This document shows positions 1 through 64,000 of a stretch of 64,000 nucleotides of DNA, one piece after another. Within the stretch, counting starts at the first letter, position 1. Each line of letters opens with the position of its first letter. The notes beneath the pieces are model-generated. The model ran no database searches. It was not told where the DNA came from and worked only from the letters and a program-made list of their open reading frames with translations. A program made the translations under genes and the position numbers. Source of the DNA: Sulfitobacter sp. SK012. Its GTDB lineage: Bacteria > Pseudomonadota > Alphaproteobacteria > Rhodobacterales > Rhodobacteraceae. The stretch spans positions 2,790,001 to 2,854,000 of the forward strand of contig NZ_CP025804.1 of assembly GCF_003352085.1 (NCBI RefSeq). The letters are read 5' to 3'.

Positions 1-597
1 CTGGGATATGCGGCCGAGGTCGAAGACGCTGGTCGGTCCGCCGATGATCTCGCCTTTTTGCGCGACGTCTGGGATTTTCGGAATGTCTTGATGCTTGAGC
101 GGCCCAATATCGATTTTGGCCATACCATGATGCGGCAATTTCTGTTCGATGCGTTTCAACATCCACTGCTAGGTGCAATGGCAAAGTCGAGCGATCCGCG
201 CGTGGCCGAGATTGCAGCAAAAGCTGTAAAAGAGGCTGCTTATCACCTTGATCGTTCGGCCGAGACGGTCGTGTCCTTGGGCGACGGCACTCAAGAAAGC
301 CATGCGCGCATGCAAAACGCGCTTGATTTGCTGTGGCCCTTTGTCGGCGAGATGTTCGCCAGCGATGACGTGGACGCAGCGATGGCCAAGGCTGGTGTTG
401 CGCCCGACCCTGCAGACCTGCGCGACAATTGGGAGGCCTCGGTCCGTGCAACACTGTCAGAGGCGACGTTGCGCATCCCTGAGGATGATTTCGCCCATCA
501 AGGCGGCAAAACCGGCCGACAACACACGGAACATCTGGGCCGCATCCTGACCCAGATGCAGTGGTTGCAGCGCGCCTACCCCGGTGCGAGCTGGTAG
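1..597 (+). CDS. paaC: Phenylacetyl-CoA epoxidase subunit PaaC (5' truncated by the window edge)
   Basis: This is the structural subunit of the 1,2-phenylacetyl-CoA epoxidase, the ring-activating step of aerobic phenylacetate degradation. The reading frame is open from base 1, so the N-terminus lies outside the window. The visible part carries the family segment AFLRDVWDFRNVLMLERPN and ends with the typical C-terminal block GKTGRQHTEHLGRILTQMQW followed by LQRAYPG. The stop codon TAG directly abuts the ATG of paaD, which indicates translational coupling. PaaC is the non-catalytic partner of PaaA in the ferritin-like heterodimer. The identification is firm. The true start cannot be seen. Confidence 0.93.
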   Translation: MGYAAEVEDAGRSADDLAFLRDVWDFRNVLMLERPNIDFGHTMMRQFLFDAFQHPLLGAMAKSSDPRVAEIAAKAVKEAAYHLDRSAETVVSLGDGTQESHARMQNALDLLWPFVGEMFASDDVDAAMAKAGVAPDPADLRDNWEASVRATLSEATLRIPEDDFAHQGGKTGRQHTEHLGRILTQMQWLQRAYPGASW

Positions 598-1059
598 ATG
601 TCGCAGCCTGATGTTGCCACCGTTTGGGAATGGCTTGATGCCGTGCCCGACCCAGAAATTCCGGTGATTTCAGTCGTTGATCTCGGAATTATCCGCGACG
701 TTGCATGGGCCGGCGACACGCTTGAGGTGTCGATCACGCCAACTTACTCGGGCTGCCCTGCGACCAGCATCATCAACTTAGACGTCGAAACTGCTCTGCG
801 CGCTCACGGCATCGACAAGATCACATTGAAACGTCAGCTTTCGCCGCCTTGGACAACCGATTGGCTGTCTGACAAAGGCCGTGCTCGGCTTGAGGCTTAT
901 GGCATCGCACCACCAAGTCCCTCGGGCGGGCCCTCAAAATGCCCACAATGCGGATCGGTGGACGTCCAAAAGGTCAGCCAGTTCGGCTCCACGCCCTGCA
1001 AGGCACATTGGCGCTGCCTAAGCTGCCTAGAGCCGTTCGATTACTTTAAATGCATCTAA
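598..1059 (+). CDS. paaD: Phenylacetate-CoA oxygenase maturation protein PaaD (PaaJ)
   Basis: This 153-residue protein has an N-terminal DUF59/MIP18 domain (about residues 8-95) with the DPEIPVISVVDLG segment and conserved Cys53 in the SGCP motif. Its C-terminus is a cysteine-rich, probably metal-binding tail (Cys115, Cys118, Cys134, Cys140, Cys143, Cys152). This layout is characteristic of PaaD, thought to help assemble the iron centre or Fe-S cluster of the PaaABCE epoxidase. It starts immediately after the paaC stop and is followed 12 bases later by paaE, so it is part of one operon. A related DUF59 protein without the tail (SufT) is found at 9181. Confidence 0.93.
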   Translation: MSQPDVATVWEWLDAVPDPEIPVISVVDLGIIRDVAWAGDTLEVSITPTYSGCPATSIINLDVETALRAHGIDKITLKRQLSPPWTTDWLSDKGRARLEAYGIAPPSPSGGPSKCPQCGSVDVQKVSQFGSTPCKAHWRCLSCLEPFDYFKCI

Positions 1060-1071
1060 TAAGGCTCTGAT

Positions 1072-2139
1072 ATGGCACAATTTCACGCCCTTACAGTTAC
1101 AGACGTTCGCAAGACAATCAAAGACGCAGTTGTGGTCAGCTTTGCCGCTCCTGAGGACGGTAGTTACGATTTCGTCCAAGGCCAATACCTGACCTTTCGC
1201 CATAAGTTTGAAGGCGACGAATTACGCCGCAGCTATTCAATTTGCGCGGGCCGTGATGAGGGTATCTTGCAGGTCGGGATAAAGCGGGTCGAGGGTGGTG
1301 CGTTTTCAACTTGGGCAAACGACAGCCTCAAACCTGGCGACACCCTTGAGGCCATGCCGCCCATGGGTAATTTCCACACCCCACTCGATGCAGCAACGCG
1401 GCGTCACTATCTGGGCTTTGCAGGTGGCTCTGGCATCACGCCGGTGCTGTCGATCTTAAAAACGGTGTTGACGCAGGAACCCCAGTCGCGTTTCACGCTT
1501 GTCTACGCCAACCGTGCGGTCAATTCGATCATGTTCCGTGACGAGCTGGAAGACCTCAAGAACACCTATATGGGCCGCGTGAATGTCATCCACGTGCTGG
1601 AAACCGATGCGCAAGATATTGATCTGTTCACGGGCCGCGTTGACGCGGAAAAATGCGCCCGCCTCTTTAGCAGTTGGATCGACATTGCATCGATTGACAC
1701 AGCGTTTATTTGCGGCCCCGAACCCATGATGCTCGGGATTGCAAAATCGCTGAAGGACCACGGATTGGACGACGCTCAGATCAAGTTTGAGCTGTTTGGC
1801 GCGTCGCAGCCGGGCCGTGCCAAGCATCGCGCTAAGATCGCAGATGCAGGCCAAGCCAATACCATGACACAAGTGTCCGTGACGATTGACGGGGCCACGC
1901 GCCAGTTCGAGATGTCCAAAGATACCTGCCTCTTGGACGCCGCCCTTGAGAATTCTATTGATGCGCCGTTTGCCTGTAAGGCTGGTGTCTGTTCATCATG
2001 TCGCGCCAAAGTTACCGAGGGCGAAGTTGAGATGCTGACCAACCACGCGCTTGAGGATTACGAAGTCGCCGCAGGTTTTGTGCTGACCTGCCAGTGCTAT
2101 CCCTTGGGTGACAAAGTGGTGTTCGACTATGATCAGTGA
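1072..2139 (+). CDS. paaE: Phenylacetyl-CoA epoxidase reductase subunit PaaE
   Basis: PaaE passes electrons from NADPH to the di-iron PaaA subunit. The 355-residue protein has an FNR-like flavin/NAD(P) reductase module (residues about 1-235, with the FAD-binding RRSYSIC segment and GGSGITPVLS nucleotide loop). A plant-type [2Fe-2S] ferredoxin domain follows at the C-terminus. The cluster ligands appear as Cys302, Cys307, Cys310 and Cys340, spaced C-x4-C-x2-C-x29-C. It follows paaD by 12 bases and precedes paaZ by about 70. The domain order reductase then ferredoxin is the one expected for PaaE. Confidence 0.95.
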   Translation: MAQFHALTVTDVRKTIKDAVVVSFAAPEDGSYDFVQGQYLTFRHKFEGDELRRSYSICAGRDEGILQVGIKRVEGGAFSTWANDSLKPGDTLEAMPPMGNFHTPLDAATRRHYLGFAGGSGITPVLSILKTVLTQEPQSRFTLVYANRAVNSIMFRDELEDLKNTYMGRVNVIHVLETDAQDIDLFTGRVDAEKCARLFSSWIDIASIDTAFICGPEPMMLGIAKSLKDHGLDDAQIKFELFGASQPGRAKHRAKIADAGQANTMTQVSVTIDGATRQFEMSKDTCLLDAALENSIDAPFACKAGVCSSCRAKVTEGEVEMLTNHALEDYEVAAGFVLTCQCYPLGDKVVFDYDQ

Positions 2140-2212
2140 CCAACGTCCCCTCATTTGCACGCAGACACTCAAAACGCCGGGCCTCACGGCACCCGTCTAA
2201 AGGATACGCCCC

Positions 2213-4246
2213 ATGACCTTTCACGCCATTCCGTCCCTTGTTGCGGGTCAATGGGTTGCCCCCGGCCCCGGCGCGCGGCCAATCGAGTCTGCGATCACAG
2301 CACAGATCATGGCCGAGGCTGGTAATGACACTCTCGATGTGGCGGCAATGCGTAGCTTTGCCCGTGATGTTGGTGGGCCAAACCTGCGCGCGATGACATT
2401 TCATGACCGCGCACGGATGCTCAAAGCGTTGGCGACGCATCTCAACACCCACAAGCAAGAGCTTTACGATCTGTCGTTTCACACCGGCGCCACACAGGCC
2501 GATGGGACGGTCGATATCGATGGCGGTATTGGCACGGTGTTTGTCTACGCCTCCAAGGGCCGGCGCGAGATGCCGGATGCGCATGTTTATCTCGACGGTG
2601 AGGTCGAACAACTGGGCCGCACGGGCGCGTTTCTCGGCCAACACATCGCCACCTCGCTGCAAGGCGTTGCGGTCCACATCAACGCGTTCAACTTTCCGGT
2701 TTGGGGCATGCTTGAGAAGCTCGCTCCGACCCTGTTGGCGGGGGTCCCCGCCATAGTAAAGCCTGCCACGGTGTCGTGTTATGTCACGCATGCCGCCGTG
2801 CGCCTGATGCACGAGAGCGGAATTTTACCTGAGGGCGCTGTGCAGCTTGTATCAGGTGGTCTGGGCGATCTGTTGGGGATGTTGGACGCCCAAGATGTGG
2901 TGAGTTTCACAGGCTCGGCTCACACGGCGCTAAAGCTGCGCTCCCAAAGGCATATCCTGGAAAACTCTATCCGTTTTGTGGCCGAACAAGACAGTTTGAA
3001 TGCCTCGGTGCTTGGCCCTGATGCCGGTCCCGGCACGCCAGAGTTCGATGTGTTCATAAAGGAAGTGCACCGCGAGATGACAGTCAAAGCGGGCCAGAAA
3101 TGCACCGCGATCCGGCGCATCATGGCGCCAAGCGCCCATATCGACGCGGTGATTGAAGCGCTCAGCGCACGGCTGGCCAAAACCGTCATTGGCGATCCGC
3201 GTGACACGGAAACCCGGATGGGCGCGCTGGTATCGCAACCCCAAAAACACGACGTGCTGGAAAAGGCGGCGTTGATCGGGACTGAAGCCACACGCGTTTA
3301 CGGCGATCCAGATGATTTCACCGTGCATGGGGCTGACGCCCAAAACGGCGCGTTTGTTCCGCCAATGCTGTTTCACTGCGACGATCCGGATGCGGCGACG
3401 CATCTGCACGACACCGAAGCCTTTGGCCCTGTCAGCACCATTATGCCTTACCGCGACATCGATCATGCCATCGCGCTGGTAAATCGCGGGGGCGGTTCGC
3501 TGGTGGCGTCTGTTGTAACCCGCGACGGCGATGTGGCGCGACAGGTGGCGCTGGGTGCTGCTGCCTGGCATGGGCGGCTCTATTTCAACAACCGTGACAG
3601 CATGTCGGAGGCTACAGGCCACGGCGCGCCCCTGCCTCATATGGTGCATGGCGGTCCAGGGCGTGCGGGTGGTGGCGAAGAGCTGGGCGGCATTCGTGGG
3701 GTTATGCATTACATGCAGCGCACCGCCATTCAGGGCAGCCCCGATATCCTAAGTGCAATCAGCGGCACATGGGTGCCCGGTGCGGCGCAGACAGACAGCG
3801 GTGTGCATCCTTTCACCCGCAGCTTTCACGATTTGCAGATTGGCGAGACGCTCATTGCTGGTCCGCGCAAAGTCACGTTGGAAGATATTGAGACCTTTGC
3901 TCATTTCACAGGCGATACGTTTTACGCCCACATGGACGAGGACGCAGCAAAGGCAAATCCGTTCTTTCCGGGGCGCGTGGCTCATGGCTATCTGCTGCTG
4001 AGCTTTGCGGCAGGCATGTTCGTGCAGCCCGATCCGGGACCTGTCCTCGCAAACACCGGCCTCGACAATCTGCGGTTCATGAAGCCGGTATCGCCCGGTG
4101 ACAGCATCACGGTGCACCTCACGGTCAAGCAAAAGACGCCGCGCAATGACGAATACGGCGAAGTGCGCTGGCACGTCGCGCTGAGTAATCAAGACGCCGA
4201 TCAGGTCGCGGAATACGAGCTGCTTACGATGGTGTCGTTTGAGTAA
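2213..4246 (+). CDS. paaZ: Bifunctional oxepin-CoA hydrolase / aldehyde dehydrogenase PaaZ
   Basis: PaaZ opens the oxepin ring of the phenylacetate intermediate and oxidises the resulting aldehyde to 3-oxo-5,6-dehydrosuberyl-CoA. The 677-residue protein is the full two-domain form. An NADP-linked aldehyde dehydrogenase domain (about 1-520) contains GQKCTAIRRI with the catalytic cysteine near residue 296. A MaoC-like (R)-hydratase domain (about 535-677) contains TGDTFYAHMDEDAAKANPFF and GRVAHGYL. It is the last phenylacetate gene here and ends nine bases before the convergent tgt gene. The ATG follows an AAAGGAT ribosome-binding site. Confidence 0.95.
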   Translation: MTFHAIPSLVAGQWVAPGPGARPIESAITAQIMAEAGNDTLDVAAMRSFARDVGGPNLRAMTFHDRARMLKALATHLNTHKQELYDLSFHTGATQADGTVDIDGGIGTVFVYASKGRREMPDAHVYLDGEVEQLGRTGAFLGQHIATSLQGVAVHINAFNFPVWGMLEKLAPTLLAGVPAIVKPATVSCYVTHAAVRLMHESGILPEGAVQLVSGGLGDLLGMLDAQDVVSFTGSAHTALKLRSQRHILENSIRFVAEQDSLNASVLGPDAGPGTPEFDVFIKEVHREMTVKAGQKCTAIRRIMAPSAHIDAVIEALSARLAKTVIGDPRDTETRMGALVSQPQKHDVLEKAALIGTEATRVYGDPDDFTVHGADAQNGAFVPPMLFHCDDPDAATHLHDTEAFGPVSTIMPYRDIDHAIALVNRGGGSLVASVVTRDGDVARQVALGAAAWHGRLYFNNRDSMSEATGHGAPLPHMVHGGPGRAGGGEELGGIRGVMHYMQRTAIQGSPDILSAISGTWVPGAAQTDSGVHPFTRSFHDLQIGETLIAGPRKVTLEDIETFAHFTGDTFYAHMDEDAAKANPFFPGRVAHGYLLLSFAAGMFVQPDPGPVLANTGLDNLRFMKPVSPGDSITVHLTVKQKTPRNDEYGEVRWHVALSNQDADQVAEYELLTMVSFE

Positions 4247-4255
4247 AGCCCAACA

Positions 4256-5380
4256 TTAAAGCGGATCAATATCGCCTTGCACACGGGTAGCGTGGAACTC
4301 TGACTGCCACGTTGTGAAAGACCCAGCAGCAATCGCTTCGCGCATGCCCGCCATTAGGTCCTGATAGTAGTGCAAATTATGCCACGTCAGCAGCATGGAA
4401 CTGATGATCTCTTGGCTGCGAAAAACGTGGTGCAGATAGGCGCGCGAGTAATTGCTGCACGCAGGGCATGTGCAGGCCTCGTCCAAGGGACGCGGATCAT
4501 CCATGTGGCGCGCGTTTTTGATGTTCAGCACACCGCGCCGGGTAAACACCTGACCTGTGCGCCCCGAACGGGAGGGCAGCACGCAATCCATCATGTCGAT
4601 CCCGCGTGCAACAGCACCCACGATGTCATCAGGTTTCCCCACGCCCATCAAGTACCTCGGCTTGTCTTGGGGCAATTGATCGGGCGCGTAATCGAGGCAA
4701 TCAAACATCGCTTCTTGCCCTTCGCCCACGGCCAATCCGCCAACTGCGTAGCCGTCAAAGCCAATCGACGCCAAAGCCTCTGCACTTTCACCGCGCAGGT
4801 CTCTTTCCAACCCACCTTGCTGGATCCCAAAGAGCGCATGGCCCGGCCGGTCGCCAAATGCTTCTTTTGAACGTGCCGCCCACCGCATCGACAGCTGCAT
4901 GCTCTCATTGATGCGCGCGCGGTCCGCAGGGAGTGCTGGGCATTCGTCGAAACACATCACGATGTCAGAACCCAAAAGCGCTTGAATTTCCATTGAGCGC
5001 TCAGGCGTGATTTCGTGTTTGGACCCGTCGATGTGGCTTTTGAAGGTCACGCCGCGCTCTGTCAGCTTGCGCAGATCAGCAAGGCTCATCACCTGAAAGC
5101 CACCGCTGTCGGTCAAGATCGGACCGGACCAGTTCATGAATTTGTGCAACCCCCCAAGGGACGCAATCCGTTCTGCCGTGGGGCGCAGCATCAAATGATA
5201 GGTGTTGCCCAACAAGATATCGGCCCCTGTCGCTGCCACGCTGTCAGGCATCATCGCCTTGACGGTCGCGGCCGTGCCCACTGGCATAAACGCTGGCGTG
5301 CGGATATCGCCCCGCGTGGTGGAAATTGCCCCGGTGCGGGCCTTGCCATCTGTGGCTGTGATCTCAAAGCCGAAACTCAT
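4256..5380 (-). CDS. tgt: Queuine tRNA-ribosyltransferase (bacterial preQ1 type)
   Basis: Tgt exchanges guanine 34 of GUN-anticodon tRNAs for preQ1 in queuosine biosynthesis. The 374-residue protein begins [17 protein letters not shown] and has the catalytic segments [10 protein letters not shown] (aspartate near residue 90) and [15 protein letters not shown] (nucleophilic aspartate near 264). The zinc site follows near residues 300-330 ([17 protein letters not shown]). QueA, the next enzyme of the pathway, is also in this window, but 55 kb away at 60339, so the pathway is not in a single operon here. The gene converges with paaZ. The upstream 237 bases are shared with the SPFH gene and hold both promoters. 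Confidence 0.96.
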
Positions 5381-5617
5381 GGTGCGTTGCTCCTATCGCA
5401 TGACCGCCGCATAGCGCGCAAGGACCCGCGCCTCAAGCCACGTGTGGTGGTTTCTTTCGGCAAGGCCCCGCCAAATTGCCCACCGAACCAACTCTTTTGC
5501 GTGGGTTTTCAACAATGTCAGATGGAGCAAAAGCTGAACGTTTCAACGCCCAACAACCTTGCATTTCCCCTGTTCCCTCCCCACATTAGCACCAACACTG
5601 TGTAAGGAGTAACGGGT

Positions 5618-6511
5618 TTGGATTTCGAACAATTTCTATTAGATGCGCTGCAAAACAACTTGGTTTTTTTGCTTCTGGCGCTGCTTTTCGTCGTTTTGGT
5701 ATTCAAATCGGTCAAAATCGTTCCGCAGTCTGAGAAGCATGTGATCGAACGTTTTGGCAGATTGCGCGCGGTGCTTGGACCAGGGATCAATATGATCGTG
5801 CCCTTTATCGACAAAATTGCCCATAAGATCTCGATCCTTGAGCGTCAGCTGCCAACAGCAAGCCAGGACGCAATTACCCGCGACAACGTGTTGGTGCAGG
5901 TCGATACGTCTGTATTTTACCGCATTATCGAACCCGAAAAGACCGTCTACCGTATTCGCGATGTGGACAGCGCGATTTCGACCACTGTTACCGGGATCGT
6001 GCGCGCCGAGATCGGCAAGATGGACCTGGACGAGGTACAATCAAACCGGGATTCTTTGATCGACACGATCAAGGCTTCGGTTGAGGATGCCGTTGATAAC
6101 TGGGGCATCGAAGTCACCCGCGCTGAGATCCTCGACGTGAATCTTGATGCCGCCACGCGTGCAGCAATGATGCAGCAACTGAATGCCGAGCGTGCCCGCC
6201 GCGCCCAAGTGACGGAGGCCGAAGGGTCCAAACGCGCTGTTGAGCTTTCTGCGGATGCGGAGCTTTACGCGTCTCAACAGACGGCCAAAGCGCGCCGTGT
6301 GTTGGCTGACGCCGAAGCTTATGCCACCCAAGTGGTCGCCACTGCGATCAATGAAAACGGGCTGGAGGCCGCACAATACCAGATCGCGCTCAAGCAGGTT
6401 GAGGCGTTTAGCGCGATGGGCAAGAGCGATGGCAGTCAGACAGTCATTGTCCCCGCAGAGGCGCTTTCTGCGTTTGGCGACGCGTTCAAACTGCTTAAAG
6501 GCCGCGGGTAA
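5618..6511 (+). CDS. SPFH/band-7 domain membrane protein, QmcA-like
   Basis: This 297-residue stomatin/prohibitin-family protein has one N-terminal membrane anchor (about residues 8-30) and then the band-7 domain, with QSEKHVIERFGRLRAVLGPG. An alanine- and charge-rich helical region (ADAELYASQQTAKARRVLAD) promotes oligomer formation. The start is a TTG eight bases after the strong ribosome-binding site AAGGAG (5604-5609), and no better ATG is available. The gene overlaps the next, NfeD-type, gene by one base (TAATG). SPFH plus NfeD pairs are a recurring unit thought to organise membrane microdomains and quality control; the exact role here is unknown. Confidence 0.9.
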   Translation: MDFEQFLLDALQNNLVFLLLALLFVVLVFKSVKIVPQSEKHVIERFGRLRAVLGPGINMIVPFIDKIAHKISILERQLPTASQDAITRDNVLVQVDTSVFYRIIEPEKTVYRIRDVDSAISTTVTGIVRAEIGKMDLDEVQSNRDSLIDTIKASVEDAVDNWGIEVTRAEILDVNLDAATRAAMMQQLNAERARRAQVTEAEGSKRAVELSADAELYASQQTAKARRVLADAEAYATQVVATAINENGLEAAQYQIALKQVEAFSAMGKSDGSQTVIVPAEALSAFGDAFKLLKGRG

Positions 6512-6786
6512 TGGAGAGTTTTCTGACAATCTGGTGGGTTTGGCTGTGTATTTCGCTGGGTCTCGGTGTGATCGAGTTGCTGGTACCGGGCACGATTTTT
6601 TTAGGATTCGCGCTTGGGGCCTTGGCTGTGGCGGTGCTGGTTGGCGTGTTAAGCGTTACCAATGTGCCAGCACTATTGGCCGTGTTCGCGGGTTTATCGC
6701 TGATTGCGTGGGTTGTGCTGCGGATGGTGTTTCGCCGCCAATCCAGCGGTGCACGGGTTGTGACCCACGATATCAACGACAACTAG
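6511..6786 (+). CDS. Short NfeD-family membrane protein
   Basis: This 91-residue protein has two to three hydrophobic segments (WWVWLCISLGLGVIELLVPG, then a glycine/alanine-rich hairpin around residues 28-65) and ends in a basic tail. It matches the short, membrane-only class of NfeD proteins, which lacks the protease domain and usually also a long OB-fold domain. Its ATG overlaps the stop of the upstream SPFH gene, so the two are translationally coupled and very likely form a membrane complex. A weak stem-loop with a T-rich tail follows. Confidence 0.85.
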   Translation: MESFLTIWWVWLCISLGLGVIELLVPGTIFLGFALGALAVAVLVGVLSVTNVPALLAVFAGLSLIAWVVLRMVFRRQSSGARVVTHDINDN

Positions 6787-6791
6787 GCGTG

Positions 6792-6836
6792 TTCCTTCCT
6801 CGCTAACGGGGAAGGCCGAACATTTTCTCCCATTTT
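6792..6836 (+). terminator. Possible terminator after the SPFH-NfeD pair
   Basis: A CCTTCC (6794-6799) and GGAAGG (6810-6815) inverted repeat is followed by T-rich sequence including TTTTTT at 6833-6838. The stem is short, so this is only a candidate. Confidence 0.3.
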
Positions 6837-6857
6837 TTCGAATTTGATATTGGCTGA

Positions 6858-6875
6858 TGTACCAGTTGCGGTACA
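6858..6875. promoter_or_regulatory. Palindrome upstream of aqpZ
   Basis: TGTACC (6858-6863), a six-base spacer, then GGTACA (6870-6875) form a perfect inverted repeat about 41 bases before the aqpZ ATG. It could be an operator or a small leader hairpin. No regulator can be named from the sequence. Confidence 0.35.
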
Positions 6876-6916
6876 GATGAATGCGCATCCTTGTCACAAT
6901 ACGGAAAATTGAACTC

Positions 6917-7618
6917 ATGAAAAAATATATCGCCGAAGCCATCGGCACTTTTGTCCTCGTCTTCTTCGGTGTCGGCGCTGCTGTCCTTGCGGGCGGCGGT
7001 ATGGGCATCGATGTCCCAATTTCAGTCACTGGCATCGCCCTCGCTTTCGGGATCTCGGTTGTCGCAATGGCCTATTCCATCGGCCCGATCTCCGGGGCGC
7101 ATTTGAACCCCGCCGTTTCCTTTGGTGTGCTGGTCGCAGGCCGCATGTCAGTCACTGATTTCATTGGCTACGCTATCTTTCAGACCATCGGCGCTATCGT
7201 CGCGGCTATTGTCATCTACGTTATCGCGACCAACTCGGTCGGCGGTTACGATGTTGCAGCCAATGGGTTGGGCCAGAATGGTTGGGGTCCGGGTTATGGT
7301 GCCGAATTCTTCATGATCTCCGCCTTCCTCTTTGAAGTGATCGCGACAGCTGTGTTCTTGGTCGTCATCCTTGGCGTTACTTCGGACAAGGGCTCTCCCA
7401 TCATGGCGGGCTTGGTAATCGGTCTGACACTGACGATGATCCACCTTGTGGGTATTACGTTGACGGGCACATCTGTGAACCCAGCGCGCTCCATTGGGCC
7501 AGCGTTGTTGGTGGGCGGCACGGCAATGAGCCAGTTGTGGCTCTTCATCGTTGCACCGCTGATCGGTGGTGCCATTGGTGGCTTGCTGCACAAGGTACGC
7601 ATCGTCGCAGCTGACTAA
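6917..7618 (+). CDS. aqpZ: Aquaporin, AqpZ-like water channel
   Basis: This 233-residue major intrinsic protein has six transmembrane helices and both pore half-helices, with NPA at residues 64-66 and 189-191. The expected selectivity-filter residues are present (Phe44, His177 and Arg192, the last right after the second NPA). These point to a water channel rather than a glycerol facilitator. The chosen start MKKYIAEAIGTFVLV matches the family; an ATG 36 bases upstream would only add a non-homologous leader. The gene is monocistronic, preceded by a palindrome and followed by a 10-bp inverted repeat. Confidence 0.93.
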   Translation: MKKYIAEAIGTFVLVFFGVGAAVLAGGGMGIDVPISVTGIALAFGISVVAMAYSIGPISGAHLNPAVSFGVLVAGRMSVTDFIGYAIFQTIGAIVAAIVIYVIATNSVGGYDVAANGLGQNGWGPGYGAEFFMISAFLFEVIATAVFLVVILGVTSDKGSPIMAGLVIGLTLTMIHLVGITLTGTSVNPARSIGPALLVGGTAMSQLWLFIVAPLIGGAIGGLLHKVRIVAAD

Positions 7619-7625
7619 AACATTC

Positions 7626-7666
7626 CTCAAGGCGGTCACTGCCAAGGTTTTGGCGGCCGCCTTGAG
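7626..7666 (+). terminator. Long inverted repeat after aqpZ
   Basis: CTCAAGGCGG (7626-7635) pairs perfectly with CCGCCTTGAG (7657-7666), with a further CCAA/TTGG pair inside the loop. There is no T tract, so this may be a Rho-associated 3' end or mRNA-stabilising hairpin rather than a classical terminator. Confidence 0.45.
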
Positions 7667-7721
7667 GTCCAAACTCAGCCCTGCTACCTCTTTGTAAACA
7701 GTGAAGAAGGGGCAACAGGCC

Positions 7722-9101
7722 ATGGAAGATCTCACATTCGGCTGGGAAGAATGGGTGGCGTTGCCTGAATTGGGGTTGCCCGCACTCAAGGCCAAGATCG
7801 ACACTGGGGCCCGCACCTCCGCGCTATATGCCAACGACATTGAAGTCTTTGGACCAGCAGCAAAACCCAAAGTTCGCTTTAATGTTCATCCGATTGCGGG
7901 CAACCGCGACGTTTCGATCACCTGCTCTGCGGCCATTGTGGACCGGCGCGAAGTGACATCATCAAATGGCGAAGCGGAACTGCGCTATGTTATTTCCACC
8001 TCACTGGATGTTGGGGGCCAAAACTGGCCCATCGAAGTGACCCTCAGCGACCGCAGCACCATGCAAAGCCGAATGTTGCTGGGCCGTCAGGCGCTTGGCG
8101 ATCACATCAGCATCTCGCCCACCGAAAAAATGATGCAACCCGTGCTGAGCTATGACGCTTATCACACTGCCAACCTGCGGCGCACTGCGCCTCAGCGAGC
8201 GCTGCGTATCGCGGTGCTTAGCCGAGAGGCCAATTATTCCACCAACCGTCTGGTAGATGTCGGCGAAGCCCGCGGTCACACGGTCGAAGTCATCGACACC
8301 ACGCGTTGCTACATGGCCATCAATGCCATGGCCCCCGAGGTCTATTATGATGGCGCCCGCCTGCCCCGCTATGATGCCGTCATTCCGCGTATCGGCGCAT
8401 CAATCACGCCCTATGGCTGCGCAGTGATCCGCCAGTTCGAGACGATCGGGACCTATTGCGTTAATGGCTCAGCTGGGATCATGGCCAGCCGCGATAAACT
8501 GCATGCTCATCAGGTTCTTGCTGCCAAAAAGATCGGGATGCCAACAACTGCCTTTGCCGCATCGCCTAAGGATACATCAAACCTGATGGGCCTTGTGGGG
8601 ACGGCGCCGATGATTGTGAAACTGCTGGAATCGACCCAAGGCAAGGGCGTCGTGCTGGCAGAAACCAAAAAGGCCGCAGAAAGCGTGATTGACGCGTTTC
8701 GGGGGCTAAAAGCCAATTTTCTGGTGCAGGATTTTGTGAAAGAAGCCGCAGGCGAGGATATTCGCTGTCTGGTCGTTGCAGGCAAAGTTGTTGCCGCCAT
8801 GAAGCGCACCGGGGCGGATGGCGATTTTCGCTCCAACCTGCACCGGGGCGGATCGGCCAAGGTTGTGCGTATCTCCAAACAGGAACGCGACACGGCCGTT
8901 CGCGCGGCGCGTGCCTTTAATTTGGGGCTGTCGGGCGTTGATCTTTTGCGCTCTGAAACCGGGCCAAAGGTGCTTGAGGTCAATTCCTCTCCGGGGTTGG
9001 AGGGGATTGAGAAATCCACCAACAAAGACATTGCCGGACTGCTTTATGATGAGATTGAGGCACGGGTAAAGCCGCAGCCGACCCGCCGCAAACGCAAGTG
9101 A
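7722..9101 (+). CDS. rimK: Fusion of RimB-like retropepsin/zinc protease and RimK ATP-grasp glutamate ligase
   Basis: This protein of 459 residues has two modules. Residues about 1-145 are the DUF785/RimB-type protease domain with the aspartic signature DTGA (27-30). Residues about 155-459 are a RimK-type ATP-grasp ligase, with the MASRDKLHAHQVLAAKKIG, STQGKGVVLAE and EVNSSPGLEGIE segments. RimK adds glutamates to the C-terminus of ribosomal protein S6, and RimB trims them. Having both in one chain is a compact writer/eraser arrangement. The ATG at 7722 is preferred over a GTG at 7701 because AAGAAGGGG lies nine bases before it. The exact substrate is inferred from the family. Confidence 0.9.
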   Translation: MEDLTFGWEEWVALPELGLPALKAKIDTGARTSALYANDIEVFGPAAKPKVRFNVHPIAGNRDVSITCSAAIVDRREVTSSNGEAELRYVISTSLDVGGQNWPIEVTLSDRSTMQSRMLLGRQALGDHISISPTEKMMQPVLSYDAYHTANLRRTAPQRALRIAVLSREANYSTNRLVDVGEARGHTVEVIDTTRCYMAINAMAPEVYYDGARLPRYDAVIPRIGASITPYGCAVIRQFETIGTYCVNGSAGIMASRDKLHAHQVLAAKKIGMPTTAFAASPKDTSNLMGLVGTAPMIVKLLESTQGKGVVLAETKKAAESVIDAFRGLKANFLVQDFVKEAAGEDIRCLVVAGKVVAAMKRTGADGDFRSNLHRGGSAKVVRISKQERDTAVRAARAFNLGLSGVDLLRSETGPKVLEVNSSPGLEGIEKSTNKDIAGLLYDEIEARVKPQPTRRKRK

Positions 9102-9123
9102 CAAGATGTAGCCATTGCCCCTC

Positions 9124-9154
9124 TGGACGTGGGCCGGGCCAATCCCTATATAAT
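9124..9154 (+). promoter_or_regulatory. Candidate promoter for the SufT-SatD group
   Basis: A TATAAT box (9149-9154) is followed by an ATTAG-N4-CTAAT inverted repeat (9153-9166). A TGGACG element (9124-9129) could be the -35, although the 19-base spacer is long. The position, 27 bases before the sufT ATG, is plausible. No experimental or consensus scoring was possible. Confidence 0.35.
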
Positions 9155-9180
9155 TAGTAAGCTAATAGGATGAAGAGCGC

Positions 9181-9543
9181 ATGACCGACACCACACTACC
9201 GCTTGAGGGAACCCCACTGATTGCACCCTCCTCCACTGATCATCCGATGTATGAGCAGGTGGCAGATGCATGCCGTTCCGTCTATGACCCTGAAATTCCT
9301 GTGAATATTTTCGAACTTGGGTTGATCTACACGATCGACATCAACGCCGAAAACGAAGTTAACATCAAGATGTCGCTGACCGCGCCAGGTTGTCCTGTGG
9401 CGGGTGAAATGCCTGGTTGGGTTGCCGATGCAGTCGAACCTTTGCCCGGCGTTAAGACGGTTTATGTTGAGCTTATCTGGGAGCCACCGTGGGGCATGGA
9501 CATGATGTCTGACGAAGCGCGGCTCGAATTGGGTTTCATGTAA
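9181..9543 (+). CDS. sufT: SUF-type Fe-S assembly protein SufT (DUF59/MIP18)
   Basis: This 120-residue protein is a single MIP18-family domain. It has the YDPEIPVNIFELGLIYTIDI segment and the conserved cysteine of APGCPVAGEMP, and ends with the hydrophobic LIWEPPWGMDMMSDEARLEL block typical of SufT. SufT supports iron-sulfur cluster maturation. In related genomes it normally closes the suf operon, but no other suf core genes precede it here. A SufA-type carrier lies 1.5 kb downstream, with the SatD and DUF3307 genes between them. It is shorter than the PaaD paralogue at 598 and lacks the cysteine tail. Confidence 0.88.
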   Translation: MTDTTLPLEGTPLIAPSSTDHPMYEQVADACRSVYDPEIPVNIFELGLIYTIDINAENEVNIKMSLTAPGCPVAGEMPGWVADAVEPLPGVKTVYVELIWEPPWGMDMMSDEARLELGFM

Positions 9544-9620
9544 GCCACGCTTGTTAGGTTTAGCGGCTCAGGCCCTTTGGCGTTCTTGCGCCAGCTGACG
9601 GTTCCTGCAACATTGCCGCT

Positions 9621-10238
9621 ATGGCTCAATGGACTGTTTTCACCGGCGATATCGTCAAATCAACCGACTTGTCTTCGCAGGCGTTGGACGCAATCTTTGC
9701 GCGGCTTGACCAGACCGCGCGAGACATCGCAGGTTGGCAAGACGGCCCTGCCCCTTTTGCACGGTATCGTGGTGATGGCTGGCAGATGGCGCTGGCACCG
9801 GAATTTACGTTCCGAGCAGCCTTGGCTTTGCGCGCGTCAGTCCGCAGCCAAGGCAAAGGGTATGATACCCGCATCGGCATCGGACTTGGCGCAGGCAAGC
9901 TTGGAAACGGAGCGCTGAATGGGGCCGAGGGCGAGGCTTTTGTCACTTCAGGCCATGCACTGGATCACATGAAACGTACCGCGCGGATGGCTGCGCCGAC
10001 TGGCCCGCTTGCCCTGCGCGTGGCTTTGCCCTTGGCGGACAGGGTTGTTGCAGGCTGGACGGCACGACAGGCCGAAGTCGTACTGGGCCTTCTGCCGCCA
10101 CAAGCACCCTCACAGGCGGCTGTGGCCGATCTTCTGGGCACCACGCGCCAGACAGCACAAAAACAAGCAGAGGCGGCAGGTATCACTGCGCTGTATGAAG
10201 TGTTTGAGCTTTTAGAGAGTGAAAAGCAGCCAAAATAG
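9621..10238 (+). CDS. SatD-like protein with class III cyclase-like segments and C-terminal HTH
   Basis: This 205-residue protein resembles the SatD family. Residues 1-125 contain segments that echo class III nucleotide cyclases: FTGDIVKST (Asp10), YRGDGWQMAL (Asp52), TRIGIGLG (83-90) and GEAFVTSGHALDHM (104-117). Residues about 163-188 (AAVADLLGTTRQTAQKQAEA) look like a helix-turn-helix. I infer a degenerate or divergent cyclase fold with a DNA-binding tail; activity is unproven. The next gene is a DUF3307 membrane protein, a partner often seen with SatD. The stop codon lies inside the first of two tandem hairpins. Confidence 0.6.
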   Translation: MAQWTVFTGDIVKSTDLSSQALDAIFARLDQTARDIAGWQDGPAPFARYRGDGWQMALAPEFTFRAALALRASVRSQGKGYDTRIGIGLGAGKLGNGALNGAEGEAFVTSGHALDHMKRTARMAAPTGPLALRVALPLADRVVAGWTARQAEVVLGLLPPQAPSQAAVADLLGTTRQTAQKQAEAAGITALYEVFELLESEKQPK

Positions 10239-10272
10239 GCTGCATCAACCAAAAGCAGCCAAAATAGGCTGC
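10226..10272 (+). repeat. Tandem duplicated hairpin between the satD-like gene and DUF3307
   Basis: The 18-base element GCAGCCAAAATAGGCTGC occurs twice (10226-10243 and 10255-10272), 29 bases apart. Each copy is a perfect 6-bp inverted repeat around the loop AAAATA, and the identity extends four A residues upstream. The TAG stop of the satD-like gene lies in the first copy. The pair could act as RNA hairpins setting the ratio of the two genes, or as a double operator for the SatD helix-turn-helix. Confidence 0.7.
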
Positions 10273-10303
10273 GTGCCACCTAAGGCAGACGAAAGGCCCA
10301 TTG

Positions 10304-11011
10304 ATGACCCTCGCCACAACCGAGCTTTTCATAGCCCTCCTCACCGCCCATATGCTGGCTGATTTCGTATTCCAGACCACGGGCATGGTGCTAAACAAGA
10401 AGCGCCCTGCGGCTTTGTTGATGCACGGCATCCATGTCTTTGTCCTAACGGCGTTATTCTCGGGTGGGGCCATGTGGTTGAGCCTCGCAATTGCCGCCAG
10501 CCATATCGCGATCGACGCGATCAAGGTTTACTTCGCGCCAGACAGTCTGCGCACCTACCTCACCGATCAGGCCGCACATATCGCGATCTTGCTTGGTGTG
10601 GCATTGTGGGTGCCAAATAGCGCGCTCACAGGCCTGTGGCCGCTGCTGCCGCCCGATGGCATTAAACTAAGCCTTATGATCAGCGGGTTGATCGCGGCCA
10701 GCATGGCAGGTGGTCCGGCAGTTGGATATCTGATGGCGCGCTACAAAGTTGCCGCACAGCCCCAAGGGCTTGAAAACGCAGGCCGTATCATCGGATTGAT
10801 GGAACGCGGGTTGATATATCTTATGATCCTTATAGGGGAGCCAGCCGGCATTGGTTTTCTGATCGCTGCAAAGTCGATCCTACGGTTTGACACCGTGTCC
10901 AAGGACCAGAAGATCAGCGAATATGTTATCATCGGCACGCTGGCTTCATTTGGTTGGGCGCTTGCCGTCTCTCTTATCGCGACCAGCACGTTATTTCGTC
11001 TGGGCTATTAG
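10304..11011 (+). CDS. DUF3307 polytopic membrane protein
   Basis: This 235-residue protein has several hydrophobic helices and the DUF3307 hallmark at its N-terminus (LLTAHMLADFVFQTTGMVL), followed by ASHIAIDAIKVYF. The family function is unknown. The ATG at 10304 was chosen because GAAAGG (10291-10296) is at the right distance; a TTG one codon earlier is less likely. It lies downstream of the satD-like gene and upstream of the SufA-type carrier on the same strand. The repeated pairing with SatD in bacteria suggests a shared membrane-associated task. No catalytic motif is evident. Confidence 0.75.
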   Translation: MTLATTELFIALLTAHMLADFVFQTTGMVLNKKRPAALLMHGIHVFVLTALFSGGAMWLSLAIAASHIAIDAIKVYFAPDSLRTYLTDQAAHIAILLGVALWVPNSALTGLWPLLPPDGIKLSLMISGLIAASMAGGPAVGYLMARYKVAAQPQGLENAGRIIGLMERGLIYLMILIGEPAGIGFLIAAKSILRFDTVSKDQKISEYVIIGTLASFGWALAVSLIATSTLFRLGY

Positions 11012-11070
11012 CGCTGGGCCTTGAGATTGCCACACCGCCCCCCTATCTTATGCGCAAAGGAGACACATCC

Positions 11071-11415
11071 ATGTTCGGCATCCCCGGCAAGCAAGCTGTG
11101 ACCATCACGCCTAAGGCCGCTAGCCAAATCTCCAAGCTGATGCAGTCAGCGGGACATTCAGGTTTGCGCATCGGCATTAAAAAAGGCGGCTGTGCGGGTA
11201 TGGAATATACCATGGAATATGTCACCGACACCGACCCTAACGACGAAGTGGTCGAACAGGACGGCGCACGCGTCATGATTGCCCCTATGGCGCAGATGTT
11301 CCTATTTGGCACTGAGATCGATTACGAGACATCGCTGCTCGAGTCCGGATTCAAGTTCCGCAATCCCAATGTGACCGAAGCTTGCGGCTGCGGCGAATCC
11401 ATCAAATTCGGCTAA
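11071..11415 (+). CDS. sufA: A-type Fe-S carrier, SufA/ErpA-like (HesB family)
   Basis: This 114-residue protein has the three conserved cysteines of A-type carriers: Cys41 in KKGGCAGMEY, and Cys105 and Cys107 in EACGCGES near the C-terminus. It receives and delivers Fe-S clusters to apo-enzymes. The start ATG follows AAAGGAG (11056-11062) by eight bases; the longer open frame from 10954 overlaps the DUF3307 gene and is not used. With SufT at 9181 it frames the SatD-DUF3307 pair. Its last bases overlap the convergent oxygenase gene by four. The choice between sufA, iscA and erpA as a name is uncertain. Confidence 0.88.
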   Translation: MFGIPGKQAVTITPKAASQISKLMQSAGHSGLRIGIKKGGCAGMEYTMEYVTDTDPNDEVVEQDGARVMIAPMAQMFLFGTEIDYETSLLESGFKFRNPNVTEACGCGESIKFG

Positions 11416-12329
11416 TCTCGGGTCTCGTTGGTCTTGAGGTGTACGTAGGTTTCATTGAACCGCCGCTCAAGGTGTTCGCCCGCCAGCATCACCTGACCTG
11501 ACCCCATTGGGGCAACATTCGTATCGTGGGACGGGTTGAAAAACAACGGAATTGATATGCGCTCATCTTGCCCCCCGACCACACGGTGCGGCGTTGCGCG
11601 CACGACACCATCGCTCCACAGCTCCATCATTTCACCGAAATTGATGATAAACGTGCCCGGCTCTGCGCGCACAGGGATCCATCCGCCACTGCGCTTGCGC
11701 ACCTCCAAGCCTGGCACGCCATCTGTCGCCAGCAGCGTCAGACACCCATAATCCGTATGGGTCGCGATACCAAAGTCCTTGGCGCCAGCGCCTGCAGGCC
11801 GCTGAGGGTAGTAATTACCGCGCATTAGCGCCATCGGCGTCTCAAATGCCGCGTCAAATACATCGCGCGGCGCATCAATGGACTGCGCTACTCCGCGCAA
11901 GACATCCAGCGCCAAGCGGCGCGCATCGTCGTAATATCGGCTGATCCCAGCTTGGAAACCTGTCGGGTGCTCTGGCCAACGATTGGGGGCATAGACGCGC
12001 ATCTTCAGGCGCGGATCACCCTCGGGCAGAGTAAATCCACTGTCAAAGAACTGCTTATAGTCAGGGTTTGAGTTTGGATCGACCTGCTCAGAGCCTGTCG
12101 CGCCCCAGCCGCGGTTGGACCCAGTTAATGCCATATCATAGGCGCGCTTTTCGGCTTCCGGCAGGTTAAAGAACGCGCGGTATAGCCCAATTGCCTCGTT
12201 TACGCGGTCAGCACCAAGGGGCGTGTGATAAACCGTGGCAAAACCGATATCTGTGGCGGCTTCACGCATGGCGGCAAGGGCGTCTGGATCTGCTGCGATC
12301 AGCCGTGCCAAATCGATTTTTGGTATCAT
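11412..12329 (-). CDS. Isopenicillin N synthase-family 2-oxoglutarate/Fe(II) oxygenase
   Basis: This 305-residue double-stranded beta-helix oxygenase has the iron facial triad His191-x-Asp193 (THTDYG) and His248 (TPHRV), and Arg257 in ERISIP for the 2-oxoglutarate carboxylate. The N-terminal DIGFATVYHTPL segment is typical of the DIOX_N domain. The family acts on many small molecules, and no substrate can be assigned. It is transcribed alone, convergent with the SufA-type gene (four-base overlap) and divergent from tpiA, with 86 bases between their starts. Confidence 0.85.
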   Translation of the reverse strand: MIPKIDLARLIAADPDALAAMREAATDIGFATVYHTPLGADRVNEAIGLYRAFFNLPEAEKRAYDMALTGSNRGWGATGSEQVDPNSNPDYKQFFDSGFTLPEGDPRLKMRVYAPNRWPEHPTGFQAGISRYYDDARRLALDVLRGVAQSIDAPRDVFDAAFETPMALMRGNYYPQRPAGAGAKDFGIATHTDYGCLTLLATDGVPGLEVRKRSGGWIPVRAEPGTFIINFGEMMELWSDGVVRATPHRVVGGQDERISIPLFFNPSHDTNVAPMGSGQVMLAGEHLERRFNETYVHLKTNETRD

Positions 12330-12415
12330 ATCGCCCTCATTTTCGTCCGTAGCCTTACGTTTCCGAGCCCCGTATGGGATGCTAACGCCAGTGAAATCAA
12401 TCGGGAAAGCGCTTC

Positions 12416-13165
12416 ATGAGACGTAAAATTGCTGCTGGCAACTGGAAGATGAACGGAACCACTACGGCTCTCTCGGAGCTTGCCACCCTTGCAGGTCAGA
12501 TCCCTGCGAACGCCCCTAATGTGGTGATTTGCCCCCCTGCGACGCTGCTCATTGCCAGCGCAGAGGCCTGTGCAGGGACTGGCGTTTCGATTGGTGCCCA
12601 AGATTGCCACATGCAAGCCAGCGGGGCCTATACCGGCGATATTTCGGCCTCAATGGTCGCAGATACTGGGGCGGGATACGTCATCATCGGCCATTCAGAG
12701 CGCCGCGACGCGCATGCAGAAAGCGACGCAGATGTGAACGCTAAGGCCCAACAGGTTTGGGGCGCAGGCCTGACCGCGATTTTGTGCATCGGCGAAAGTG
12801 GCGCGGTCCGAGAGGCAGGCACCACACTTGAAGTCATCGCAGCTCAGCTGGCAGGCTCCCTGCCCGACGCAGCCACAGGTGCCAATTGCGTCATCGCATA
12901 TGAACCGATCTGGGCGATTGGAACCGGCAAGGTGCCAACGCTTGAGCAGATCGTCGAAGTGCATGACTTTATTCGCGCCGGCCTTGTCACTCGCTTTGGC
13001 GCTGAAATCGGCAATAGGTTTTCCCTGCTTTATGGCGGATCGGTCAAACCCGACAATGCCGCCACCATCTTTGAGGCGGAGAATGTGGATGGCGCGCTAG
13101 TTGGCGGTGCCTCTTTGAAGGCGTCCGATTTCGCCCCCATCATCGCGGCCCTCGCCGCGTCCTGA
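12416..13165 (+). CDS. tpiA: Triosephosphate isomerase
   Basis: TpiA interconverts dihydroxyacetone phosphate and glyceraldehyde 3-phosphate. The 249-residue protein has the catalytic lysine in AAGNWKMNG (Lys11), the electrophilic histidine in IIGHSERR, and the active-site glutamate in AYEPIWAIGTG. The phosphate-binding C-terminal loop (LYGGSVKP...GALVGGASL) is also present. The length is normal. GGGAAAGCGCTTC just before the ATG contains AAGCGCTT, a short palindrome of LacI-operator type overlapping the ribosome-binding site; this may be coincidence. A strong bidirectional terminator follows. Confidence 0.97.
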   Translation: MRRKIAAGNWKMNGTTTALSELATLAGQIPANAPNVVICPPATLLIASAEACAGTGVSIGAQDCHMQASGAYTGDISASMVADTGAGYVIIGHSERRDAHAESDADVNAKAQQVWGAGLTAILCIGESGAVREAGTTLEVIAAQLAGSLPDAATGANCVIAYEPIWAIGTGKVPTLEQIVEVHDFIRAGLVTRFGAEIGNRFSLLYGGSVKPDNAATIFEAENVDGALVGGASLKASDFAPIIAALAAS

Positions 13166-13172
13166 CCGACAT

Positions 13173-13213
13173 AGAAAAAGGCGGTAGGTGTTTGATCCTA
13201 CCGCCCTCTTTTT
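13173..13213 (+). terminator. Bidirectional intrinsic terminator between tpiA and dctM
   Basis: GGCGGTAGG (13180-13188) and CCTACCGCC (13197-13205) form a perfect 9-bp stem, followed by CTCTTTTT on the plus strand. GAAAAAG on the 5' side gives a T-rich tail on the minus strand. It can end tpiA transcription and the convergent TRAP operon. Confidence 0.88.
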
Positions 13214-13251
13214 ATGCCATGTGTCGTGCAGACCCTTTTTCAGGGCCTGCT

Positions 13252-14628
13252 CTATTTGGTTATGATCTCGGGGCCCATCATCAGCGTCGGTAGCCATGTC
13301 GACAGGATCGGGATGTAGGTCACCATAATCAGGAACACAAAGAGCACCGCGAGGAATGGCAGTGCCGCCCGCACAACTCGCATCATCGGCATGTTCGCCA
13401 CCCCTGAGGTCACAAACAGATTGAGCCCCACAGGCGGTGTGATCATCCCGATCTCCATGTTGACCACCATGATGATACCAAGGTGAATGGGATCGATCCC
13501 CAGCTCGATCGCAATTGGAAATACCAGCGGCGCGACAATCACCAACAAGCCCGACGGCTCCATGAACTGCCCACCAATCAGCAAGATGACGTTCACAATC
13601 ACCAAGAAGATCACTGGGCCAAAGCCCGCACTCAGCATAGCTGCTGAAATCTGCTGCGGAATTTGTTCGTCAGTCAGTACGTGCTTTAGGATCAACGCAT
13701 TGGCGATGATGAACATCAACGTCACCGTCAGCTTGCCCGCCTCGAACAGGGTATCGCGCGTGTCGCGGTGGAAAAATACGGTGACCAACGCCATCGGCTT
13801 TTTCATGAATGGAATGTTCGGCGCGTCGCCTTTCACGTGCAACGGCCCCATATCGCGGTAGACGAATGTGGCGATAAAGAACGCATAGATCGCAGCAACG
13901 GCCGCAGCCTCGGTTGGCGTGAAAATGCCCCCATAAATACCGCCCAAGATGATCACGATCAGAAAAAGGCCCCAGCCTGCTTCGATCCCGCTGCGGCGCA
14001 CTTCGCCCCAGCCTTTCCAGTCGCCTTTGGGAAGGTCGCGGACCCGAGCGATGATGTAGATCGTCAGCATCAGCATGAGACCTGCAATGAGCCCTGGGAT
14101 CACCCCCGCTAGAAACATCCGCCCCACGGAAACATCCGTGGCAGAGGCATAGACCACCATCACGATGGACGGTGGGATTAAGATGCCAAGCGTGCCCGCC
14201 ACGGCGATGACGCCTGCGGCAAAATCCTTGGTGTAGCCAACTTCACGCATGCCCACGATCACGATTGATCCGATGGCCACAACCGTCGCGGGTGAGGATC
14301 CGCTCAAAGCGGCGAACATCATACACGCGAATACGCCCGCAATCGCCAGACCGCCGGGCAAATGTCCTACCAATGCGATGGAAAACCGGATGATCCGCCG
14401 CGCCACACCGCCCGTCGACATAAACGACGACGCCAGAATGAAAAACGGAATGGCCAGCAACGTGTAATGCCCGGCCATCGCTTGAAAAAACGTCTGCGCG
14501 ATGGACGCAAGCGATGTGTCTGAGAGCACAAGTAGGAACACGATGGACGACATGCCAAGCGACACCGCAATCGGCACCCCGATCAGCATCAGGCCGACAA
14601 CCATGGTAAAAAGGACGATAACTTCCAT
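13252..14628 (-). CDS. dctM: TRAP transporter large permease, DctM type
   Basis: This 458-residue integral membrane protein is the ion-coupled transport subunit of a TRAP system. It is hydrophobic throughout, with the usual dozen or so helices and family segments such as LMLIGVPIAVSLGMSS near the N-terminus and GILIPPSIVMVVYA in the middle. It lies four bases downstream of dctQ and is the last gene of dctPQM. The regulator genes dctBD nearby suggest a C4-dicarboxylate or similar organic acid as substrate, but this is inferred from context. Confidence 0.93.
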   Translation of the reverse strand: MEVIVLFTMVVGLMLIGVPIAVSLGMSSIVFLLVLSDTSLASIAQTFFQAMAGHYTLLAIPFFILASSFMSTGGVARRIIRFSIALVGHLPGGLAIAGVFACMMFAALSGSSPATVVAIGSIVIVGMREVGYTKDFAAGVIAVAGTLGILIPPSIVMVVYASATDVSVGRMFLAGVIPGLIAGLMLMLTIYIIARVRDLPKGDWKGWGEVRRSGIEAGWGLFLIVIILGGIYGGIFTPTEAAAVAAIYAFFIATFVYRDMGPLHVKGDAPNIPFMKKPMALVTVFFHRDTRDTLFEAGKLTVTLMFIIANALILKHVLTDEQIPQQISAAMLSAGFGPVIFLVIVNVILLIGGQFMEPSGLLVIVAPLVFPIAIELGIDPIHLGIIMVVNMEIGMITPPVGLNLFVTSGVANMPMMRVVRAALPFLAVLFVFLIMVTYIPILSTWLPTLMMGPEIITK

Positions 14629-14632
14629 GGTC

Positions 14633-15361
14633 TTAACCCTCGGCGTTCAAGTGTTTGACGTCTTCGACTGCATCTTCTGCCTCATGGCTGACGATCAGAC
14701 TGTCTTGGCGGCCCGACATGACCTTTAGCGTGGCTTGCACAAAGCGCAGCAGCAGCAGAAAGGCCCCAAAAGGCAGCATGAAATATGGAATGAAACGCGG
14801 CAGCTTCTCGTAAGCCTCGCCTTCGTTCATGATCGGCTCAATAAAGCGGAGCCATTCTGGAAACGGTATGTCGATAACTTCGTACCATGCCTGATCGCGA
14901 CTGTTTTCAAACCCTATGGGGAACCAACGGCCAGACGTCGCATCCAGCCCTGCAAAAGGCGCCCAATAATCCCACGCACCTTTAAACAAGAGCGCCGCGT
15001 AGATTACACAGACCAGCCCTGCAAGAACGGCTACCGCTTTACGCGGGCCCGGTGCGAATAGGTTGATGATCGCATCTACGCCCAGATGCGCAGTCACTTT
15101 GACCGCATAGCTCATGCCAAACAGCACCAGCCACGCAAACAGGAACGTCACCACTTCGAGGCCCCAAATCAGACCACCGGGAAAATCGACCCCCAGCATT
15201 GCCTCAACCTTGCGGCCAAAAGCCGAGTTCAGCACATAGCGCAGAACCACATTGATAAAGGTGATGATGGTCATCAGCCCGAGGATCACCGCAATGGCAG
15301 TCTCTTCGATTTCGCTGACAATTCGCCCAAGTAGCGTCTGCTCGTCATGATCCGCCGACAT
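14633..15361 (-). CDS. dctQ: TRAP transporter small permease, DctQ type
   Basis: The small membrane subunit of the TRAP transporter has four predicted helices; 242 residues is long for a DctQ because of an extended loop (WDYWAPFAGLDATSGRWFPI region) between helices 3 and 4. The start MSADHDEQTLLGRIV at 15361 is preferred: the minus strand shows GGGGAGGGG seven bases upstream. A TTG further upstream would lie within that ribosome-binding site. It is separated from dctP by an attenuator-like hairpin and sits four bases before dctM. Confidence 0.88.
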   Translation of the reverse strand: MSADHDEQTLLGRIVSEIEETAIAVILGLMTIITFINVVLRYVLNSAFGRKVEAMLGVDFPGGLIWGLEVVTFLFAWLVLFGMSYAVKVTAHLGVDAIINLFAPGPRKAVAVLAGLVCVIYAALLFKGAWDYWAPFAGLDATSGRWFPIGFENSRDQAWYEVIDIPFPEWLRFIEPIMNEGEAYEKLPRFIPYFMLPFGAFLLLLRFVQATLKVMSGRQDSLIVSHEAEDAVEDVKHLNAEG

Positions 15362-15386
15362 GAACCAACCCCTCCCCAAGGTGCCG

Positions 15387-15421
15387 AAAAAAATACTCCC
15401 CGCCCGAAACAGGCGAGGAGT
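15387..15421 (-). terminator. Intercistronic attenuator between dctP and dctQ
   Basis: On the minus strand a 10-bp stem (15412-15421 with 15395-15404, one mismatch) is followed by a run of seven T residues (15387-15393). It lies just after dctP and before dctQM. This is a common arrangement that lets the binding protein be made in excess over the permease. Confidence 0.7.
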
Positions 15422-15440
15422 GATGTCAAAAATCTAACGC

Positions 15441-16442
15441 TTAGTGCTTGGCGTTGATCGCCTGTGCCGCGTCGACATTTTCTTGGCCAACGTCACCGAT
15501 GAACTGCTCCCAAACAGGCTTCATCGTTGAAACCCACTCTTCGCGCTGTGTTGCATCCAGTTCACGTACAACGCCGCCGGCGTCCAGAATGGCCTGCTTG
15601 GCTTCTGCGTTCACTTTGGTGGATTCAGAGTTACGCGCCTCGGTGACTTCATCAATGATGGTGCCAAGCTGCGTGCGGACGTCATCTGGCAGGCTGTCCC
15701 ACCAGTCGGTGGACGTCACGAGCATATAATCGATGATGCCGTGGTTGGTTTCTGTGACACCGTCCTGAACTTCAAAGAACTTCTTGCCATAGATGTTGGA
15801 CCAGGTGTTTTCCTGACCGTCCACAACGCCAGTTTGCAGCGCGCCATAAACTTCGGAGAACGCCATTGGCTGGGGTGAGCCACCCATTGCCGCCATCTGC
15901 GCTTTGAGCACCTCAGAGTTTTGCACCCGGAACTTCAGGCCATTTGCGTCTGCAGGTGAGTTCAGTGGCGTGTTGGCAGACATTTGCTTCATGCCATTGT
16001 GCCAGAACGCCAAGCCAAGAAGCCCACGACGTGTCATGCTTTCCTTCATCGCTTGACCTGTTTCGGAGGTCTGGAATTCGTCTACAGCGTCGATGTTTTT
16101 GAACATGAACGGCAGATCGAAGATACGGAATTGCTTGGTGAACTGCTCAAACTTGGACAGCGACGGGGCGGCCAGTTGAACATCCCCCTGCAGCAGAGCT
16201 TCGAGCACCTGGTCATCGTTATAAAGCGTCGAGTTCGGGAAAACTTCGATGCAGGCTTTGCCATTCATCTCGTCGTTCACGCGCTGCTCCAGCAAAGTGG
16301 CTGCGATGCCCTTTGGGTGCTTGTCGGTATTGGTGACGTGGCTCAACTTGATGACGATTTCGCCATCATCACAGGCCGCTGCGACGGCACCGGCGCTGAC
16401 AGAAAGGCTTAGGGCCACTGTGGCCGCGGTAAGAATTTTCAT
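15441..16442 (-). CDS. dctP: TRAP transporter substrate-binding protein, DctP type
   Basis: This 333-residue periplasmic receptor has a clear signal peptide (MKILTAATVALSLSVSAGAV, cleaved near the following AAA/CDD). The mature DctP fold includes IVIKLSHVTNTDKHPKG and the ligand-binding KFRVQNSEVLKAQMAAMGG region with the conserved arginine that pairs with carboxylates. It is the first gene of dctPQM, after a GGGAGGAG ribosome-binding site. Two palindromic DctD-type sites lie 183-232 bases before its start. The substrate is likely a C4-dicarboxylate given the neighbouring DctBD system, though TRAP receptors vary widely. Confidence 0.92.
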   Translation of the reverse strand: MKILTAATVALSLSVSAGAVAAACDDGEIVIKLSHVTNTDKHPKGIAATLLEQRVNDEMNGKACIEVFPNSTLYNDDQVLEALLQGDVQLAAPSLSKFEQFTKQFRIFDLPFMFKNIDAVDEFQTSETGQAMKESMTRRGLLGLAFWHNGMKQMSANTPLNSPADANGLKFRVQNSEVLKAQMAAMGGSPQPMAFSEVYGALQTGVVDGQENTWSNIYGKKFFEVQDGVTETNHGIIDYMLVTSTDWWDSLPDDVRTQLGTIIDEVTEARNSESTKVNAEAKQAILDAGGVVRELDATQREEWVSTMKPVWEQFIGDVGQENVDAAQAINAKH

Positions 16443-16624
16443 GGTGTCTCCTCCCAGAGAATCAAAGGGGTCTGCCGATTTTGTGACAGTACTATTTTAG
16501 AAAACACCAACGCGGGCGGGCTCGCAAGGTTGTGATGAACGCGATACAACTATCGCCAAAGGCGTTATATTTCAGTGCGTTGCAGTGATATTTTAAGTGC
16601 CCGCAGAAACCATCCGTGACCCAA

Positions 16625-16642
16625 TGTGCGATAAACCGCACA
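16625..16642 (-). promoter_or_regulatory. DctD-type upstream activator site A
   Basis: TGTGCG (16625-16630), six bases, then CGCACA (16637-16642) form an inverted repeat. It is the same 18-base length and core as site B. The two sites are 32 bases apart, close to three helical turns, and lie upstream of dctP. The palindrome resembles the DctD-binding sites known upstream of rhizobial dctA. Confidence 0.7.
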
Positions 16643-16656
16643 GGGCAAATGGCCCC

Positions 16657-16674
16657 TGTGCGGAAATCCGCACA
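16657..16674 (-). promoter_or_regulatory. DctD-type upstream activator site B
   Basis: TGTGCGGAAATCCGCACA is a near-perfect palindrome with 8-bp arms. It ends three bases before the dctD stop codon and precedes site A in the dctP direction. Searching by eye between these sites and the dctP start, I found no GG-N10-GC sigma54 promoter. Confidence 0.75.
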
Positions 16675-16676
16675 GA

Positions 16677-17906
16677 TCAGCGGCGAAAATCTTCGGGGCG
16701 GATGCCATAGCGAGCCAGTTTGTCGTAGAAGGTTTTGCGCGGCAGTTTCAACGCCTCAGCAGTGTCTGTGGCGTTGCCATTGTGACGGCCAAGGGCAGCG
16801 GACAGAAGGCTGCGTTCAATCCGAGCCATCTGATCAGTCAGGCCCAATTCCGTCGTGTGAGAGATTTCCTCGGGCATACCAAGCACAAAGCGCATTGCGG
16901 CACTCATCAGGGACCGTGCATTGCCGGGCCAATCTTGCACCATCAGGCCGTTCAAATGCTCAGAACTGATCTTGGGTGGCGCAAGGCCCGCCTGCTCGGA
17001 GGCCTGCATTACATATTGCTGAAACAGAATTGGAATGTCTTCGGGCCGCTCGGACAGGCTCGGAATACGTACCGCCATACCATCCAGACGGTAGAAAAGC
17101 TCGGTGTTGAACCGGCCACCAGCAACTTCAGCGCTCAAGTCACGCGTTGTCCCGGCAATCAATCGCGCCGCGGTGCCGCCCTCAAGTGTTTCGATCAATG
17201 CAAGCTGAGTCGCAGGAGGCATTTGGGCAATTTCGTCAATGAACAAACAGCCAATGTCGGCATCTTCCAACACCGCAGCAAGCTCTTTGGGGTGCAGCCC
17301 GCCGCCAGCGCATTTCACAAACGGAGCCTTCGAGCGGGCCGAGCTCAGGTGGATCACTTCGGCAACCTTGGAAATCCCAGTGCCCGCCGCACCTGTGACC
17401 AACACATCCGCTTCGGCCTGTGCCAGACGGCGGACCCGAACGCGCAGTTCTTGCGACAAAGGTGACGCGCCAAAGATCATCCGGGCCGCCGGATCGCCCG
17501 TTTCGACCAGTTGCGTCAGCCGCCGGTTTTCCAAAACCAACGCACGGGTTTTCAACGCACGCTCTAACACCGCCAACAGGTCAGCCGGCGCGCAGGGTTT
17601 TTCAAGGAAATCAAAGGCACCCTGCCCCATTGCTTGCACGGCCATGGGGATGTCACCCTCGCCGGTCAGCAAAATCACCGGCAGATCAGGGTCCACTGCA
17701 TGGGCGTGCGACAACAGGTGAAACCCATCGCGTCCCGGCATCCGCATATCTGACAGGATCACCCCATCAAAGTCGGGGGTAATCTTGTCTTTTGCCACGA
17801 CAAACGACGCCGCCGGCAAACAGGTCAGATCCGCCAGTTCAAGCGTCTGCGCCAAGGCCTCGCGCACGGCGGCATCATCATCAACCAACAATACTGTGGT
17901 GCTCAT
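16677..17906 (-). CDS. dctD: DctD-like response regulator lacking GAFTGA and Walker A lysine
   Basis: This 409-residue protein has a receiver domain (1-120; Asp53 phosphorylation site, Lys103), an NtrC-type AAA+ domain (about 140-345) and a Fis-type helix-turn-helix (NATDTAEALKLPRKTFYDKL). The AAA+ module is degenerate. Walker A reads GAAGTGIS (172-179), with isoleucine for the essential lysine. The stretch that should hold the FG..GAFTGA loop is missing: FVKCAGGGLHPKELAAVLED runs straight to CLFIDEIAQMP. The protein is therefore unlikely to drive sigma54. ATGA overlaps the dctB stop. Its targets are probably the two palindromes before dctP. Confidence 0.88.
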   Translation of the reverse strand: MSTTVLLVDDDAAVREALAQTLELADLTCLPAASFVVAKDKITPDFDGVILSDMRMPGRDGFHLLSHAHAVDPDLPVILLTGEGDIPMAVQAMGQGAFDFLEKPCAPADLLAVLERALKTRALVLENRRLTQLVETGDPAARMIFGASPLSQELRVRVRRLAQAEADVLVTGAAGTGISKVAEVIHLSSARSKAPFVKCAGGGLHPKELAAVLEDADIGCLFIDEIAQMPPATQLALIETLEGGTAARLIAGTTRDLSAEVAGGRFNTELFYRLDGMAVRIPSLSERPEDIPILFQQYVMQASEQAGLAPPKISSEHLNGLMVQDWPGNARSLMSAAMRFVLGMPEEISHTTELGLTDQMARIERSLLSAALGRHNGNATDTAEALKLPRKTFYDKLARYGIRPEDFRR

Positions 17907-19669
17907 GCCGCGTCTTCCTGTTCAAGCTCGCGCTCCAACGTCACCGAGAAAAGTGCGCCGCCGCCTTCGCAGTTGGTGCCTTTGATCTGCCCGCCAAAAC
18001 TTTGCACGATGCCATAGCTGATCGACAGGCCAAGGCCCATCCCCCCGGTCTCTCCGTCCGTTTTTGTTGTATAGAACGGGTCGAAAATTTTGTCCGGCAT
18101 CTCGACGCCCGGGCCTGTGTCCTGAAAATTGACTGTCAACATTTTGCCCTGCGACACCTGCACCCGCAGTACTTTTATCTCGCTTGTGGCCATCGCATCC
18201 ACCGCATTGGTGATCAGGTTCACGAACACCTGACTAAGCCGGACCTCGCCGCCGCGCACCCAGATCGGGCCCGGTGCCGGATCATACTGCAGCGTCACGC
18301 CCGCCTCTTCGATGTGACTGCGCGTGAGGTCAAACGCGGCATCAAGTGCAGCACCCAGATCAACATGTCCCTGCGGTGTGTTTTCTTGTCGTGAAAAAGC
18401 GCGCAGGTTTTTGATAATCCGCGCCATACGCCGGGCCATGTCAGAGATACGCGTCAGGTTTTCAGCAGCCCGCGCAGGATTATCACGTTCCAGAAACTGC
18501 ACTGCGTTTTCGGAAAAAGACCGGATCGCCATCAAAGGTTGGTTCAGCTCGTGACTAATCCCAGCGCTCATTTGCCCAAGGGCCGACAGCTTTGAGGCCT
18601 GCACCAACTCGTCTTGGGCACGACGCAGCGCGGCTTGCGCCTCTTCGCGCACTGCAGCTTCATGATGCAAAGCGGTATTGATCTCGGCCAAGGCGGCTGT
18701 GCGGCTGGCGACCCGCTCTTCAAGCTGAGCGTTGGCGCGCGCAAGAGTGCGCCGCCGCTCCGTCGCCAAAAACAACAGCGCCCCGAAAGCAAGGCACAGC
18801 GCTGCCACGGCGGCGGCTTGGCTTGCAGCAAGGCGGCGCGCAGGAGCCACATCAAGCAACACCTCTCCCGTCATGCCAATCACAGGCAAGGCTTGGGTCA
18901 AGTGAAGCGCCTCTCGCGGCAGATATGGGCCCCAGCCCAGTTGCCAAATTTCAAGTGTGCCTTCCATACTCGATGAAAACGGAGGTGCTTTGCCTTGCGC
19001 GGGCTGCAATCCCGGCTCCCCCGGCGGTCTGCGCCAAAAAACGAGTTCCGACCGGTTCGAGATTTGGACAACGCCCTGTGGATCGGTAAAGAACACCGCC
19101 GGATTTGCCCCACGCCAGCTGTAATCAATTCCGTTCAGATCGGTGGACACGACCAACACGCCGTTAACCTGCGCTGCGTCGTCAAAAATGGGAGAGGCAT
19201 GAAAAAACACCCGCGGGGTCTGCGCGTTCCTTGGCCCATGGCCCCACCCAAGCGCGCCTTGCAACGCCCGGCGAATGTAGGGTTTGCTGATAAAATCAAC
19301 TTCAGTGCGACTGGCGAGCGCCCAATTCGCAGCCGCGCGCAGCTTGCCATCTCGGTCAAGCACCTGCACATCAAGTGCCGCAGATTTATCGGCAACCTCC
19401 TGCAACAGCGCAATATCGGCAGGTTGCGGATCACGCCGGAGCATTTCATCCACCTGCGGATGACCCGCCATCAATACAGCAAGATCGCGGTAGCGTTGCA
19501 ATTGCCCCACCAACCGGTCGCTGGCCAGCGCCAGATCGGCCTGCCCGCGCGCCGCCAATTGGCCCATCGCCTGATCAGTGCCATAGCGCCAGACACCGAG
19601 CGACCCTGCCGCCACGGCCCCAAGAAACACCAACACCACAACGGCGCGACTGATTGCTGCATTTTTCAT
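17903..19669 (-). CDS. dctB: DctB-like sensor histidine kinase
   Basis: This 588-residue membrane kinase begins MKNAAISRAVVVLVFLGAVA (first transmembrane helix). It then has a periplasmic double-PAS-type sensor region of about 240 residues and a second helix (AAAVAALCLAFGALLFLA). A coiled coil (RANAQLEERVASRTAALAEI) precedes the HisKA domain with SALGQMSAGISHELNQPLMA and the HATPase domain (NLITNAVDAM, DTGPGVE, GGMGLGLSISYG). It pairs with dctD through a four-base overlap. The open frame continues 909 bases further upstream, but that part is antisense to the P450 gene and shows no homology, so the start at 19669 is chosen. Confidence 0.92.
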   Translation of the reverse strand: MKNAAISRAVVVLVFLGAVAAGSLGVWRYGTDQAMGQLAARGQADLALASDRLVGQLQRYRDLAVLMAGHPQVDEMLRRDPQPADIALLQEVADKSAALDVQVLDRDGKLRAAANWALASRTEVDFISKPYIRRALQGALGWGHGPRNAQTPRVFFHASPIFDDAAQVNGVLVVSTDLNGIDYSWRGANPAVFFTDPQGVVQISNRSELVFWRRPPGEPGLQPAQGKAPPFSSSMEGTLEIWQLGWGPYLPREALHLTQALPVIGMTGEVLLDVAPARRLAASQAAAVAALCLAFGALLFLATERRRTLARANAQLEERVASRTAALAEINTALHHEAAVREEAQAALRRAQDELVQASKLSALGQMSAGISHELNQPLMAIRSFSENAVQFLERDNPARAAENLTRISDMARRMARIIKNLRAFSRQENTPQGHVDLGAALDAAFDLTRSHIEEAGVTLQYDPAPGPIWVRGGEVRLSQVFVNLITNAVDAMATSEIKVLRVQVSQGKMLTVNFQDTGPGVEMPDKIFDPFYTTKTDGETGGMGLGLSISYGIVQSFGGQIKGTNCEGGGALFSVTLERELEQEDAA

Positions 19670-19729
19670 CTTGGCAACTTTATGCACACCCCCTTGCGTT
19701 GACCAGCCTTGCGCGTTCATGTGAGCGCT

Positions 19730-20911
19730 ATGACAACTCTGCACCAATCCCCGCTTGATCCTGAATTCATTCAGAACCCCTATCCGTTTTACGATCACGC
19801 CCGCGATGTTGGGCCGGTCGTGTTCTGGCAAGACTACAATATGCTGGCTGCCTTTGATGCCGCCACAGTGCAGGCGCTGTTGCGCGACCGTCGGTTGGGC
19901 CGCGAAATACCAGCCGACCAGCGCCAAGAGGCGGCCCCGCACCTTGGCCCCTTTGATGCGGTCGAACGCCACTCCATGCTTGAGTTGGAACCGCCAAGCC
20001 ACACGCGACTGCGCGGACTGGTGCTGCGGGCCTTCACCTCTCGGACGATTGCGGGGCTGCGCCCTGACATCGAAGCGGTCACGGCTGAACTCTTGGCCAC
20101 ACTCCCACAGGGCGAGGTCGATTTGATCCCGCATTTCTGCACGCAACTCCCTGTGCGCATTATCGCGCGATTGTTGGGCGTCCCCGAAGAAATGTCGCCT
20201 GACTTGTTGGCATGGTCGAACGCGATGGTGGCGATGTATCAGGCCAACCGCAGTCGCGCGATTGAGGATGCCGCCGCCACAGCCGCCGCTGAATTTACCG
20301 ATTTTTTGCAGAGCTACATTGCGAAACGCCGCAGCGATCCGCGCGACGATTTGATCACCCACCTGATCGCCGCCGAAGAAGGTGGCGAACGCCTGAGCAC
20401 TCCAGAACTGATCGGGACTTGCATTTTGCTGCTGAACGCCGGGCACGAGGCCACGGTGCATAGTTTGGGCAATGCGGTGAAGTGTTTGCTTGAAGCGGAC
20501 ACGCCCCGTGCCGCACTGGACCCTGATACAATTGCAGCCACAACCGAAGAATTGCTGCGGTTCGACCCGCCTCTGCATATGTTCACACGCTATGCCTACG
20601 AAGACGTCCAGCTTGGCGACGTCACCCTGAAAAAGGGCGCGCAGATTGCGTTAATGCTGGGGTCTGCGGGCCGTGATCCGGCGACGTATCCTGCGCCGGC
20701 AGCGTTTGATCCCGCGCGTCCAGCCAAACCGCACGCGGCTTTTGGTGGAGGTTTGCATTTTTGCGTTGGGGCCCCTTTGGCCCGGCTCGAGCTGCACATC
20801 GCCCTACCCGCGTTGTTCGATCACCTGCCAAAGATGCAATTGGTCGAGACGCCGCGTTACGCCGACAGCTACCATTTCCACAAACTAGAACGGTTGCTGG
20901 TGACCGGCTAA
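19730..20911 (+). CDS. Cytochrome P450
   Basis: This 393-residue soluble bacterial P450 has the I-helix oxygen-activating motif AGHEAT, the K-helix ExxR (EELLRFDPP), and the heme loop FGGGLHFCVGAPLARLE with the thiolate ligand Cys345. It lacks a membrane anchor. No ferredoxin or ferredoxin reductase gene lies next to it, so it must borrow redox partners; an fpr is 5 kb downstream. The start ATG at 19730 gives MTTLHQSPLDPEF; an upstream GTG is possible. It is divergent from dctB and overlaps the Lrp-type gene by four bases at its 3' end. The substrate is unknown. Confidence 0.92.
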   Translation: MTTLHQSPLDPEFIQNPYPFYDHARDVGPVVFWQDYNMLAAFDAATVQALLRDRRLGREIPADQRQEAAPHLGPFDAVERHSMLELEPPSHTRLRGLVLRAFTSRTIAGLRPDIEAVTAELLATLPQGEVDLIPHFCTQLPVRIIARLLGVPEEMSPDLLAWSNAMVAMYQANRSRAIEDAAATAAAEFTDFLQSYIAKRRSDPRDDLITHLIAAEEGGERLSTPELIGTCILLLNAGHEATVHSLGNAVKCLLEADTPRAALDPDTIAATTEELLRFDPPLHMFTRYAYEDVQLGDVTLKKGAQIALMLGSAGRDPATYPAPAAFDPARPAKPHAAFGGGLHFCVGAPLARLELHIALPALFDHLPKMQLVETPRYADSYHFHKLERLLVTG

Positions 20912-21369
20912 AGCGGCAGCATGGTGGTCGATTTGATTTGCTCCATCGACAACAACGCCGTGACGTTGTGCACGCGCACCTCTGAGATCAGCGCCTGATA
21001 AAAGCGATCATAAGCGCGCGCGTTTTCCACCCGGACCTTGAGGATATAATCGATGTCGCCCGCCAGACGGTGCGCTTCTTGCACTTCGGGACGGTCCTGC
21101 AACGCTTTGAGGAACCGCGCCTGCCAGTCGGCTTCGTGTTCAGACGTGCGGATAAGAACAAAGAAACACGCCTCAAATCCCAGCGCTTCGGCATCCAAGA
21201 CCACGGTCTGCTGACCGATCACTTCCGCCTCGCGCAATTTGCGAATCCTATTCCACACTGGCGTCTTGGAAGAACCCACCGCGCGGGCAATATCGTCTAG
21301 GGATTGGCTGGCATCGCGTTGCAGCTCCGCCAAGATTTTCCTGTCTGTGTCATCTATTCGGACGGCCAT
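20908..21369 (-). CDS. Lrp/AsnC-family transcriptional regulator
   Basis: This 153-residue protein has an N-terminal winged helix-turn-helix (DDTDRKILAELQRDASQSLD, then VGSSKTPVWNRIRKLREAEV) and a C-terminal RAM effector-binding domain. It is divergent from the cysG-cysI-cysH operon. Candidate GGAA-N-TTCC operators lie in the shared promoter region, which makes it a likely local regulator of sulfur assimilation. The effector, possibly an amino acid such as cysteine, is not known from sequence. Confidence 0.88.
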   Translation of the reverse strand: MAVRIDDTDRKILAELQRDASQSLDDIARAVGSSKTPVWNRIRKLREAEVIGQQTVVLDAEALGFEACFFVLIRTSEHEADWQARFLKALQDRPEVQEAHRLAGDIDYILKVRVENARAYDRFYQALISEVRVHNVTALLSMEQIKSTTMLPL

Positions 21370-21392
21370 TCTACTTTTCCTTCAAATCCAAC

Positions 21393-21473
21393 GAAAATGT
21401 TCCATTCGGCGACTGTATTGGAACAAAATTCCTTATCTACGGGGCTATCTGGCGCAATACCGGGAATATTTCC
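21393..21473. promoter_or_regulatory. Possible Lrp operators between the regulator and cysG
   Basis: GGAACAAAATTCC (21420-21432) and GGAATATTTCC (21463-21473) are two short dyads whose centres are 42 bases apart, four helical turns. A further inverted half-site GGAACATTTTC reads on the minus strand at 21403-21393. Helically phased sites suit a wrapping Lrp octamer. This is visual pattern matching only. Confidence 0.4.
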
Positions 21474-21510
21474 TATATTGAGGTAAGTCAAACAAGGATC
21501 GGGCCACCCC

Positions 21511-22920
21511 ATGGATCATTTTCCAATCTTCCTCGCCACGCAAGGCCAACACATTGTTCTGTCAGGCGGCGGCGATGCAGCACTGGCAAAGCTGCGCTTG
21601 TTGATGAAGACACGCGCCCGGATCAGCGTTTTTGCATCCAAGCCTGCCCCCGAAATTGAAACGTGGGAAGACGAAGGCCGCCTAACCCTGCACCGGCGTG
21701 CCATGCAGCAAGGTGATGCGCTGTGCGCGCGCCTGTTTTATGCCGCCGACGAAGACGCGACCGAGGATGCACGCACTGCAGCGATTGCCCATGCAAGTGG
21801 CGCGTTGGTTAATGTGGTCGATAATCTGCACGACAGCCAATTCATCACGCCCGCCATTGTGGACCGCGATCCGGTGACGATCGCCATTGGCACCGAAGGG
21901 GCAGCCCCTGTGTTGGCCCGTGCGATCAAAGCGGACTTGGAGGAGCGCCTGCCCAGCACGCTTGGCACTCTCGCCCGGATCGGTAAATCGTTTCGCAAGA
22001 TGGCAGATGCCCTGCCCTTTGGCCGCGCGCGCCGAGATTTCTGGCGCGACTATTATTTCGCCACAGGCCCCCGCGCCATGGCAGACGGCACAAATGCAGT
22101 GCAGCCTGCACTTGATGGTCTGCTGAAAGACCATCTAAGCCGGACCGCTCGTGAGGGCCACGTGGCCTTTGTTGGCGGTGGCCCAGGTGATCCTGAATTG
22201 TTGACCCTCAAGGCACGCCGCGCGTTGGATGAGGCGGATGTGGTGATCTACGACCGCTTGATTACACCCGAAATTCTGGAACTTGCCCGCCGAGAAGCAG
22301 TCATGATCGACGTCGGCAAAGAAGGCTTTGGCCCGTCCACCTCGCAAGAAACCATCAATGACCTGCTGGTTCAGCATGCTGAAAAAGGTGCACAAGTCGT
22401 GCGCTTGAAATCAGGTGATGCAACGGTATTCGGGCGTCTTGACGAAGAGATTGACGCGGTCGATGCCCACGGCATTGGCTGGCACATCGTGCCGGGAATC
22501 ACGTCGGCCTCTGCGGCTGTGGCCGCCATTGGACAAAGCCTGACGAAGCGCGGCCGCAACGCCTCTGTTCGGTTCCTGACCGGGCACGATATGAAAGGCT
22601 TTGCCGATCATGATTGGGCCGCCCTGGCGCGTAAAGACGAAGTTGCCGCGATCTATATGGGCAAGAAATCTGCCCGTTTTGTGCAAGGCCGTCTGATCAT
22701 GCACGGCGCGGACCGCCAAACGCCTGTCACGGTTATTGAAAACGCCAGCCGGCCTAATCAACGGGTGCTGGACACAACGCTAGACGCCCTGCCCGCCGCC
22801 CTTGCAGCAGCCGATATGACCGGTCCTGCGCTTACTTTTCTGGGGCTTGCCCCCCGCGCAGCACTTGCTGTCGCACCGACTGTTCACGCCCCTGCCCACC
22901 CCATCGAGGAATTTGCATAA
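21511..22920 (+). CDS. cysG: Siroheme synthase CysG
   Basis: This trifunctional enzyme makes siroheme for the sulfite reductase encoded two genes downstream. The 469-residue protein has an N-terminal precorrin-2 dehydrogenase/ferrochelatase domain (about 1-200, beginning MDHFPIFLATQGQHIVLSGG, with a Rossmann glycine loop). A C-terminal uroporphyrinogen-III methyltransferase domain (about 210-455) has FVGGGPGDPELLTLKA and VPGITSASAA. It is the first gene of the sulfur assimilation operon. Its TAA stop overlaps the ATG of the DUF2849 gene by one base. Confidence 0.95.
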   Translation: MDHFPIFLATQGQHIVLSGGGDAALAKLRLLMKTRARISVFASKPAPEIETWEDEGRLTLHRRAMQQGDALCARLFYAADEDATEDARTAAIAHASGALVNVVDNLHDSQFITPAIVDRDPVTIAIGTEGAAPVLARAIKADLEERLPSTLGTLARIGKSFRKMADALPFGRARRDFWRDYYFATGPRAMADGTNAVQPALDGLLKDHLSRTAREGHVAFVGGGPGDPELLTLKARRALDEADVVIYDRLITPEILELARREAVMIDVGKEGFGPSTSQETINDLLVQHAEKGAQVVRLKSGDATVFGRLDEEIDAVDAHGIGWHIVPGITSASAAVAAIGQSLTKRGRNASVRFLTGHDMKGFADHDWAALARKDEVAAIYMGKKSARFVQGRLIMHGADRQTPVTVIENASRPNQRVLDTTLDALPAALAAADMTGPALTFLGLAPRAALAVAPTVHAPAHPIEEFA

Positions 22921-23216
22921 TGGCCAAAGCATTCACCCCATCCGTCATCACCGCCAACGCGCTGCTTGAAGGCGATGTGATCTATCTGACCGCGCAAGGC
23001 TGGACACGCGATTTGGCCCAGGCCGAAGTTTTTGACGACGAAGCCATCGCCGAAGACCGCTTGATTGAGGCCTCCGCACAAACTGACCAGGTCGTTGGTG
23101 TCTATTTGGCCAACGTCGACGCCAGCAGCGGCACCCCCGTTAGCACTCATTTCCGCGAAGCGTTCCGGGCCAAAGGTCCGTCGAACTACATCCACGGCAA
23201 GCAGGAGACACTCTAA
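22920..23216 (+). CDS. DUF2849 protein of the sulfite reductase operon
   Basis: This 98-residue protein (MAKAFTPSVITANALLEGDV) belongs to the small DUF2849 family, found next to cysI in alphaproteobacteria. It overlaps cysG and cysI by one base at each end, so expression is coupled. No catalytic motif or cysteine is visible. The position suggests an accessory role for sulfite reductase, perhaps in assembly or as a subunit, but this is unproven. Confidence 0.85.
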   Translation: MAKAFTPSVITANALLEGDVIYLTAQGWTRDLAQAEVFDDEAIAEDRLIEASAQTDQVVGVYLANVDASSGTPVSTHFREAFRAKGPSNYIHGKQETL

Positions 23217-24880
23217 TGTACAGCTACACCGAATTTGACGACACATTCATCGCCGCGCGCAACGCGCAATTCCGCGCTCAGGTTGAGCGGCGCGTGGACG
23301 GATCGCTGACCGAGGATGAGTTTAAACCCTTGCGGCTGATGAACGGTCTATATCTGCAACTGCACGCCTATATGCTGCGGGTTGCGATTCCCTATGGGAC
23401 GTTGAATGGCGGCCAAATGCGGCAGCTCGCGTTCATCGCGGACAAATGGGACAAGGGCTACGGCCACTTCACCACGCGCCAGAACATTCAGTACAATTGG
23501 CCTGAGTTGCGCGATGTGCCGGACATGCTTGATGCATTGGCCGAGGTTGATATGCATGCCATTCAGACATCAGGCAACACGATCCGCAACGTGACCGCGG
23601 ACCATTTTGCAGGGGCCGCCGCGGATGAGGTTGCCGATCCACGCCCGATTGCGGAGCTAATCCGTCAATGGTCCACCGACCATCCAGAATTCCAGTTCCT
23701 GCCGCGCAAATTCAAAGTTGCCGTCTCTGGGGCCGCCCATGACCGCGCGGTGATCAAAGCGCATGATATTGGACTGCGCATTGTAGAGCGCGACGGTGTG
23801 CAAGGTTTTGAAGTCATCGTTGGTGGGGGCCTTGGCCGCACGCCAATGATTGGCAAGGTCCTCTATGATTTTGTAGACGCCGAAGACCTGCTGCCCACGT
23901 TGGAAGCCATCGTTTCGGTCTATAACCTGCTGGGACGGCGCGACAATAAATACAAGGCACGCATCAAGATCACCGTGCATGAAAATGGCATCGAGGACAT
24001 TCGGGCCCGCGTTGACGCGCGCTATGCGCTTATTCGTCCGCAGTTCACCGGCGTCGATCAACAAATGCTAAGCCGGATCGAAGCGGATTTCGCGAAGCCG
24101 ACATTTAAGACGCAATCGCTCGCAGCCTATGAGAGTGCTTATACCAATGATCCGGTATTCCGTTCTTGGGCGGATACGAACCTCGCGGTGCACCGCGCAC
24201 AGGGGTACGCGATTGTGTCCATCTCTCTGAAAGCACACGGGAAAACGCCGGGCGATGCGTCAACTGAACAAATGCGTGTGATGGCGGACCTGGCCGAGGA
24301 GTTCGGCCATAATGAGCTGCGCATCAGCCATGAGCAAAACGTGATCCTGCCGCATGTCCACCGGGGCGACTTGCCTGCACTGCATGCGCGGCTCAAGGAG
24401 TTCGGGTTGGCGACGGCAAACATTGGCCTGATCTCGGACATCATTGCGTGCCCCGGTATGGATTATTGCGCGCTGGCAACGGCTCGCTCGATCCCCATTG
24501 CCCAAGAGATCGCTACCCGTTTTGACGAATTGAAACTGGAGCATGACGTAGGGCCGCTGAAGATCAAAATCTCGGGCTGTATCAACGCATGTGGGCACCA
24601 CCATGTGGGTCATATCGGCATCCTTGGACTGGATCGTGCGGGGGTTGAGAACTACCAGATCACGCTTGGTGGCGATGCAACCGAAGCTGCAGCAATTGGC
24701 GAACGTGCAGGTCCCGGATTTTCGGCCGATGCGATTATTCCAGCGATCGAGCGGTTGGTCTTGGCCTATCTTGACCTGCGCACTGAGCAATCTGAGACGT
24801 TTCTGCAAACCTACCGTCGCCTGGGCCTTGCCCCGTTTAAGGCGGCCCTGTACCCAGAAGCACAAGCTGATGCGGCCTGA
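23216..24880 (+). CDS. cysI: Assimilatory sulfite reductase hemoprotein (nitrite/sulfite reductase family)
   Basis: This enzyme reduces sulfite to sulfide with six electrons. The 554-residue protein has the duplicated ferredoxin-like/siroheme architecture, with the coupled [4Fe-4S]-siroheme ligands Cys412-x5-Cys418 (CPGMDYC) and Cys455-x3-Cys459 (CINAC). The substrate-binding residues occur in GYGHFTTRQNIQYNW. No CysJ flavoprotein is encoded nearby, so electrons probably come from ferredoxin through the fpr gene at the end of the operon. The APS-reductase-type cysH two genes on supports sulfite rather than nitrite as substrate. Confidence 0.93.
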   Translation: MYSYTEFDDTFIAARNAQFRAQVERRVDGSLTEDEFKPLRLMNGLYLQLHAYMLRVAIPYGTLNGGQMRQLAFIADKWDKGYGHFTTRQNIQYNWPELRDVPDMLDALAEVDMHAIQTSGNTIRNVTADHFAGAAADEVADPRPIAELIRQWSTDHPEFQFLPRKFKVAVSGAAHDRAVIKAHDIGLRIVERDGVQGFEVIVGGGLGRTPMIGKVLYDFVDAEDLLPTLEAIVSVYNLLGRRDNKYKARIKITVHENGIEDIRARVDARYALIRPQFTGVDQQMLSRIEADFAKPTFKTQSLAAYESAYTNDPVFRSWADTNLAVHRAQGYAIVSISLKAHGKTPGDASTEQMRVMADLAEEFGHNELRISHEQNVILPHVHRGDLPALHARLKEFGLATANIGLISDIIACPGMDYCALATARSIPIAQEIATRFDELKLEHDVGPLKIKISGCINACGHHHVGHIGILGLDRAGVENYQITLGGDATEAAAIGERAGPGFSADAIIPAIERLVLAYLDLRTEQSETFLQTYRRLGLAPFKAALYPEAQADAA

Positions 24881-25631
24881 AACAGCACCCTTCCCCCGTG
24901 GATCTGACGCTCTAGCGGAGCTGAGCGCGCAGGCCCACGGGCTGAACGCACGGCTACGTCACCACGCAGCGGCGGATGTGCTCCAAGCGGCAGTTGAGAC
25001 GATCCCAAAGCTGGCCTTGGTGTCGAGCTTTGGGGCGGAATCAGTAGCTTTGCTGCATGTCGCGGCGATGGTGAAACGCGATTTGCCGGTAATTTTTATC
25101 GATACCGAGATGCTGTTTGCGGAAACGTTGGTCTACCAACAAGAGCTGACGGAACGGTTGGGCTTGCGCAACCTGCAGATCATTCGCGCAAAAGACAGTG
25201 CGGAACGCGACCCAAACGGGACCCTGCACCAGCGCGATACAGATGCCTGCTGCGCTTTGCGCAAAACGGTGCCGCTAAATGCTGCGTTGCAGGTGTACGG
25301 TGGCTGGATCACCGGACGCAAACGGTTTCAATCGGGCACGCGCGCGCAATTGCCGTTTTTCGAAGTGGAAACACCCCGCGACGCCGCCCCACGCATCAAG
25401 GTCAACCCGCTTGCCCATTGGGCCGCGTCAGATGTTGCGCAGTACATCGCAGAAAACCGCCTGCCGCGTCACCCGTTGGTGGCACGTGGGTATCCGTCTT
25501 TAGGCTGCGCACCTTGCACATCACCGGTGAAACCGGGTGAAGATCCCCGCGCAGGTCGTTGGCGTCAAAGCGAAAAAAATGAATGTGGCATCCATTTTGT
25601 CGATGGCAAAATGGCCCGAACAGGAGCATGA
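24870..25631 (+). CDS. cysH: Adenylylsulfate reductase, [4Fe-4S] type CysH
   Basis: This 253-residue reductase converts APS (rather than PAPS) to sulfite. The PP-loop is LVSSFGAESVALLHVAAM. The four cluster cysteines of the APS-type enzyme are present: Cys127-Cys128 (DACCALRK) and Cys213-x2-Cys216 (GCAPC). The catalytic cysteine is Cys239 in the ECGIH motif. The start at 24870 overlaps the cysI stop by 11 bases; a longer frame to 24591 lies entirely inside cysI and is rejected. The cluster motif means APS kinase is not needed for assimilation. Confidence 0.93.
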   Translation: MRPETAPFPRGSDALAELSAQAHGLNARLRHHAAADVLQAAVETIPKLALVSSFGAESVALLHVAAMVKRDLPVIFIDTEMLFAETLVYQQELTERLGLRNLQIIRAKDSAERDPNGTLHQRDTDACCALRKTVPLNAALQVYGGWITGRKRFQSGTRAQLPFFEVETPRDAAPRIKVNPLAHWAASDVAQYIAENRLPRHPLVARGYPSLGCAPCTSPVKPGEDPRAGRWRQSEKNECGIHFVDGKMARTGA

Positions 25632-25633
25632 AT

Positions 25634-26053
25634 ATGAGCGTTATTGTAAATGACAAAGGTTTTGCCAGCGACGACTGGACCCAAGGCTATTGCGGTCAGG
25701 GGGCGGCGAATGATTGCGCCGCACTGGATCTGGCATCAGATGCAAACCCCGAAGAGGTTGTGCTGACCGCCTCACTCAAGATGATCCGGGTCGACTTCCC
25801 ATCCTCTGCTGATGGCCGCGGATTTACCATCGCACGTGCGCTGCGACTGCGTGGATTTGAGGGTCGTTTGCGGGCACGCGGCCATGTGATTGCCGATCAA
25901 TATGCTATGGCGCGGAGATCCGGTTTCGACGAGGTTGAGATCAACCAAGAACTTGCCACACGTCAACCTGAAGATCAGTGGCTCTTTCGCGCCGATTGGC
26001 AGGACAATAATTATCAGTCGCGCCTGCGCGGGTCTGACACAGCCATGGCCTGA
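25634..26053 (+). CDS. DUF934 protein of the sulfur assimilation operon
   Basis: This 139-residue DUF934-family protein is found next to cysI/cysH in many proteobacteria. The start ATG at 25634 has AGGAG seven bases upstream (25622-25626). An ATG at 25628 overlapping the cysH stop is too close to that site. Conserved blocks include RVDFPSSADGRGFTIARALR and GFDEVEINQELA. The function is not established; it probably assists the sulfite or APS reductase. Confidence 0.85.
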   Translation: MSVIVNDKGFASDDWTQGYCGQGAANDCAALDLASDANPEEVVLTASLKMIRVDFPSSADGRGFTIARALRLRGFEGRLRARGHVIADQYAMARRSGFDEVEINQELATRQPEDQWLFRADWQDNNYQSRLRGSDTAMA

Positions 26054-26124
26054 ACAGCCCCCGTTGCCACACCCCTTTCCTTCTTTTAAGACAAAGGCCG
26101 CAAGCATGCCTTGCGGATATTCCC

Positions 26125-26973
26125 ATGACCGAAGCGACTCCAGTGAACATAACCACTTCCAAACCCGTCCCGACCCTGCCTGATGCGCAGACCGTTACCT
26201 CTGTCACGCATTGGACGGATCGATTGTTTTCGTTTCGCGTGACGCGGCCTGCATCTTTGCGGTTTCGCTCCGGCGAATTTGTGATGATCGGCCTCATGGG
26301 CGATCCGCATCCTGAGACGGGCAAGCAAAAGCCGCTGTTGCGCGCCTATTCGATTGCGTCACCTGCGTGGGATGACGAGTTGGAGTTTTATTCGATCAAG
26401 GTCCAAGACGGCCCGCTGACCTCCAGGCTTCAGCACATTCAGCCCGGCGATGAGATGATTTTGCGCCCCAAACCTGTTGGAACGCTGGTGCATGACGCTT
26501 TGCTGCCCGGCAAACGGCTGTGGATGTTCGCAACCGGCACAGGATTTGCGCCGTTCGCATCGTTGCTGCGCGAGCCGGAGACCTATGAGAACTTCGATGA
26601 GATCATCATCACGCACACCTGTCGCGATGTGGCAGAACTTGCTTACAGCGAAAAGCTGATCGCGGATCTGCAGTCCGACGAAATGATGCTGGAATTGCTG
26701 GGCGCAGAGAACCTTGCCAAAATACGCTATTACCCCACGACCACGCGCGAGCAGAGCCCCAAGATGGGCCGCATCACGACGTTGCTGCAAGATGGCACGG
26801 TATTCCGCGATCTGGGGATTGATGGGATATCGGCTGAGACGGATCGCGCGATGGTCTGCGGCTCCATAGGGCTGAACAAAGACATCAAGGAGATCCTTGA
26901 GGGATTCGGCCTTGAGGAAGGTGCTAATTCCGATCCTCAGCACTACGTGGTCGAGAAAGCATTCGTGGGCTAA
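26125..26973 (+). CDS. fpr: Ferredoxin-NADP+ reductase
   Basis: This 282-residue FAD enzyme is of the bacterial (Fpr) subclass. The FAD-binding RAYSIASPAWDDELEFYSIK segment and the nucleotide loop ATGTGFAPFASLLREPE are present, and the C-terminus ends VVEKAFVG, the expected short tail. It is the last gene of the sulfur cluster, 71 bases after DUF934, and is followed by a terminator. The position suggests it supplies reduced ferredoxin for sulfite reductase. It could also serve the orphan P450. Confidence 0.93.
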   Translation: MTEATPVNITTSKPVPTLPDAQTVTSVTHWTDRLFSFRVTRPASLRFRSGEFVMIGLMGDPHPETGKQKPLLRAYSIASPAWDDELEFYSIKVQDGPLTSRLQHIQPGDEMILRPKPVGTLVHDALLPGKRLWMFATGTGFAPFASLLREPETYENFDEIIITHTCRDVAELAYSEKLIADLQSDEMMLELLGAENLAKIRYYPTTTREQSPKMGRITTLLQDGTVFRDLGIDGISAETDRAMVCGSIGLNKDIKEILEGFGLEEGANSDPQHYVVEKAFVG

Positions 26974-27016
26974 GGCGATAGTCCTACCGTAATAGACCTA
27001 AGACGCAGACACACAA

Positions 27017-27057
27017 AAGCCGCGCCCCATATGCTGGAGCGCGGCTTATTTGTTCTT
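27017..27057 (+). terminator. Terminator after fpr
   Basis: AAGCCGCGC (27017-27025) and GCGCGGCTT (27039-27047) form a perfect 9-bp stem followed by ATTTGTTCTT. It lies between fpr and the convergent alanine-rich gene and may work in both directions. Confidence 0.8.
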
Positions 27058-27075
27058 AATGCTGGTGCGTCGGGT

Positions 27076-27858
27076 TCAGAGACCCATCGCTTCGCGGATT
27101 TTATCCAGCATACCAGACAGCAGCTCAGGATTGTCTTTGGCCGCGTCGAGACCTGTGGTCAGCGTGGTTTTCTGCAAAGCATCAAGATCGGAATCTTCGA
27201 TCATCGTGCTGACTTTATCCATGTCAAACCCATCAACAGTCAGCAGCTCTGCCATGCCGGCGGTGCCTTCTTCGGCAACATCAGCAGCCGCAGCAGTGTC
27301 AGTCGCAGCATCGGTGGTCGATTCTACGGCGTCTGTAGCTGCATCAGCGGTGTCTGTAACTGCGTCTGCAGTTGCCTCTGCGGCATCCGTTGCAGTTTCT
27401 GTAGCAGCGTCGACAGCCGTGTCGGCTGCTTCTGCAGTTGCATCAACGGCGTCGCCTACGGCATCCGTTGCGGCAGCAGTTGCTTCTTCGGCTGCGTCGG
27501 TGACGGCATCAACGGCTTCGCCAGCAGTTTCTGTCGCTGCGTCAACCGCATCGCCTGTGGCTTCAACGGCACCTTCAGCAGCGTCTGTCACTGCATCAGC
27601 GGCGTCTGTTGCTGCTTCGGTGACTTCGTCGACGACAACGGCAGTTGTGTCGGCAACCGCGTCAGCTGCACCATCAACCGCATCCGTTACAGCATCTGCT
27701 GCATCTGATGTTGCATCCACTGCGCTTTGTGTGGCGCTCGTTGCTGTGTCGCTCACGTCCGTCGCGATTTCAGTCACTGACCGACCAGAATACAGCATAT
27801 AGCCGCCTACTGCGATAATGGCTGCAATAACGATCCAGATTACATTCTTCATATTCAA
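27076..27858 (-). CDS. Membrane-anchored alanine/threonine/aspartate-rich repeat protein
   Basis: This 260-residue protein of unknown function has an N-terminal membrane anchor (NVIWIVIAAIIAVGGYMLYS). A low-complexity region of about 150 residues follows, made of degenerate 7-residue units such as TDAADAV, TDAAEGA, DAATETA. A different, less repetitive C-terminal part (about 195-260, with AELLTVDGFDMDKVSTMIED) comes last. The repeat would make a long acidic amphipathic helix, reminiscent of LEA-like or periplasmic spacer proteins. The gene ends just after the fpr terminator and starts about 200 bases from infC, divergently. Confidence 0.8.
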   Translation of the reverse strand: MNMKNVIWIVIAAIIAVGGYMLYSGRSVTEIATDVSDTATSATQSAVDATSDAADAVTDAVDGAADAVADTTAVVVDEVTEAATDAADAVTDAAEGAVEATGDAVDAATETAGEAVDAVTDAAEEATAAATDAVGDAVDATAEAADTAVDAATETATDAAEATADAVTDTADAATDAVESTTDAATDTAAAADVAEEGTAGMAELLTVDGFDMDKVSTMIEDSDLDALQKTTLTTGLDAAKDNPELLSGMLDKIREAMGL

Positions 27859-28055
27859 GTCCCCTGATTTGATCCAAGGCCAGTCCCAAATGCGGGTTCT
27901 GGCACCTCTTGTGTGTCAAATGCGCGGCAGCGGCCAAAGGTTCAAGGGGAAATCAACCATACTTCCGTCATTCAGATTGTATTTCGGCTTGAAGACGGAG
28001 CAACGCGGGTCTACTTTGCATACTCGGATTCATGAACAATCAAAGGAAGACCATC

Positions 28056-28601
28056 ATCGCTCGCAGACCACATAACGCGCCGCCCCAACGAGACACCGGC
28101 CCGCGCGTCAACGACAATATCCGCTCCACCGAAATCCGCCTTATTGGCGCTGATGGTGAGAACGCTGGCGTTGTTACCCCTGCCCGCGCCATGGAAATGG
28201 CCGAAGAGGCGGGATTGGACCTCGTAGAAATTTCGCCGAACGCAAGTCCGCCTGTGTGTAAGATCATGGATTTTGGCAAATTCAAATATGAGACGCAAAA
28301 ACGCGAGGCTGAGGCCCGCAAGAAGCAGAAAATCATCGAAATCAAAGAGGTGAAGTTTCGGCCCAACACCGACACCAATGATTACGAAGTTAAAATGCGC
28401 AATGTTTTCAAGTTTCTGGAAAACGGCGACAAGGTAAAGATCACTTTGCGTTTCCGGGGCCGCGAGATGGCACACCAGAATTTGGGTCGTGAATTGCTGG
28501 AGCGCGTTGCCGTGGACACCAAAGAAGCTGGCAAAGTCGAGAACTTTCCGAAGATGGAAGGCCGCCAGATGGTCATGCTGATCGGTCCATTGCCGAAATA
28601 A
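28056..28601 (+). CDS. infC: Translation initiation factor IF-3 (probable AUC start)
   Basis: IF-3 binds the 30S subunit and enforces start-codon fidelity. The protein has the N-domain ([20 protein letters not shown]) and C-domain ([20 protein letters not shown], with [16 protein letters not shown]). The family N-terminus [16 protein letters not shown] is preceded by ATC codons at 28053 and 28056. The clear ribosome-binding site AAGGA (28043-28047) sits eight bases before the second. The in-frame ATG at 28032 has no such site and would add MNNQRKTI. A rare start is known to allow IF-3 autoregulation in E. coli (AUU). A terminator follows, so infC is alone. Confidence 0.92.
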
Positions 28602-28631
28602 GGCTGCCACGCTGAACGAATTTAAGTTGCA

Positions 28632-28670
28632 AAACGCCCCCGCATCACTGCGAGGGCGTTTTTGCTTTTT
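28632..28670 (+). terminator. Terminator after infC
   Basis: AAACGCCC (28632-28639) pairs with GGGCGTTT (28654-28661), extended by an inner CGC/GCG pair, and is followed by TTTGCTTTTT. This is a classical intrinsic terminator 30 bases after the infC stop. Confidence 0.85.
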
Positions 28671-28747
28671 GGGCCCCTGGGCGTTGGTCCAGCGACGTTC
28701 TGCGCGTTGATGTTGCCGTCTTGCGCAGACACATCCCTAAACGCGGA

Positions 28748-28782
28748 AAAGCCGCGTCTGGGGTAACCCCGAACGCGGCTTT
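28748..28782 (-). terminator. Terminator of the CO-dehydrogenase-like operon
   Basis: AAAGCCGCGT (28748-28757) and ACGCGGCTTT (28773-28782) form a perfect 10-bp stem. On the minus strand the stem is followed by TTTTCCGCG, and it lies about 25 bases after the coxM stop. Confidence 0.65.
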
Positions 28783-28806
28783 CTAAATCTGTCGTCGCCT
28801 TTAGCT

Positions 28807-29595
28807 TTACGCGGCGGCTACAGCGCGGCGCGTCATGACCCCGACCAGATGTGCCCGGTATTCACCCGTGCCATGCAAATCGCCGATCATACCATCCGCA
28901 GGTACGCTTAGGCCCGCGATGCTATCTGCTGCAAATGAGCCGTTCAGCGCCGCTTCGGCCTCTGTCCAGCGGAACACACCGCTTTCAGATGCACCCGTGA
29001 TCGCAACGCGCACGCCGTCCGCATAACGCGCAACAAAGGCCGCAACCAAAGGAAAGCGCGATGCAGGCTGCAGGTGCTTTTCATAATGCGCGGCTTGCGG
29101 GATTGGAAATTTCACTTCCGTCACAATCTCACCTTCCTCAAGGGCCGTCTCGAACATACCCTGAAAGAAATCATCCGCCGCAATCTCGCGGCTGTTTGTT
29201 AGGATCGTGGCCCCAGAGCCAAGCGCGCCCGCGGGATAACATGCAGATGGGTCGTTATTTGCGATTGAGCCGCCGATGGTGCCGCGATTACGCACCGCGG
29301 GATCGCCGATCCGGCCGGCAAGGCCAGCCAGCGCCGGGTAATGCGCTGCCGCTTCGCGCATCACCACCGCGTGGGATGTGGCACCGCCAATGCAAAGACA
29401 CCCCTCTGCGTCGACGCTTACGCCCTTCATTTCATCAATGCCCGTTAGCGATACCAGCACCGATGGGGCAGCCAGCCGCGCCTTGAGCGTCGGGATCAGC
29501 GTTTGCCCCCCCGACATGGGCTGGGCCTCGTCGCGAGTCATCGCCTGGACCGCATCCGCGATCGTCGCGGGTTTTTCTACGTCAAAGTTGTACAT
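28807..29595 (-). CDS. coxM: CO dehydrogenase-family FAD-binding subunit (CoxM type)
   Basis: This 262-residue medium subunit of a molybdenum hydroxylase has the FAD-binding motifs PMSGGQTLIPTLKARL and IGDPAVRNRGTIGGSIANND. The C-terminal CO-dehydrogenase flavoprotein domain follows. The start MYNFDVEKPATIADAV at 29595 is preceded by GGAAGGAAA; the longer frame from 29652 adds a non-homologous leader. It is the last gene after coxS and coxL. It passes electrons from the Fe-S subunit to an acceptor. Confidence 0.9.
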   Translation of the reverse strand: MYNFDVEKPATIADAVQAMTRDEAQPMSGGQTLIPTLKARLAAPSVLVSLTGIDEMKGVSVDAEGCLCIGGATSHAVVMREAAAHYPALAGLAGRIGDPAVRNRGTIGGSIANNDPSACYPAGALGSGATILTNSREIAADDFFQGMFETALEEGEIVTEVKFPIPQAAHYEKHLQPASRFPLVAAFVARYADGVRVAITGASESGVFRWTEAEAALNGSFAADSIAGLSVPADGMIGDLHGTGEYRAHLVGVMTRRAVAAA

Positions 29596-29663
29596 CTTGT
29601 TTCCTTCCAATCCGGGCCGGGCGCACGCGCCCCTTTGCCCTTCATCTTTCAAATGAACTCAGG

Positions 29664-29695
29664 CGGGGTTCCTTGGGTTGCCCCCTGGAACCCCG
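29664..29695 (-). other. Inverted repeat between coxL and coxM
   Basis: CGGGGTTCC (29664-29672) and GGAACCCCG (29687-29695) form a perfect 9-bp stem in the 105-base gap between coxL and coxM. With no T tract it is more likely an mRNA processing or stability element than a terminator. Confidence 0.5.
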
Positions 29696-29700
29696 TCACC

Positions 29701-32064
29701 TTAGCCTTGCATTGCCGCCCAAACACGTGCGGGCGACACCGGCATGTCGATATGCGCCACGTCATGACCGCCTGAACGCATCGCATTCAGAACCGCATTG
29801 ACCACAGCAGGTGGCGATCCAATCGCACCCGCCTCGCCGCAACCTTTGACGCCCAGTGGGTTATGCGTACAAGGTGTCTGGCACGAATGATCAACGTCAT
29901 ACATTGGCAGATCCGAGGCCCGCGGCATTGCGTAATCCATATAGGACGCGCTCAGCAGTTGGCCGTCTTCATCATAGGCGCAATTTTCCATCAGCGCCTG
30001 ACCAATGCCTTGTGCAAGCCCGCCATGGACCTGTCCGGTCACGATCATCGGGTTGATGATGTTACCGAAATCATCGGCTGCCGAGAACCGCTCGATGGTG
30101 ACCTGCCCTGTTTCAGGATCCAGCTCCACTTCGCAGGCATAAGCACCAGACGGATAGGTAAAGTTTGACGGATCGTAAAATGCCGTCTCTTCCAAGCCCG
30201 GTTCGATTTCTTCCAGAGGATAGTTGTGTGGCACATAAGCTGCCAAAGTCACATCACCCCACGCGACGGATTTATCCGTGCCAGCCACGCTAAACGCACC
30301 ATCCTTCAGCTCGATATCCCCTTCTGAGGCTTCCAGCAGATGGCTTGCGATTTTCTTGGCCTTGGCGATGATCTTTTCTGTTGCGCGCACCATGGCTGAT
30401 CCACCAACCGCGATGGAGCGTGAGCCGTAAGTGCCCATGCCCATTGGGGTATTGGCTGTATCGCCGTGCACAACTTCGACCATATCTTCAGGAATGCCGA
30501 TCATGTCTGCAACAACTTGCGCAAACGATGTCTCGTGGCCTTGGCCGTGGCTGTGGCTGCCGGTCATGACAACCAAGCCGCCAGTTGCATTGACCCGCAC
30601 AGTGGCGCTTTCATAGAGCCCCGCACGCGCACCCAACTGTCCCACAAGGTTGGACGGTGCAATCCCGCAAGCCTCGATATAGCAGTTCATACCGAACCCG
30701 CGCAGCTTGCCTTTGGCCTCAGATGCTGTGCGACGTGCGTCAAAGCCCGCGATGTCAGCCATCTCTTCAAGCTTGTCCATCGTCGCCACATAGTCACCGG
30801 TGTCATATTCCACAGCCACAGGCGTGGCATAGGGGAATTCGGTGATGAAGTTCTGCCGCCGCAACGCAATTGGATCGACACCGAGCTCATGCGCGGCCAT
30901 ATCGACCAACCGCTCCAACTGATACGTGGCCTCGGGGCGCCCGGCACCGCGGTAGGCATCAACCGGCACCGTATTGGTAAAGACGGCTTTGACGTTCACA
31001 TAAATCAGCGGTGTCTTGTAGTTACCCGCCATCAATGTGCCATGCAGCCATGTCGGCACTGAAGGCGCAAACGTGCTGAGGTATGCCCCCATATTCGCAT
31101 GGGTATCCGTGCGGATCGCCATGAAGTTATTGTCTTTGTCCAAGGCCAGTTCGATCTTGGTGACGTGATCGCGACCATGGGCGTCAGACATGAAGGCCTC
31201 AGAGCGGCTTGATGTCCATTTGACCGGCCGGTTGCAGGCTTTGGCAGCGAATGTGCAGAACGCTTCTTCTTGGTAATGGAAGATTTTGGTACCAAACCCG
31301 CCGCCCACATCAGGGGCCACAACACGCAGCTTATGCTCTGGAATACCCAGCACAAATGCGCCCATCAACAGACGGATCACATGGGGGTTCTGGCTGGTTG
31401 TGTATAGGGTGTAATCGCCAGTGCCGCGGGCAAAATCACCGACAGCCACGCGTGGTTCCATCGGGTTGGCCACAAGGCGGTTATTGACCAGCTCAAGGGT
31501 GGTGACATGGGCCGCGTCGTCAAAGGCTTTCCACACCGCTTCTTTGTTTTCCTCAACAAAACCCCAGTCGTAGCACATGTTGCTGGTCAAATCGTCGTGG
31601 ACCTTGGTCGCGCCATCCTTGACGGCATCCTTCATGTTCACGACGGCAGGCAGTTCGCTGATCGAGACCTCAATCGCCTCGGCCGCATCGCGGGCCTGTT
31701 CCAGCGTTTCGGCCACGACGGCTGCAATCGGTTCGCCAACATGGCGGACTTTGCCGTGGGCCAGCACCGGGTGCTTGGGCTCTTGCATGACTTCGCCATG
31801 TTTATCAGTAATTTGCCAGCCACACGGTATGCCGCCGATGGCTTCAAAGTCCGCGCCGGTAAAGATCTGAACGACCCCGTCCATCGCAGCCGCTGCCGCC
31901 GTGTCCACGCTATTGAGCGTTCCATGCGCTATGTCTGAGCGCAGGAAAAACACATGCGCCTGCCCCCGGATGTTGATGTCGTCGGTGTAGTTTCCCTCGC
32001 CGGTCAAAAACCGGATGTCTTCGCGCCGTTTGCTGCTGGCGCCGATACCGCTGTCCTTAGGCAT
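29701..32064 (-). CDS. coxL: Form II CO dehydrogenase-like molybdenum subunit (CoxL family)
   Basis: This 787-residue large subunit of the xanthine oxidase/aerobic CO dehydrogenase family has FGGKI-type MCD-binding segments ([19 protein letters not shown]). The C-terminal [20 protein letters not shown] carries the catalytic glutamate. The active-site signature is AYRGAGR at residues 370-376. This is the form II signature, not AYxCSFR of genuine form I CO dehydrogenases. The substrate is therefore uncertain: it may be CO, but also another aldehyde or heterocycle. It sits between coxS and coxM. Confidence 0.9.
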
Positions 32065-32150
32065 TGTGATCTCTCCTCCCAGAAAGTGGAGCGCCTCGGC
32101 ACTCCAAGCATCATATGTCTTGTGGCGGCGTTCATCCGCCGCCCGGATGA

Positions 32151-32636
32151 TTATTCTGCTGCGATTGTTTCGACGTCCTGACCGGATGCGGCCATGATCG
32201 CCTTAACGATGTTGTGATACCCCGTGCAACGACAGATGTTGCCGTCCAGATAGTGACGAACTTCTGCTTCGCTTGGCTTGGGGTTTTCTTTCAACAAGGC
32301 TGCGGCAGACATCACCATACCGGGTGTGCAAAAACCGCACTGCAGGCCGTGATGGTCCTGAAACGCCTGCTGGATCACATTCAACGTGCCATCTGGGCTA
32401 GCTTGCCCTTCGATCGTAGCGATTTCTGCGCCGTCGGCTTCGATCGCCAGCATGGTGCAAGCTTTAACCGCTTCGCCGTTCACGTGCACAAGGCATGCGC
32501 CGCATTGGCTGGTGTCGCAGCCGATATGCGTGCCAGTCAGTCCGAGATCTTCGCGCAGGAACTGCGCCAAAAGCGTGCGCCCCTCGACAGTGCCAGATGC
32601 GGCCTTGCCGTTCACGGTCATTTTGACCTGTGTCAT
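32151..32636 (-). CDS. coxS: CO dehydrogenase-family [2Fe-2S] subunit (CoxS type)
   Basis: This 161-residue small subunit has two [2Fe-2S] clusters. The plant-type ligands are Cys40, Cys45, Cys48 and Cys60 ([12 protein letters not shown]); the C-terminal cluster uses Cys100, Cys103, Cys135 and Cys137 (CGFCTPGM and [10 protein letters not shown]). It carries electrons from the molybdenum subunit to the FAD subunit. It is first in the S-L-M order, with a GGGAGGAT ribosome-binding site. About 130 bases separate it from the upstream maturation gene, so it may have its own promoter. Confidence 0.92.
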
Positions 32637-32768
32637 TGGTATCCTCCCAGTTTTTTGTAGCGTGTTTAAGCGGAGTTAAGCATGTGGTCCCTCAGTTGAG
32701 AACCTAAATTTTCAACTATCGCGTTATAGGTCCCCTTTTTCGCAGGATAGTGCATGTCACCGCGCCGG

Positions 32769-33761
32769 TTATTTTGGCGGGCGATTGCGCGGCTGAGGCC
32801 GTGTTGGGATTTCCTTGAGCAGACCACCCACACCCATGGCAGCAATATCGCGCGCGGTGACATCGATGCCGCACACGACGCGGGACAATACCCAATCAGC
32901 TCCATTGAGTGCCGGTGCACGGGCGCATCCCGGCAAGCCTATGACGATCTGGCTGCCCTTGTGGCCCAAGAACAGCAAGTTGCCCGGGTCAACCGGCATC
33001 CCAAAGCGTTCGATATGCCCCCCAGCCTGCGCCAGTGCCAGCGGACCCACATCTTTGATGTCAGAGGTGGCCGACCCGGTAAGGATCAGCACAAGTGGGC
33101 TGTTTGATGCAGCAATCGCAGCGCTCAACGCGTCTGTGCGGTGGGGAACCATCTGAACCGAATTTAATGCAACACCCAAGGCGGTGAGCCTGTTTTCAAT
33201 CGCAACCCGGCCTTTGTCGCCAGCGCCACCGGGTATTTCTGTGATGATCAACGTCGCATCCTTGAGCACCGGTTGGGCAACACGGATCGCCCCACGCGCA
33301 GCGTCTGCCGCTTGCTCAAGGGCCGCCTGCCCGACGGCATAAGCAATGATCTTGATCGTTGCCACCATGCCGCCTTCGGCCATTTGCAGCATCGGCGGTA
33401 CGGTTGCGATGGTGATCATCGGATCAACTGCATTTGCAGCCTCAAGGGCGGCGACATTCAGCACGGCAACACCGGGTCCATCCGCAATCAGGTTAACCCG
33501 CCCGGTAAAAGCGTTGGTGCGTCGCAATCCGTTTGCGTCGGCCATCAAAGCATCCGCAAGCACATCAGCAGCGGCGTTTTCGTCCACATCGCCGGAATCC
33601 AGCCGGGCGACGATCACTTCGGCGTGGCCAGCATCCTTCAGCGACGCCAGATCAGCAATGCCGAGCACATGCCCCTTGCGCAACCGCCCCTTAGACAAAG
33701 CAACGGAATGCGCCAGCACCGAACCGCACGCATCTTTCACCAAGATCGGACCGAACCTCAT
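32769..33761 (-). CDS. Molybdopterin-binding protein, MoeA/MoaB-like domain
   Basis: This 330-residue protein begins MRFGPILVKDACGSVLAHSV. In its second half it has a MoCF-type molybdopterin-binding fold (APALNGADWVLSRVVCGIDV near the end; LVLILTGSATSDIKDVGPLA in the middle). It is shorter than MoeA and lacks its full domain set. Genes like this accompany CO-dehydrogenase-type enzymes and probably handle cofactor delivery or sensing. It overlaps the XdhC-like gene by four bases (ATGA) and is upstream of coxS on the same strand. The exact reaction is unknown. Confidence 0.75.
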   Translation of the reverse strand: MRFGPILVKDACGSVLAHSVALSKGRLRKGHVLGIADLASLKDAGHAEVIVARLDSGDVDENAAADVLADALMADANGLRRTNAFTGRVNLIADGPGVAVLNVAALEAANAVDPMITIATVPPMLQMAEGGMVATIKIIAYAVGQAALEQAADAARGAIRVAQPVLKDATLIITEIPGGAGDKGRVAIENRLTALGVALNSVQMVPHRTDALSAAIAASNSPLVLILTGSATSDIKDVGPLALAQAGGHIERFGMPVDPGNLLFLGHKGSQIVIGLPGCARAPALNGADWVLSRVVCGIDVTARDIAAMGVGGLLKEIPTRPQPRNRPPK

Positions 33762-34726
33762 GGGCGGCGCAGCGTTTCGATCATCTGCGCCAGAACTGAA
33801 ACAGCGATCTCGGCCGGGCTGGCAGCACCAATATTCAGACCAACGGGGCCCGCAATACGTGCGATGGTGTGAGGATCAAAGCCCGCTTCGCTCAGCCTTT
33901 CAATCCGGCCGGCATGGGTTCGCTTGGACCCCAACGCGCCGACGTAAAACGCTTTCGATTTAAGGGCCACATGCAGTGCGGGATCATCAAGCTTGGGATC
34001 ATGCGTGAGCAACACAACGGCGGTGCGGGCATCCACGCCCACCTCGTTCAGGGCTGCATCGGGCCAGTCATTTAGCACCCGGGCCTGAGGAAAGCGCGCA
34101 TCCGACCCAAACGCCTCGCGCGGATCGACAACAATGGGATCAAACCCGGCAATCTGTGCCATCGGGACCAATGCCTGGGCGATATGCACCGCGCCCACAA
34201 CGATCAGGCGCAAGGGTGGGTTGTGAATGGCAATGAAACGGCTGCCGTCCTCGCTTAGGCCGGATTTATCCTTGCGAAATCGCTCTTCGTTGCCGTCCTC
34301 GCTTAGGATGCCGCTCGTTCCGTCGAGGGCCACATCATAGGCAATTGGCCGGCGCGCCGCGCGGGCGTCAACGAGCGCCTGCAATGCCTCTATGCTCATC
34401 CCCTGCCCGCCCACAGGTTCCACCAACACACGGATTGTCCCACCACACGCAAGGCCCACAGCAAAGGCATCACCGTCACTGATCCCGTATTCCAACAATC
34501 GGGCTTGGCCTTGTTCCAACGCCTCGAGCGCCTCAATGACCACGGCCCCTTCAACGCAACCGCCCGACACGGAGCCCTCCATAGCACCTTCTGAGGACAC
34601 CACCATTTGTGCGCCCACACGGCGCGGAGCCGACCCCCATGTGTCAATCACCGTGGCGAGTACCACTCCCTGACCTGCCGTGATCCAGGCCAATGCCTGT
34701 TCCGGCGCGCCGCGCAAATCTTGCAT
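33758..34726 (-). CDS. XdhC/CoxI-family molybdenum cofactor maturation protein
   Basis: This 322-residue protein has the N-terminal XdhC_CoxI domain (LATVIDTWGSAPRRVGAQMV, GSVSGGCVEGAVVIEAL). A C-terminal Rossmann domain follows (LIVVGAVHIAQALVPMAQIA, YVGALGSKRTHAGRIERL). Family members bind or sulfurate the molybdenum cofactor before insertion into xanthine dehydrogenase-type enzymes. An internal 17-base direct repeat (34243-34259 and 34291-34307, 48 bases apart) adds a duplicated LSEDG segment in frame. It is the first gene of the coxI-like, moeA-like, coxSLM run. Confidence 0.87.
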   Translation of the reverse strand: MQDLRGAPEQALAWITAGQGVVLATVIDTWGSAPRRVGAQMVVSSEGAMEGSVSGGCVEGAVVIEALEALEQGQARLLEYGISDGDAFAVGLACGGTIRVLVEPVGGQGMSIEALQALVDARAARRPIAYDVALDGTSGILSEDGNEERFRKDKSGLSEDGSRFIAIHNPPLRLIVVGAVHIAQALVPMAQIAGFDPIVVDPREAFGSDARFPQARVLNDWPDAALNEVGVDARTAVVLLTHDPKLDDPALHVALKSKAFYVGALGSKRTHAGRIERLSEAGFDPHTIARIAGPVGLNIGAASPAEIAVSVLAQMIETLRRP

Positions 34727-34878
34727 GTCTCAAACCCTCTCGATTGATACAGAGTTGTGCGCGCCACCCCCGGCACCGTCAAACGAATAATCCAACAGCG
34801 CGCCGTCTCTTGCACCTGTGCAGTGGCCCTACTACATAGTAGTGGACCATAAATTTCCATACCCCCGGAGCGCCCTTG

Positions 34879-35115
34879 ATGCCGATGCAAGCCCAAGAAA
34901 TCGAAGACCTCATCCGCGCGGCTTTCCCCGACGCCCAAATCACTGTCGAAGGAAATGACGGCGTGCATATGGCAGCGATGGTTGTCGACAAAAGCTTTGC
35001 GGGCATGAACAGGGTGCAGCAGCAACGCGCAGTTTATGCAGCGCTCAAAGGCAAAATGGACGGCCCCAGCGGTGAATTGCACGCGTTGGCCCTCACGACA
35101 AAAGTGCCGGACTGA
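34879..35115 (+). CDS. bolA: BolA-family protein
   Basis: This 78-residue protein has the BolA class II KH-like fold (EIEDLIRAAFPDAQITVEGN, then HMAAMVVDKSFAGMNRVQQQRAVYAALKGK) and a conserved histidine. BolA proteins bind a [2Fe-2S] cluster together with monothiol glutaredoxins, and grxD lies 235 bases downstream. The ATG at 34879 follows GGAG (34867-34870) by eight bases; a TTG one codon earlier is less likely. Its TGA overlaps the ATG of a 39-codon ORF. Confidence 0.88.
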   Translation: MPMQAQEIEDLIRAAFPDAQITVEGNDGVHMAAMVVDKSFAGMNRVQQQRAVYAALKGKMDGPSGELHALALTTKVPD

Positions 35116-35234
35116 TGGATTTCTCCTGGCTTTGGCCGGTTGGCATCACTCTTATTGGGAGCGCCGCGGTCCTACTAAATGCGCGAATAACTCGAAACCG
35201 CCCCAAGCGCCCACATGGCACGGCCCAAACGTGA
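35115..35234 (+). CDS. Possible 39-residue single-pass membrane protein
   Basis: A short ORF, MDFSWLWPVGITLIGSAAVL then LNARITRN and a basic tail (RPKRPHG), starts on the ATG that overlaps the bolA stop (TGATG). The sequence suggests one transmembrane helix with a positive C-terminal side. It would be translationally coupled to bolA and sits before grxD. No homologue is recognised, so it may be a chance frame; the coupling and the hydrophobic-then-basic layout argue for it. Confidence 0.4.
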   Translation: MDFSWLWPVGITLIGSAAVLLNARITRNRPKRPHGTAQT

Positions 35235-35349
35235 TCTTTACCAGTGTAGATCTCGGACAAGGTACCCAACACTCCAGCGTCACGCGAGTCGCGCGTGACC
35301 CACAGACATACGCAAAGGCCTTTGTGCCTGCCTCAGCAAGGAAAAAGAA

Positions 35350-35712
35350 ATGACCGACGCATCAACACAGATCAAAGAGACCATCACCACCAGCGACGTG
35401 GTTTTGTTCATGAAGGGCACCAAGGAGATGCCGCAATGTGGTTTCTCAAGCCGCGTGGCTGGGGTGCTTAATTACATGGGCGTTGAGTTTGCGGATGTGA
35501 ACGTGCTGGCCGATGAGGGTCTTCGCCAAGGGATCAAAGATTTCTCCGATTGGCCGACTGTCCCGCAGCTTTATGTCAAAGGCGAATTCGTTGGCGGCTG
35601 TGACATCATCACTGAGATGACTTTGTCAGGCGAGCTGGACACGCTTTTTGCCGAAAACGGCGTGGCATTTGACAAAGACGCCGCAGATAAGATCCGCGAA
35701 AGCAACGCCTGA
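35350..35712 (+). CDS. grxD: Monothiol glutaredoxin Grx4 type
   Basis: This 120-residue glutaredoxin has the monothiol active site CGFS (Cys30) and the segments [20 protein letters not shown] and [20 protein letters not shown] for glutathione binding. The protein coordinates a bridged [2Fe-2S] cluster and works with BolA in Fe-S trafficking and iron sensing. The ATG follows AAGGAAAAAG. It is downstream of bolA and the small ORF, and is followed by a strong terminator. Confidence 0.95.
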
Positions 35713-35733
35713 AGCTAAGCGGCTATAAGAACA

Positions 35734-35768
35734 AACGCGCCGCCGGAATGCCGGGGCGCGTTTTTTTG
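35734..35768 (+). terminator. Terminator after grxD
   Basis: AACGCGCC (35734-35741), then CCGG/CCGG and GGCGCGTT form an extended stem, followed by a run of seven T residues. This is a strong intrinsic terminator 22 bases after the grxD stop. Confidence 0.88.
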
Positions 35769-35836
35769 TTGGCGTCTGGTTAACTGGGCTGACTGCAAAG
35801 ATTGCACTGAAGAGGTGCTGCCGATTTTATCGACTT

Positions 35837-36409
35837 CTATTGAGCGGCTCGGAACATAGGGAACAGAGGCGGTGCCTGATCGGCTTTGATGACGCCCATC
35901 TCTTCGAAACCATAACGCTTATACAGCGACAGGTTCGCCGGGTTCGTTGATTCCAAATAGGCTGGCCTTCCGTCATTGTCGCAATGTTTGAGGCTCGCCT
36001 CTAGCAAAGCAGAGCCCTGCCCCTTGCCTTGGCACGTCGGATCGACCGCAACAAACGCGAGATGCCAACAGTCTTCGTCGGGATGGTATTGATCCATTTG
36101 TCCAAAAGTTTCGAAAAGCGCATCATGCTTTTCTGGCGTTACGGTCTGCTCGAAACACGCAACCAGCTGTTCCTCGTCGGGGTGTATGCTTGGTGGAAGC
36201 CAAAGAGCGCCGGCAGTAAAATCTTCGTTTCGAAAGGCACTGCCGTTGTCGAATGCGCGCCCTCCAAAGAAATCCATGACGCGCGGAAAGTGGGTCAGAA
36301 ACTCCGCCGGCTCTGGATACAGCCACCGCATAAAAGGGTCCGCAGAAAATCCAAGCGTTAGACTGCTTAAGACTTTGGATGCTTCGCTTCTGTCCGATGC
36401 TGTAAACAT
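35837..36409 (-). CDS. GNAT-family N-acetyltransferase
   Basis: This 190-residue protein has the acetyl-CoA-binding motif VDPTCQGKGQGSALLEASLK and the C-terminal NLSLYKRYGFEEMG block of GNAT enzymes. The N-terminus (FSADPFMRWLYPEPAEF) is typical of a subclass with short-chain or small-molecule substrates. The substrate is unknown. It lies downstream of zapA on the same strand, where many alphaproteobacteria instead have other genes; about 115 bases separate the two. Confidence 0.85.
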   Translation of the reverse strand: MFTASDRSEASKVLSSLTLGFSADPFMRWLYPEPAEFLTHFPRVMDFFGGRAFDNGSAFRNEDFTAGALWLPPSIHPDEEQLVACFEQTVTPEKHDALFETFGQMDQYHPDEDCWHLAFVAVDPTCQGKGQGSALLEASLKHCDNDGRPAYLESTNPANLSLYKRYGFEEMGVIKADQAPPLFPMFRAAQ

Positions 36410-36435
36410 TTCGACACTCTCTTTGTCGTTGCTTT

Positions 36436-36530
36436 TGTTAGAGGGGGGTTCACGTTGCTTATGTGTTTGGGCACCTGAATAACGCTTCAGCCCTTAAGAA
36501 CTGCAGGTTTGAGTGACCCGACCTTACCCT
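36436..36530 (-). ncRNA. Candidate structured RNA downstream of zapA
   Basis: On the minus strand, GGGTCAC near the zapA stop can pair with GTGAACCC (36446-36453), and ACCTG with CAGGT inside. Between them lies CAGTTCTTAAGGGCTG, itself a CAG/CTG hairpin. The order gives a compact nested fold between zapA and the acetyltransferase. In many proteobacteria the 6S RNA gene follows zapA, so a 6S-related RNA is one possibility, but the segment is shorter than usual and no covariance test was possible. A leader RNA of the acetyltransferase is another. Confidence 0.35.
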
Positions 36531-36916
36531 CCGACCTTCTCATCTACCTCGGCAGCTAGCGATTCCGCGCGGGCGGCAATCTCGGCGAGGGTGTCGTTGA
36601 CCGCTTGTGGAATCACAGGCACTTCGACGCGCTCAGGCTCGACCACTGTGCCGCGCAACCCAGCAAGTTCGGCTTCGCGCTCGGCAAGTTCTGAGCGGAT
36701 CTCAGTGATCCGGTCTTCGACGCTGGCGGTTTTGTCAGCGAGCATCAGGCCCGCCATCAACAACATACGCGCTTCGGGCATCCGGCCGACTTGATCGGAC
36801 AATACCTGAGCCTCGTCATCGAGCATTTTTGCGGCGGCTTGCAGATAGGATTCTTCGCCTTCTTGGCAAGCGACCTCAAACTGACGCCCACCAATAACAA
36901 TGTTGGTCTCTGGCAT
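36524..36916 (-). CDS. zapA: Cell division protein ZapA
   Basis: This 130-residue protein has the N-terminal ZapA fold (NIVIGGRQFEVACQEGEESY) and a central-to-C-terminal coiled coil (MLADKTASVEDRITEIRSEL). ZapA promotes FtsZ-ring bundling. It overlaps the upstream coiled-coil gene by one base (TAATG), so both are made together. The tail after the coiled coil is longer than in E. coli and ends AAEVDEKVGG. Confidence 0.88.
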   Translation of the reverse strand: MPETNIVIGGRQFEVACQEGEESYLQAAAKMLDDEAQVLSDQVGRMPEARMLLMAGLMLADKTASVEDRITEIRSELAEREAELAGLRGTVVEPERVEVPVIPQAVNDTLAEIAARAESLAAEVDEKVGG

Positions 36917-37407
36917 TATGCGTCCTCCTCTTTTGCGGTGTTGCCCGCAGCATCCAACAATGGTTGCAGGTTTGCTAGAATTGCGTCCGCCTCGGCCACA
37001 TCTGCGGTTCGGGCGGCGCGCAAGGCATCCAGTTCTGTCATCATCGACTTATTAATCAGATGGGCATCCCCCACCCCTTCGGCATTGGCGTCGCGCAAGG
37101 CTTTGCATGCTTCAGAGAGTTGCGCATTGGCGCGGCGTACCCGTTGCAGATCGATATCAAGCTGGGCCATTCGCGCTTCACCGGCCTCGGCTCGCGCACG
37201 CAAGCCCTCGGTCTCAGCTTGGTTTTTTTCGCGCATCGACTTTACCCGCTCTTGAAGCTGGGCATTGGCAGTGCGCTCTTCTTCTAGGGCGCGTGAGGTA
37301 TCCGCGTCGGGTTCAGAATCCGCACGTGGCCCCAGTTTCTCTAGCCCAAACGCGATTTGATCCATCGCTGCCGTAATACGTCGCTGCAGCTCGTCAATTT
37401 CACTCAT
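36916..37407 (-). CDS. zauP: Coiled-coil protein upstream of ZapA (ZauP-like)
   Basis: This 163-residue, almost entirely helical protein (MSEIDELQRRITAAMDQIAF) has a long coiled coil (RVKSMREKNQAETEGLRARA, DLQRVRRANAQLSEACKALR). Its position directly upstream of zapA, with a one-base overlap, and its composition match ZauP, the Caulobacter ZapA-associated protein that focuses the Z-ring. Name assignment rests on context and coiled-coil nature rather than a diagnostic motif. The gene is divergent from tkt. Confidence 0.65.
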   Translation of the reverse strand: MSEIDELQRRITAAMDQIAFGLEKLGPRADSEPDADTSRALEEERTANAQLQERVKSMREKNQAETEGLRARAEAGEARMAQLDIDLQRVRRANAQLSEACKALRDANAEGVGDAHLINKSMMTELDALRAARTADVAEADAILANLQPLLDAAGNTAKEEDA

Positions 37408-37650
37408 GGGTGCTGTCTCCCGTCCATTTTGATCTGTTACGCCCCATCAGTGGGCGCGAATCGATGTTGTCACCTAATTTCCCGTAATCCTACCCAAACT
37501 GCTGGGCAATTGCGCCCCCCCTTTGAGATCAGCGGCTTGAAGCCCGACCTTGATGTGCTGAGACAGCCGTTTACCACCTGCGCTTGATCTTTGGCGCGGC
37601 ACTGTTATTCAGCGTTAACGCCATTTTGCCCTCCATAGGAGCCCCTACAC

Positions 37651-39666
37651 GTGGACATCAACGCACTGCGCACTGCCAACCCCGATCACTGGTCCAAAGC
37701 GACTGCCATCCGTGCCCTGACACTCGACGCTGTTGCGGCGGCGAATTCAGGCCATTCTGGTATGCCGATGGGCATGGCCGATGTGGCGACGGTGCTGTTT
37801 GAAAAGCACCTTAAGTTTGATGCCTCTGCTCCGCTTTGGCCAGATCGTGACCGTTTTATCTTGTCGGCAGGCCACGGATCGATGCTGCTTTATTCGTTGC
37901 TGCACCTCACGGGTTACGGCGAATTTCCGCTAAGCGAGCTGGAGAATTTTCGCCAGATGGGCGCGCGCACTGCGGGCCACCCTGAGAATTTCCTGGCTGA
38001 CGCAATTGAAACAACGACCGGCCCGCTGGGTCAGGGACTTGCCAACTCTGTTGGTTTTGCGATGGCCGAAGAAATCCAGCGCGCCACATACGGTGCCAAG
38101 GTTGTGGACCACTATACCTATGTCATCGCCGGTGACGGATGCTTGATGGAAGGCGTGAGCCAAGAAGCGATCACCCTCGCCGGGCGGCATCAGCTGAGCA
38201 AGCTAATCGTGATGTGGGACAATAACAACATCACCATCGACGGCCCGCTGAGCCTGTCAGACCGCACTGACCAAGTCGGACGCTTTGTTGCAGCAGGTTG
38301 GCATGTGGTTGAGATCGATGGTCACAACCCCGATGAAATCGACGCCGCTCTGACCGAGGCGCGCGCTTCTGATCTGCCCAGCATGATCGCCTGCAAGACG
38401 CATATCGCATTGGGTCACGCCGCACAGGACACCTCCAAAGGGCATGGCGCATTAACTGATCCTGATCAGCTGACCGCCGCCAAAGCGGCATATGGCTGGA
38501 CCACAGGTCCCTTCGAGGTTCCAGCGGACGTGAAATCCGCTTGGGAGGCCATCGGATCGCAAGGTGCAGATGCGCGCCGTGCTTGGGAAGAACGCTTTGA
38601 CGATATGCCCCGTGGCAAGCGGGACGTGTTTAACCGCGCCCATGCGGGCGATGCCCCCAAAAGGCTGAGCGCCACGATCAAAGCGTTCAAAAAGCAGATG
38701 GCCGAAGCTGCGCCCAAGATTGCGACCCGCTCAAGCTCTGAAAAAGTGCTCGAAGTCATCAACCCGGTGATGTCTGAGACTGTGGGTGGATCTGCGGATC
38801 TGACAGGCTCGAACAACACCAAAACCAGCGATTTGGGCGTTTTTGACATCGACAGCCGGGGTGGGCGCTATGTGTATTGGGGCATCCGCGAACATGGGAT
38901 GGCCTCTGCAATGAACGGCATGGCGCTGCATGGCGGCGTCCGCCCCTACGGCGGCACGTTCATGTGTTTCACCGATTATGCGCGGCCTGCAATGCGCCTG
39001 TCTGCGTTGATGCAGATCCCGGTTGTCTATGTGATGACCCACGACAGCATTGGCTTGGGCGAAGATGGCCCCACCCACCAGCCTGTCGAGCATCTGGCCA
39101 TCAGCCGCTCAACACCAAACACGTTGGTTTTCCGGCCGGCCGATACCATTGAAACGGCTGAAGCATGGGAAATCGCGCTGACACAGGCCAAGACGCCTTC
39201 TGTCTTGTCACTGACCCGTCAGGGCCTGCCGACTGTGCGCACCGAGCATAAGACCAAAAACCTCACGGCACAGGGCGGTTATGTTCTGGTCGATGCGGAA
39301 GGCAAACGTCAGGTAATCTTGATTGCCAGCGGCTCTGAAGTGTCGGTCGCAATGGCTGCGCGTGAATTGTTGCAAGCCCAAGGGATCGGGACGCGGGTTG
39401 TGTCCCTGCCCTGTATGGAGCTTTTTGCCCAGCAGGACGATGGCTACCGCAAGCGGGTTTTGCCAGGTGGTGCTGTCCGGGTCGGAATTGAAGCTGGCGT
39501 GCGCCAAGGCTGGGATCAATGGCTGCTCGGTGAGCGCGGCAAATGGGGCAAGTCAGATTTTGTCGGCATGGACCGTTTTGGAGCCTCTGCACCAGCTGGT
39601 GAACTGTTTGAAAAGTTCGGAATCACCGCCGAAAACGTTGCCGAAAAAGCAAAAGCGCTACTGTAA
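37651..39666 (+). CDS. tkt: Transketolase
   Basis: This thiamine-diphosphate enzyme of the pentose phosphate and Calvin-type pathways has 671 residues. The protein shows [12 protein letters not shown], the ThDP motif [31 protein letters not shown] with the catalytic glutamate, and [15 protein letters not shown]. The start is a GTG ([15 protein letters not shown]), with AGGAG at 37636-37640. The GCGTTAACGC palindrome (37612-37621) lies just upstream and may be an operator. A terminator follows. The downstream gap genes make this a central-carbon region. Confidence 0.96.
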
Positions 39667-39672
39667 AAATGC

Positions 39673-39703
39673 GCGCGGGGCCAAGCGCCCCGCGCCAATT
39701 TTC
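39673..39703 (+). terminator. Terminator after tkt
   Basis: GCGCGGGGC (39673-39681) and GCCCCGCGC (39687-39695) form a perfect 9-bp GC-rich stem followed by CAATTTT. It lies just after the tkt stop. Confidence 0.75.
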
Positions 39704-39723
39704 CCCTAGCGGGCATTTAGAAA

Positions 39724-39745
39724 GGTCAAAATACACGTTTTGACC
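39724..39745. promoter_or_regulatory. Perfect 8-bp inverted repeat downstream of tkt
   Basis: GGTCAAAA, a six-base spacer (TACACG), then TTTTGACC form a perfect dyad. A flanking GCGGG (39710-39714) can also pair with the CCCGC just after it. This could be an operator for the small membrane gene at 39877 or a second 3' structure. Confidence 0.4.
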
Positions 39746-39876
39746 CGCAAAACAGGCGATCTTCCGCCGTTCACAAAACATAACAAGCTCGCGACTTGTA
39801 TCGGGTTCATTCTACTTTAACGATTGAACTCCAATAATATGAAACGCGGTTAGCGCGTAATTGGCGAGGTAATGCA

Positions 39877-40059
39877 GTGGCAGCAATATATGTAATGAGC
39901 GCCGTTTTTTGGGGCAGCCTTGCGGCTGTTTCAAATCAGTATGTCGGCGGAACAATCATGACGTCGGTGGCGGCTTACGTGATTTTTGGGCATCTCGGTA
40001 TGCTCATGATGATCAGCCTGACCTACAAGGCGAACACAAATTTCATGCGTCGCCGTTAA
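39877..40059 (+). CDS. Small hydrophobic protein, unknown function
   Basis: This 60-residue protein has two membrane segments (VMSAVFWGSLAAVSNQYVGG region and VAAYVIFGHLGMLMMISLTY) and a basic tail (NFMRRR). It starts at a GTG six bases after GAGGT (39866-39870); an in-frame ATG at 39895 would give a shorter protein. No family is recognised. It is alone between tkt and the convergent DUF808 gene. Its hydrophobicity pattern and ribosome-binding site favour a real gene. Confidence 0.55.
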   Translation: MAAIYVMSAVFWGSLAAVSNQYVGGTIMTSVAAYVIFGHLGMLMMISLTYKANTNFMRRR

Positions 40060-40088
40060 GGCGAAATAGCAGCTTACGAAAACCCGGT

Positions 40089-41069
40089 TCAGGCTTTCTT
40101 CGCCCTGCTCTTAAAGAGTGCGCGCCATGCCGGTGTGACAATCTTTTCCCCGATGGGGATGAACAACAGTCCTAGCACCACACCAAACACACCATCCATT
40201 GCGGCTTTTGCGATCCACTGCGTGATCCCTTGCAGCGATAGCGGCACAGCCTGCCCGATGGACACAGCCACATCATGGATCCAATGCCCTATCGTGCCAA
40301 AGCCGAGCACTTCGAGCCCATGGACAATGATTGAACCGCCGACCCAAAGCATCGCGCCCGTTCCAATAATCGTCAGAAGGTTTAAAAACCCTGGCATCCC
40401 CTTCACAAGACCACGCCCCAGTGACCGCGTCACGCCGAGCCGTCCGTGGTTTGCCATCGCAAGCCCCAGATCATCCATTTTCACGATCAGCGCGACCGAT
40501 CCATAGACCGCGACGGTAATCATAACGGCCACAGTAGCGAGGGTTGCGGCTTCCATCCAAAAATTACTCTCAGGGATCGCAGCAAGAGCAATTGTCATAA
40601 TTTCGGCTGAGAGAATGAAATCGGTCTTGATCGCTCCCTTCGCCTTTTCTTCTTCCAGGCTAGCGGGATCTTCTACTGTGGTCGCTGCCGCGGCGTAATC
40701 CTTATGCGCATCACTCATCCCAATAGCATGGGCGATCTTTTCAGCCCCTTCAAAGCACAAGTAAGCGCCGCCCAGCATCAAGAGAGGTGCAATGAGCCAA
40801 GGTGCAAATGCCGACAGCGCCAAACCCGCAGGCAGCAAAAACACCAGTTTATTCTTGAGCGAGCCTTTGGTGATGCGCCAGATGATCGGCAGCTCGCGGC
40901 TGGCCTCAAAGCCTTGCACGTATTTGGGAGACACAGCGGCATCGTCAATCACAGCACCCGCAGCTTTGGTCCCCGCTTTGGCCGCCTGACCAATCACATC
41001 GTCGACACTGGCCGCCGCCACTTTTGCAATGGCTGCAACATCATCGAACAAGGCAATCAGTCCACTCAT
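40089..41069 (-). CDS. DUF808 membrane protein (YedI-like)
   Basis: This 326-residue protein has the DUF808 start MSGLIALFDDVAAIAKVAAA and many hydrophobic helices (FLLPAGLALSAFAPWLIAPL, LMLGGAYLCFEGAEKI). The ATG at 41069 has AGGAGAG upstream; the longer frame to 41159 is not homologous. The family is related to inner-membrane protein YedI of unknown function. It is divergent from gap at 41266 and separated by a 196-base region with operator-like repeats. Confidence 0.85.
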   Translation of the reverse strand: MSGLIALFDDVAAIAKVAAASVDDVIGQAAKAGTKAAGAVIDDAAVSPKYVQGFEASRELPIIWRITKGSLKNKLVFLLPAGLALSAFAPWLIAPLLMLGGAYLCFEGAEKIAHAIGMSDAHKDYAAAATTVEDPASLEEEKAKGAIKTDFILSAEIMTIALAAIPESNFWMEAATLATVAVMITVAVYGSVALIVKMDDLGLAMANHGRLGVTRSLGRGLVKGMPGFLNLLTIIGTGAMLWVGGSIIVHGLEVLGFGTIGHWIHDVAVSIGQAVPLSLQGITQWIAKAAMDGVFGVVLGLLFIPIGEKIVTPAWRALFKSRAKKA

Positions 41070-41144
41070 AACGCTCTCCTTTTGACCTCCACCATAGCTA
41101 ACGAAACACGGTAGAATTGCAAAGTGCCGATTGGGACCACAAAG

Positions 41145-41177
41145 GGTTACCGCTAACACTCGACTTTAGCGCTAACA
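41145..41177. promoter_or_regulatory. Tandem LacI-type operators upstream of gap
   Basis: GGTTACCGCTAACA (41145-41158) and CTTTAGCGCTAACA (41164-41177) are two near-palindromes 19 bases apart. Each matches 12 of 14 positions of TGTTAGCGCTAACA, the motif I remember for the CceR/PckR LacI-family regulators of central carbon metabolism in alphaproteobacteria. They lie about 90-120 bases before the gap start. A TATAGA box (41227-41232) is downstream. Confidence 0.5.
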
Positions 41178-41265
41178 CCCCGAAATATAGGGCCTTTCGC
41201 ACTTTAATCTCGCCACAATCCCCCGCTATAGAATGTGCAACCTGCACCTTTAGAGGATACGCAAA

Positions 41266-42267
41266 ATGACCATCAAAGTTGGTATTAACGGATTTGGCCG
41301 GATTGGCCGCTGTACGCTTAGCGCGATCGCGGCGTCGGGCCGCACTGACATCGAAGTGGTCAAACTGAATGCGACGGGCCCCATCGAGACCGCAGCGCAT
41401 CTGCTCAAATACGATTCTGTTCACGGACGGTTTCCGGGCGAGATCATAGTCGGCGACAAGATGTTGAACCTTGGTCAAAACGATATCGAAGTGATGTCGA
41501 GCTATGATCTTGAGGCGCTCGACTGGTCTGGCTGCGATGTGGTGTTGGAGTGCACCGGCCAATTTAACGATGGCAAGCTGGCGCAAAAACATATTGAGCG
41601 TGGTGCCAAGCGGGTTCTTTTGTCCGCGCCTGGCAAAAACGTTGATCGGACCATCGTCTACGGTGTGAACCATCACACGCTTCAGGCCAGCGACACGATG
41701 ATTTCAAACGGATCGTGCACCACCAACTGCCTCGCACCATTGGCCAAGGTTATGCATGATGCGGTGGGCATTGAGAGCGGTCTGATGACCACAATTCACA
41801 GCTATACTGGCGACCAACCCACGTTGGACCGTCGCCACAACGACCTCTACCGTGCACGTGCCGCTGCCATGGCCCTGATCCCAACATCCACGGGTGCGGC
41901 CAAAGCATTGGGCGAAGTGCTGCCAGAACTGATGGGCAAGCTTGATGGAACCGCGATGCGGGTCCCGACACCCAACGTCAGCGCAGTTGATCTGACCTTC
42001 ACGGCGTCGCGCGAAGTGAGCGTCGAAGAGGTCAACGCTGCAGCCTTTTCGGCCGCCAGTGGACCGATGCAGGGCGTCCTGGGCTATGATCCGGAACAAA
42101 AAGTCTCGATTGATTTCAACCATACCGAAGAAAGCTGCATCTTTGCGCCCGATCAGACCATCGTCGTCGCCGGTCGCACGGTCCGAGTTCTGGGCTGGTA
42201 TGACAATGAATGGGCGTTTTCGGTGCGGATGGCGGATGTTGCCGTTGCGATGGGCAATCTGGGCTGA
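41266..42267 (+). CDS. gap: Glyceraldehyde-3-phosphate dehydrogenase, first copy
   Basis: This 333-residue GAPDH has the Rossmann loop INGFGRIGR and catalytic Cys151 in SNGSCTTNC. The residues after the second beta strand read VVKLNATGPIETAA instead of the usual IND-L, which may relax or change NAD specificity. Catalytic His follows in TTIHSYTGDQPTLD. It is divergent from the DUF808 gene. A 47-residue protein and a second gap gene are downstream on the same strand. Confidence 0.94.
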   Translation: MTIKVGINGFGRIGRCTLSAIAASGRTDIEVVKLNATGPIETAAHLLKYDSVHGRFPGEIIVGDKMLNLGQNDIEVMSSYDLEALDWSGCDVVLECTGQFNDGKLAQKHIERGAKRVLLSAPGKNVDRTIVYGVNHHTLQASDTMISNGSCTTNCLAPLAKVMHDAVGIESGLMTTIHSYTGDQPTLDRRHNDLYRARAAAMALIPTSTGAAKALGEVLPELMGKLDGTAMRVPTPNVSAVDLTFTASREVSVEEVNAAAFSAASGPMQGVLGYDPEQKVSIDFNHTEESCIFAPDQTIVVAGRTVRVLGWYDNEWAFSVRMADVAVAMGNLG

Positions 42268-42324
42268 CTTGCACGCGCCGCGGCCCTGCCCTATCACGGA
42301 GCCGAGGACAGCAAAGGATCATCC

Positions 42325-42468
42325 ATGACCAACCGCATCGCCATTGTGCTGGGTCTTTTGCTGATCGCTGCCATGGTGTTGGACGGCTATATCTACGGCA
42401 ACGAGCACCTGATTTTTCTGGGCAAAAAACTGGCTGAGCTGATCGAATGGATGGCGTTCTGGCGTTAG
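42325..42468 (+). CDS. 47-residue membrane protein between the two gap genes
   Basis: This small protein, MTNRIAIVLGLLLIAAMVLD followed by GYIYGNEHLIFLGKKLAELI and EWMAFWR, has one hydrophobic helix and an amphipathic tail. The ATG follows AAAGGA (42313-42318) by six bases. It fits cleanly between the gap genes, with the same strand and no overlap. The layout suggests a real gene, perhaps conserved in relatives; the function is unknown. Confidence 0.65.
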   Translation: MTNRIAIVLGLLLIAAMVLDGYIYGNEHLIFLGKKLAELIEWMAFWR

Positions 42469-42576
42469 ACGCATCCGCATTATTGCAGATTTCGATGCCG
42501 GCTGGATACAACAAGCGTTGACAGTTCCATTTACCTGTTCATCATCGATTTACACAATTTGATCAAAAGGTGCCCC

Positions 42577-43572
42577 ATGACAACAACCCTTGCTATCAAC
42601 GGTTTTGGCCGCATTGGCCGCAATATTCTGCGTGCTTTGATCGAAAGTGGCAGGGACGACCTGCGCGTCGTGGCGATCAATGATCTGGCTCCGCTTGAAA
42701 CCAACGCCCATCTGTTTGAATTTGACAGTGTACATGGGCGGTATGGTGCGCCCGTTACCACCGGTGACGGGGTCATGGACGTTGGATATGGCCCGATCCG
42801 TGTCACCGCTGAGCGCGAGCCTGACAAATTGCCTTGGGATGACGTCAATATCGCGCTGGAATGTACCGGGTTTTTCCGCAGCCCAGAGACGGCAGGCCTG
42901 CATCTCAAAAACGGCTCGGGCAAGGTCCTGATCTCGGCACCCGGTAAGGGTGATATCAAAACGGTGGTGTACGGCGTCAACCATGACCTGATCACCGACG
43001 CAGACCGCATCATTTCAAACGCCTCCTGCACCACAAATTGCCTGGTGCCCATCGCTCATGCGTTGCACGAGGCATTTGGCATTATCCGCGGCCACATGAC
43101 CACGGTTCACAGCTATACCGGCACCCAGCCGGTCCATGACCGCACGCACAAAGATCTTTACCGCGCGCGCGCTGCTGCGTTGTCGATGATCCCCACCACC
43201 ACGGGTGCTGCGCAGACTTTAGGCATCGTGTTGCCCCATCTTGATGGCCTGATAACGGGCACCGCGATCCGGGTGCCCACGCCAAACGTATCCTGCGTTG
43301 ATCTGGTGGTTGAACTGTCAAACTCAGCGACCGAAACCGAAGTGAACGCGGCGATGGAAACTGCGGCGGCGGGCATGAACGGTGTGATGGGTGTGGAAAC
43401 TCGTAAACTGGTGTCGATTGACTTTAACCACGACGCCCGTTCGGCAATTTTTGCCAGTGATCAAACTTCGATGCAGCAAGGTAACCTGCTGCGGGTGCTG
43501 GCGTGGTATGACAATGAATGGGGATTTTCCAACCGCATGTTGGATACCGCAACTGTGATGGCGCAAGTCTAA
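42577..43572 (+). CDS. gap: Glyceraldehyde-3-phosphate dehydrogenase, second copy
   Basis: This 331-residue GAPDH has INGFGRIGRN, the NAD-type residue pattern VVAINDLAPLETNAH, catalytic Cys151 (SNASCTTNC) and TTVHSYTGTQPVHDR. It is close in length to the upstream copy but differs at the cofactor site: the conserved Asp of IND is present here. The ATG at 42577 has AAAAGG upstream; the 18-base longer frame is not needed. The 3' end is six bases from the convergent coaD stop. Confidence 0.94.
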   Translation: MTTTLAINGFGRIGRNILRALIESGRDDLRVVAINDLAPLETNAHLFEFDSVHGRYGAPVTTGDGVMDVGYGPIRVTAEREPDKLPWDDVNIALECTGFFRSPETAGLHLKNGSGKVLISAPGKGDIKTVVYGVNHDLITDADRIISNASCTTNCLVPIAHALHEAFGIIRGHMTTVHSYTGTQPVHDRTHKDLYRARAAALSMIPTTTGAAQTLGIVLPHLDGLITGTAIRVPTPNVSCVDLVVELSNSATETEVNAAMETAAAGMNGVMGVETRKLVSIDFNHDARSAIFASDQTSMQQGNLLRVLAWYDNEWGFSNRMLDTATVMAQV

Positions 43573-43578
43573 GCGAGG

Positions 43579-44073
43579 CTAGTTGCCAAAGCGCTTGCGC
43601 AGCTCCTCATTCACCCGCGGCGTCACAAATTTGCTGACGTCGCCATCAAGCCGCGCGATCTCTTTGACCAGCTTACTGGCAATGGCCTGATGCTGTGCCT
43701 CGGCCATCAAAAACACCGTCTCAATCTCATTATCAAGCTGGCGGTTCATACCAACCATTTGATATTCATACTCAAAATCAGCTACAGCACGAAGGCCTCG
43801 GATGATCGTTTGTGCGCCCACGTCCCGCGCGCATTTGATCAATAGGTTCTCAAAAGGGTGCACGACGATTTCAGTGCTCGTTTGCTCTGATAGAGAAACA
43901 CACTCCGCTTCGATCAACGCCACGCGTTCCTCAAGATCAAAAAGTGGTCCCTTGTCGCGGTTGATCGCCACTCCGATGACCAGCTTGTCCACCAAGCGCG
44001 CAGCGCGGCGGATGATATCAATATGACCCAAAGTTATGGGATCAAACGTACCGGGATAAAGGCCAATGCGCAT
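43579..44073 (-). CDS. coaD: Phosphopantetheine adenylyltransferase
   Basis: CoaD makes dephospho-CoA from 4'-phosphopantetheine and ATP. The 164-residue protein has the nucleotidyltransferase motif GTFDPITLGH (T/HxGH), GLRAVADFEYEYQMVGMNRQ for hexamer and substrate binding, and FVTPRVNEEL at the end. The ATG at 44073 has AAGGAG eight bases upstream; the longer frame is rejected. The usual ISSxxxK motif reads IASKLVKE, a minor variation. Confidence 0.94.
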   Translation of the reverse strand: MRIGLYPGTFDPITLGHIDIIRRAARLVDKLVIGVAINRDKGPLFDLEERVALIEAECVSLSEQTSTEIVVHPFENLLIKCARDVGAQTIIRGLRAVADFEYEYQMVGMNRQLDNEIETVFLMAEAQHQAIASKLVKEIARLDGDVSKFVTPRVNEELRKRFGN

Positions 44074-44157
44074 CGGCACGCTCCTTGGATCGTCAAGTGT
44101 CAGGTCAGGCATAATGCCCACGAGATTTGCAAAAGTGCAACCCGGTGGGGCGGAGGC

Positions 44158-44592
44158 TCAATGCCCCATGATCATGCCTTCTAGCGCTTCTTTTTCCATC
44201 GAAAGTTCCATCAAGCGCGCCTTGACCACATCACCAAGTGAAATCAAGCCAACAAGGACACCGTCCTCAAGAACCGGCATGTGCCGAAAACGCCCATCTG
44301 TCATTTGCTGAAGCACAGCGTCAGAGCGGTCGCTTTTTGTGCAGGTCACCAATTTACGCGTCATCAAGGCCTCAACGGTTTGGTCCAGGCACCCCGAACC
44401 ACTGCGCCCCAACTCTCGTACGATGTCACGTTCTGACAGGATACCGTCGGGTGATTTGCCGCTGGCGGAAACGATCAGGGTCCCGATCCGCTTTTCGGAT
44501 AGCATTCTGGCAGCCTCTGCTACCGTCATACTGGGCAGCACCGTCACAACCGCATCGTCGGCCTTGGTCTTGAGAATTTGCGATACAAGCAT
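44158..44592 (-). CDS. CBS-domain pair protein
   Basis: This 144-residue protein consists of two CBS repeats (about 10-70 and 78-135), with KIGTLIVS-like and MPVLEDGVLVGLISLGDVVK segments. Such stand-alone pairs bind adenine nucleotides and often regulate partner enzymes. It lies between lysR and coaD on the same strand. No partner can be named. The start MLVSQILKTKADDAVVTVLP is typical. Confidence 0.85.
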   Translation of the reverse strand: MLVSQILKTKADDAVVTVLPSMTVAEAARMLSEKRIGTLIVSASGKSPDGILSERDIVRELGRSGSGCLDQTVEALMTRKLVTCTKSDRSDAVLQQMTDGRFRHMPVLEDGVLVGLISLGDVVKARLMELSMEKEALEGMIMGH

Positions 44593-44651
44593 GTCGACTT
44601 CCCCATTTTTGATCAGTTATATTTCCAGCGTCACGATAAAGCAGTGACCTG

Positions 44652-45548
44652 TCAAGCATTTGCCTCCAACGCGGCCACTTCTGCCCGCAACCCCGCCACC
44701 AAACATTGTGTAAATCGCGAAAGCCGTAAGTTGCGTTGATCATCTGCGTGGCGGATCAGATAAAACGCCCGCGTAAGCGCAATTTCATCCACAAGAATGC
44801 GCCGAACGCCCGGAGCCTGCGACAGGCTAAAGTCATGAACGACGCCAATGCCTGCGCCTTGTCGGATCATATTGACCTGTACCGATACCGAATTTGACGC
44901 CATCGGCACCCGCCCCACGCCAAGATCGGCGAGGTAATCGAGCTCACGGTCAAATATCATGTCCGGAATATACCCCACCAAACGGTGCCCCTTCAAATCC
45001 GCCACGGACCGGATCGGGGGATGGCCATCCAGATAGGCGTCTGACCCCGCCAGATGCAGCTGATAAGCGGTGATTTTCTGTACCAGCAATCGCCCCGCGG
45101 TGGGTGCGCTAACGCCAATCGCCACATCCGCTTCGCGCCGTGACAGATTAAACACCCGGGGCAAGGCGACAATCTGGATATCCAGCTCTGGGTTTTCCTC
45201 GGCGATCCGGGCACACACCTGCGGCAATAGATAGTTTGCGCAACCATCCGGGGCTCCTACCCTAATCTGCCCACTCAGTCGGTCGCTTTGCTCGGCAACA
45301 CCGGCCGTGGCAGCGCGCATCGCTTGCTCTGCTGCCTCAGCGCGGGCCAACAAATCCGCCCCGGCTTGCGTCAGCGCATAGCCCTGGGGGGATTTGGCAA
45401 ATAGCACCGCTTGCAACGATTTTTCCAATCGTGCCATCCGCCGCCCGAGCGTTGCAGGGTCCAGCCTTAACTGTTTGCCCGCACCTGACAGGCTTTGTTC
45501 GCGCGCCACCGCCAGAAACAGCCGCAGGTCATCCCAATTGCTTTCCAC
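44652..45548 (-). CDS. LysR-family regulator, divergent from mmsA
   Basis: This 298-residue LysR protein has its helix-turn-helix at the N-terminus (NWDDLRLFLAVAREQSLSGA, GKQLRLDPATLGRRMARLEK). The periplasmic-binding-like effector domain follows. The start is a GTG at 45548 with AAGGAAA seven bases upstream, giving the family N-terminus; the track-length extension to 45659 is not homologous. It is divergent from mmsA, and a TTTTGCA-N4-TGCAAAA operator lies between them. It likely controls valine or methylmalonate-semialdehyde metabolism; the effector is unknown. Confidence 0.88.
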   Translation of the reverse strand: MESNWDDLRLFLAVAREQSLSGAGKQLRLDPATLGRRMARLEKSLQAVLFAKSPQGYALTQAGADLLARAEAAEQAMRAATAGVAEQSDRLSGQIRVGAPDGCANYLLPQVCARIAEENPELDIQIVALPRVFNLSRREADVAIGVSAPTAGRLLVQKITAYQLHLAGSDAYLDGHPPIRSVADLKGHRLVGYIPDMIFDRELDYLADLGVGRVPMASNSVSVQVNMIRQGAGIGVVHDFSLSQAPGVRRILVDEIALTRAFYLIRHADDQRNLRLSRFTQCLVAGLRAEVAALEANA

Positions 45549-45564
45549 GTCGTTTCCTTCTTGG

Positions 45565-45582
45565 TTTTGCAAAAATGCAAAA
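45565..45582. promoter_or_regulatory. LysR-type operator between lysR and mmsA
   Basis: TTTTGCA, four A residues, then TGCAAAA form a perfect 7-bp dyad, with a third half-site TTTTTGCAAG at 45614-45623. The spacing, T-N11-A content and position in the divergent promoter fit LysR-family binding sites. Confidence 0.6.
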
Positions 45583-45657
45583 TGATTTTGAAACCTTGCC
45601 CCTGTTACATCTCTTTTTGCAAGGCTATCGTACCGCCAACCCTCAAAGGAGATTTCC

Positions 45658-47157
45658 ATGCAAGAACTGACCCACTATCTCAACGGTGCCCATGTCAAAG
45701 GCACCTCTGGCCGCTTTGCTGATGTGATGAACCCCTCCACTGGCGAAGTGCAAGCCAAGGTGCCGCTCGCAAATGGCGCTGAGATGGATCAAGCCGTTGC
45801 CTATGCCGCAGCCGCACAGCCTGCATGGGCCGCGACCAACCCACAGCGACGCGCACGCGTGTTGATGAAGCTGGTGGACCTGCTGAACCGCGATATGGAC
45901 AAACTTGCCGAAGCGCTTTCGCGCGAGCACGGCAAAACCCTGCCAGATGCAGCTGGTGACGTGCAGCGTGGCCTTGAGGTCGTGGAATATTGCGTTGGCG
46001 CACCACAGCTTCTCAAAGGCGAATATACTGACTCCGCAGGCCCCGGCATCGACATGTACTCCATGCGTCAGGCTTTGGGCGTCACAGCGGGCATCACGCC
46101 CTTTAACTTTCCAGCGATGATCCCGATGTGGATGTTTGCCCCGGCCATCGCTTGCGGCAACGCCTTTATCCTCAAGCCATCAGAGCGCGATCCATCTGTT
46201 CCATTGATGCTCGCAGAACTTGCCGAAGAAGCAGGCCTGCCAAAAGGCATTTTGCAGGTTGTGAACGGTGACAAAGAAGCCGTTGATGCGATCTTGCACA
46301 ACGACGTCATCCAATCTGTTGGCTTTGTTGGCTCGACCCCGATTGCGGAATATATTTACGCCACGGGCTGTGCCAACGGCAAACGCGTTCAGTGCTTTGG
46401 TGGTGCCAAGAACCACATGATCATCATGCCAGACGCTGACATGGATCAAGCCGCAGATGCGCTGATCGGTGCCGGTTACGGCGCTGCAGGCGAACGTTGC
46501 ATGGCGATCTCGGTTGCGGTTCCGGTGGGCGATGACACGGCGGACCGGTTGATCGAGAAACTGGTGCCCCGTATTGAAGCGCTCAAGGTTGGCCCCTACA
46601 CCTCCGGTAAGGACGTCGATTACGGCCCCGTTGTAACGGCTGCTGCCAAGGCCAATATCGAACGCTTGGTTCAAACCGGCATCGATCAAGGTGCCGAGCT
46701 GGTTGTAGACGGACGCGATTTCAAACTGCAGGGCTACGAGGATGGTTATTTCATCGGCCCACATCTTTTTGACCGCGCGACCAAAGACATGGACATCTAT
46801 AAGTACGAGATCTTTGGCCCTGTTCTGACCTGCGTGCGCGCCGAAACCTACGAAGAGGCGTTGGCGCTGGCGATGGATCATGAATACGGCAATGGCACCG
46901 CGATCTTTACCCGCGATGGCGATGCGGCACGTGATTTTGCGAACCGGATCAATGTCGGCATGATCGGCATCAACGTGCCAATCCCTGTGCCGCTGGCCTA
47001 TCACACCTTTGGCGGTTGGAAAAAATCTGTCTTTGGTGATTTGAACCAGCACGGACCGGATGCATTCAAATTCTACACACGCACCAAAACTGTGACGGCC
47101 CGCTGGCCCTCAGGCATCAAAGAAGGCGGCGAATTCTCCATCCCTGTAATGGAATAA
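45658..47157 (+). CDS. mmsA: Methylmalonate-semialdehyde dehydrogenase (CoA-acylating)
   Basis: MmsA converts methylmalonate semialdehyde to propionyl-CoA in valine and thymine breakdown. The 499-residue ALDH-family protein has GITPFNFPAMIPMWMFAPAI, FVGSTPIAEYIYATGCANGK and the catalytic cysteine in GAAGERCMAIS. CoA dependence is a family trait. It is the first of the valine genes; mmsB and the upstream steps follow from 48215 after a VPLPA-CTERM gene on the other strand. The AAAGGAGA ribosome-binding site is strong. Confidence 0.95.
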   Translation: MQELTHYLNGAHVKGTSGRFADVMNPSTGEVQAKVPLANGAEMDQAVAYAAAAQPAWAATNPQRRARVLMKLVDLLNRDMDKLAEALSREHGKTLPDAAGDVQRGLEVVEYCVGAPQLLKGEYTDSAGPGIDMYSMRQALGVTAGITPFNFPAMIPMWMFAPAIACGNAFILKPSERDPSVPLMLAELAEEAGLPKGILQVVNGDKEAVDAILHNDVIQSVGFVGSTPIAEYIYATGCANGKRVQCFGGAKNHMIIMPDADMDQAADALIGAGYGAAGERCMAISVAVPVGDDTADRLIEKLVPRIEALKVGPYTSGKDVDYGPVVTAAAKANIERLVQTGIDQGAELVVDGRDFKLQGYEDGYFIGPHLFDRATKDMDIYKYEIFGPVLTCVRAETYEEALALAMDHEYGNGTAIFTRDGDAARDFANRINVGMIGINVPIPVPLAYHTFGGWKKSVFGDLNQHGPDAFKFYTRTKTVTARWPSGIKEGGEFSIPVME

Positions 47158-47179
47158 CGATCCGCCCCCGACACAAACA

Positions 47180-47206
47180 AAAGGCAGCCCTGAGGCTGCC
47201 TTTTTT
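47180..47206 (+). terminator. Terminator after mmsA
   Basis: AAAGGCAGCC (47180-47189), loop CTGA, GGCTGCCTTT (47194-47203) and further T residues make a perfect 10-bp hairpin terminator. It may also serve the convergent VPLPA gene, as A residues precede the stem. Confidence 0.9.
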
Positions 47207-47228
47207 CGTTCGATATAGCTGTCTTGCG

Positions 47229-47894
47229 TTAGGCAGCGCGACGACGCCGGCGCGCAGCGGCCAAACCGCCCAGACCCGCCATCAGCATCCAACCAGCCGC
47301 AGGCAGCGGCACTTCGTTGACCGGGGGTGGTGTACCCGGAATGCCAATCATCTTGTTGCTGCCACCACCAAGCTGGCCCACGCCAACTTCTTGGAAACGC
47401 AAGCCAACGCGTGTGAAGTCCATTGCGAAAAACTCACCAGACAGAAAGAAGCTCTGCGAAGTCGGATAGACCGAAAGCTTATCAAACCGGATAGCCAGGT
47501 CGAAATCTCCCGACGACTGCATTCCGACCGTCATATCGTCCATATCACCCTCCAGGTTGGCACCCATTCCCGCATCATTGGTATCAAATGAAACAGCCTC
47601 AAACGCCGCGAGTGGGTCCGAACCAAGATTGAAGTAAATGTCGTCGTAATTTGCGGAACCACCAAAGTCGAAGAACAACCCTGTCAACGTACCTACGTTC
47701 ACGGTTGATCCGAGCAAACCAACATTTACTTCGACTTCACCGACGACGCCGGTGTCTGTCACAGTTACAAACGGTAGAACACTGTTAGGTGTGTCGTTGA
47801 ATGTATAGCTTTCGAATGACACCACCGCGGCCGATGCGGTTGATGCAACAAAAAGCGATGCGGCAACTATGCCGCCTCTAAACAAATTTTTCAT
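47229..47894 (-). CDS. VPLPA-CTERM sorting-domain secreted protein
   Basis: This 221-residue exported protein has a signal peptide (MKNLFRGGIVAASLFVASTA, cleaved near ASAAVV). A beta-rich body is followed by a C-terminal sorting tail: VPLPA motif, a hydrophobic helix (AGWMLMAGLGGLAA) and a basic end (ARRRRRAA). This is the Rhodobacteraceae variant of PEP-CTERM, processed by an exosortase that must be elsewhere. The body resembles no enzyme. The gene sits on the opposite strand inside the valine degradation region. Confidence 0.88.
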   Translation of the reverse strand: MKNLFRGGIVAASLFVASTASAAVVSFESYTFNDTPNSVLPFVTVTDTGVVGEVEVNVGLLGSTVNVGTLTGLFFDFGGSANYDDIYFNLGSDPLAAFEAVSFDTNDAGMGANLEGDMDDMTVGMQSSGDFDLAIRFDKLSVYPTSQSFFLSGEFFAMDFTRVGLRFQEVGVGQLGGGSNKMIGIPGTPPPVNEVPLPAAGWMLMAGLGGLAAARRRRRAA

Positions 47895-48214
47895 ATAATC
47901 TTCCCCTAAGGTTCATCGTTATTGACACCCGACCTAACGAGCAGGGCACCGTTTATCACCTTTTTAACCCATAACAACAAAATACAGGCAAAACTGCCTT
48001 AAATCTGCCACTTTTCCCTTTACACGAGAAAATCAAACCTCCTTTGGAAACAAACTCGTCTTTTACGGGTCATTGTTTACACGGACTAACTTGAATGAGG
48101 AGTGATTCTATCCGCAAAAAAACGCCTAAATCCCCTTTGAATACTTGCCAGACCAGTTGCTCCCAGCTAATTTAACATGTGTTCAATAATCGTTACTTTT
48201 GGGGGACGACGACC
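47895..48214. other. AT-rich intergenic region between the VPLPA gene and the acyl-CoA dehydrogenase
   Basis: This is 320 bases without a convincing gene. It must hold the two divergent promoters. An AGGCA-AAAC-TGCCT dyad (near 48003) and several A/T-rich blocks are visible, but no clear operator, RNA or ORF. Confidence 0.6.
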
Positions 48215-49357
48215 ATGGATTTTGCACTAAGCGAAGAGCAGACGGCCATTTTCGATATGGCGTACAGCTTTGGACAAGAGCATATCGCCCCATTCGCGCG
48301 GGCTTGGGAAAAAGACGAGACCATCCCAAAAGATCTGTGGCCCAAAATTGCGGAGCTTGGTTTTGGCGGGCTCTATGTGTCTGAGGACACGGGCGGCTCT
48401 GGTCTTACTCGGCTGGATGCAACGTTGGTGTTTGAAGCACTGTCGATGGCGTGCCCTTCGGTTGCGGCCTTCCTGTCGATCCACAACATGTGCGCCAAGA
48501 TGCTCGATACCTTCGCCAACGACGACCTCAAGGCACGAATTATGTCGGACGTTTTGGCCATGAACACGGTCCTGAGCTATTGCCTGACCGAGCCTGGATC
48601 AGGGTCTGACGCCGCCGCCCTCAAGACACGCGCAGAGCGCACCAACGAAGGATACACCCTTAACGGAACCAAAGCGTTCATCTCAGGTGGCGGTTATTCC
48701 GACGCCTATGTCACGATGGTACGCACCGGTGATGCGGGTGCCGCTGGCGTCTCAACCGTCTATATCGAAGATGGCGCAGAGGGTCTTTCTTTTGGCGGAT
48801 TAGAAGATAAAATGGGCTGGCGGAGCCAACCTACGGCGCAAGTGCAGTTTGACAATTGCAACATTCCTGCCGGACATCTTATCGGAGAAGAGGGAAAAGG
48901 TTTCAAATATGCGATGATGGGGCTGGATGGCGGGCGATTGAACATCTCGGCCTGTTCGCTTGGCGCTGCGCAAACCGCACTGACCTCAACACTGGCCTAC
49001 ATGGGAGAACGGCAGGCCTTTGGCAAACCAATCGACCAGTTTCAGGGGCTGCAATTCCGCCTCGCTGATATGGAAATTGAGATGCAGGCGGCGCGGGTAT
49101 TCTTGCGCCAAGCCGCATGGAAGCTGGACACTGGTGCGCCCGACGCCACCAAGTTTTGCGCCATGGCCAAGAAGTTTGTAACCGAAACCGGATCGAAGGT
49201 CGTTGATCAATGCCTGCAGCTGCATGGCGGTTACGGATATTTGGCCGATTACGGAATCGAGAAACTGGTGCGTGACTTGCGGGTCCATCAAATCCTTGAG
49301 GGAACCAATGAAATCATGCGCGTGATCGTCGCCCGCGACATGCTAAAAAACCGATGA
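48215..49357 (+). CDS. Acyl-CoA dehydrogenase, probable isobutyryl-CoA dehydrogenase
   Basis: This 380-residue flavoenzyme of the acyl-CoA dehydrogenase family has YCLTEPGSGSDAAALKTRAE (FAD/substrate), MGWRSQPTAQVQFDNCNIPA, and LQLHGGYGYLADYGIEKLVR near the C-terminal FAD site. The context with HIBYL-CoA hydrolase, mmsB and mmsA makes it the valine-pathway isobutyryl-CoA dehydrogenase. The start MDFALSEEQTAIFDM at 48215 is preferred over an upstream ATG at 48179. It overlaps the next gene by four bases. Confidence 0.9.
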   Translation: MDFALSEEQTAIFDMAYSFGQEHIAPFARAWEKDETIPKDLWPKIAELGFGGLYVSEDTGGSGLTRLDATLVFEALSMACPSVAAFLSIHNMCAKMLDTFANDDLKARIMSDVLAMNTVLSYCLTEPGSGSDAAALKTRAERTNEGYTLNGTKAFISGGGYSDAYVTMVRTGDAGAAGVSTVYIEDGAEGLSFGGLEDKMGWRSQPTAQVQFDNCNIPAGHLIGEEGKGFKYAMMGLDGGRLNISACSLGAAQTALTSTLAYMGERQAFGKPIDQFQGLQFRLADMEIEMQAARVFLRQAAWKLDTGAPDATKFCAMAKKFVTETGSKVVDQCLQLHGGYGYLADYGIEKLVRDLRVHQILEGTNEIMRVIVARDMLKNR

Positions 49358-50388
49358 GCGATATCGATATCCGGGTGGTCGGGACCGTGGGTCGGATCAC
49401 CCTCACCCGCGCCAAAGCACTCAATGCGATGACCTATGAGATGTGCCTCGCTATCGAAGCTGCGTTTGATGGGTGGCGGGCCGATCCGGCGGTGTCTGTG
49501 ATTGTGATCGACGCAGAAGGCGACCGCGCGTTTTGCGCAGGTGGCGACATCGCGGAGCTTTATGCCACGGGCCGAAAAGGCGATTTCGCCTTCGGGCAGC
49601 AGTTCTGGGCCGATGAATACCGGCTGAACTACAAAATTTTCACCTACCCCAAGCCCGTGGTGTCGTTCTTGAATGGATTCACCATGGGCGGCGGCGTGGG
49701 CATCGGCTGTCATGGGTCGCACCGGATCGTAGGAGAGACCAGCCAGATCGCCATGCCAGAATGTGGGATTGGCCTTGTGCCGGATGTGGGCGGCTCGCTG
49801 ATGTTGGCCCTGGCCCCTGGGTCTATTGGCGAATATCTGGGGATGACGGCTGCGCGGATGGACGCTGCTGATGCTATTTATGCAGGTTTTGCAGATATTT
49901 ATATACCAGAGGAACTGTGGCCTTCGTTGATTGATCAACTTGAACGGACCGGCGATGTCACGCTGTTGGACCACACGCCGCACCAAGCACCCGGCGGCAA
50001 GCTCAAGGCTCAGTCGACCCTGATTAACACGCATTTCAAAAACCCCAAGCCCACCGCGATCAAAGAGAGCCTCTCCCGCGAGGAGACCGATTTTGCGCGT
50101 GCAACACTCAAGGCAATGTCGCGCAACGCCCCTTTATCGCTGGCCTGCACTGCTGAAATGCTACGCCGATTGCGCGAAACGCCGGATATGGCCACAGCGC
50201 TGGACTTGGAATACCGCTTTACCTACCGCGCGATGGCCCATGGCGATCTGCTCGAAGGTATTCGCGCTGCAATCATCGACAAGGATCGCAATCCACAATG
50301 GCAATTTGCGGACGGCGGCGTGCCACAAGATCGGATCGACGCGATGTTGGCGCCATTGGGAAGTAACGCATTAAAATTAGAGGGTTAG
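49354..50388 (+). CDS. 3-hydroxyisobutyryl-CoA hydrolase (enoyl-CoA hydratase family)
   Basis: This 344-residue crotonase-fold protein has FCAGGDIAELYATGRKGD and the oxyanion-hole block GFTMGGGVGIGCHGSHRIVG, with ALAPGSIGEYLGMTAARMDA downstream. This is the long subgroup that hydrolyses 3-hydroxyisobutyryl-CoA in valine catabolism, not a simple hydratase. ATGA overlaps the acyl-CoA dehydrogenase stop; mmsB starts two bases after its stop. Together these form a tight valine operon. Confidence 0.9.
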   Translation: MSDIDIRVVGTVGRITLTRAKALNAMTYEMCLAIEAAFDGWRADPAVSVIVIDAEGDRAFCAGGDIAELYATGRKGDFAFGQQFWADEYRLNYKIFTYPKPVVSFLNGFTMGGGVGIGCHGSHRIVGETSQIAMPECGIGLVPDVGGSLMLALAPGSIGEYLGMTAARMDAADAIYAGFADIYIPEELWPSLIDQLERTGDVTLLDHTPHQAPGGKLKAQSTLINTHFKNPKPTAIKESLSREETDFARATLKAMSRNAPLSLACTAEMLRRLRETPDMATALDLEYRFTYRAMAHGDLLEGIRAAIIDKDRNPQWQFADGGVPQDRIDAMLAPLGSNALKLEG

Positions 50389-50389
50389 C

Positions 50390-51274
50390 ATGAGCAAGAT
50401 CAAGATTGGCTTTATAGGACTGGGCAATATGGGCGCGCCAATGGCGGCCAATTTGGCGGCGGACGGGCATGAGGTTTTGGGCTTTGACACCGCGGGGACG
50501 ACCGCTGTCGGGGTGACTTCTGTGGCTCAGATTGAAGAGGCCGTGCGCGGGGCTGACGCCGTGATTACCATGTTGCCAAATGGTGAAATCCTACGCGCTG
50601 TTGCGGCACAGATTACCCAACATATGAAGGCCGGTGCCGCGTTAATCGACTGCTCGACCGTTGATGTAGAAAGCGCACGTAGTGTGGCGCAAGATGCTGA
50701 TAAAAAGGGTCTTTTGTTCGTTGATGCACCCGTTTCGGGCGGTATCGGCGGTGCGGCTGCAGGCACGTTGACCTTTATGGCGGGCGGATCACCCGAAGCT
50801 TTTGCCGCTGCCGCGCCGTTGTTTGAAGTCATGGGCCAAAAGGCCGTGCATTGTGGCGACGCGGGTGCCGGCCAAGCTGCAAAAATCTGCAATAATATGA
50901 TCCTCGGCGTGACGATGATTGCGACCTGCGAAGCCTTTGCGTTGGCCGATAAACTGGGGCTTGACCGGCAAAAGATGTTTGATGTGGTCAGCACGTCATC
51001 TGGATATTCTTGGACGATGAATGCCTATTGCCCTGCCCCGGGCGTCGGCCCTCAATCGCCCGCGGACAACGACTATACCCCTGGTTTCGCTGCCGAATTG
51101 ATGCTCAAGGACCTTGGCCTGAGCCAACAAGCTGCTGAGGCCGCTGACGCAGATACGCCCATGGGCGCGCGTGCGCTGGAGCTGTACCGCAGCTTTGTTC
51201 AGGACGAGAATGGCCAAGGGATGGACTTCAGCGCCATGCTACCGCGATTTGAAAAACGAGGCCGCGGCGACTAG
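50390..51274 (+). CDS. mmsB: 3-hydroxyisobutyrate dehydrogenase
   Basis: MmsB oxidises 3-hydroxyisobutyrate to methylmalonate semialdehyde, the substrate of MmsA. The 294-residue protein has the Rossmann loop GFIGLGNMGAPMAANLAADG, the family signature APVSGGIGGAAAGTL, and the catalytic lysine in GAGQAAKICNNMILG. It is the last valine gene. The next gene on this strand, the Hint protein at 51435, is unrelated. Confidence 0.95.
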   Translation: MSKIKIGFIGLGNMGAPMAANLAADGHEVLGFDTAGTTAVGVTSVAQIEEAVRGADAVITMLPNGEILRAVAAQITQHMKAGAALIDCSTVDVESARSVAQDADKKGLLFVDAPVSGGIGGAAAGTLTFMAGGSPEAFAAAAPLFEVMGQKAVHCGDAGAGQAAKICNNMILGVTMIATCEAFALADKLGLDRQKMFDVVSTSSGYSWTMNAYCPAPGVGPQSPADNDYTPGFAAELMLKDLGLSQQAAEAADADTPMGARALELYRSFVQDENGQGMDFSAMLPRFEKRGRGD

Positions 51275-51434
51275 CCAAAATCGGTGCCCCAACTTTGTCC
51301 TCAATATGGCGACAATCGGGAAAACCTCGTGGAATGCCCTATAGTTATACCAAGAAGTCCCTAAAGCTGCTCCATTTGCACGGCATTTTGTTCTTTGGCC
51401 CACTCCGAGTCGGGCCGAAACTGGAGCCGGGCAA

Positions 51435-53009
51435 ATGCCTATCGCAAATGAGCTGCCGATTGATACATCGGCAACCGCAGATCAAATGGCCGCGGAGATC
51501 TTTGGATCTGGCGTCACGGTCAATACAGCGAGCTATTCCGGCGATGCTGTAAGCTCGGGCATTTACACAAATGCAGACGCCATCGCGCCGGGCGTGGCCC
51601 CTGCGGATAGTGGCGTCATCTTATCGACGGGCCGTGCCGATGATATCACCAACAGCGATGGCACGACCAACACCAACCAAGTCGCCGGCCGCTCGACCAA
51701 CACCGCCGGCGTTGATGGTGATGCAGATTTCAACTCCATCGCCCCCTCGGCCACTCAGGATGCCGCCTTTCTTGAAGTAACGTTCACCCCGCTGGGCGAT
51801 TTCCTGACCATTGATTTTGTCATCAGCTCCGAAGAATACCCCGAGTTTGCGAATTCCCAGTACAATGACGTCGTAGGCGTTTGGGTAAACGGCCAGCAGG
51901 CTACTGTAACGGTTGGGAACGGCAACGCCTCTATTGGCAACATCAATGGCAACACCAGCCCGAACATCTACCTCGATAACACAGGCGACGAATACAACAC
52001 TGAAATGGATGGGATGACCATCACGCTCAGCTTTGTGGCCCCAGTAATTTCAGGGCAAGTAAACACGCTCAAGATCGGCGTCGCTGACGTTGCTGACGCC
52101 AACTACGACACCAATCTGCTGATCGCGGGTGGCTCAGTGCAGTCTACCATCGTGGCCCAAGACGATTCAATCACAATGGGCAACAACGACGTCACAACGT
52201 TGGATGTGTTGGCCAATGACAGCTCAACCGGTGGCGCACTGACGATCACGCATATTCAAGGCCAGCCCGTGGTTGTGGGTCAAACAATAATATTGGGAAC
52301 CGGCCAAGAGGTAACTCTGAACCCCGATGGCACTTTTGAGATCGTGGCAGACGGCGACGATGAAACGATCCAGTTCACCTACTCCATCGAGGATCAAAAT
52401 GGCGAAGTAGACACGGCTCTGGTTCAGGTGACCCAGGTGCCGTGCTTTGTTGCCGGCTCATTGATTGACACGCCTCAGGGCCCCCGGCCCATCGAAGCAT
52501 TGCTGCCTGGCGACATGATTTTGACGCAAGATGATGGGCCGCAACCACTGCGGTGGATCGGCCAACGCACAGTACCAGCTGAGGGGGCCAACCGCCCAAT
52601 CCACTTCCGCGCAGGGGCCTGTGGTGCCACGCAAGATTTATGGCTATCGCCGCAACATCGCGTGTTGGTGGAGGGGTATCAAGCCGAGCTGCTGTATGGG
52701 TATGACGCAGTCTTTATAAAGGCCAAGGATATGCGCAACGACATGTCGGTTACCGACGACCGGGCCCGCAGCACTGTCACTTATGTGCACATCATGTTTG
52801 ACGCCCATCAAGTTGTCACGGCAAATGGCGTGGCCTGTGAAAGCTACTTGCCCGGGCCTGCGACAATGCGGGGATTTGACGAGGCCACACAAACAGAAAT
52901 TCTCGAGCTTTTCCCAGAGCTTGACCTAGACGGTAATGGATACGGGGCTGCGGCGCGCCCACTCATCCGGAGTAGTGACGCGCGTGCTTTGCAGGTTAGG
53001 GCCAGCTGA
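51435..53009 (+). CDS. Secreted adhesin-like protein with C-terminal Hint domain
   Basis: This 524-residue protein has no classical signal peptide. Residues about 15-235 resemble a choice-of-anchor L domain (VISSEEYPEFANSQYNDVVG). About 240-330 is a cadherin/Ig-like repeat (VLANDSSTGGALTITHIQGQ). A Hint (hedgehog/intein) domain starts at Cys337 (CFVAGSLIDTPQGPRPIEAL), has His408 (SPQHRVLVEG), and ends with HIMFDAHQVVTANGVACESY. Such Hint_2 proteins are common in Roseobacters and may self-cleave; secretion by type I is possible. It ends directly against uvrA. Confidence 0.85.
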   Translation: MPIANELPIDTSATADQMAAEIFGSGVTVNTASYSGDAVSSGIYTNADAIAPGVAPADSGVILSTGRADDITNSDGTTNTNQVAGRSTNTAGVDGDADFNSIAPSATQDAAFLEVTFTPLGDFLTIDFVISSEEYPEFANSQYNDVVGVWVNGQQATVTVGNGNASIGNINGNTSPNIYLDNTGDEYNTEMDGMTITLSFVAPVISGQVNTLKIGVADVADANYDTNLLIAGGSVQSTIVAQDDSITMGNNDVTTLDVLANDSSTGGALTITHIQGQPVVVGQTIILGTGQEVTLNPDGTFEIVADGDDETIQFTYSIEDQNGEVDTALVQVTQVPCFVAGSLIDTPQGPRPIEALLPGDMILTQDDGPQPLRWIGQRTVPAEGANRPIHFRAGACGATQDLWLSPQHRVLVEGYQAELLYGYDAVFIKAKDMRNDMSVTDDRARSTVTYVHIMFDAHQVVTANGVACESYLPGPATMRGFDEATQTEILELFPELDLDGNGYGAAARPLIRSSDARALQVRAS

Positions 53010-55868
53010 TTACTCAGCCGCCACCTTGCGCGCATTCAGCATCGTCTTGAGGTATTTACCAGTATAGCTTTCCGCAACCTCGGCCACCTGTTCAGGTGTG
53101 CCTTTGGCCACGATCTGACCACCGCCATCGCCCCCTTCAGGACCGATATCGATGATGTGATCGGCTGTTTTTACCACGTCCAGGTTATGCTCAATCACAA
53201 TAACCGAATTGCCCTGATCAACCAATTCATGAAGCACTTCCAACAGCTTGCGCACATCTTCGAAATGCAGGCCGGTGGTAGGCTCATCAAGGATATAAAG
53301 CGTACGGCCAGTGGAACGTTTACTGAGTTCCTTGGACAGCTTCACCCGCTGTGCCTCGCCGCCAGACAGCGTTGTCGCTTGCTGGCCGACCTTGATATAA
53401 CCCAAACCCACCCGCATCAACGCGTCCATCTTTTCGCGAATAGAGGGGACAGCGGCAAAGAAAGTTTGTGCGTCTTCTACGGTCATGTCCAACACGTCCG
53501 CGATGGATTTGCCCTTGAACTTGATCTCAAGAGTTTCGCGGTTGTAGCGCGCACCTTTGCAGGTTTCGCATTGCACATAGACATCTGGCAGGAAGTGCAT
53601 CTCGATCTTGATGACCCCGTCGCCCTGACAGGCCTCGCAGCGGCCCCCTTTGACGTTAAAGCTAAAGCGGCCTGGTTTATATCCGCGTGCTTTGGATTCC
53701 GGCAATCCAGCAAACCAATCACGGATCGGAGTGAAGGCCCCGGTGTAGGTCGCCGGGTTTGACCGCGGCGTCCGGCCAATTGGACGCTGATCGATGTCGA
53801 TGACCTTATCGAGGTGCTCTAACCCTTTGATCGTCTCACAGGGCGCTGGCGTTTGGCGCGCACCATTTAGGTTCATTGACGCGGTTTTGAACAGCGTCTC
53901 AATCGTCAACGTCGACTTGCCGCCACCCGAGACGCCCGTCACACAAACAAACTTCGCCAGAGGGAAATCAACGGTGACATTTTGCAGGTTGTTGCCACTC
54001 GCCTTGACCACCTGAACCTTTTTCTTGTTGCCCTTGCGGCGGGTGGCAGGCACCGGAATTTCACGCACCCCCGTCAGGTATTGCCCCGTCACAGAATTGG
54101 GGTCAGCAGCGACCATTTCGGGCGTACCGTGGCTTACAACTTGGCCCCCGTGCACCCCTGCGCCCGGGCCGATATCGAACACGTAATCAGCCTCGCGGAT
54201 CGCCTCTTCGTCGTGTTCCACAACAATCACGGTATTGCCCTGATCACGCAGGTTCTTCAGCGTCAGCAAAAGGCGGTCATTGTCGCGTTGGTGAAGGCCA
54301 ATGGATGGCTCATCAAGCACATAGAGAACGCCCGTCAGACCAGACCCAATTTGGGACGCAAGCCGAATGCGCTGGCTCTCACCGCCGCTTAATGTACCAC
54401 TTGACCGTGCGAGCGTAAGATACTCTAAACCAACGTTATTCAAGAAACCAAGTCGCTCACGAATCTCCTTGAGAATGGCCTTGGCGATCTCGTTTTTCTG
54501 AATAGTCAACGCCTCTGGAACAGTCTCACACCAGGCAAATGCCTCGCGGATCGACATCTGAACAACCTGCCCTGCGTGCAAGCCTGCGATCTTGACCGCC
54601 AATGCTTCGGCGCGCAAACGGTATCCTTCGCAGGTGCCGCAAGAACGGTTGTTTTGATAGCGTTCAAACTCTTCGCGGACCCAATTGCTATCGGTCTCGC
54701 GGTAGCGGCGTTCCATGTTGGGGATCACCCCTTCGAACACGCGACTCACCTCATAAACGCGGCCCCCTTCGTCATAGCGAAACTTGATTTCTTCCTTACC
54801 AGATCCGTACAAAAACACCTGCTGAATATCCTCAGACAGGTCTTTCCACTTGGTGCTTTGGTCGAACTTGTAATGCTTGGCGATGGCTTCAATTGTCTGA
54901 AGAAAATACGGTGATTTCCCTTTACGCCACGGAGCCAATGCACCGTCATAAATCTTGAGATTCTGATCCGGCACCACAAGGCGTTGGTCAAAAAACAGCT
55001 CGACCCCCAAGCCGTCACAGTCCGGGCAGGCCCCAAAAGGCGCATTAAACGAAAACAGCCGAGGCTCGATTTCGGGAATGGTAAAGCCACTGACAGGACA
55101 GGCGAACTTTTCGGAGAACGTATAACGCTCTGGATCGCCCTCACTCGGGGCCGTTTCAAGGATCGCGATTCCATCGGCCAGATCAAGTGCGGTGCGCAAA
55201 CTGTCCGCCAGCCGTGTCTCCAGCCCTTCGCGGACCACAATCCGGTCAACCACGACATCAATGTCATGGCGGAACTTCTTGTCTAGCGTTGGTGGCTCGT
55301 CCAGATCGTAGAATTCACCATTTACTTTAACCCGCTGAAAGCCGGTTTTGCGCAGCTCAAGGAATTCCTTGCGGTACTCACCTTTACGGTCGCGCACGAT
55401 TGGGGCCAGCAAATAGGCACGCGTCCCCTCCTCCATGGTCATGATCCGGTCGACCATATCCTGCACTTGCTGGGCCTCAATGGGCTTGCCCGTGGCCGGC
55501 GAGTAAGGCGTGCCAACCCGCGCAAACAAAAGCCGCATATAGTCGTAAATTTCTGTCACGGTCCCGACGGTGGAACGCGGGTTTTTTGAGGTCGTCTTTT
55601 GTTCAATCGAGATCGCGGGGCTGAGACCGGAGATATGATCAACGTCCGGTTTCTGCATCATATCAAGGAATTGGCGGGCATATGCGCTCAGCGATTCTAC
55701 ATAGCGGCGCTGACCTTCGGCATAGATCGTATCGAACGCGAGGCTTGATTTGCCCGAACCAGACAGACCGGTTATGACCACCAGCTGATCGCGGGGAATA
55801 TCCACGTCGATGTTCTTGAGATTGTTCTCACGCGCGCCGCGCACTTCGATATGTTTCAGCTCTGCCAT
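53010..55868 (-). CDS. uvrA: UvrA, nucleotide excision repair ATPase
   Basis: UvrA scans DNA for damage and loads UvrB. The 952-residue protein has two ABC ATPase modules (Walker [15 protein letters not shown] near the N-terminus and [15 protein letters not shown] in the second half, with signatures [20 protein letters not shown] and [17 protein letters not shown]). Zinc-finger cysteines occur in [20 protein letters not shown]...GACPDCDG and [11 protein letters not shown]. Its gene has an SOS box 64-78 bases upstream. It is convergent with the Hint gene without a gap. Confidence 0.97.
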
Positions 55869-55931
55869 GTCGGACCCCTATTAACACACTGTACATAGGC
55901 GGCGTGTCCGGATTCTCCAATAGAAATATGA

Positions 55932-55946
55932 GAACATTATGCGAAC
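55932..55946 (-). promoter_or_regulatory. LexA (SOS) box upstream of uvrA
   Basis: GAAC (55932-55935), seven bases, GAAC (55943-55946) on the plus strand reads GTTC-N7-GTTC towards uvrA. This is the direct-repeat SOS box known for Rhodobacter-type alphaproteobacteria. It lies 64 bases upstream of the uvrA start. Confidence 0.8.
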
Positions 55947-56147
55947 GCCGCCATTGAATTAACGGAGCTTCACCAAGGCTTTGTAGAGGACAAGCCGAGC
56001 ACAGCGCGAAAACGCCCGTCTTTTCGGAGAGTTACCGCCGGCCAGCATCCCAAATCGCTACCCGTTCCGTGAAATGAACAATGCAGTCACGATCAAATTT
56101 TTACCTGCCAGTCCTGTACTAGCCAACCCAAATGGAGCTACCCCTGT

Positions 56148-56713
56148 TTACGTTTTCTTGGCCAGCGCCCACGCACATATCGGCATCGCAGGATCATCCG
56201 TCAGATCATCAGTCGCCGCGTCGTATTGTGGCGGCCAGCCGCCCCCATCCAGATTGCGCAGCGCGGCATGCCGGTTGCCCCATTGGGCAGATTGGATCGC
56301 ATCCTCTTCAAAGCCACATTCAATCAGGAAATTCTTGAGCCCGCGCGCAGACCACCGCGAATTGTCCATCGGAGCGGCGTGGAACGGCACAAAAAACGGC
56401 ACCGCGACCCAGAAATGCCCGCCCTTGCGCAGCATCCGCCGCACGTTCGTGTCGCGGCATAGGGCCGGTCGAGGTGTTCCCACACCTGATTGGCAAGGAT
56501 CAGGTCAAATTTCTGCGCCCGCTCGCCTGTTTCATCCAAAAACGGGCCTTCGCAAATGTCATGCTCAGGATATCGGAACTGTTTGTAGCTTTTGAAGGCG
56601 AACATCTCGCCCCAATTGCCGGATATCTCGGCGACCTGAAGGGTGCGCGGATGAAGCGCTTGGACCATCTCGCGGCTGGCCGGGCCCATGACGACACGGT
56701 TGAGGCTGACCAT
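56148..56713 (-). pseudogene. Frameshifted SAM-dependent methyltransferase
   Basis: The two halves are in different frames. The first (from ATG 56713, MVSLNRVVMGPASREMVQAL) has the methyltransferase core EISGNWGEMF and FDLILANQVWEHLDRPYAAT. The second (from about 56452 to stop 56148) continues RRMLRKGGHFWVAVPFFVPF. Adding one base near 56449-56455 joins them into a ~188-residue protein. This may be a genuine one-base deletion or a sequence error. The ATG has AAAGGAA upstream. The substrate of the methyltransferase is unknown. Confidence 0.75.
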
Positions 56714-56781
56714 CGGGATATTCCTTTGTTGCGCACCGTTACCTTTTCAGAAAACGGTGCACAGGACTACCCCGTAGGTTG

Positions 56782-58176
56782 TCACATATGAATAGCGCGC
56801 CCATATGCATCAAGCACAGATTCGTGCATCATCTCTGACAGAGTCGGATGCGGAAAAACGGTGTTGATCAAGTCTTCCTCGGTCGTCTCAAGCTGGCGAC
56901 CCACGACGTAACCTTGGATCAGTTCGGTCACTTCTGCGCCAATCATGTGCGCACCCAACAGCTCGCCAGTTTTGGCGTCAAAGATCGTCTTGATCATACC
57001 GCTGGATTCACCAAGCGCGATGGCTTTGCCGTTCCCAATGAAAGGAAAGCGTCCAACCTTGATCTCATAGCCCAGCTCTTTGGCCTTGGCTTCGGTATAT
57101 CCGACGGACGCGACCTGAGGATGGCAATAGGTGCAGCCCGCGATGCTTTCTGGCTTCACAGGATGCGCATGTTTGCCAGCGATCAGGTCCGCGACCATGA
57201 TACCCTCATGGGACGCTTTATGAGCCAGCCAAGGCGCGCCCGCGATGTCGCCAATGGCATAAAGCCCGTCGACGCCGGTGCGGCAGTATTCATCTGTTAC
57301 AACATGGGTGCGGTCAATTTTCACGCCCGCTTCTTCAAGGCCCAACCCTTCGACATTGCCGACAATGCCCACCGCCGAAATTACGGTGTCAAACTCATGC
57401 GTCTCAACTTTGCCACCCACTTCGATATGTGCTGTGACTTTGTCCTTGGCGCGATCAAGCTTTTTGACCATCGCCTTTTGCATGATCTTCATGCCCTGTT
57501 TCTCGAACGCCTTTTTCGCAAAAGCCGAGATTTCGGCGTCTTCTACGGGCAGAACCCGGTCCATGACTTCAACAACGGTCGTCTCAGCACCAAGCGTGTT
57601 GTAAAAGCTGGCGAATTCAATGCCGATGGCCCCTGATCCGATGACCAGCAGTTTTTTGGGCATATGCGGCGGCTTCAACGCGTGTTTGTAGGTCCAAACC
57701 CGCTCCCCATCTGCCTCAAGACCCGGCAATTCGCGTGCTCGCGCACCGGTGGCAACGATGATGTTTTTGGCCGTTAGCTCTTCGGTGCCTTTGTCGGTCT
57801 TGACGCGGACCTTGCCTTTGCCATCCAGCTTGGCCTCGCCCATGATGGCTGTGACTTTGTTCTTCTTAAAGAGATGCCCAATGCCGCCAGACAGCTGTGC
57901 GGCTACTTTGCGCGATCGGTCCACCACAGCATCAAGGTCATAGTCTATGCCTTCCGCCTTGAGGCCAAATTCCTTGGCGCGGTGCATCAGGTGAAACACT
58001 TCAGAAGACCGCAGCATCGCTTTGGTCGGGATACAGCCCCAATTGAGGCAAATGCCGCCCAGATGCTCACGTTCAATACAGCACACGTTCATGCCCAGTT
58101 GCGCGCCCCGGATGGCCGCAACATAGCCTCCCGGACCGGAGCCAATCACAATCAGATCAAAGGATTTATCAGCCAT
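56782..58176 (-). CDS. lpdA: Dihydrolipoyl dehydrogenase (E3)
   Basis: This 464-residue flavoprotein reoxidises dihydrolipoamide in 2-oxoacid dehydrogenase complexes. It has the FAD loop IGSGPGGYVAAIRGAQLGMN and the redox-active disulfide Cys43-x4-Cys48 (CLNWGC). The NAD-binding IGSGAIGIEFASFYNTLGAE and the C-terminal HPTLSEMMHE histidine-glutamate pair are also present. No E1 or E2 genes are adjacent, so it serves complexes encoded elsewhere. Confidence 0.96.
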   Translation of the reverse strand: MADKSFDLIVIGSGPGGYVAAIRGAQLGMNVCCIEREHLGGICLNWGCIPTKAMLRSSEVFHLMHRAKEFGLKAEGIDYDLDAVVDRSRKVAAQLSGGIGHLFKKNKVTAIMGEAKLDGKGKVRVKTDKGTEELTAKNIIVATGARARELPGLEADGERVWTYKHALKPPHMPKKLLVIGSGAIGIEFASFYNTLGAETTVVEVMDRVLPVEDAEISAFAKKAFEKQGMKIMQKAMVKKLDRAKDKVTAHIEVGGKVETHEFDTVISAVGIVGNVEGLGLEEAGVKIDRTHVVTDEYCRTGVDGLYAIGDIAGAPWLAHKASHEGIMVADLIAGKHAHPVKPESIAGCTYCHPQVASVGYTEAKAKELGYEIKVGRFPFIGNGKAIALGESSGMIKTIFDAKTGELLGAHMIGAEVTELIQGYVVGRQLETTEEDLINTVFPHPTLSEMMHESVLDAYGRAIHM

Positions 58177-58271
58177 GTCGGGACCTCGCAGCTTGGGGCA
58201 TTCAGATATAGTTTACCGTTAAACTACTCTGACCCTGTCAGCAATGGCGAGATTCCGGCACGCAGCTTTGG

Positions 58272-58859
58272 TCAGGCGGCAGCGGCCTCTGCTTGAAGGC
58301 TGCGAATGGTGGTGCCGTACCCGCCTTGGGTCACATAAACTTTTTCGTTCTGTGTTCCGGCCCGGTCCAGCGCCTCGTTGCGATACGGAAAGCGGCCAAA
58401 CTGGCGGATCACTTCGCGGTGCGCCCGTGCATGCAGCATATTGCTGGCACCGGTTTGCGGCATCCGTTCGATCATCAACCGGATGCACCGTTCCTGATCA
58501 CACAGGTTTTCGGAATGCATCATCGGCATGTAAAAGAACTGGCGAGCTGGCTCATCGATCGCCATGTCCCACCCTTTCTTGATCGAAGATTTTGCTACAG
58601 CCAATGACGCCCGGTCTGTGGCGAATGCCTCTGCTTTGCCGCGGAACATGTTGCGCGGAAACTGGTCAGTCAGAATGAGATAAGCAAGCGCGCCTGAGGG
58701 ATACGTCAGCCATAGCGAAAAGCTGCCTGCACGCGCGGCCTCCCATGCGGGACCAAAGCGGTCGATGATTTGCGCATCCAGTGCATCACTCGAATCGTAC
58801 CAGCCGGATGGGCCAACTTCATCGAGCCAAAATTCCAAGACTTCCTGTGGGCCAATCAT
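58272..58859 (-). CDS. DUF924-family protein
   Basis: This 195-residue protein (MIGPQEVLEFWLDEVGPSGW) shows the DUF924 hallmarks LILTDQFPRNMFRG and ARQFFYMPMMHSE, then GRFPYRNEAL. The family is all-helical, TPR-like and of unknown function. It is downstream of nothing obvious; the MFS transporter gene lies upstream on the same strand, about 100 bases away. Confidence 0.88.
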   Translation of the reverse strand: MIGPQEVLEFWLDEVGPSGWYDSSDALDAQIIDRFGPAWEAARAGSFSLWLTYPSGALAYLILTDQFPRNMFRGKAEAFATDRASLAVAKSSIKKGWDMAIDEPARQFFYMPMMHSENLCDQERCIRLMIERMPQTGASNMLHARAHREVIRQFGRFPYRNEALDRAGTQNEKVYVTQGGYGTTIRSLQAEAAAA

Positions 58860-58962
58860 GGCTTTCTCCTTGAACCGTTACCGTCGATTAATCACTACTA
58901 AGAACCTAAAATAGCACGTTTTACAGACACGATTTGCTACAAAACCGACACAAACTGTTTCT

Positions 58963-60243
58963 CTACTTCTGCGTGTCCTGATCTTCGGTGTTCTCAGCCT
59001 CTTCTAGGTCACTCTCAATCGCGTATTCTTGGGCGATTTCCAACGCAACAGCTGTCGCTGCGGGATAGATTGCCACGTAGCTGCCTGTGTCTTCCACCGC
59101 AATGGTCCGGCCACGTGTTGAGCGGAAGCCCGCATAGCCAGCCAACGAGACAAACAGCACACCCGTGAACAGATAGAACCCGCCTGGCCCAAGCGTGGTG
59201 CTCATCAACCAACCTGTGATGATCGGGCCTGCAATGGCCCCCAGCCCGTTAATAAAGATCAGCCCGCCGGATGCCGCTGCCATGTCTTCGTGCTCAAGAA
59301 AGTCGTTAGTATGGGCAATAAGCAGTGAATAGAGCGGGTTGGCCATGCCCCCGACAATAAAGGCTGAGGTGAGCAGGAGCGGAAAGATGTGCCCCATAAA
59401 CATTCCCAGCACAGATCCAGCCGCCCCAATCAACGACGTGATCATGATCAAAAAACGCCGATCCATCCGGTCAGAAATCCACCCGATGGGAAATTGCAGG
59501 AACACGGCCCCAATAAAGAAGGTTGCGACAAAGGTTGAGATTTGCGCAACGCTGAGCCCCGCAACCGCGCCATAAACAGATGCCATGCCGAATTGCGCAG
59601 AAAACACACCGCCCAGCAGGAACATCCCCACACAACCCAGTGGCGAAAATGCAACGATTTGTCGCAACGTCATCGGCTTGGTGGTTTCAAACGCCGGCGT
59701 AGGGCTGATCGACAGCAAAATCGGCGTGACTGCGATGCTCACCAGCACCGACGGGATAATAAAGAGGATGAAACCCGACGGATCCGCGGTCAGTAATAAC
59801 GCCTGGGCCAGAACGATCCCCAGTGTTTGAACGATCATATAAAGTGACAACGCCTGCCCGCGGTTTTCGTTTGTCGCCGCGTTGTTGAGCCAGCTTTCGC
59901 CCGTCACGTAAACTGCGGAAAAGCAGAACCCGATCAACACTCGGCCCAAGGACCAGGCGATAACATTCGGAAAGGTCGGATAGAGGATCATTACCGCTGA
60001 GATCAAGGACGCGAGAGCCGCAAAAACGCGGACATGGCCAACCCGTCGGATCATCCCCGGGGCCATACGAGAACCACCCAAGAAACCCACGAAATAGGCC
60101 GACATCACAATCGACATCTCAAAGGTGTCAAAACCTTCAAGCCCGCCGCGAATACCAAGCATCGTACCCTGCATCCCGTTGCCCACCATCAGCAGACAGA
60201 TGCCCAGCAAAAGCGCCCATGCGCTCCCTAAAACCTTCAACAT
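58963..60243 (-). CDS. MFS transporter
   Basis: This 426-residue major facilitator protein has about 12 transmembrane helices, with ICLLMVGNGMQGTMLGIRGG near the N-terminus and the characteristic GFLGGSRMAPGMIRRVGHVR loop. The C-terminus is acidic (DLEEAENTEDQDTQK). It resembles the YcaD/CynX-like subgroup; the substrate is unknown. The leader contains five near-repeated AAGG hexamers before the ATG. Confidence 0.87.
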   Translation of the reverse strand: MLKVLGSAWALLLGICLLMVGNGMQGTMLGIRGGLEGFDTFEMSIVMSAYFVGFLGGSRMAPGMIRRVGHVRVFAALASLISAVMILYPTFPNVIAWSLGRVLIGFCFSAVYVTGESWLNNAATNENRGQALSLYMIVQTLGIVLAQALLLTADPSGFILFIIPSVLVSIAVTPILLSISPTPAFETTKPMTLRQIVAFSPLGCVGMFLLGGVFSAQFGMASVYGAVAGLSVAQISTFVATFFIGAVFLQFPIGWISDRMDRRFLIMITSLIGAAGSVLGMFMGHIFPLLLTSAFIVGGMANPLYSLLIAHTNDFLEHEDMAAASGGLIFINGLGAIAGPIITGWLMSTTLGPGGFYLFTGVLFVSLAGYAGFRSTRGRTIAVEDTGSYVAIYPAATAVALEIAQEYAIESDLEEAENTEDQDTQK

Positions 60244-60252
60244 CGCGGCAAT

Positions 60253-60282
60253 CCTTATCCTTCGCCTTCGCCTTCGCCTTAG
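60253..60282 (-). repeat. Hexanucleotide repeat with serial Shine-Dalgarno cores
   Basis: On the minus strand the MFS leader reads five consecutive hexamers ending in AAGG: one CTAAGG, three CGAAGG and one ATAAGG. The last is nine bases before the ATG. Slippage in the three identical units could change ribosome loading. Confidence 0.6.
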
Positions 60283-60338
60283 CCCTAACGCAGCAATGCA
60301 GAGGGATTCGCACCAACTCCCGACATTCTTAGGTCTAT

Positions 60339-61391
60339 TTACGCCGCCGGTATCAGCAAGGATGCATCTCCGTAAGAGAAGAAACGATAATTACTTTCGA
60401 CCGCATGAGCGTAGATTTCGCGCAGTCGATCTTGGCCCATCAAAGCGGCCACGAGCATCATCAAAGTTGAGCGTGGCAGGTGGAAATTTGTCATCAATGC
60501 ATCGGTCACATTGAAGGTGAATCCAGGGGTGATAAAGATGTCTGTGTCACCTTCCCAAGCGGTGATTTCCCCAGCCTTTCCAGCGGTTTCGATCAAACGC
60601 AGCGCAGTGGTGCCCACGGGAATGATACGGCCTCCAGCAGCTTTGGTATCCGCGATTTCTTGGGCGGCTGTTTCGCTGACCTGACCCCACTCGCTGTGCA
60701 TCTTGTGATTGGCAATATCGTCGACTTTCACCGGCAGAAAAGTGCCGGCCCCCACATGGAGGGTGACATAGCTGATGGTGACGCCCATTTGAGTGAGCGC
60801 GTCCAGCAAAGGGGCATCAAAATGCAAGGACGCTGTTGGTGCGGCAACTGCCCCTGAATGGCGCGCCCAGACGGTTTGATAATCATCACGGTCGCGCGCG
60901 TCCGCCGGGCGTTTTGCAGCAATATAAGGCGGCAGCGGCATTGCGCCCGCCGCGTTGAGGGCCGCGTCAAAATCATCGCCAGTCAGGTTAAACCGCAGAT
61001 GCGCCTGCCCGTCGCTGATCCGCTCCAGCGTGGCAGTCAGATCATTGCTGAAGATAACGACCTCACCGGGTTTCAGTTTGCGCAGTGGCTTGACCAGCGC
61101 GGACCAAGTGCCATCTGCGGCAGGCTCCAGCAAAGTGGCTTCGATCTTGGCGGCAACCGGCCCCTGCCCGCTATCGCGGTGGCGCAGCCCCGTCAGACGC
61201 GCCGGGATCACACGGGTGTCGTTTAGCACCAACCGGTCACCGGGGCGCAGCCATTGGGTAAGGTCGAGCACCTGCGCATCATGGGTTTTGGCCCCATCGG
61301 CCACCAACAGACGCGCGGCACTGCGCGGTTGCGCGGGCCGCACGGCGATCAACTCTTCGGGGAGGTCAAAATCAAAATCACTGAGCTTCAT
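60339..61391 (-). CDS. queA: S-adenosylmethionine:tRNA ribosyltransferase-isomerase
   Basis: QueA builds the epoxyqueuosine ring from AdoMet after Tgt has inserted preQ1. The 350-residue protein starts [20 protein letters not shown] and has [31 protein letters not shown] and [18 protein letters not shown]. The ATG at 61391 is used; the 36-base longer frame is not homologous. It lies ten bases downstream of the AsmA-like gene on the same strand. Tgt of the same pathway is at 4256. Confidence 0.95.
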
Positions 61392-61401
61392 TTGCGGCGC
61401 T

Positions 61402-64000
61402 TTAGCGTTCATCCGAGGGAAGGACAACGTCCTCTTTTGGCCGCTCGACAGGTTGCGGCAGGGTTGACCCCGTCACACCCTCAACGCTGGGCAGTTGTGT
61501 CTGGGGTGCACGAAAGGCATCGCGCAGCGCACCTGGAGCCAAAGCGGACAGCGGGTTGATCGACACTTTGGGCGAAGTCGCAGCCCCTGAGAGCCCGTAG
61601 TTAATCCCAAATACCCCCTCACCTTTTCGGGTGAAAATCGAACCAATGCCATTGAGGATATAGACAGGTGTGATCACGCCCTGAAATGCGATCTGACCTG
61701 TGTCTGTCGCAAAGACGCCGTCCATTGAGATGCCCATGGACGGCCCAACAGCACTGGCGCGGCTGAGTGTCATGCGGTTCGGGGTCAGCCGGAAATCAGC
61801 CTCAACCTCTTCGAAATAGATACCTGCCCCGTTCATCTCATCCAGCAGCCCGACAACTGAGACAGCATTGAGCAAGGCAGCCATCGCGGGCGCGTCCTTG
61901 ATCCGGGTCTTCTTGACGTTCAGACGCCCGTCAAACGCACCACCGCTGCCGATTGGCAGCAAGGTCAACTCCAAATCGCCGCCCACGGCCTGTTTGAGCA
62001 CACCAGAAGAGCGAAACACCCCACCGGCATCATTTGACGTAATGCGCACGGCGCTGCGTCCGTTTTGCGGAACGACTGTGCCGTTGATTGTGGTGCCGCC
62101 ATTCAGGCGCGCTTGGAACGGGCCATCAAGGCCCCCAGATGTGTTAAACTGGCCGCTCATCTGATCCACAAATATTGTGTCGGTGACCTGCAACCGATCA
62201 AGGTTCACCAACATTGGCGGGGCCGCGGGGCCTCCTGCAGTGTTGCTACCGCCACTACTGTTTCCGCCAAATGTCGCTCGGCGCAGGTCCAGTGTGCCGC
62301 CACGAACCACCACCTGCGGCGCGCGCCCAGAACCTTTGCCCAGCAAATCAACAGGGATATCCAACCAATCGCCGCGTTGCAGACGGTTGACCCGCAACCG
62401 CTCCATTCCGCCTCCCGGGCGTAGCGACAACGTTGCATCCGCCTTGAGCCCCGGCGCATCCAGCACAATTGCATCAACGCTGGGTGCCGCACCGAGCGCC
62501 CCTGTAACGCGTAAGCTGCCGGTTGTGTCTGCTGCTTTACTCCATCCCAGTTGCGGAACGGACATACGCATGCCGCGCAAATCCGTGTTCAATGCAAATG
62601 TCGGGGAGGATCCGCGCTGGAACACCAGATCAAGAATGCCACTGCCGGTGCCCGCGACGGTGCCGGGGGGCAGGCTCACGTTAAAGGCGGTTAGCGCTTC
62701 GGGACTCAGTGCAACATTGCCGGTCAGCGTGCTGCGCTCGGCGCCTTTGCCGATAGGTTGCGTCCACTTTCCCTCGAAGGGAATGCCGTCCAAACTGCCC
62801 TCGCCGCCGATCTCCACACCTTGATTATTGGCGACCAACTGCATCTGCGTGCTGCGCAGACTGCGGCCTTTGACCAGTGTATCAGACCCCAGCGCCAGCA
62901 GGTTTCCTGCAACGTCGTAGCGCACATCAGAAGGCTTGCCGCCTTTGCGCAGCGGCAATGCTAAAGTACCCGACAGCACCGCTTGGCCGTCAGCAATCTC
63001 TACCGGCAGGCGCACTCTGTCCATCACAGTCATTGGCGGCTGGTTTAACAATGACAACGCCGCCGTGACCGAGGATTGCGAATTAAACCGGATCACCGCC
63101 GGGGTTCCGGGTTTGGCCTTAACATCAGGAATGATAAAGGACGATCCGGTCAACGCCACAGCGCCGCCCACCGCCGCCTCTACCTGCCCACCATCAAGCG
63201 AGATCACAAACCGGTCCCGTTCCATGCTGCCATGACCACGCGCTTGGGTGATGGGCGGCAGGTGACGCAAAAACGTGACTTCGGCATCTTCATAATCAAA
63301 CGCCAGAAAGGTCTGCAACGGAGTTTCGGGGCCATACCGAAGTGCCAGATCAGCGTTCGAAACCGACGCCGACTTAAGGTTCTTGGCCAGCCACGCACGT
63401 GTCTTGGGCTTCAACGTCACAGGCCACAGTGCCATCAACCGCGGCAAAGACACCGCATCCATCTGCGCATCAACGGCCACGTCCCAACCGCCCTGCCCGG
63501 CAGCAAGCTGGCCAGTCGCTTGCAAGATTTGCCCCTGATCATTGAGCTGTAGCCGCCCCAGATCAAATCGGAACGGATTGAGGCGCAGACGGAAATCCAT
63601 CTCTGCGGAATCAAGCGATACAGCACTGGGGTAAATCTGCTGCGGATTGGCGCTGAGGTTATTAACGCTGAATTGCCCGACCAGATCGCTGAATTGGCCG
63701 TTCTCTAGGCGGCCCAGCGTTGCGGTCCCTTCAGCTTGGCAAGAGACCCACTTGCTGCGCAGCGACAACTCATCAAAGCGCAACACACCCTCAGAGGCAT
63801 CGTAAGATAAATAGCTACGTGCACCGTCAAAGGGGATTGGTGTGGTTTGCCGATTGGGTTGCACCACACCCGCACCAATCTGGAGCGTCGCATTGAGCGG
63901 TGCCAGACTGCCATCTGGCAAAACGCCAGTGCGTACCGAGCCCGAAATGGGCGCACGTAACACATCAAGCCAGCCAAACGCGGGGCTTTGCGTGGCGATA
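61402..64000 (-). CDS. AsmA/YhdP-like large protein (5' truncated by the window edge)
   Basis: The reading frame is open to the window end (beyond the GTG at 63963, which is internal). At least 865 residues are visible of a larger protein. The C-terminal part has the AsmA_2/DUF3971-type beta-rich repeats ([34 protein letters not shown] [20 protein letters not shown]). It ends in a proline- and charge-rich tail ([17 protein letters not shown]). YhdP/AsmA-family proteins bridge the periplasm and move phospholipids to the outer membrane. The N-terminal membrane anchor is outside the window. Confidence 0.8.

Follow-up and report, generated by a model that had tools for sequence, protein, structure and literature searches.

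An altered DctD regulator upstream of dctPQM in Sulfitobacter and related Rhodobacterales, with probable sigma54-independent control of C4-dicarboxylate uptake

The dct locus and the altered motifs of DctD

The window analysed here, a stretch of 64,000 nucleotides from Sulfitobacter sp. SK012, carries on its minus strand a sensor kinase gene, dctB (17903..19669), which codes for HisKA and HATPase_c domains together with a weak Cache match below the curated cut-off, followed by dctD (16677..17906), whose 409-residue product contains a receiver, a stripped AAA+ domain, a lid and a Fis-type HTH. The presumed target of DctD, dctP (15441..16442), encodes a TRAP solute-binding protein, and dctQ (14633..15379) and dctM (13252..14628) encode the small and the large TRAP permease. 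Two palindromes lie between dctD and dctP, UAS1 (TGTGCGGATTTCCGCACA, 16657..16674) and UAS2 (TGTGCGGTTTATCGCACA, 16625..16642), which begin 2 bp past the dctD stop and are 32 bp apart from centre to centre, just as the first-pass annotation had described two TGTGCG-N6-CGCACA sites before dctP. An ORF adjoining dctB on the opposite strand (19709-20911, plus) has what by eye is a cytochrome P450-like haem motif.

The motif names used below (Walker, GAFTGA, sensor, Arg finger) are used in their usual sense, and the residues assigned to them in DctD come from the alignment. Walker A (17370..17393, minus) reads GAAGTGIS from G172 to the Ser, with Ile178 replacing the Lys, and the GAFTGA loop is deleted; both had been claimed previously and both hold. 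The L1 segment (17238..17315, minus), which runs from PFV to the Walker B Asp, has 26 residues against 45 in 31 of the 34 comparison DctDs, a set in which 26 proteins have GAFTGA or GSFTGA, four have GAFPGA and four have neither, and from which L323 (371 aa) was left out. Two further alterations add to these: L2, the pre-sensor I insertion between Walker B and sensor I (17148..17231, minus), is also shortened, with 28 residues against 40 in 34/34 comparison DctDs, and Asn267 takes the place of the first Arg finger. Arg273, the second Arg finger, and the sensor II Arg331 are kept, sensor I has a Thr, and the clade-specific residues Lys180 and Glu183 stand just after Walker A. The losses stand when the AAA+ domain is aligned with the comparison DctDs, and three features expected of a functional sigma54-dependent bEBP are missing: the first Arg finger, the Walker A Lys and the GAFTGA loop. 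An AlphaFold2 model of DctD (mean pLDDT 87.8, pTM 0.55) places helix 178-187 directly after the P-loop, and among solved structures it comes nearest to NtrX, NtrC-type activators, VpsR and FleQ, with low TM-scores of about 0.46 over the whole chain and about 0.7 (by target length) against lone AAA+ domains.

Distribution and phylogeny of the altered DctD

The first-pass annotation had allowed for the deletion being a local sequencing error and had proposed a survey of Roseobacter DctDs. Among the best 120 of 3948 protein homologues, one of them the window's own protein, the Walker A Lys position holds Ile in 111 and Val in 9, and all have the 26-residue segment; since homologues share the lost Lys and the short segment, the deletion is not a sequencing error. 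An extra 121st aligned row with Lys is P0121, the DctD-2 of R. pomeroyi. The survey covered 295 genomes of the window's own family, of which 274 have a DctD match at E <= 1e-50, and the best loci listed were read, one per genome; named relatives such as Ruegeria, Roseovarius and Sulfitobacter suggest Roseobacter-group Rhodobacterales, and partial matches in G079 and G220 fall outside the survey set. From it we defined class A, 122 DctD orthologues in 122 genomes, one per genome. That the DctD of the window belongs to the DctD orthologue group is indicated by the adjoining sensor kinase gene, by palindromes of the kind seen at rhizobial DctD loci and by the position of its clade within the comparison DctDs.

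The deletion is common to all class A members, each of which has a 26-residue L1, lacks the first Arg finger and has another residue in place of the Walker A Lys (Ile 63, Thr 36, Val 14, Asn 4, Leu 3, Met 1, Ser 1), whilst the receiver residues Asp53 and Lys103 are retained in 122/122. In Walker B the Asp is retained in 116/122 and the Glu in 104/122, and the three P-loop glycines are present in 121, 122 and 120 of the 122. Every member has Lys or Arg at position 180, and 121 have Glu at position 183; in the other groups residue 180 is mostly V, L or M and residue 183 mostly Arg (H, Y or F in group E). The retained glycines and the near-invariant Lys180/Glu183 make class A look remodelled rather than simply decayed. 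Of 123 orthologue loci examined, 122 have an unbroken dctD frame. In the remaining one, L127 (G009), a stop codon interrupts dctD, and the locus also contains matches to dctB and dctP; L127 was left out of the protein counts, as was L186, a 174-residue frame of another group.

In a tree of 181 DctD-type proteins class A is monophyletic (support 0.845), and its sister is a seven-member paralogue, group E (L165, L166, L167, L169, L172, L177 and L181), with a joint support of 0.999. Group E has the same two loop deletions as class A, Lys in place of the Walker B Asp and no sensor II Arg, and keeps Lys or Arg in Walker A; no match to the window's DctP was found in the fetched group E loci. The three proteins of group B, which branches outside A and E (0.935), have a partial loop (L1 of 36 and L2 of 38-39 residues) and keep the Walker A Lys, and A, E and B all branch from within the comparison DctDs. 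As the simplest order, these sequences suggest that GAFTGA was lost first, then the rest of L1 together with L2, and then, in class A, the Walker A Lys. Three types of locus survive in living Alphaproteobacteria: the first combines GAFTGA with a -24/-12-like element, the second pairs a partial loop with the Walker A Lys, and the third has neither, so that each step of the change could be tested separately.

Other DctD-like loci were seen in passing. One group, part of L170-L183, keeps the Walker A Lys, and of its 11 family loci that were read 9 carry GAFPGA, GAYPGA or GSFPGA; four class-level loci with GAFPGA (L324, L326-L328) keep this Lys too. Four more (L318, L269, L270 and L272) have the Walker A Lys and are without GAFTGA; in L318 and L272 the palindrome is present and the best -24/-12 score is 7 and 8 of 12, as a sigma54-independent reading predicts, and these two are possibly independent cases of the same change.

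Palindromes, promoter region and sigma54

UAS1 and UAS2 are the only exact TGTGCG-N6-CGCACA sites in the 5.18 Mb genome (reversed-pattern control, 0). Palindromes with one mismatch occur 14 times elsewhere, against 11 in the control, which is about chance, and we therefore claim no wider regulon. A site of at least 10/12 is present in 107/107 class A loci with dctP within 1 kb, a footprint set that excludes the other 15 of the 122. The first site averages 228 bp before the dctP ATG with an SD of 15.5, against an SD of 120.9 when measured from the dctD stop, and 90 of the 107 loci have paired sites, spaced 32, 33 or 34 bp in 34, 53 and 3 of them. Four of the 15 excluded loci carry a site ahead of a dctP that lies farther off within the locus. 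For nine others, in whose dctD locus no dctP was found, the genome's best dctP is preceded by a site at 217-248 bp in 9/9 genomes. The position of the palindromes in relatives is tied to dctP rather than to dctD. No palindrome was found at the second DctP-like gene of G228 (L345), nor at 11/12 or better in L082, and L168 has a palindrome on a contig that ends there.

The absence of GG-N10-GC between the palindromes and dctP, noted from the start, was confirmed over the 180 bp before the dctP ATG. A -24/-12 score of at least 10/12 occurs in 10/10 GAFTGA- or GSFTGA-bearing loci with a palindrome (12, 12, 12, 11, 11, 10, 10, 10, 10 and 10), for which the scan took in 220 bp to either side of a site scoring 11/12 or better, and in 0/107 class A loci, rpoN-bearing genomes included, scanned over 200 bp on the one side before dctP, where the best scores are 6-9 of 12. 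Shuffles of the class A regions reach 10 in 10/535, and the best score in the window is 8/12. Within one set of 29 comparison loci, 8 show a palindrome of at least 11/12 in the fetched stretch and the rest are uninformative on promoter type. A sigma54 element before dctP, which would have spoken against the first-pass annotation, is thus absent from all 107 loci at this threshold, as judged by sequence.

What is conserved there is a sigma70-spaced element. The footprint of the 107 regions consists, in order, of the palindromes, an AT-rich IHF-like element, a TTG and, 17 bp past the TTG hexamer, TTnnCT, in which the first T has a conservation of 0.58 and the last T of 0.81. In the window the candidate -35 is TTGCGA (16522..16527, minus), whose TTG is conserved in 97-98% of the 107 loci, and the candidate -10 is TTTTCT (16499..16504, minus), taken from the footprint, with a 17 bp spacer and a predicted start near 16492, which would place the centres of UAS1 and UAS2 at about -174 and -142. 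In an alignment-free test TTGnnn-N17-TnnnnT was present in 62/107 regions (mean 12.7 and maximum 21 in 40 shuffle runs); among ten other spacers, those of 13 (35), 22 (26), 12 (24), 18 (22) and 20 (20) exceeded the shuffle maximum by less and five did not exceed it. A scan with the strict sigma70 consensus found no promoter before dctP, where TTGCGA-N17-TTTTCT matches 7/12 bases, and the case for the candidate accordingly comes from comparing genomes. For a gene that depends on an activator, a weak promoter is to be expected.

The candidate IHF-like element of the window (CAACGCACTGAAA, 16570..16582, minus) was found with the IHF consensus, relaxed at one position. At 8/9 or better it occurs in 82/107 loci, against 28 for the other strand and 177/1070 in shuffles, and the strict consensus occurs in 53/107; 63 of the 82 elements sit at -57 to -55 from the TTG. 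The relaxed motif was picked after the alignment had been seen, so this element is a lead only. IHF has been reported to stimulate DctD-mediated activation of dctA in R. leguminosarum and not in S. meliloti (PMC9827912).

Profile searches of the window genome, which is rated 100% complete, gave no PF04552 or PF04963 match for rpoN, and both profiles matched in the positive controls E. coli, B. subtilis, Caulobacter and Bacteroides. A PF04552 match is present in 100 of the 295 family genomes (92 over the cut-off) and missing from 195, some of which are incomplete, which makes the label 'sigma-54 dependent' given to these proteins in public sources doubtful. Within class A, a strong rpoN match was found in 26/122 genomes, in one case to a fragment that contains a stop; the other 96/122 are counted as without rpoN, including six with a weak partial PF04552 match (E about 1e-4 or worse), of which that of G075 is just over the cut-off. 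R. pomeroyi SZCCDBG043 has an rpoN match; in total, 3/8 named genomes tested have one. Sigma54 absence is therefore not a condition for the losses in DctD, and sigma54 loss alone was rejected as their cause, since 26/122 class A genomes and R. pomeroyi keep rpoN. The rpoN match at G031:C54:1297-1632 lies in a 118 aa frame with an internal TAG stop and is possibly, judging by its sequence, a relic of sigma54 loss. Six proteins of the window genome exceed the PF14532 cut-off (L033-L038), NtrC- and NtrX-like ones among them. None of the six has a GAFTGA-like motif (five by pattern, L038 by eye), and only DctD has lost the Walker A Lys, which the other five keep; a seventh match below the cut-off (L039) looks like another kind of AAA protein.

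Activation without sigma54, its alternatives and known systems

The switch away from sigma54 first suggested for this regulator is supported by the missing rpoN match, by the 0/107 result for -24/-12 and by the conserved sigma70-spaced element. We put the probability at roughly 0.75 that DctD is a phosphorylation-switched, sigma54-independent activator of dctPQM acting via a sigma70-type polymerase, a reading in which we infer promoter use, the part of IHF, the oligomer and nucleotide state and the positive sign of control. DctD would descend from a sigma54 activator DctD and would now activate dctPQM without sigma54. DctB would sense C4-dicarboxylates and phosphorylate Asp53 of DctD, and DctD~P would then occupy the two palindromes, which at 32-33 bp apart would lie on one face of the DNA. 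Assisted by DNA bending, perhaps by IHF, DctD~P may recruit or stabilise a sigma70-type RNA polymerase at the weak promoter TTG-N20-TnnnnT. ATP hydrolysis would be unnecessary, with the AAA+ domain serving as a scaffold for oligomer formation and contacts, and the domain may still bind nucleotide through its remodelled P-loop. More tentatively, the P-loop could have been rebuilt rather than lost, in which case nucleotide, if bound, would be a static ligand that sets the oligomer, while IHF bends the tandem sites to the sigma70 promoter.

Data from R. pomeroyi bear on the sign of control. In a conspecific strain DctD is encoded between the sensor gene and dctP; the protein shows the same loop loss, and the sites are spaced 32 bp. 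The dctPQM-type transporter has been reported as the only fumarate uptake system of R. pomeroyi (PMC10130141). Transposon mutants of strain DSS-3 in dctM (SPO2626), dctP (SPO2628) and SPO2630 reportedly lost 99.1%, 96.7% and 96.9% of OD on fumarate and 92.6%, 75.2% and 81.8% on succinate; on malate the OD loss was significant for dctM only, and drawdown was reduced in all three mutants (PMC10130141). One source calls SPO2630 a C4-dicarboxylate transport sensor protein (PMC4809877), another a TRAP regulatory protein (PMC10041152), and because of these annotations we take it as DctB. In algal co-culture, compared with a glucose control, dctM, dctQ and dctP were reported as 3.8-, 3.2- and 2.3-fold upregulated (PMC9870897), and in co-culture competition fitness loss was described for the SPO2630 mutant in 1/3 treatments and for the SPO2626 and SPO2627 mutants in 2/3 each (PMC10041152). 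The same source reports that a mutant of SPOA0237 (dctD-2) loses fitness like its TRAP mutants; by gene order SPOA0237 matches P0121, which has lost GAFTGA and kept the Walker A Lys. A phenotype for SPO2629 (DctD) was not found in the main text of PMC10130141, PMC10041152 or PMC9870897. The R. pomeroyi mutants fit positive control of dctP.

Since SPO2630 is annotated as a sensor, its phenotype also fits a repressor that is relieved by phosphorylation, with DctD on the palindromes blocking dctP until DctB phosphorylates it, and does not by itself separate repression from activation. TyrR-type proteins and Caulobacter NtrC, which have no normal GAFTGA, are reported to repress some promoters too. 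However, the sites precede the predicted start by about 140-175 bp, do not cover the candidate promoter and are still arranged in tandem as in GAFTGA-bearing DctD loci, and the dctD-2 mutant, like its TRAP mutants, is negative in fitness. Repression, the alternative that the first-pass annotation had offered, is disfavoured by site position and mutant phenotypes, and we regard it as unlikely.

It is less probable still that DctD works even now with sigma54 via another surface in those genomes that have sigma54. Caulobacter NtrC, whose protein is without GAFTGA, is reported to promote some sigma54-dependent genes in DNA-binding mutants, so loss of the loop alone is no proof of sigma54 independence, and a strong rpoN match is found in the 26 class A genomes mentioned above. 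Against this, L1 and L2 are both shortened, no class A locus reaches the -24/-12 threshold even where rpoN is present, and the window genome itself has no rpoN match.

Decay of DctD into a non-functional regulator, leaving dctP constitutive, seems very improbable. The AAA+ domain is indeed the least conserved domain of class A, with a mean pairwise identity of 0.51 against 0.70 for the receiver and HTH, and is the most conserved one in the comparison DctDs (0.55), but the open frame persists in all but one orthologue locus, the clade-specific residues are near-invariant, the palindromes keep a fixed distance to dctP and the sensor mutant of R. pomeroyi has a reported phenotype. Equally improbable, and rejected, is that the palindromes are a dctBD terminator rather than an operator: they start right behind the dctD stop and fold into a stable RNA hairpin (z = -4.05), but their distance is kept to dctP and not to dctD, they accompany dctP where it is located elsewhere, and a terminator scan was negative at the palindromes.

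As a sigma54-independent activator, DctD would be a traceable case in which an enhancer-type activator has seemingly changed its polymerase partner and kept its DNA sites, and it appears to switch on the uptake of C4 acids such as succinate in a family with many marine species. GAFTGA-less activators of the sigma54 type that work with sigma70 are already known from TyrR, DhaR, HupR and the NtrC proteins of R. capsulatus and Caulobacter, and for NtrC of Rhodobacterales the deletion of the loop has been described before (PMC3162934, PMC10274813). A search that covered mainly the openly accessible literature found no report of such a loss in this group's DctD. Two things seem new. One is the DctD case itself, in which two loops are shortened, the Walker A Lys is replaced and Lys180/Glu183 form a signature; the other is the history of its cis-elements, in which the sites are kept, -24/-12 is absent and a sigma70-spaced element is present.

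The best NCBIfam match of DctD is PgtA (NF047793), a similarly short profile of 414 positions that is matched over nearly the full length; identity with PgtA was rejected at 253.5 bits against a cut-off of 650, and no literature on PgtA together with GAFTGA was found. The DctDs of S. medicae (pSMED01), Azospirillum B510 and Phyllobacterium 628 share the receiver-AAA+-HTH layout, and in all three a 12/12 site lies upstream of dctB, with a second match of 10, 9 and 10 of 12 at 33, 34 and 32 bp. Unlike the DctD of the window, they have GAFTGA, the Walker A Lys and a -24/-12-like element (10-12/12) upstream of dctB; in Phyllobacterium that gap separates dctB from a gene annotated as a dicarboxylate symporter, not from dctP. 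TyrR, DhaR and HupR are sigma54-type proteins with an altered or deleted GAFTGA that are reported to be sigma54-independent, and VpsR is suspected to be so; these four differ from DctD in their signals and sites. The analogy first drawn with R. capsulatus NtrC stands in part: that protein likewise has no GAFTGA loop, and activation through sigma70 is reported for it, but ATP binding is reported as essential there, whereas here the Walker A Lys is gone and the P-loop glycines and the Lys180/Glu183 pair are conserved; it also serves nitrogen, not C4 acids, in R. capsulatus. Caulobacter NtrC likewise shares the GAFTGA deletion with DctD and acts at sigma70 promoters, but its Walker A and B motifs are reported to be required.
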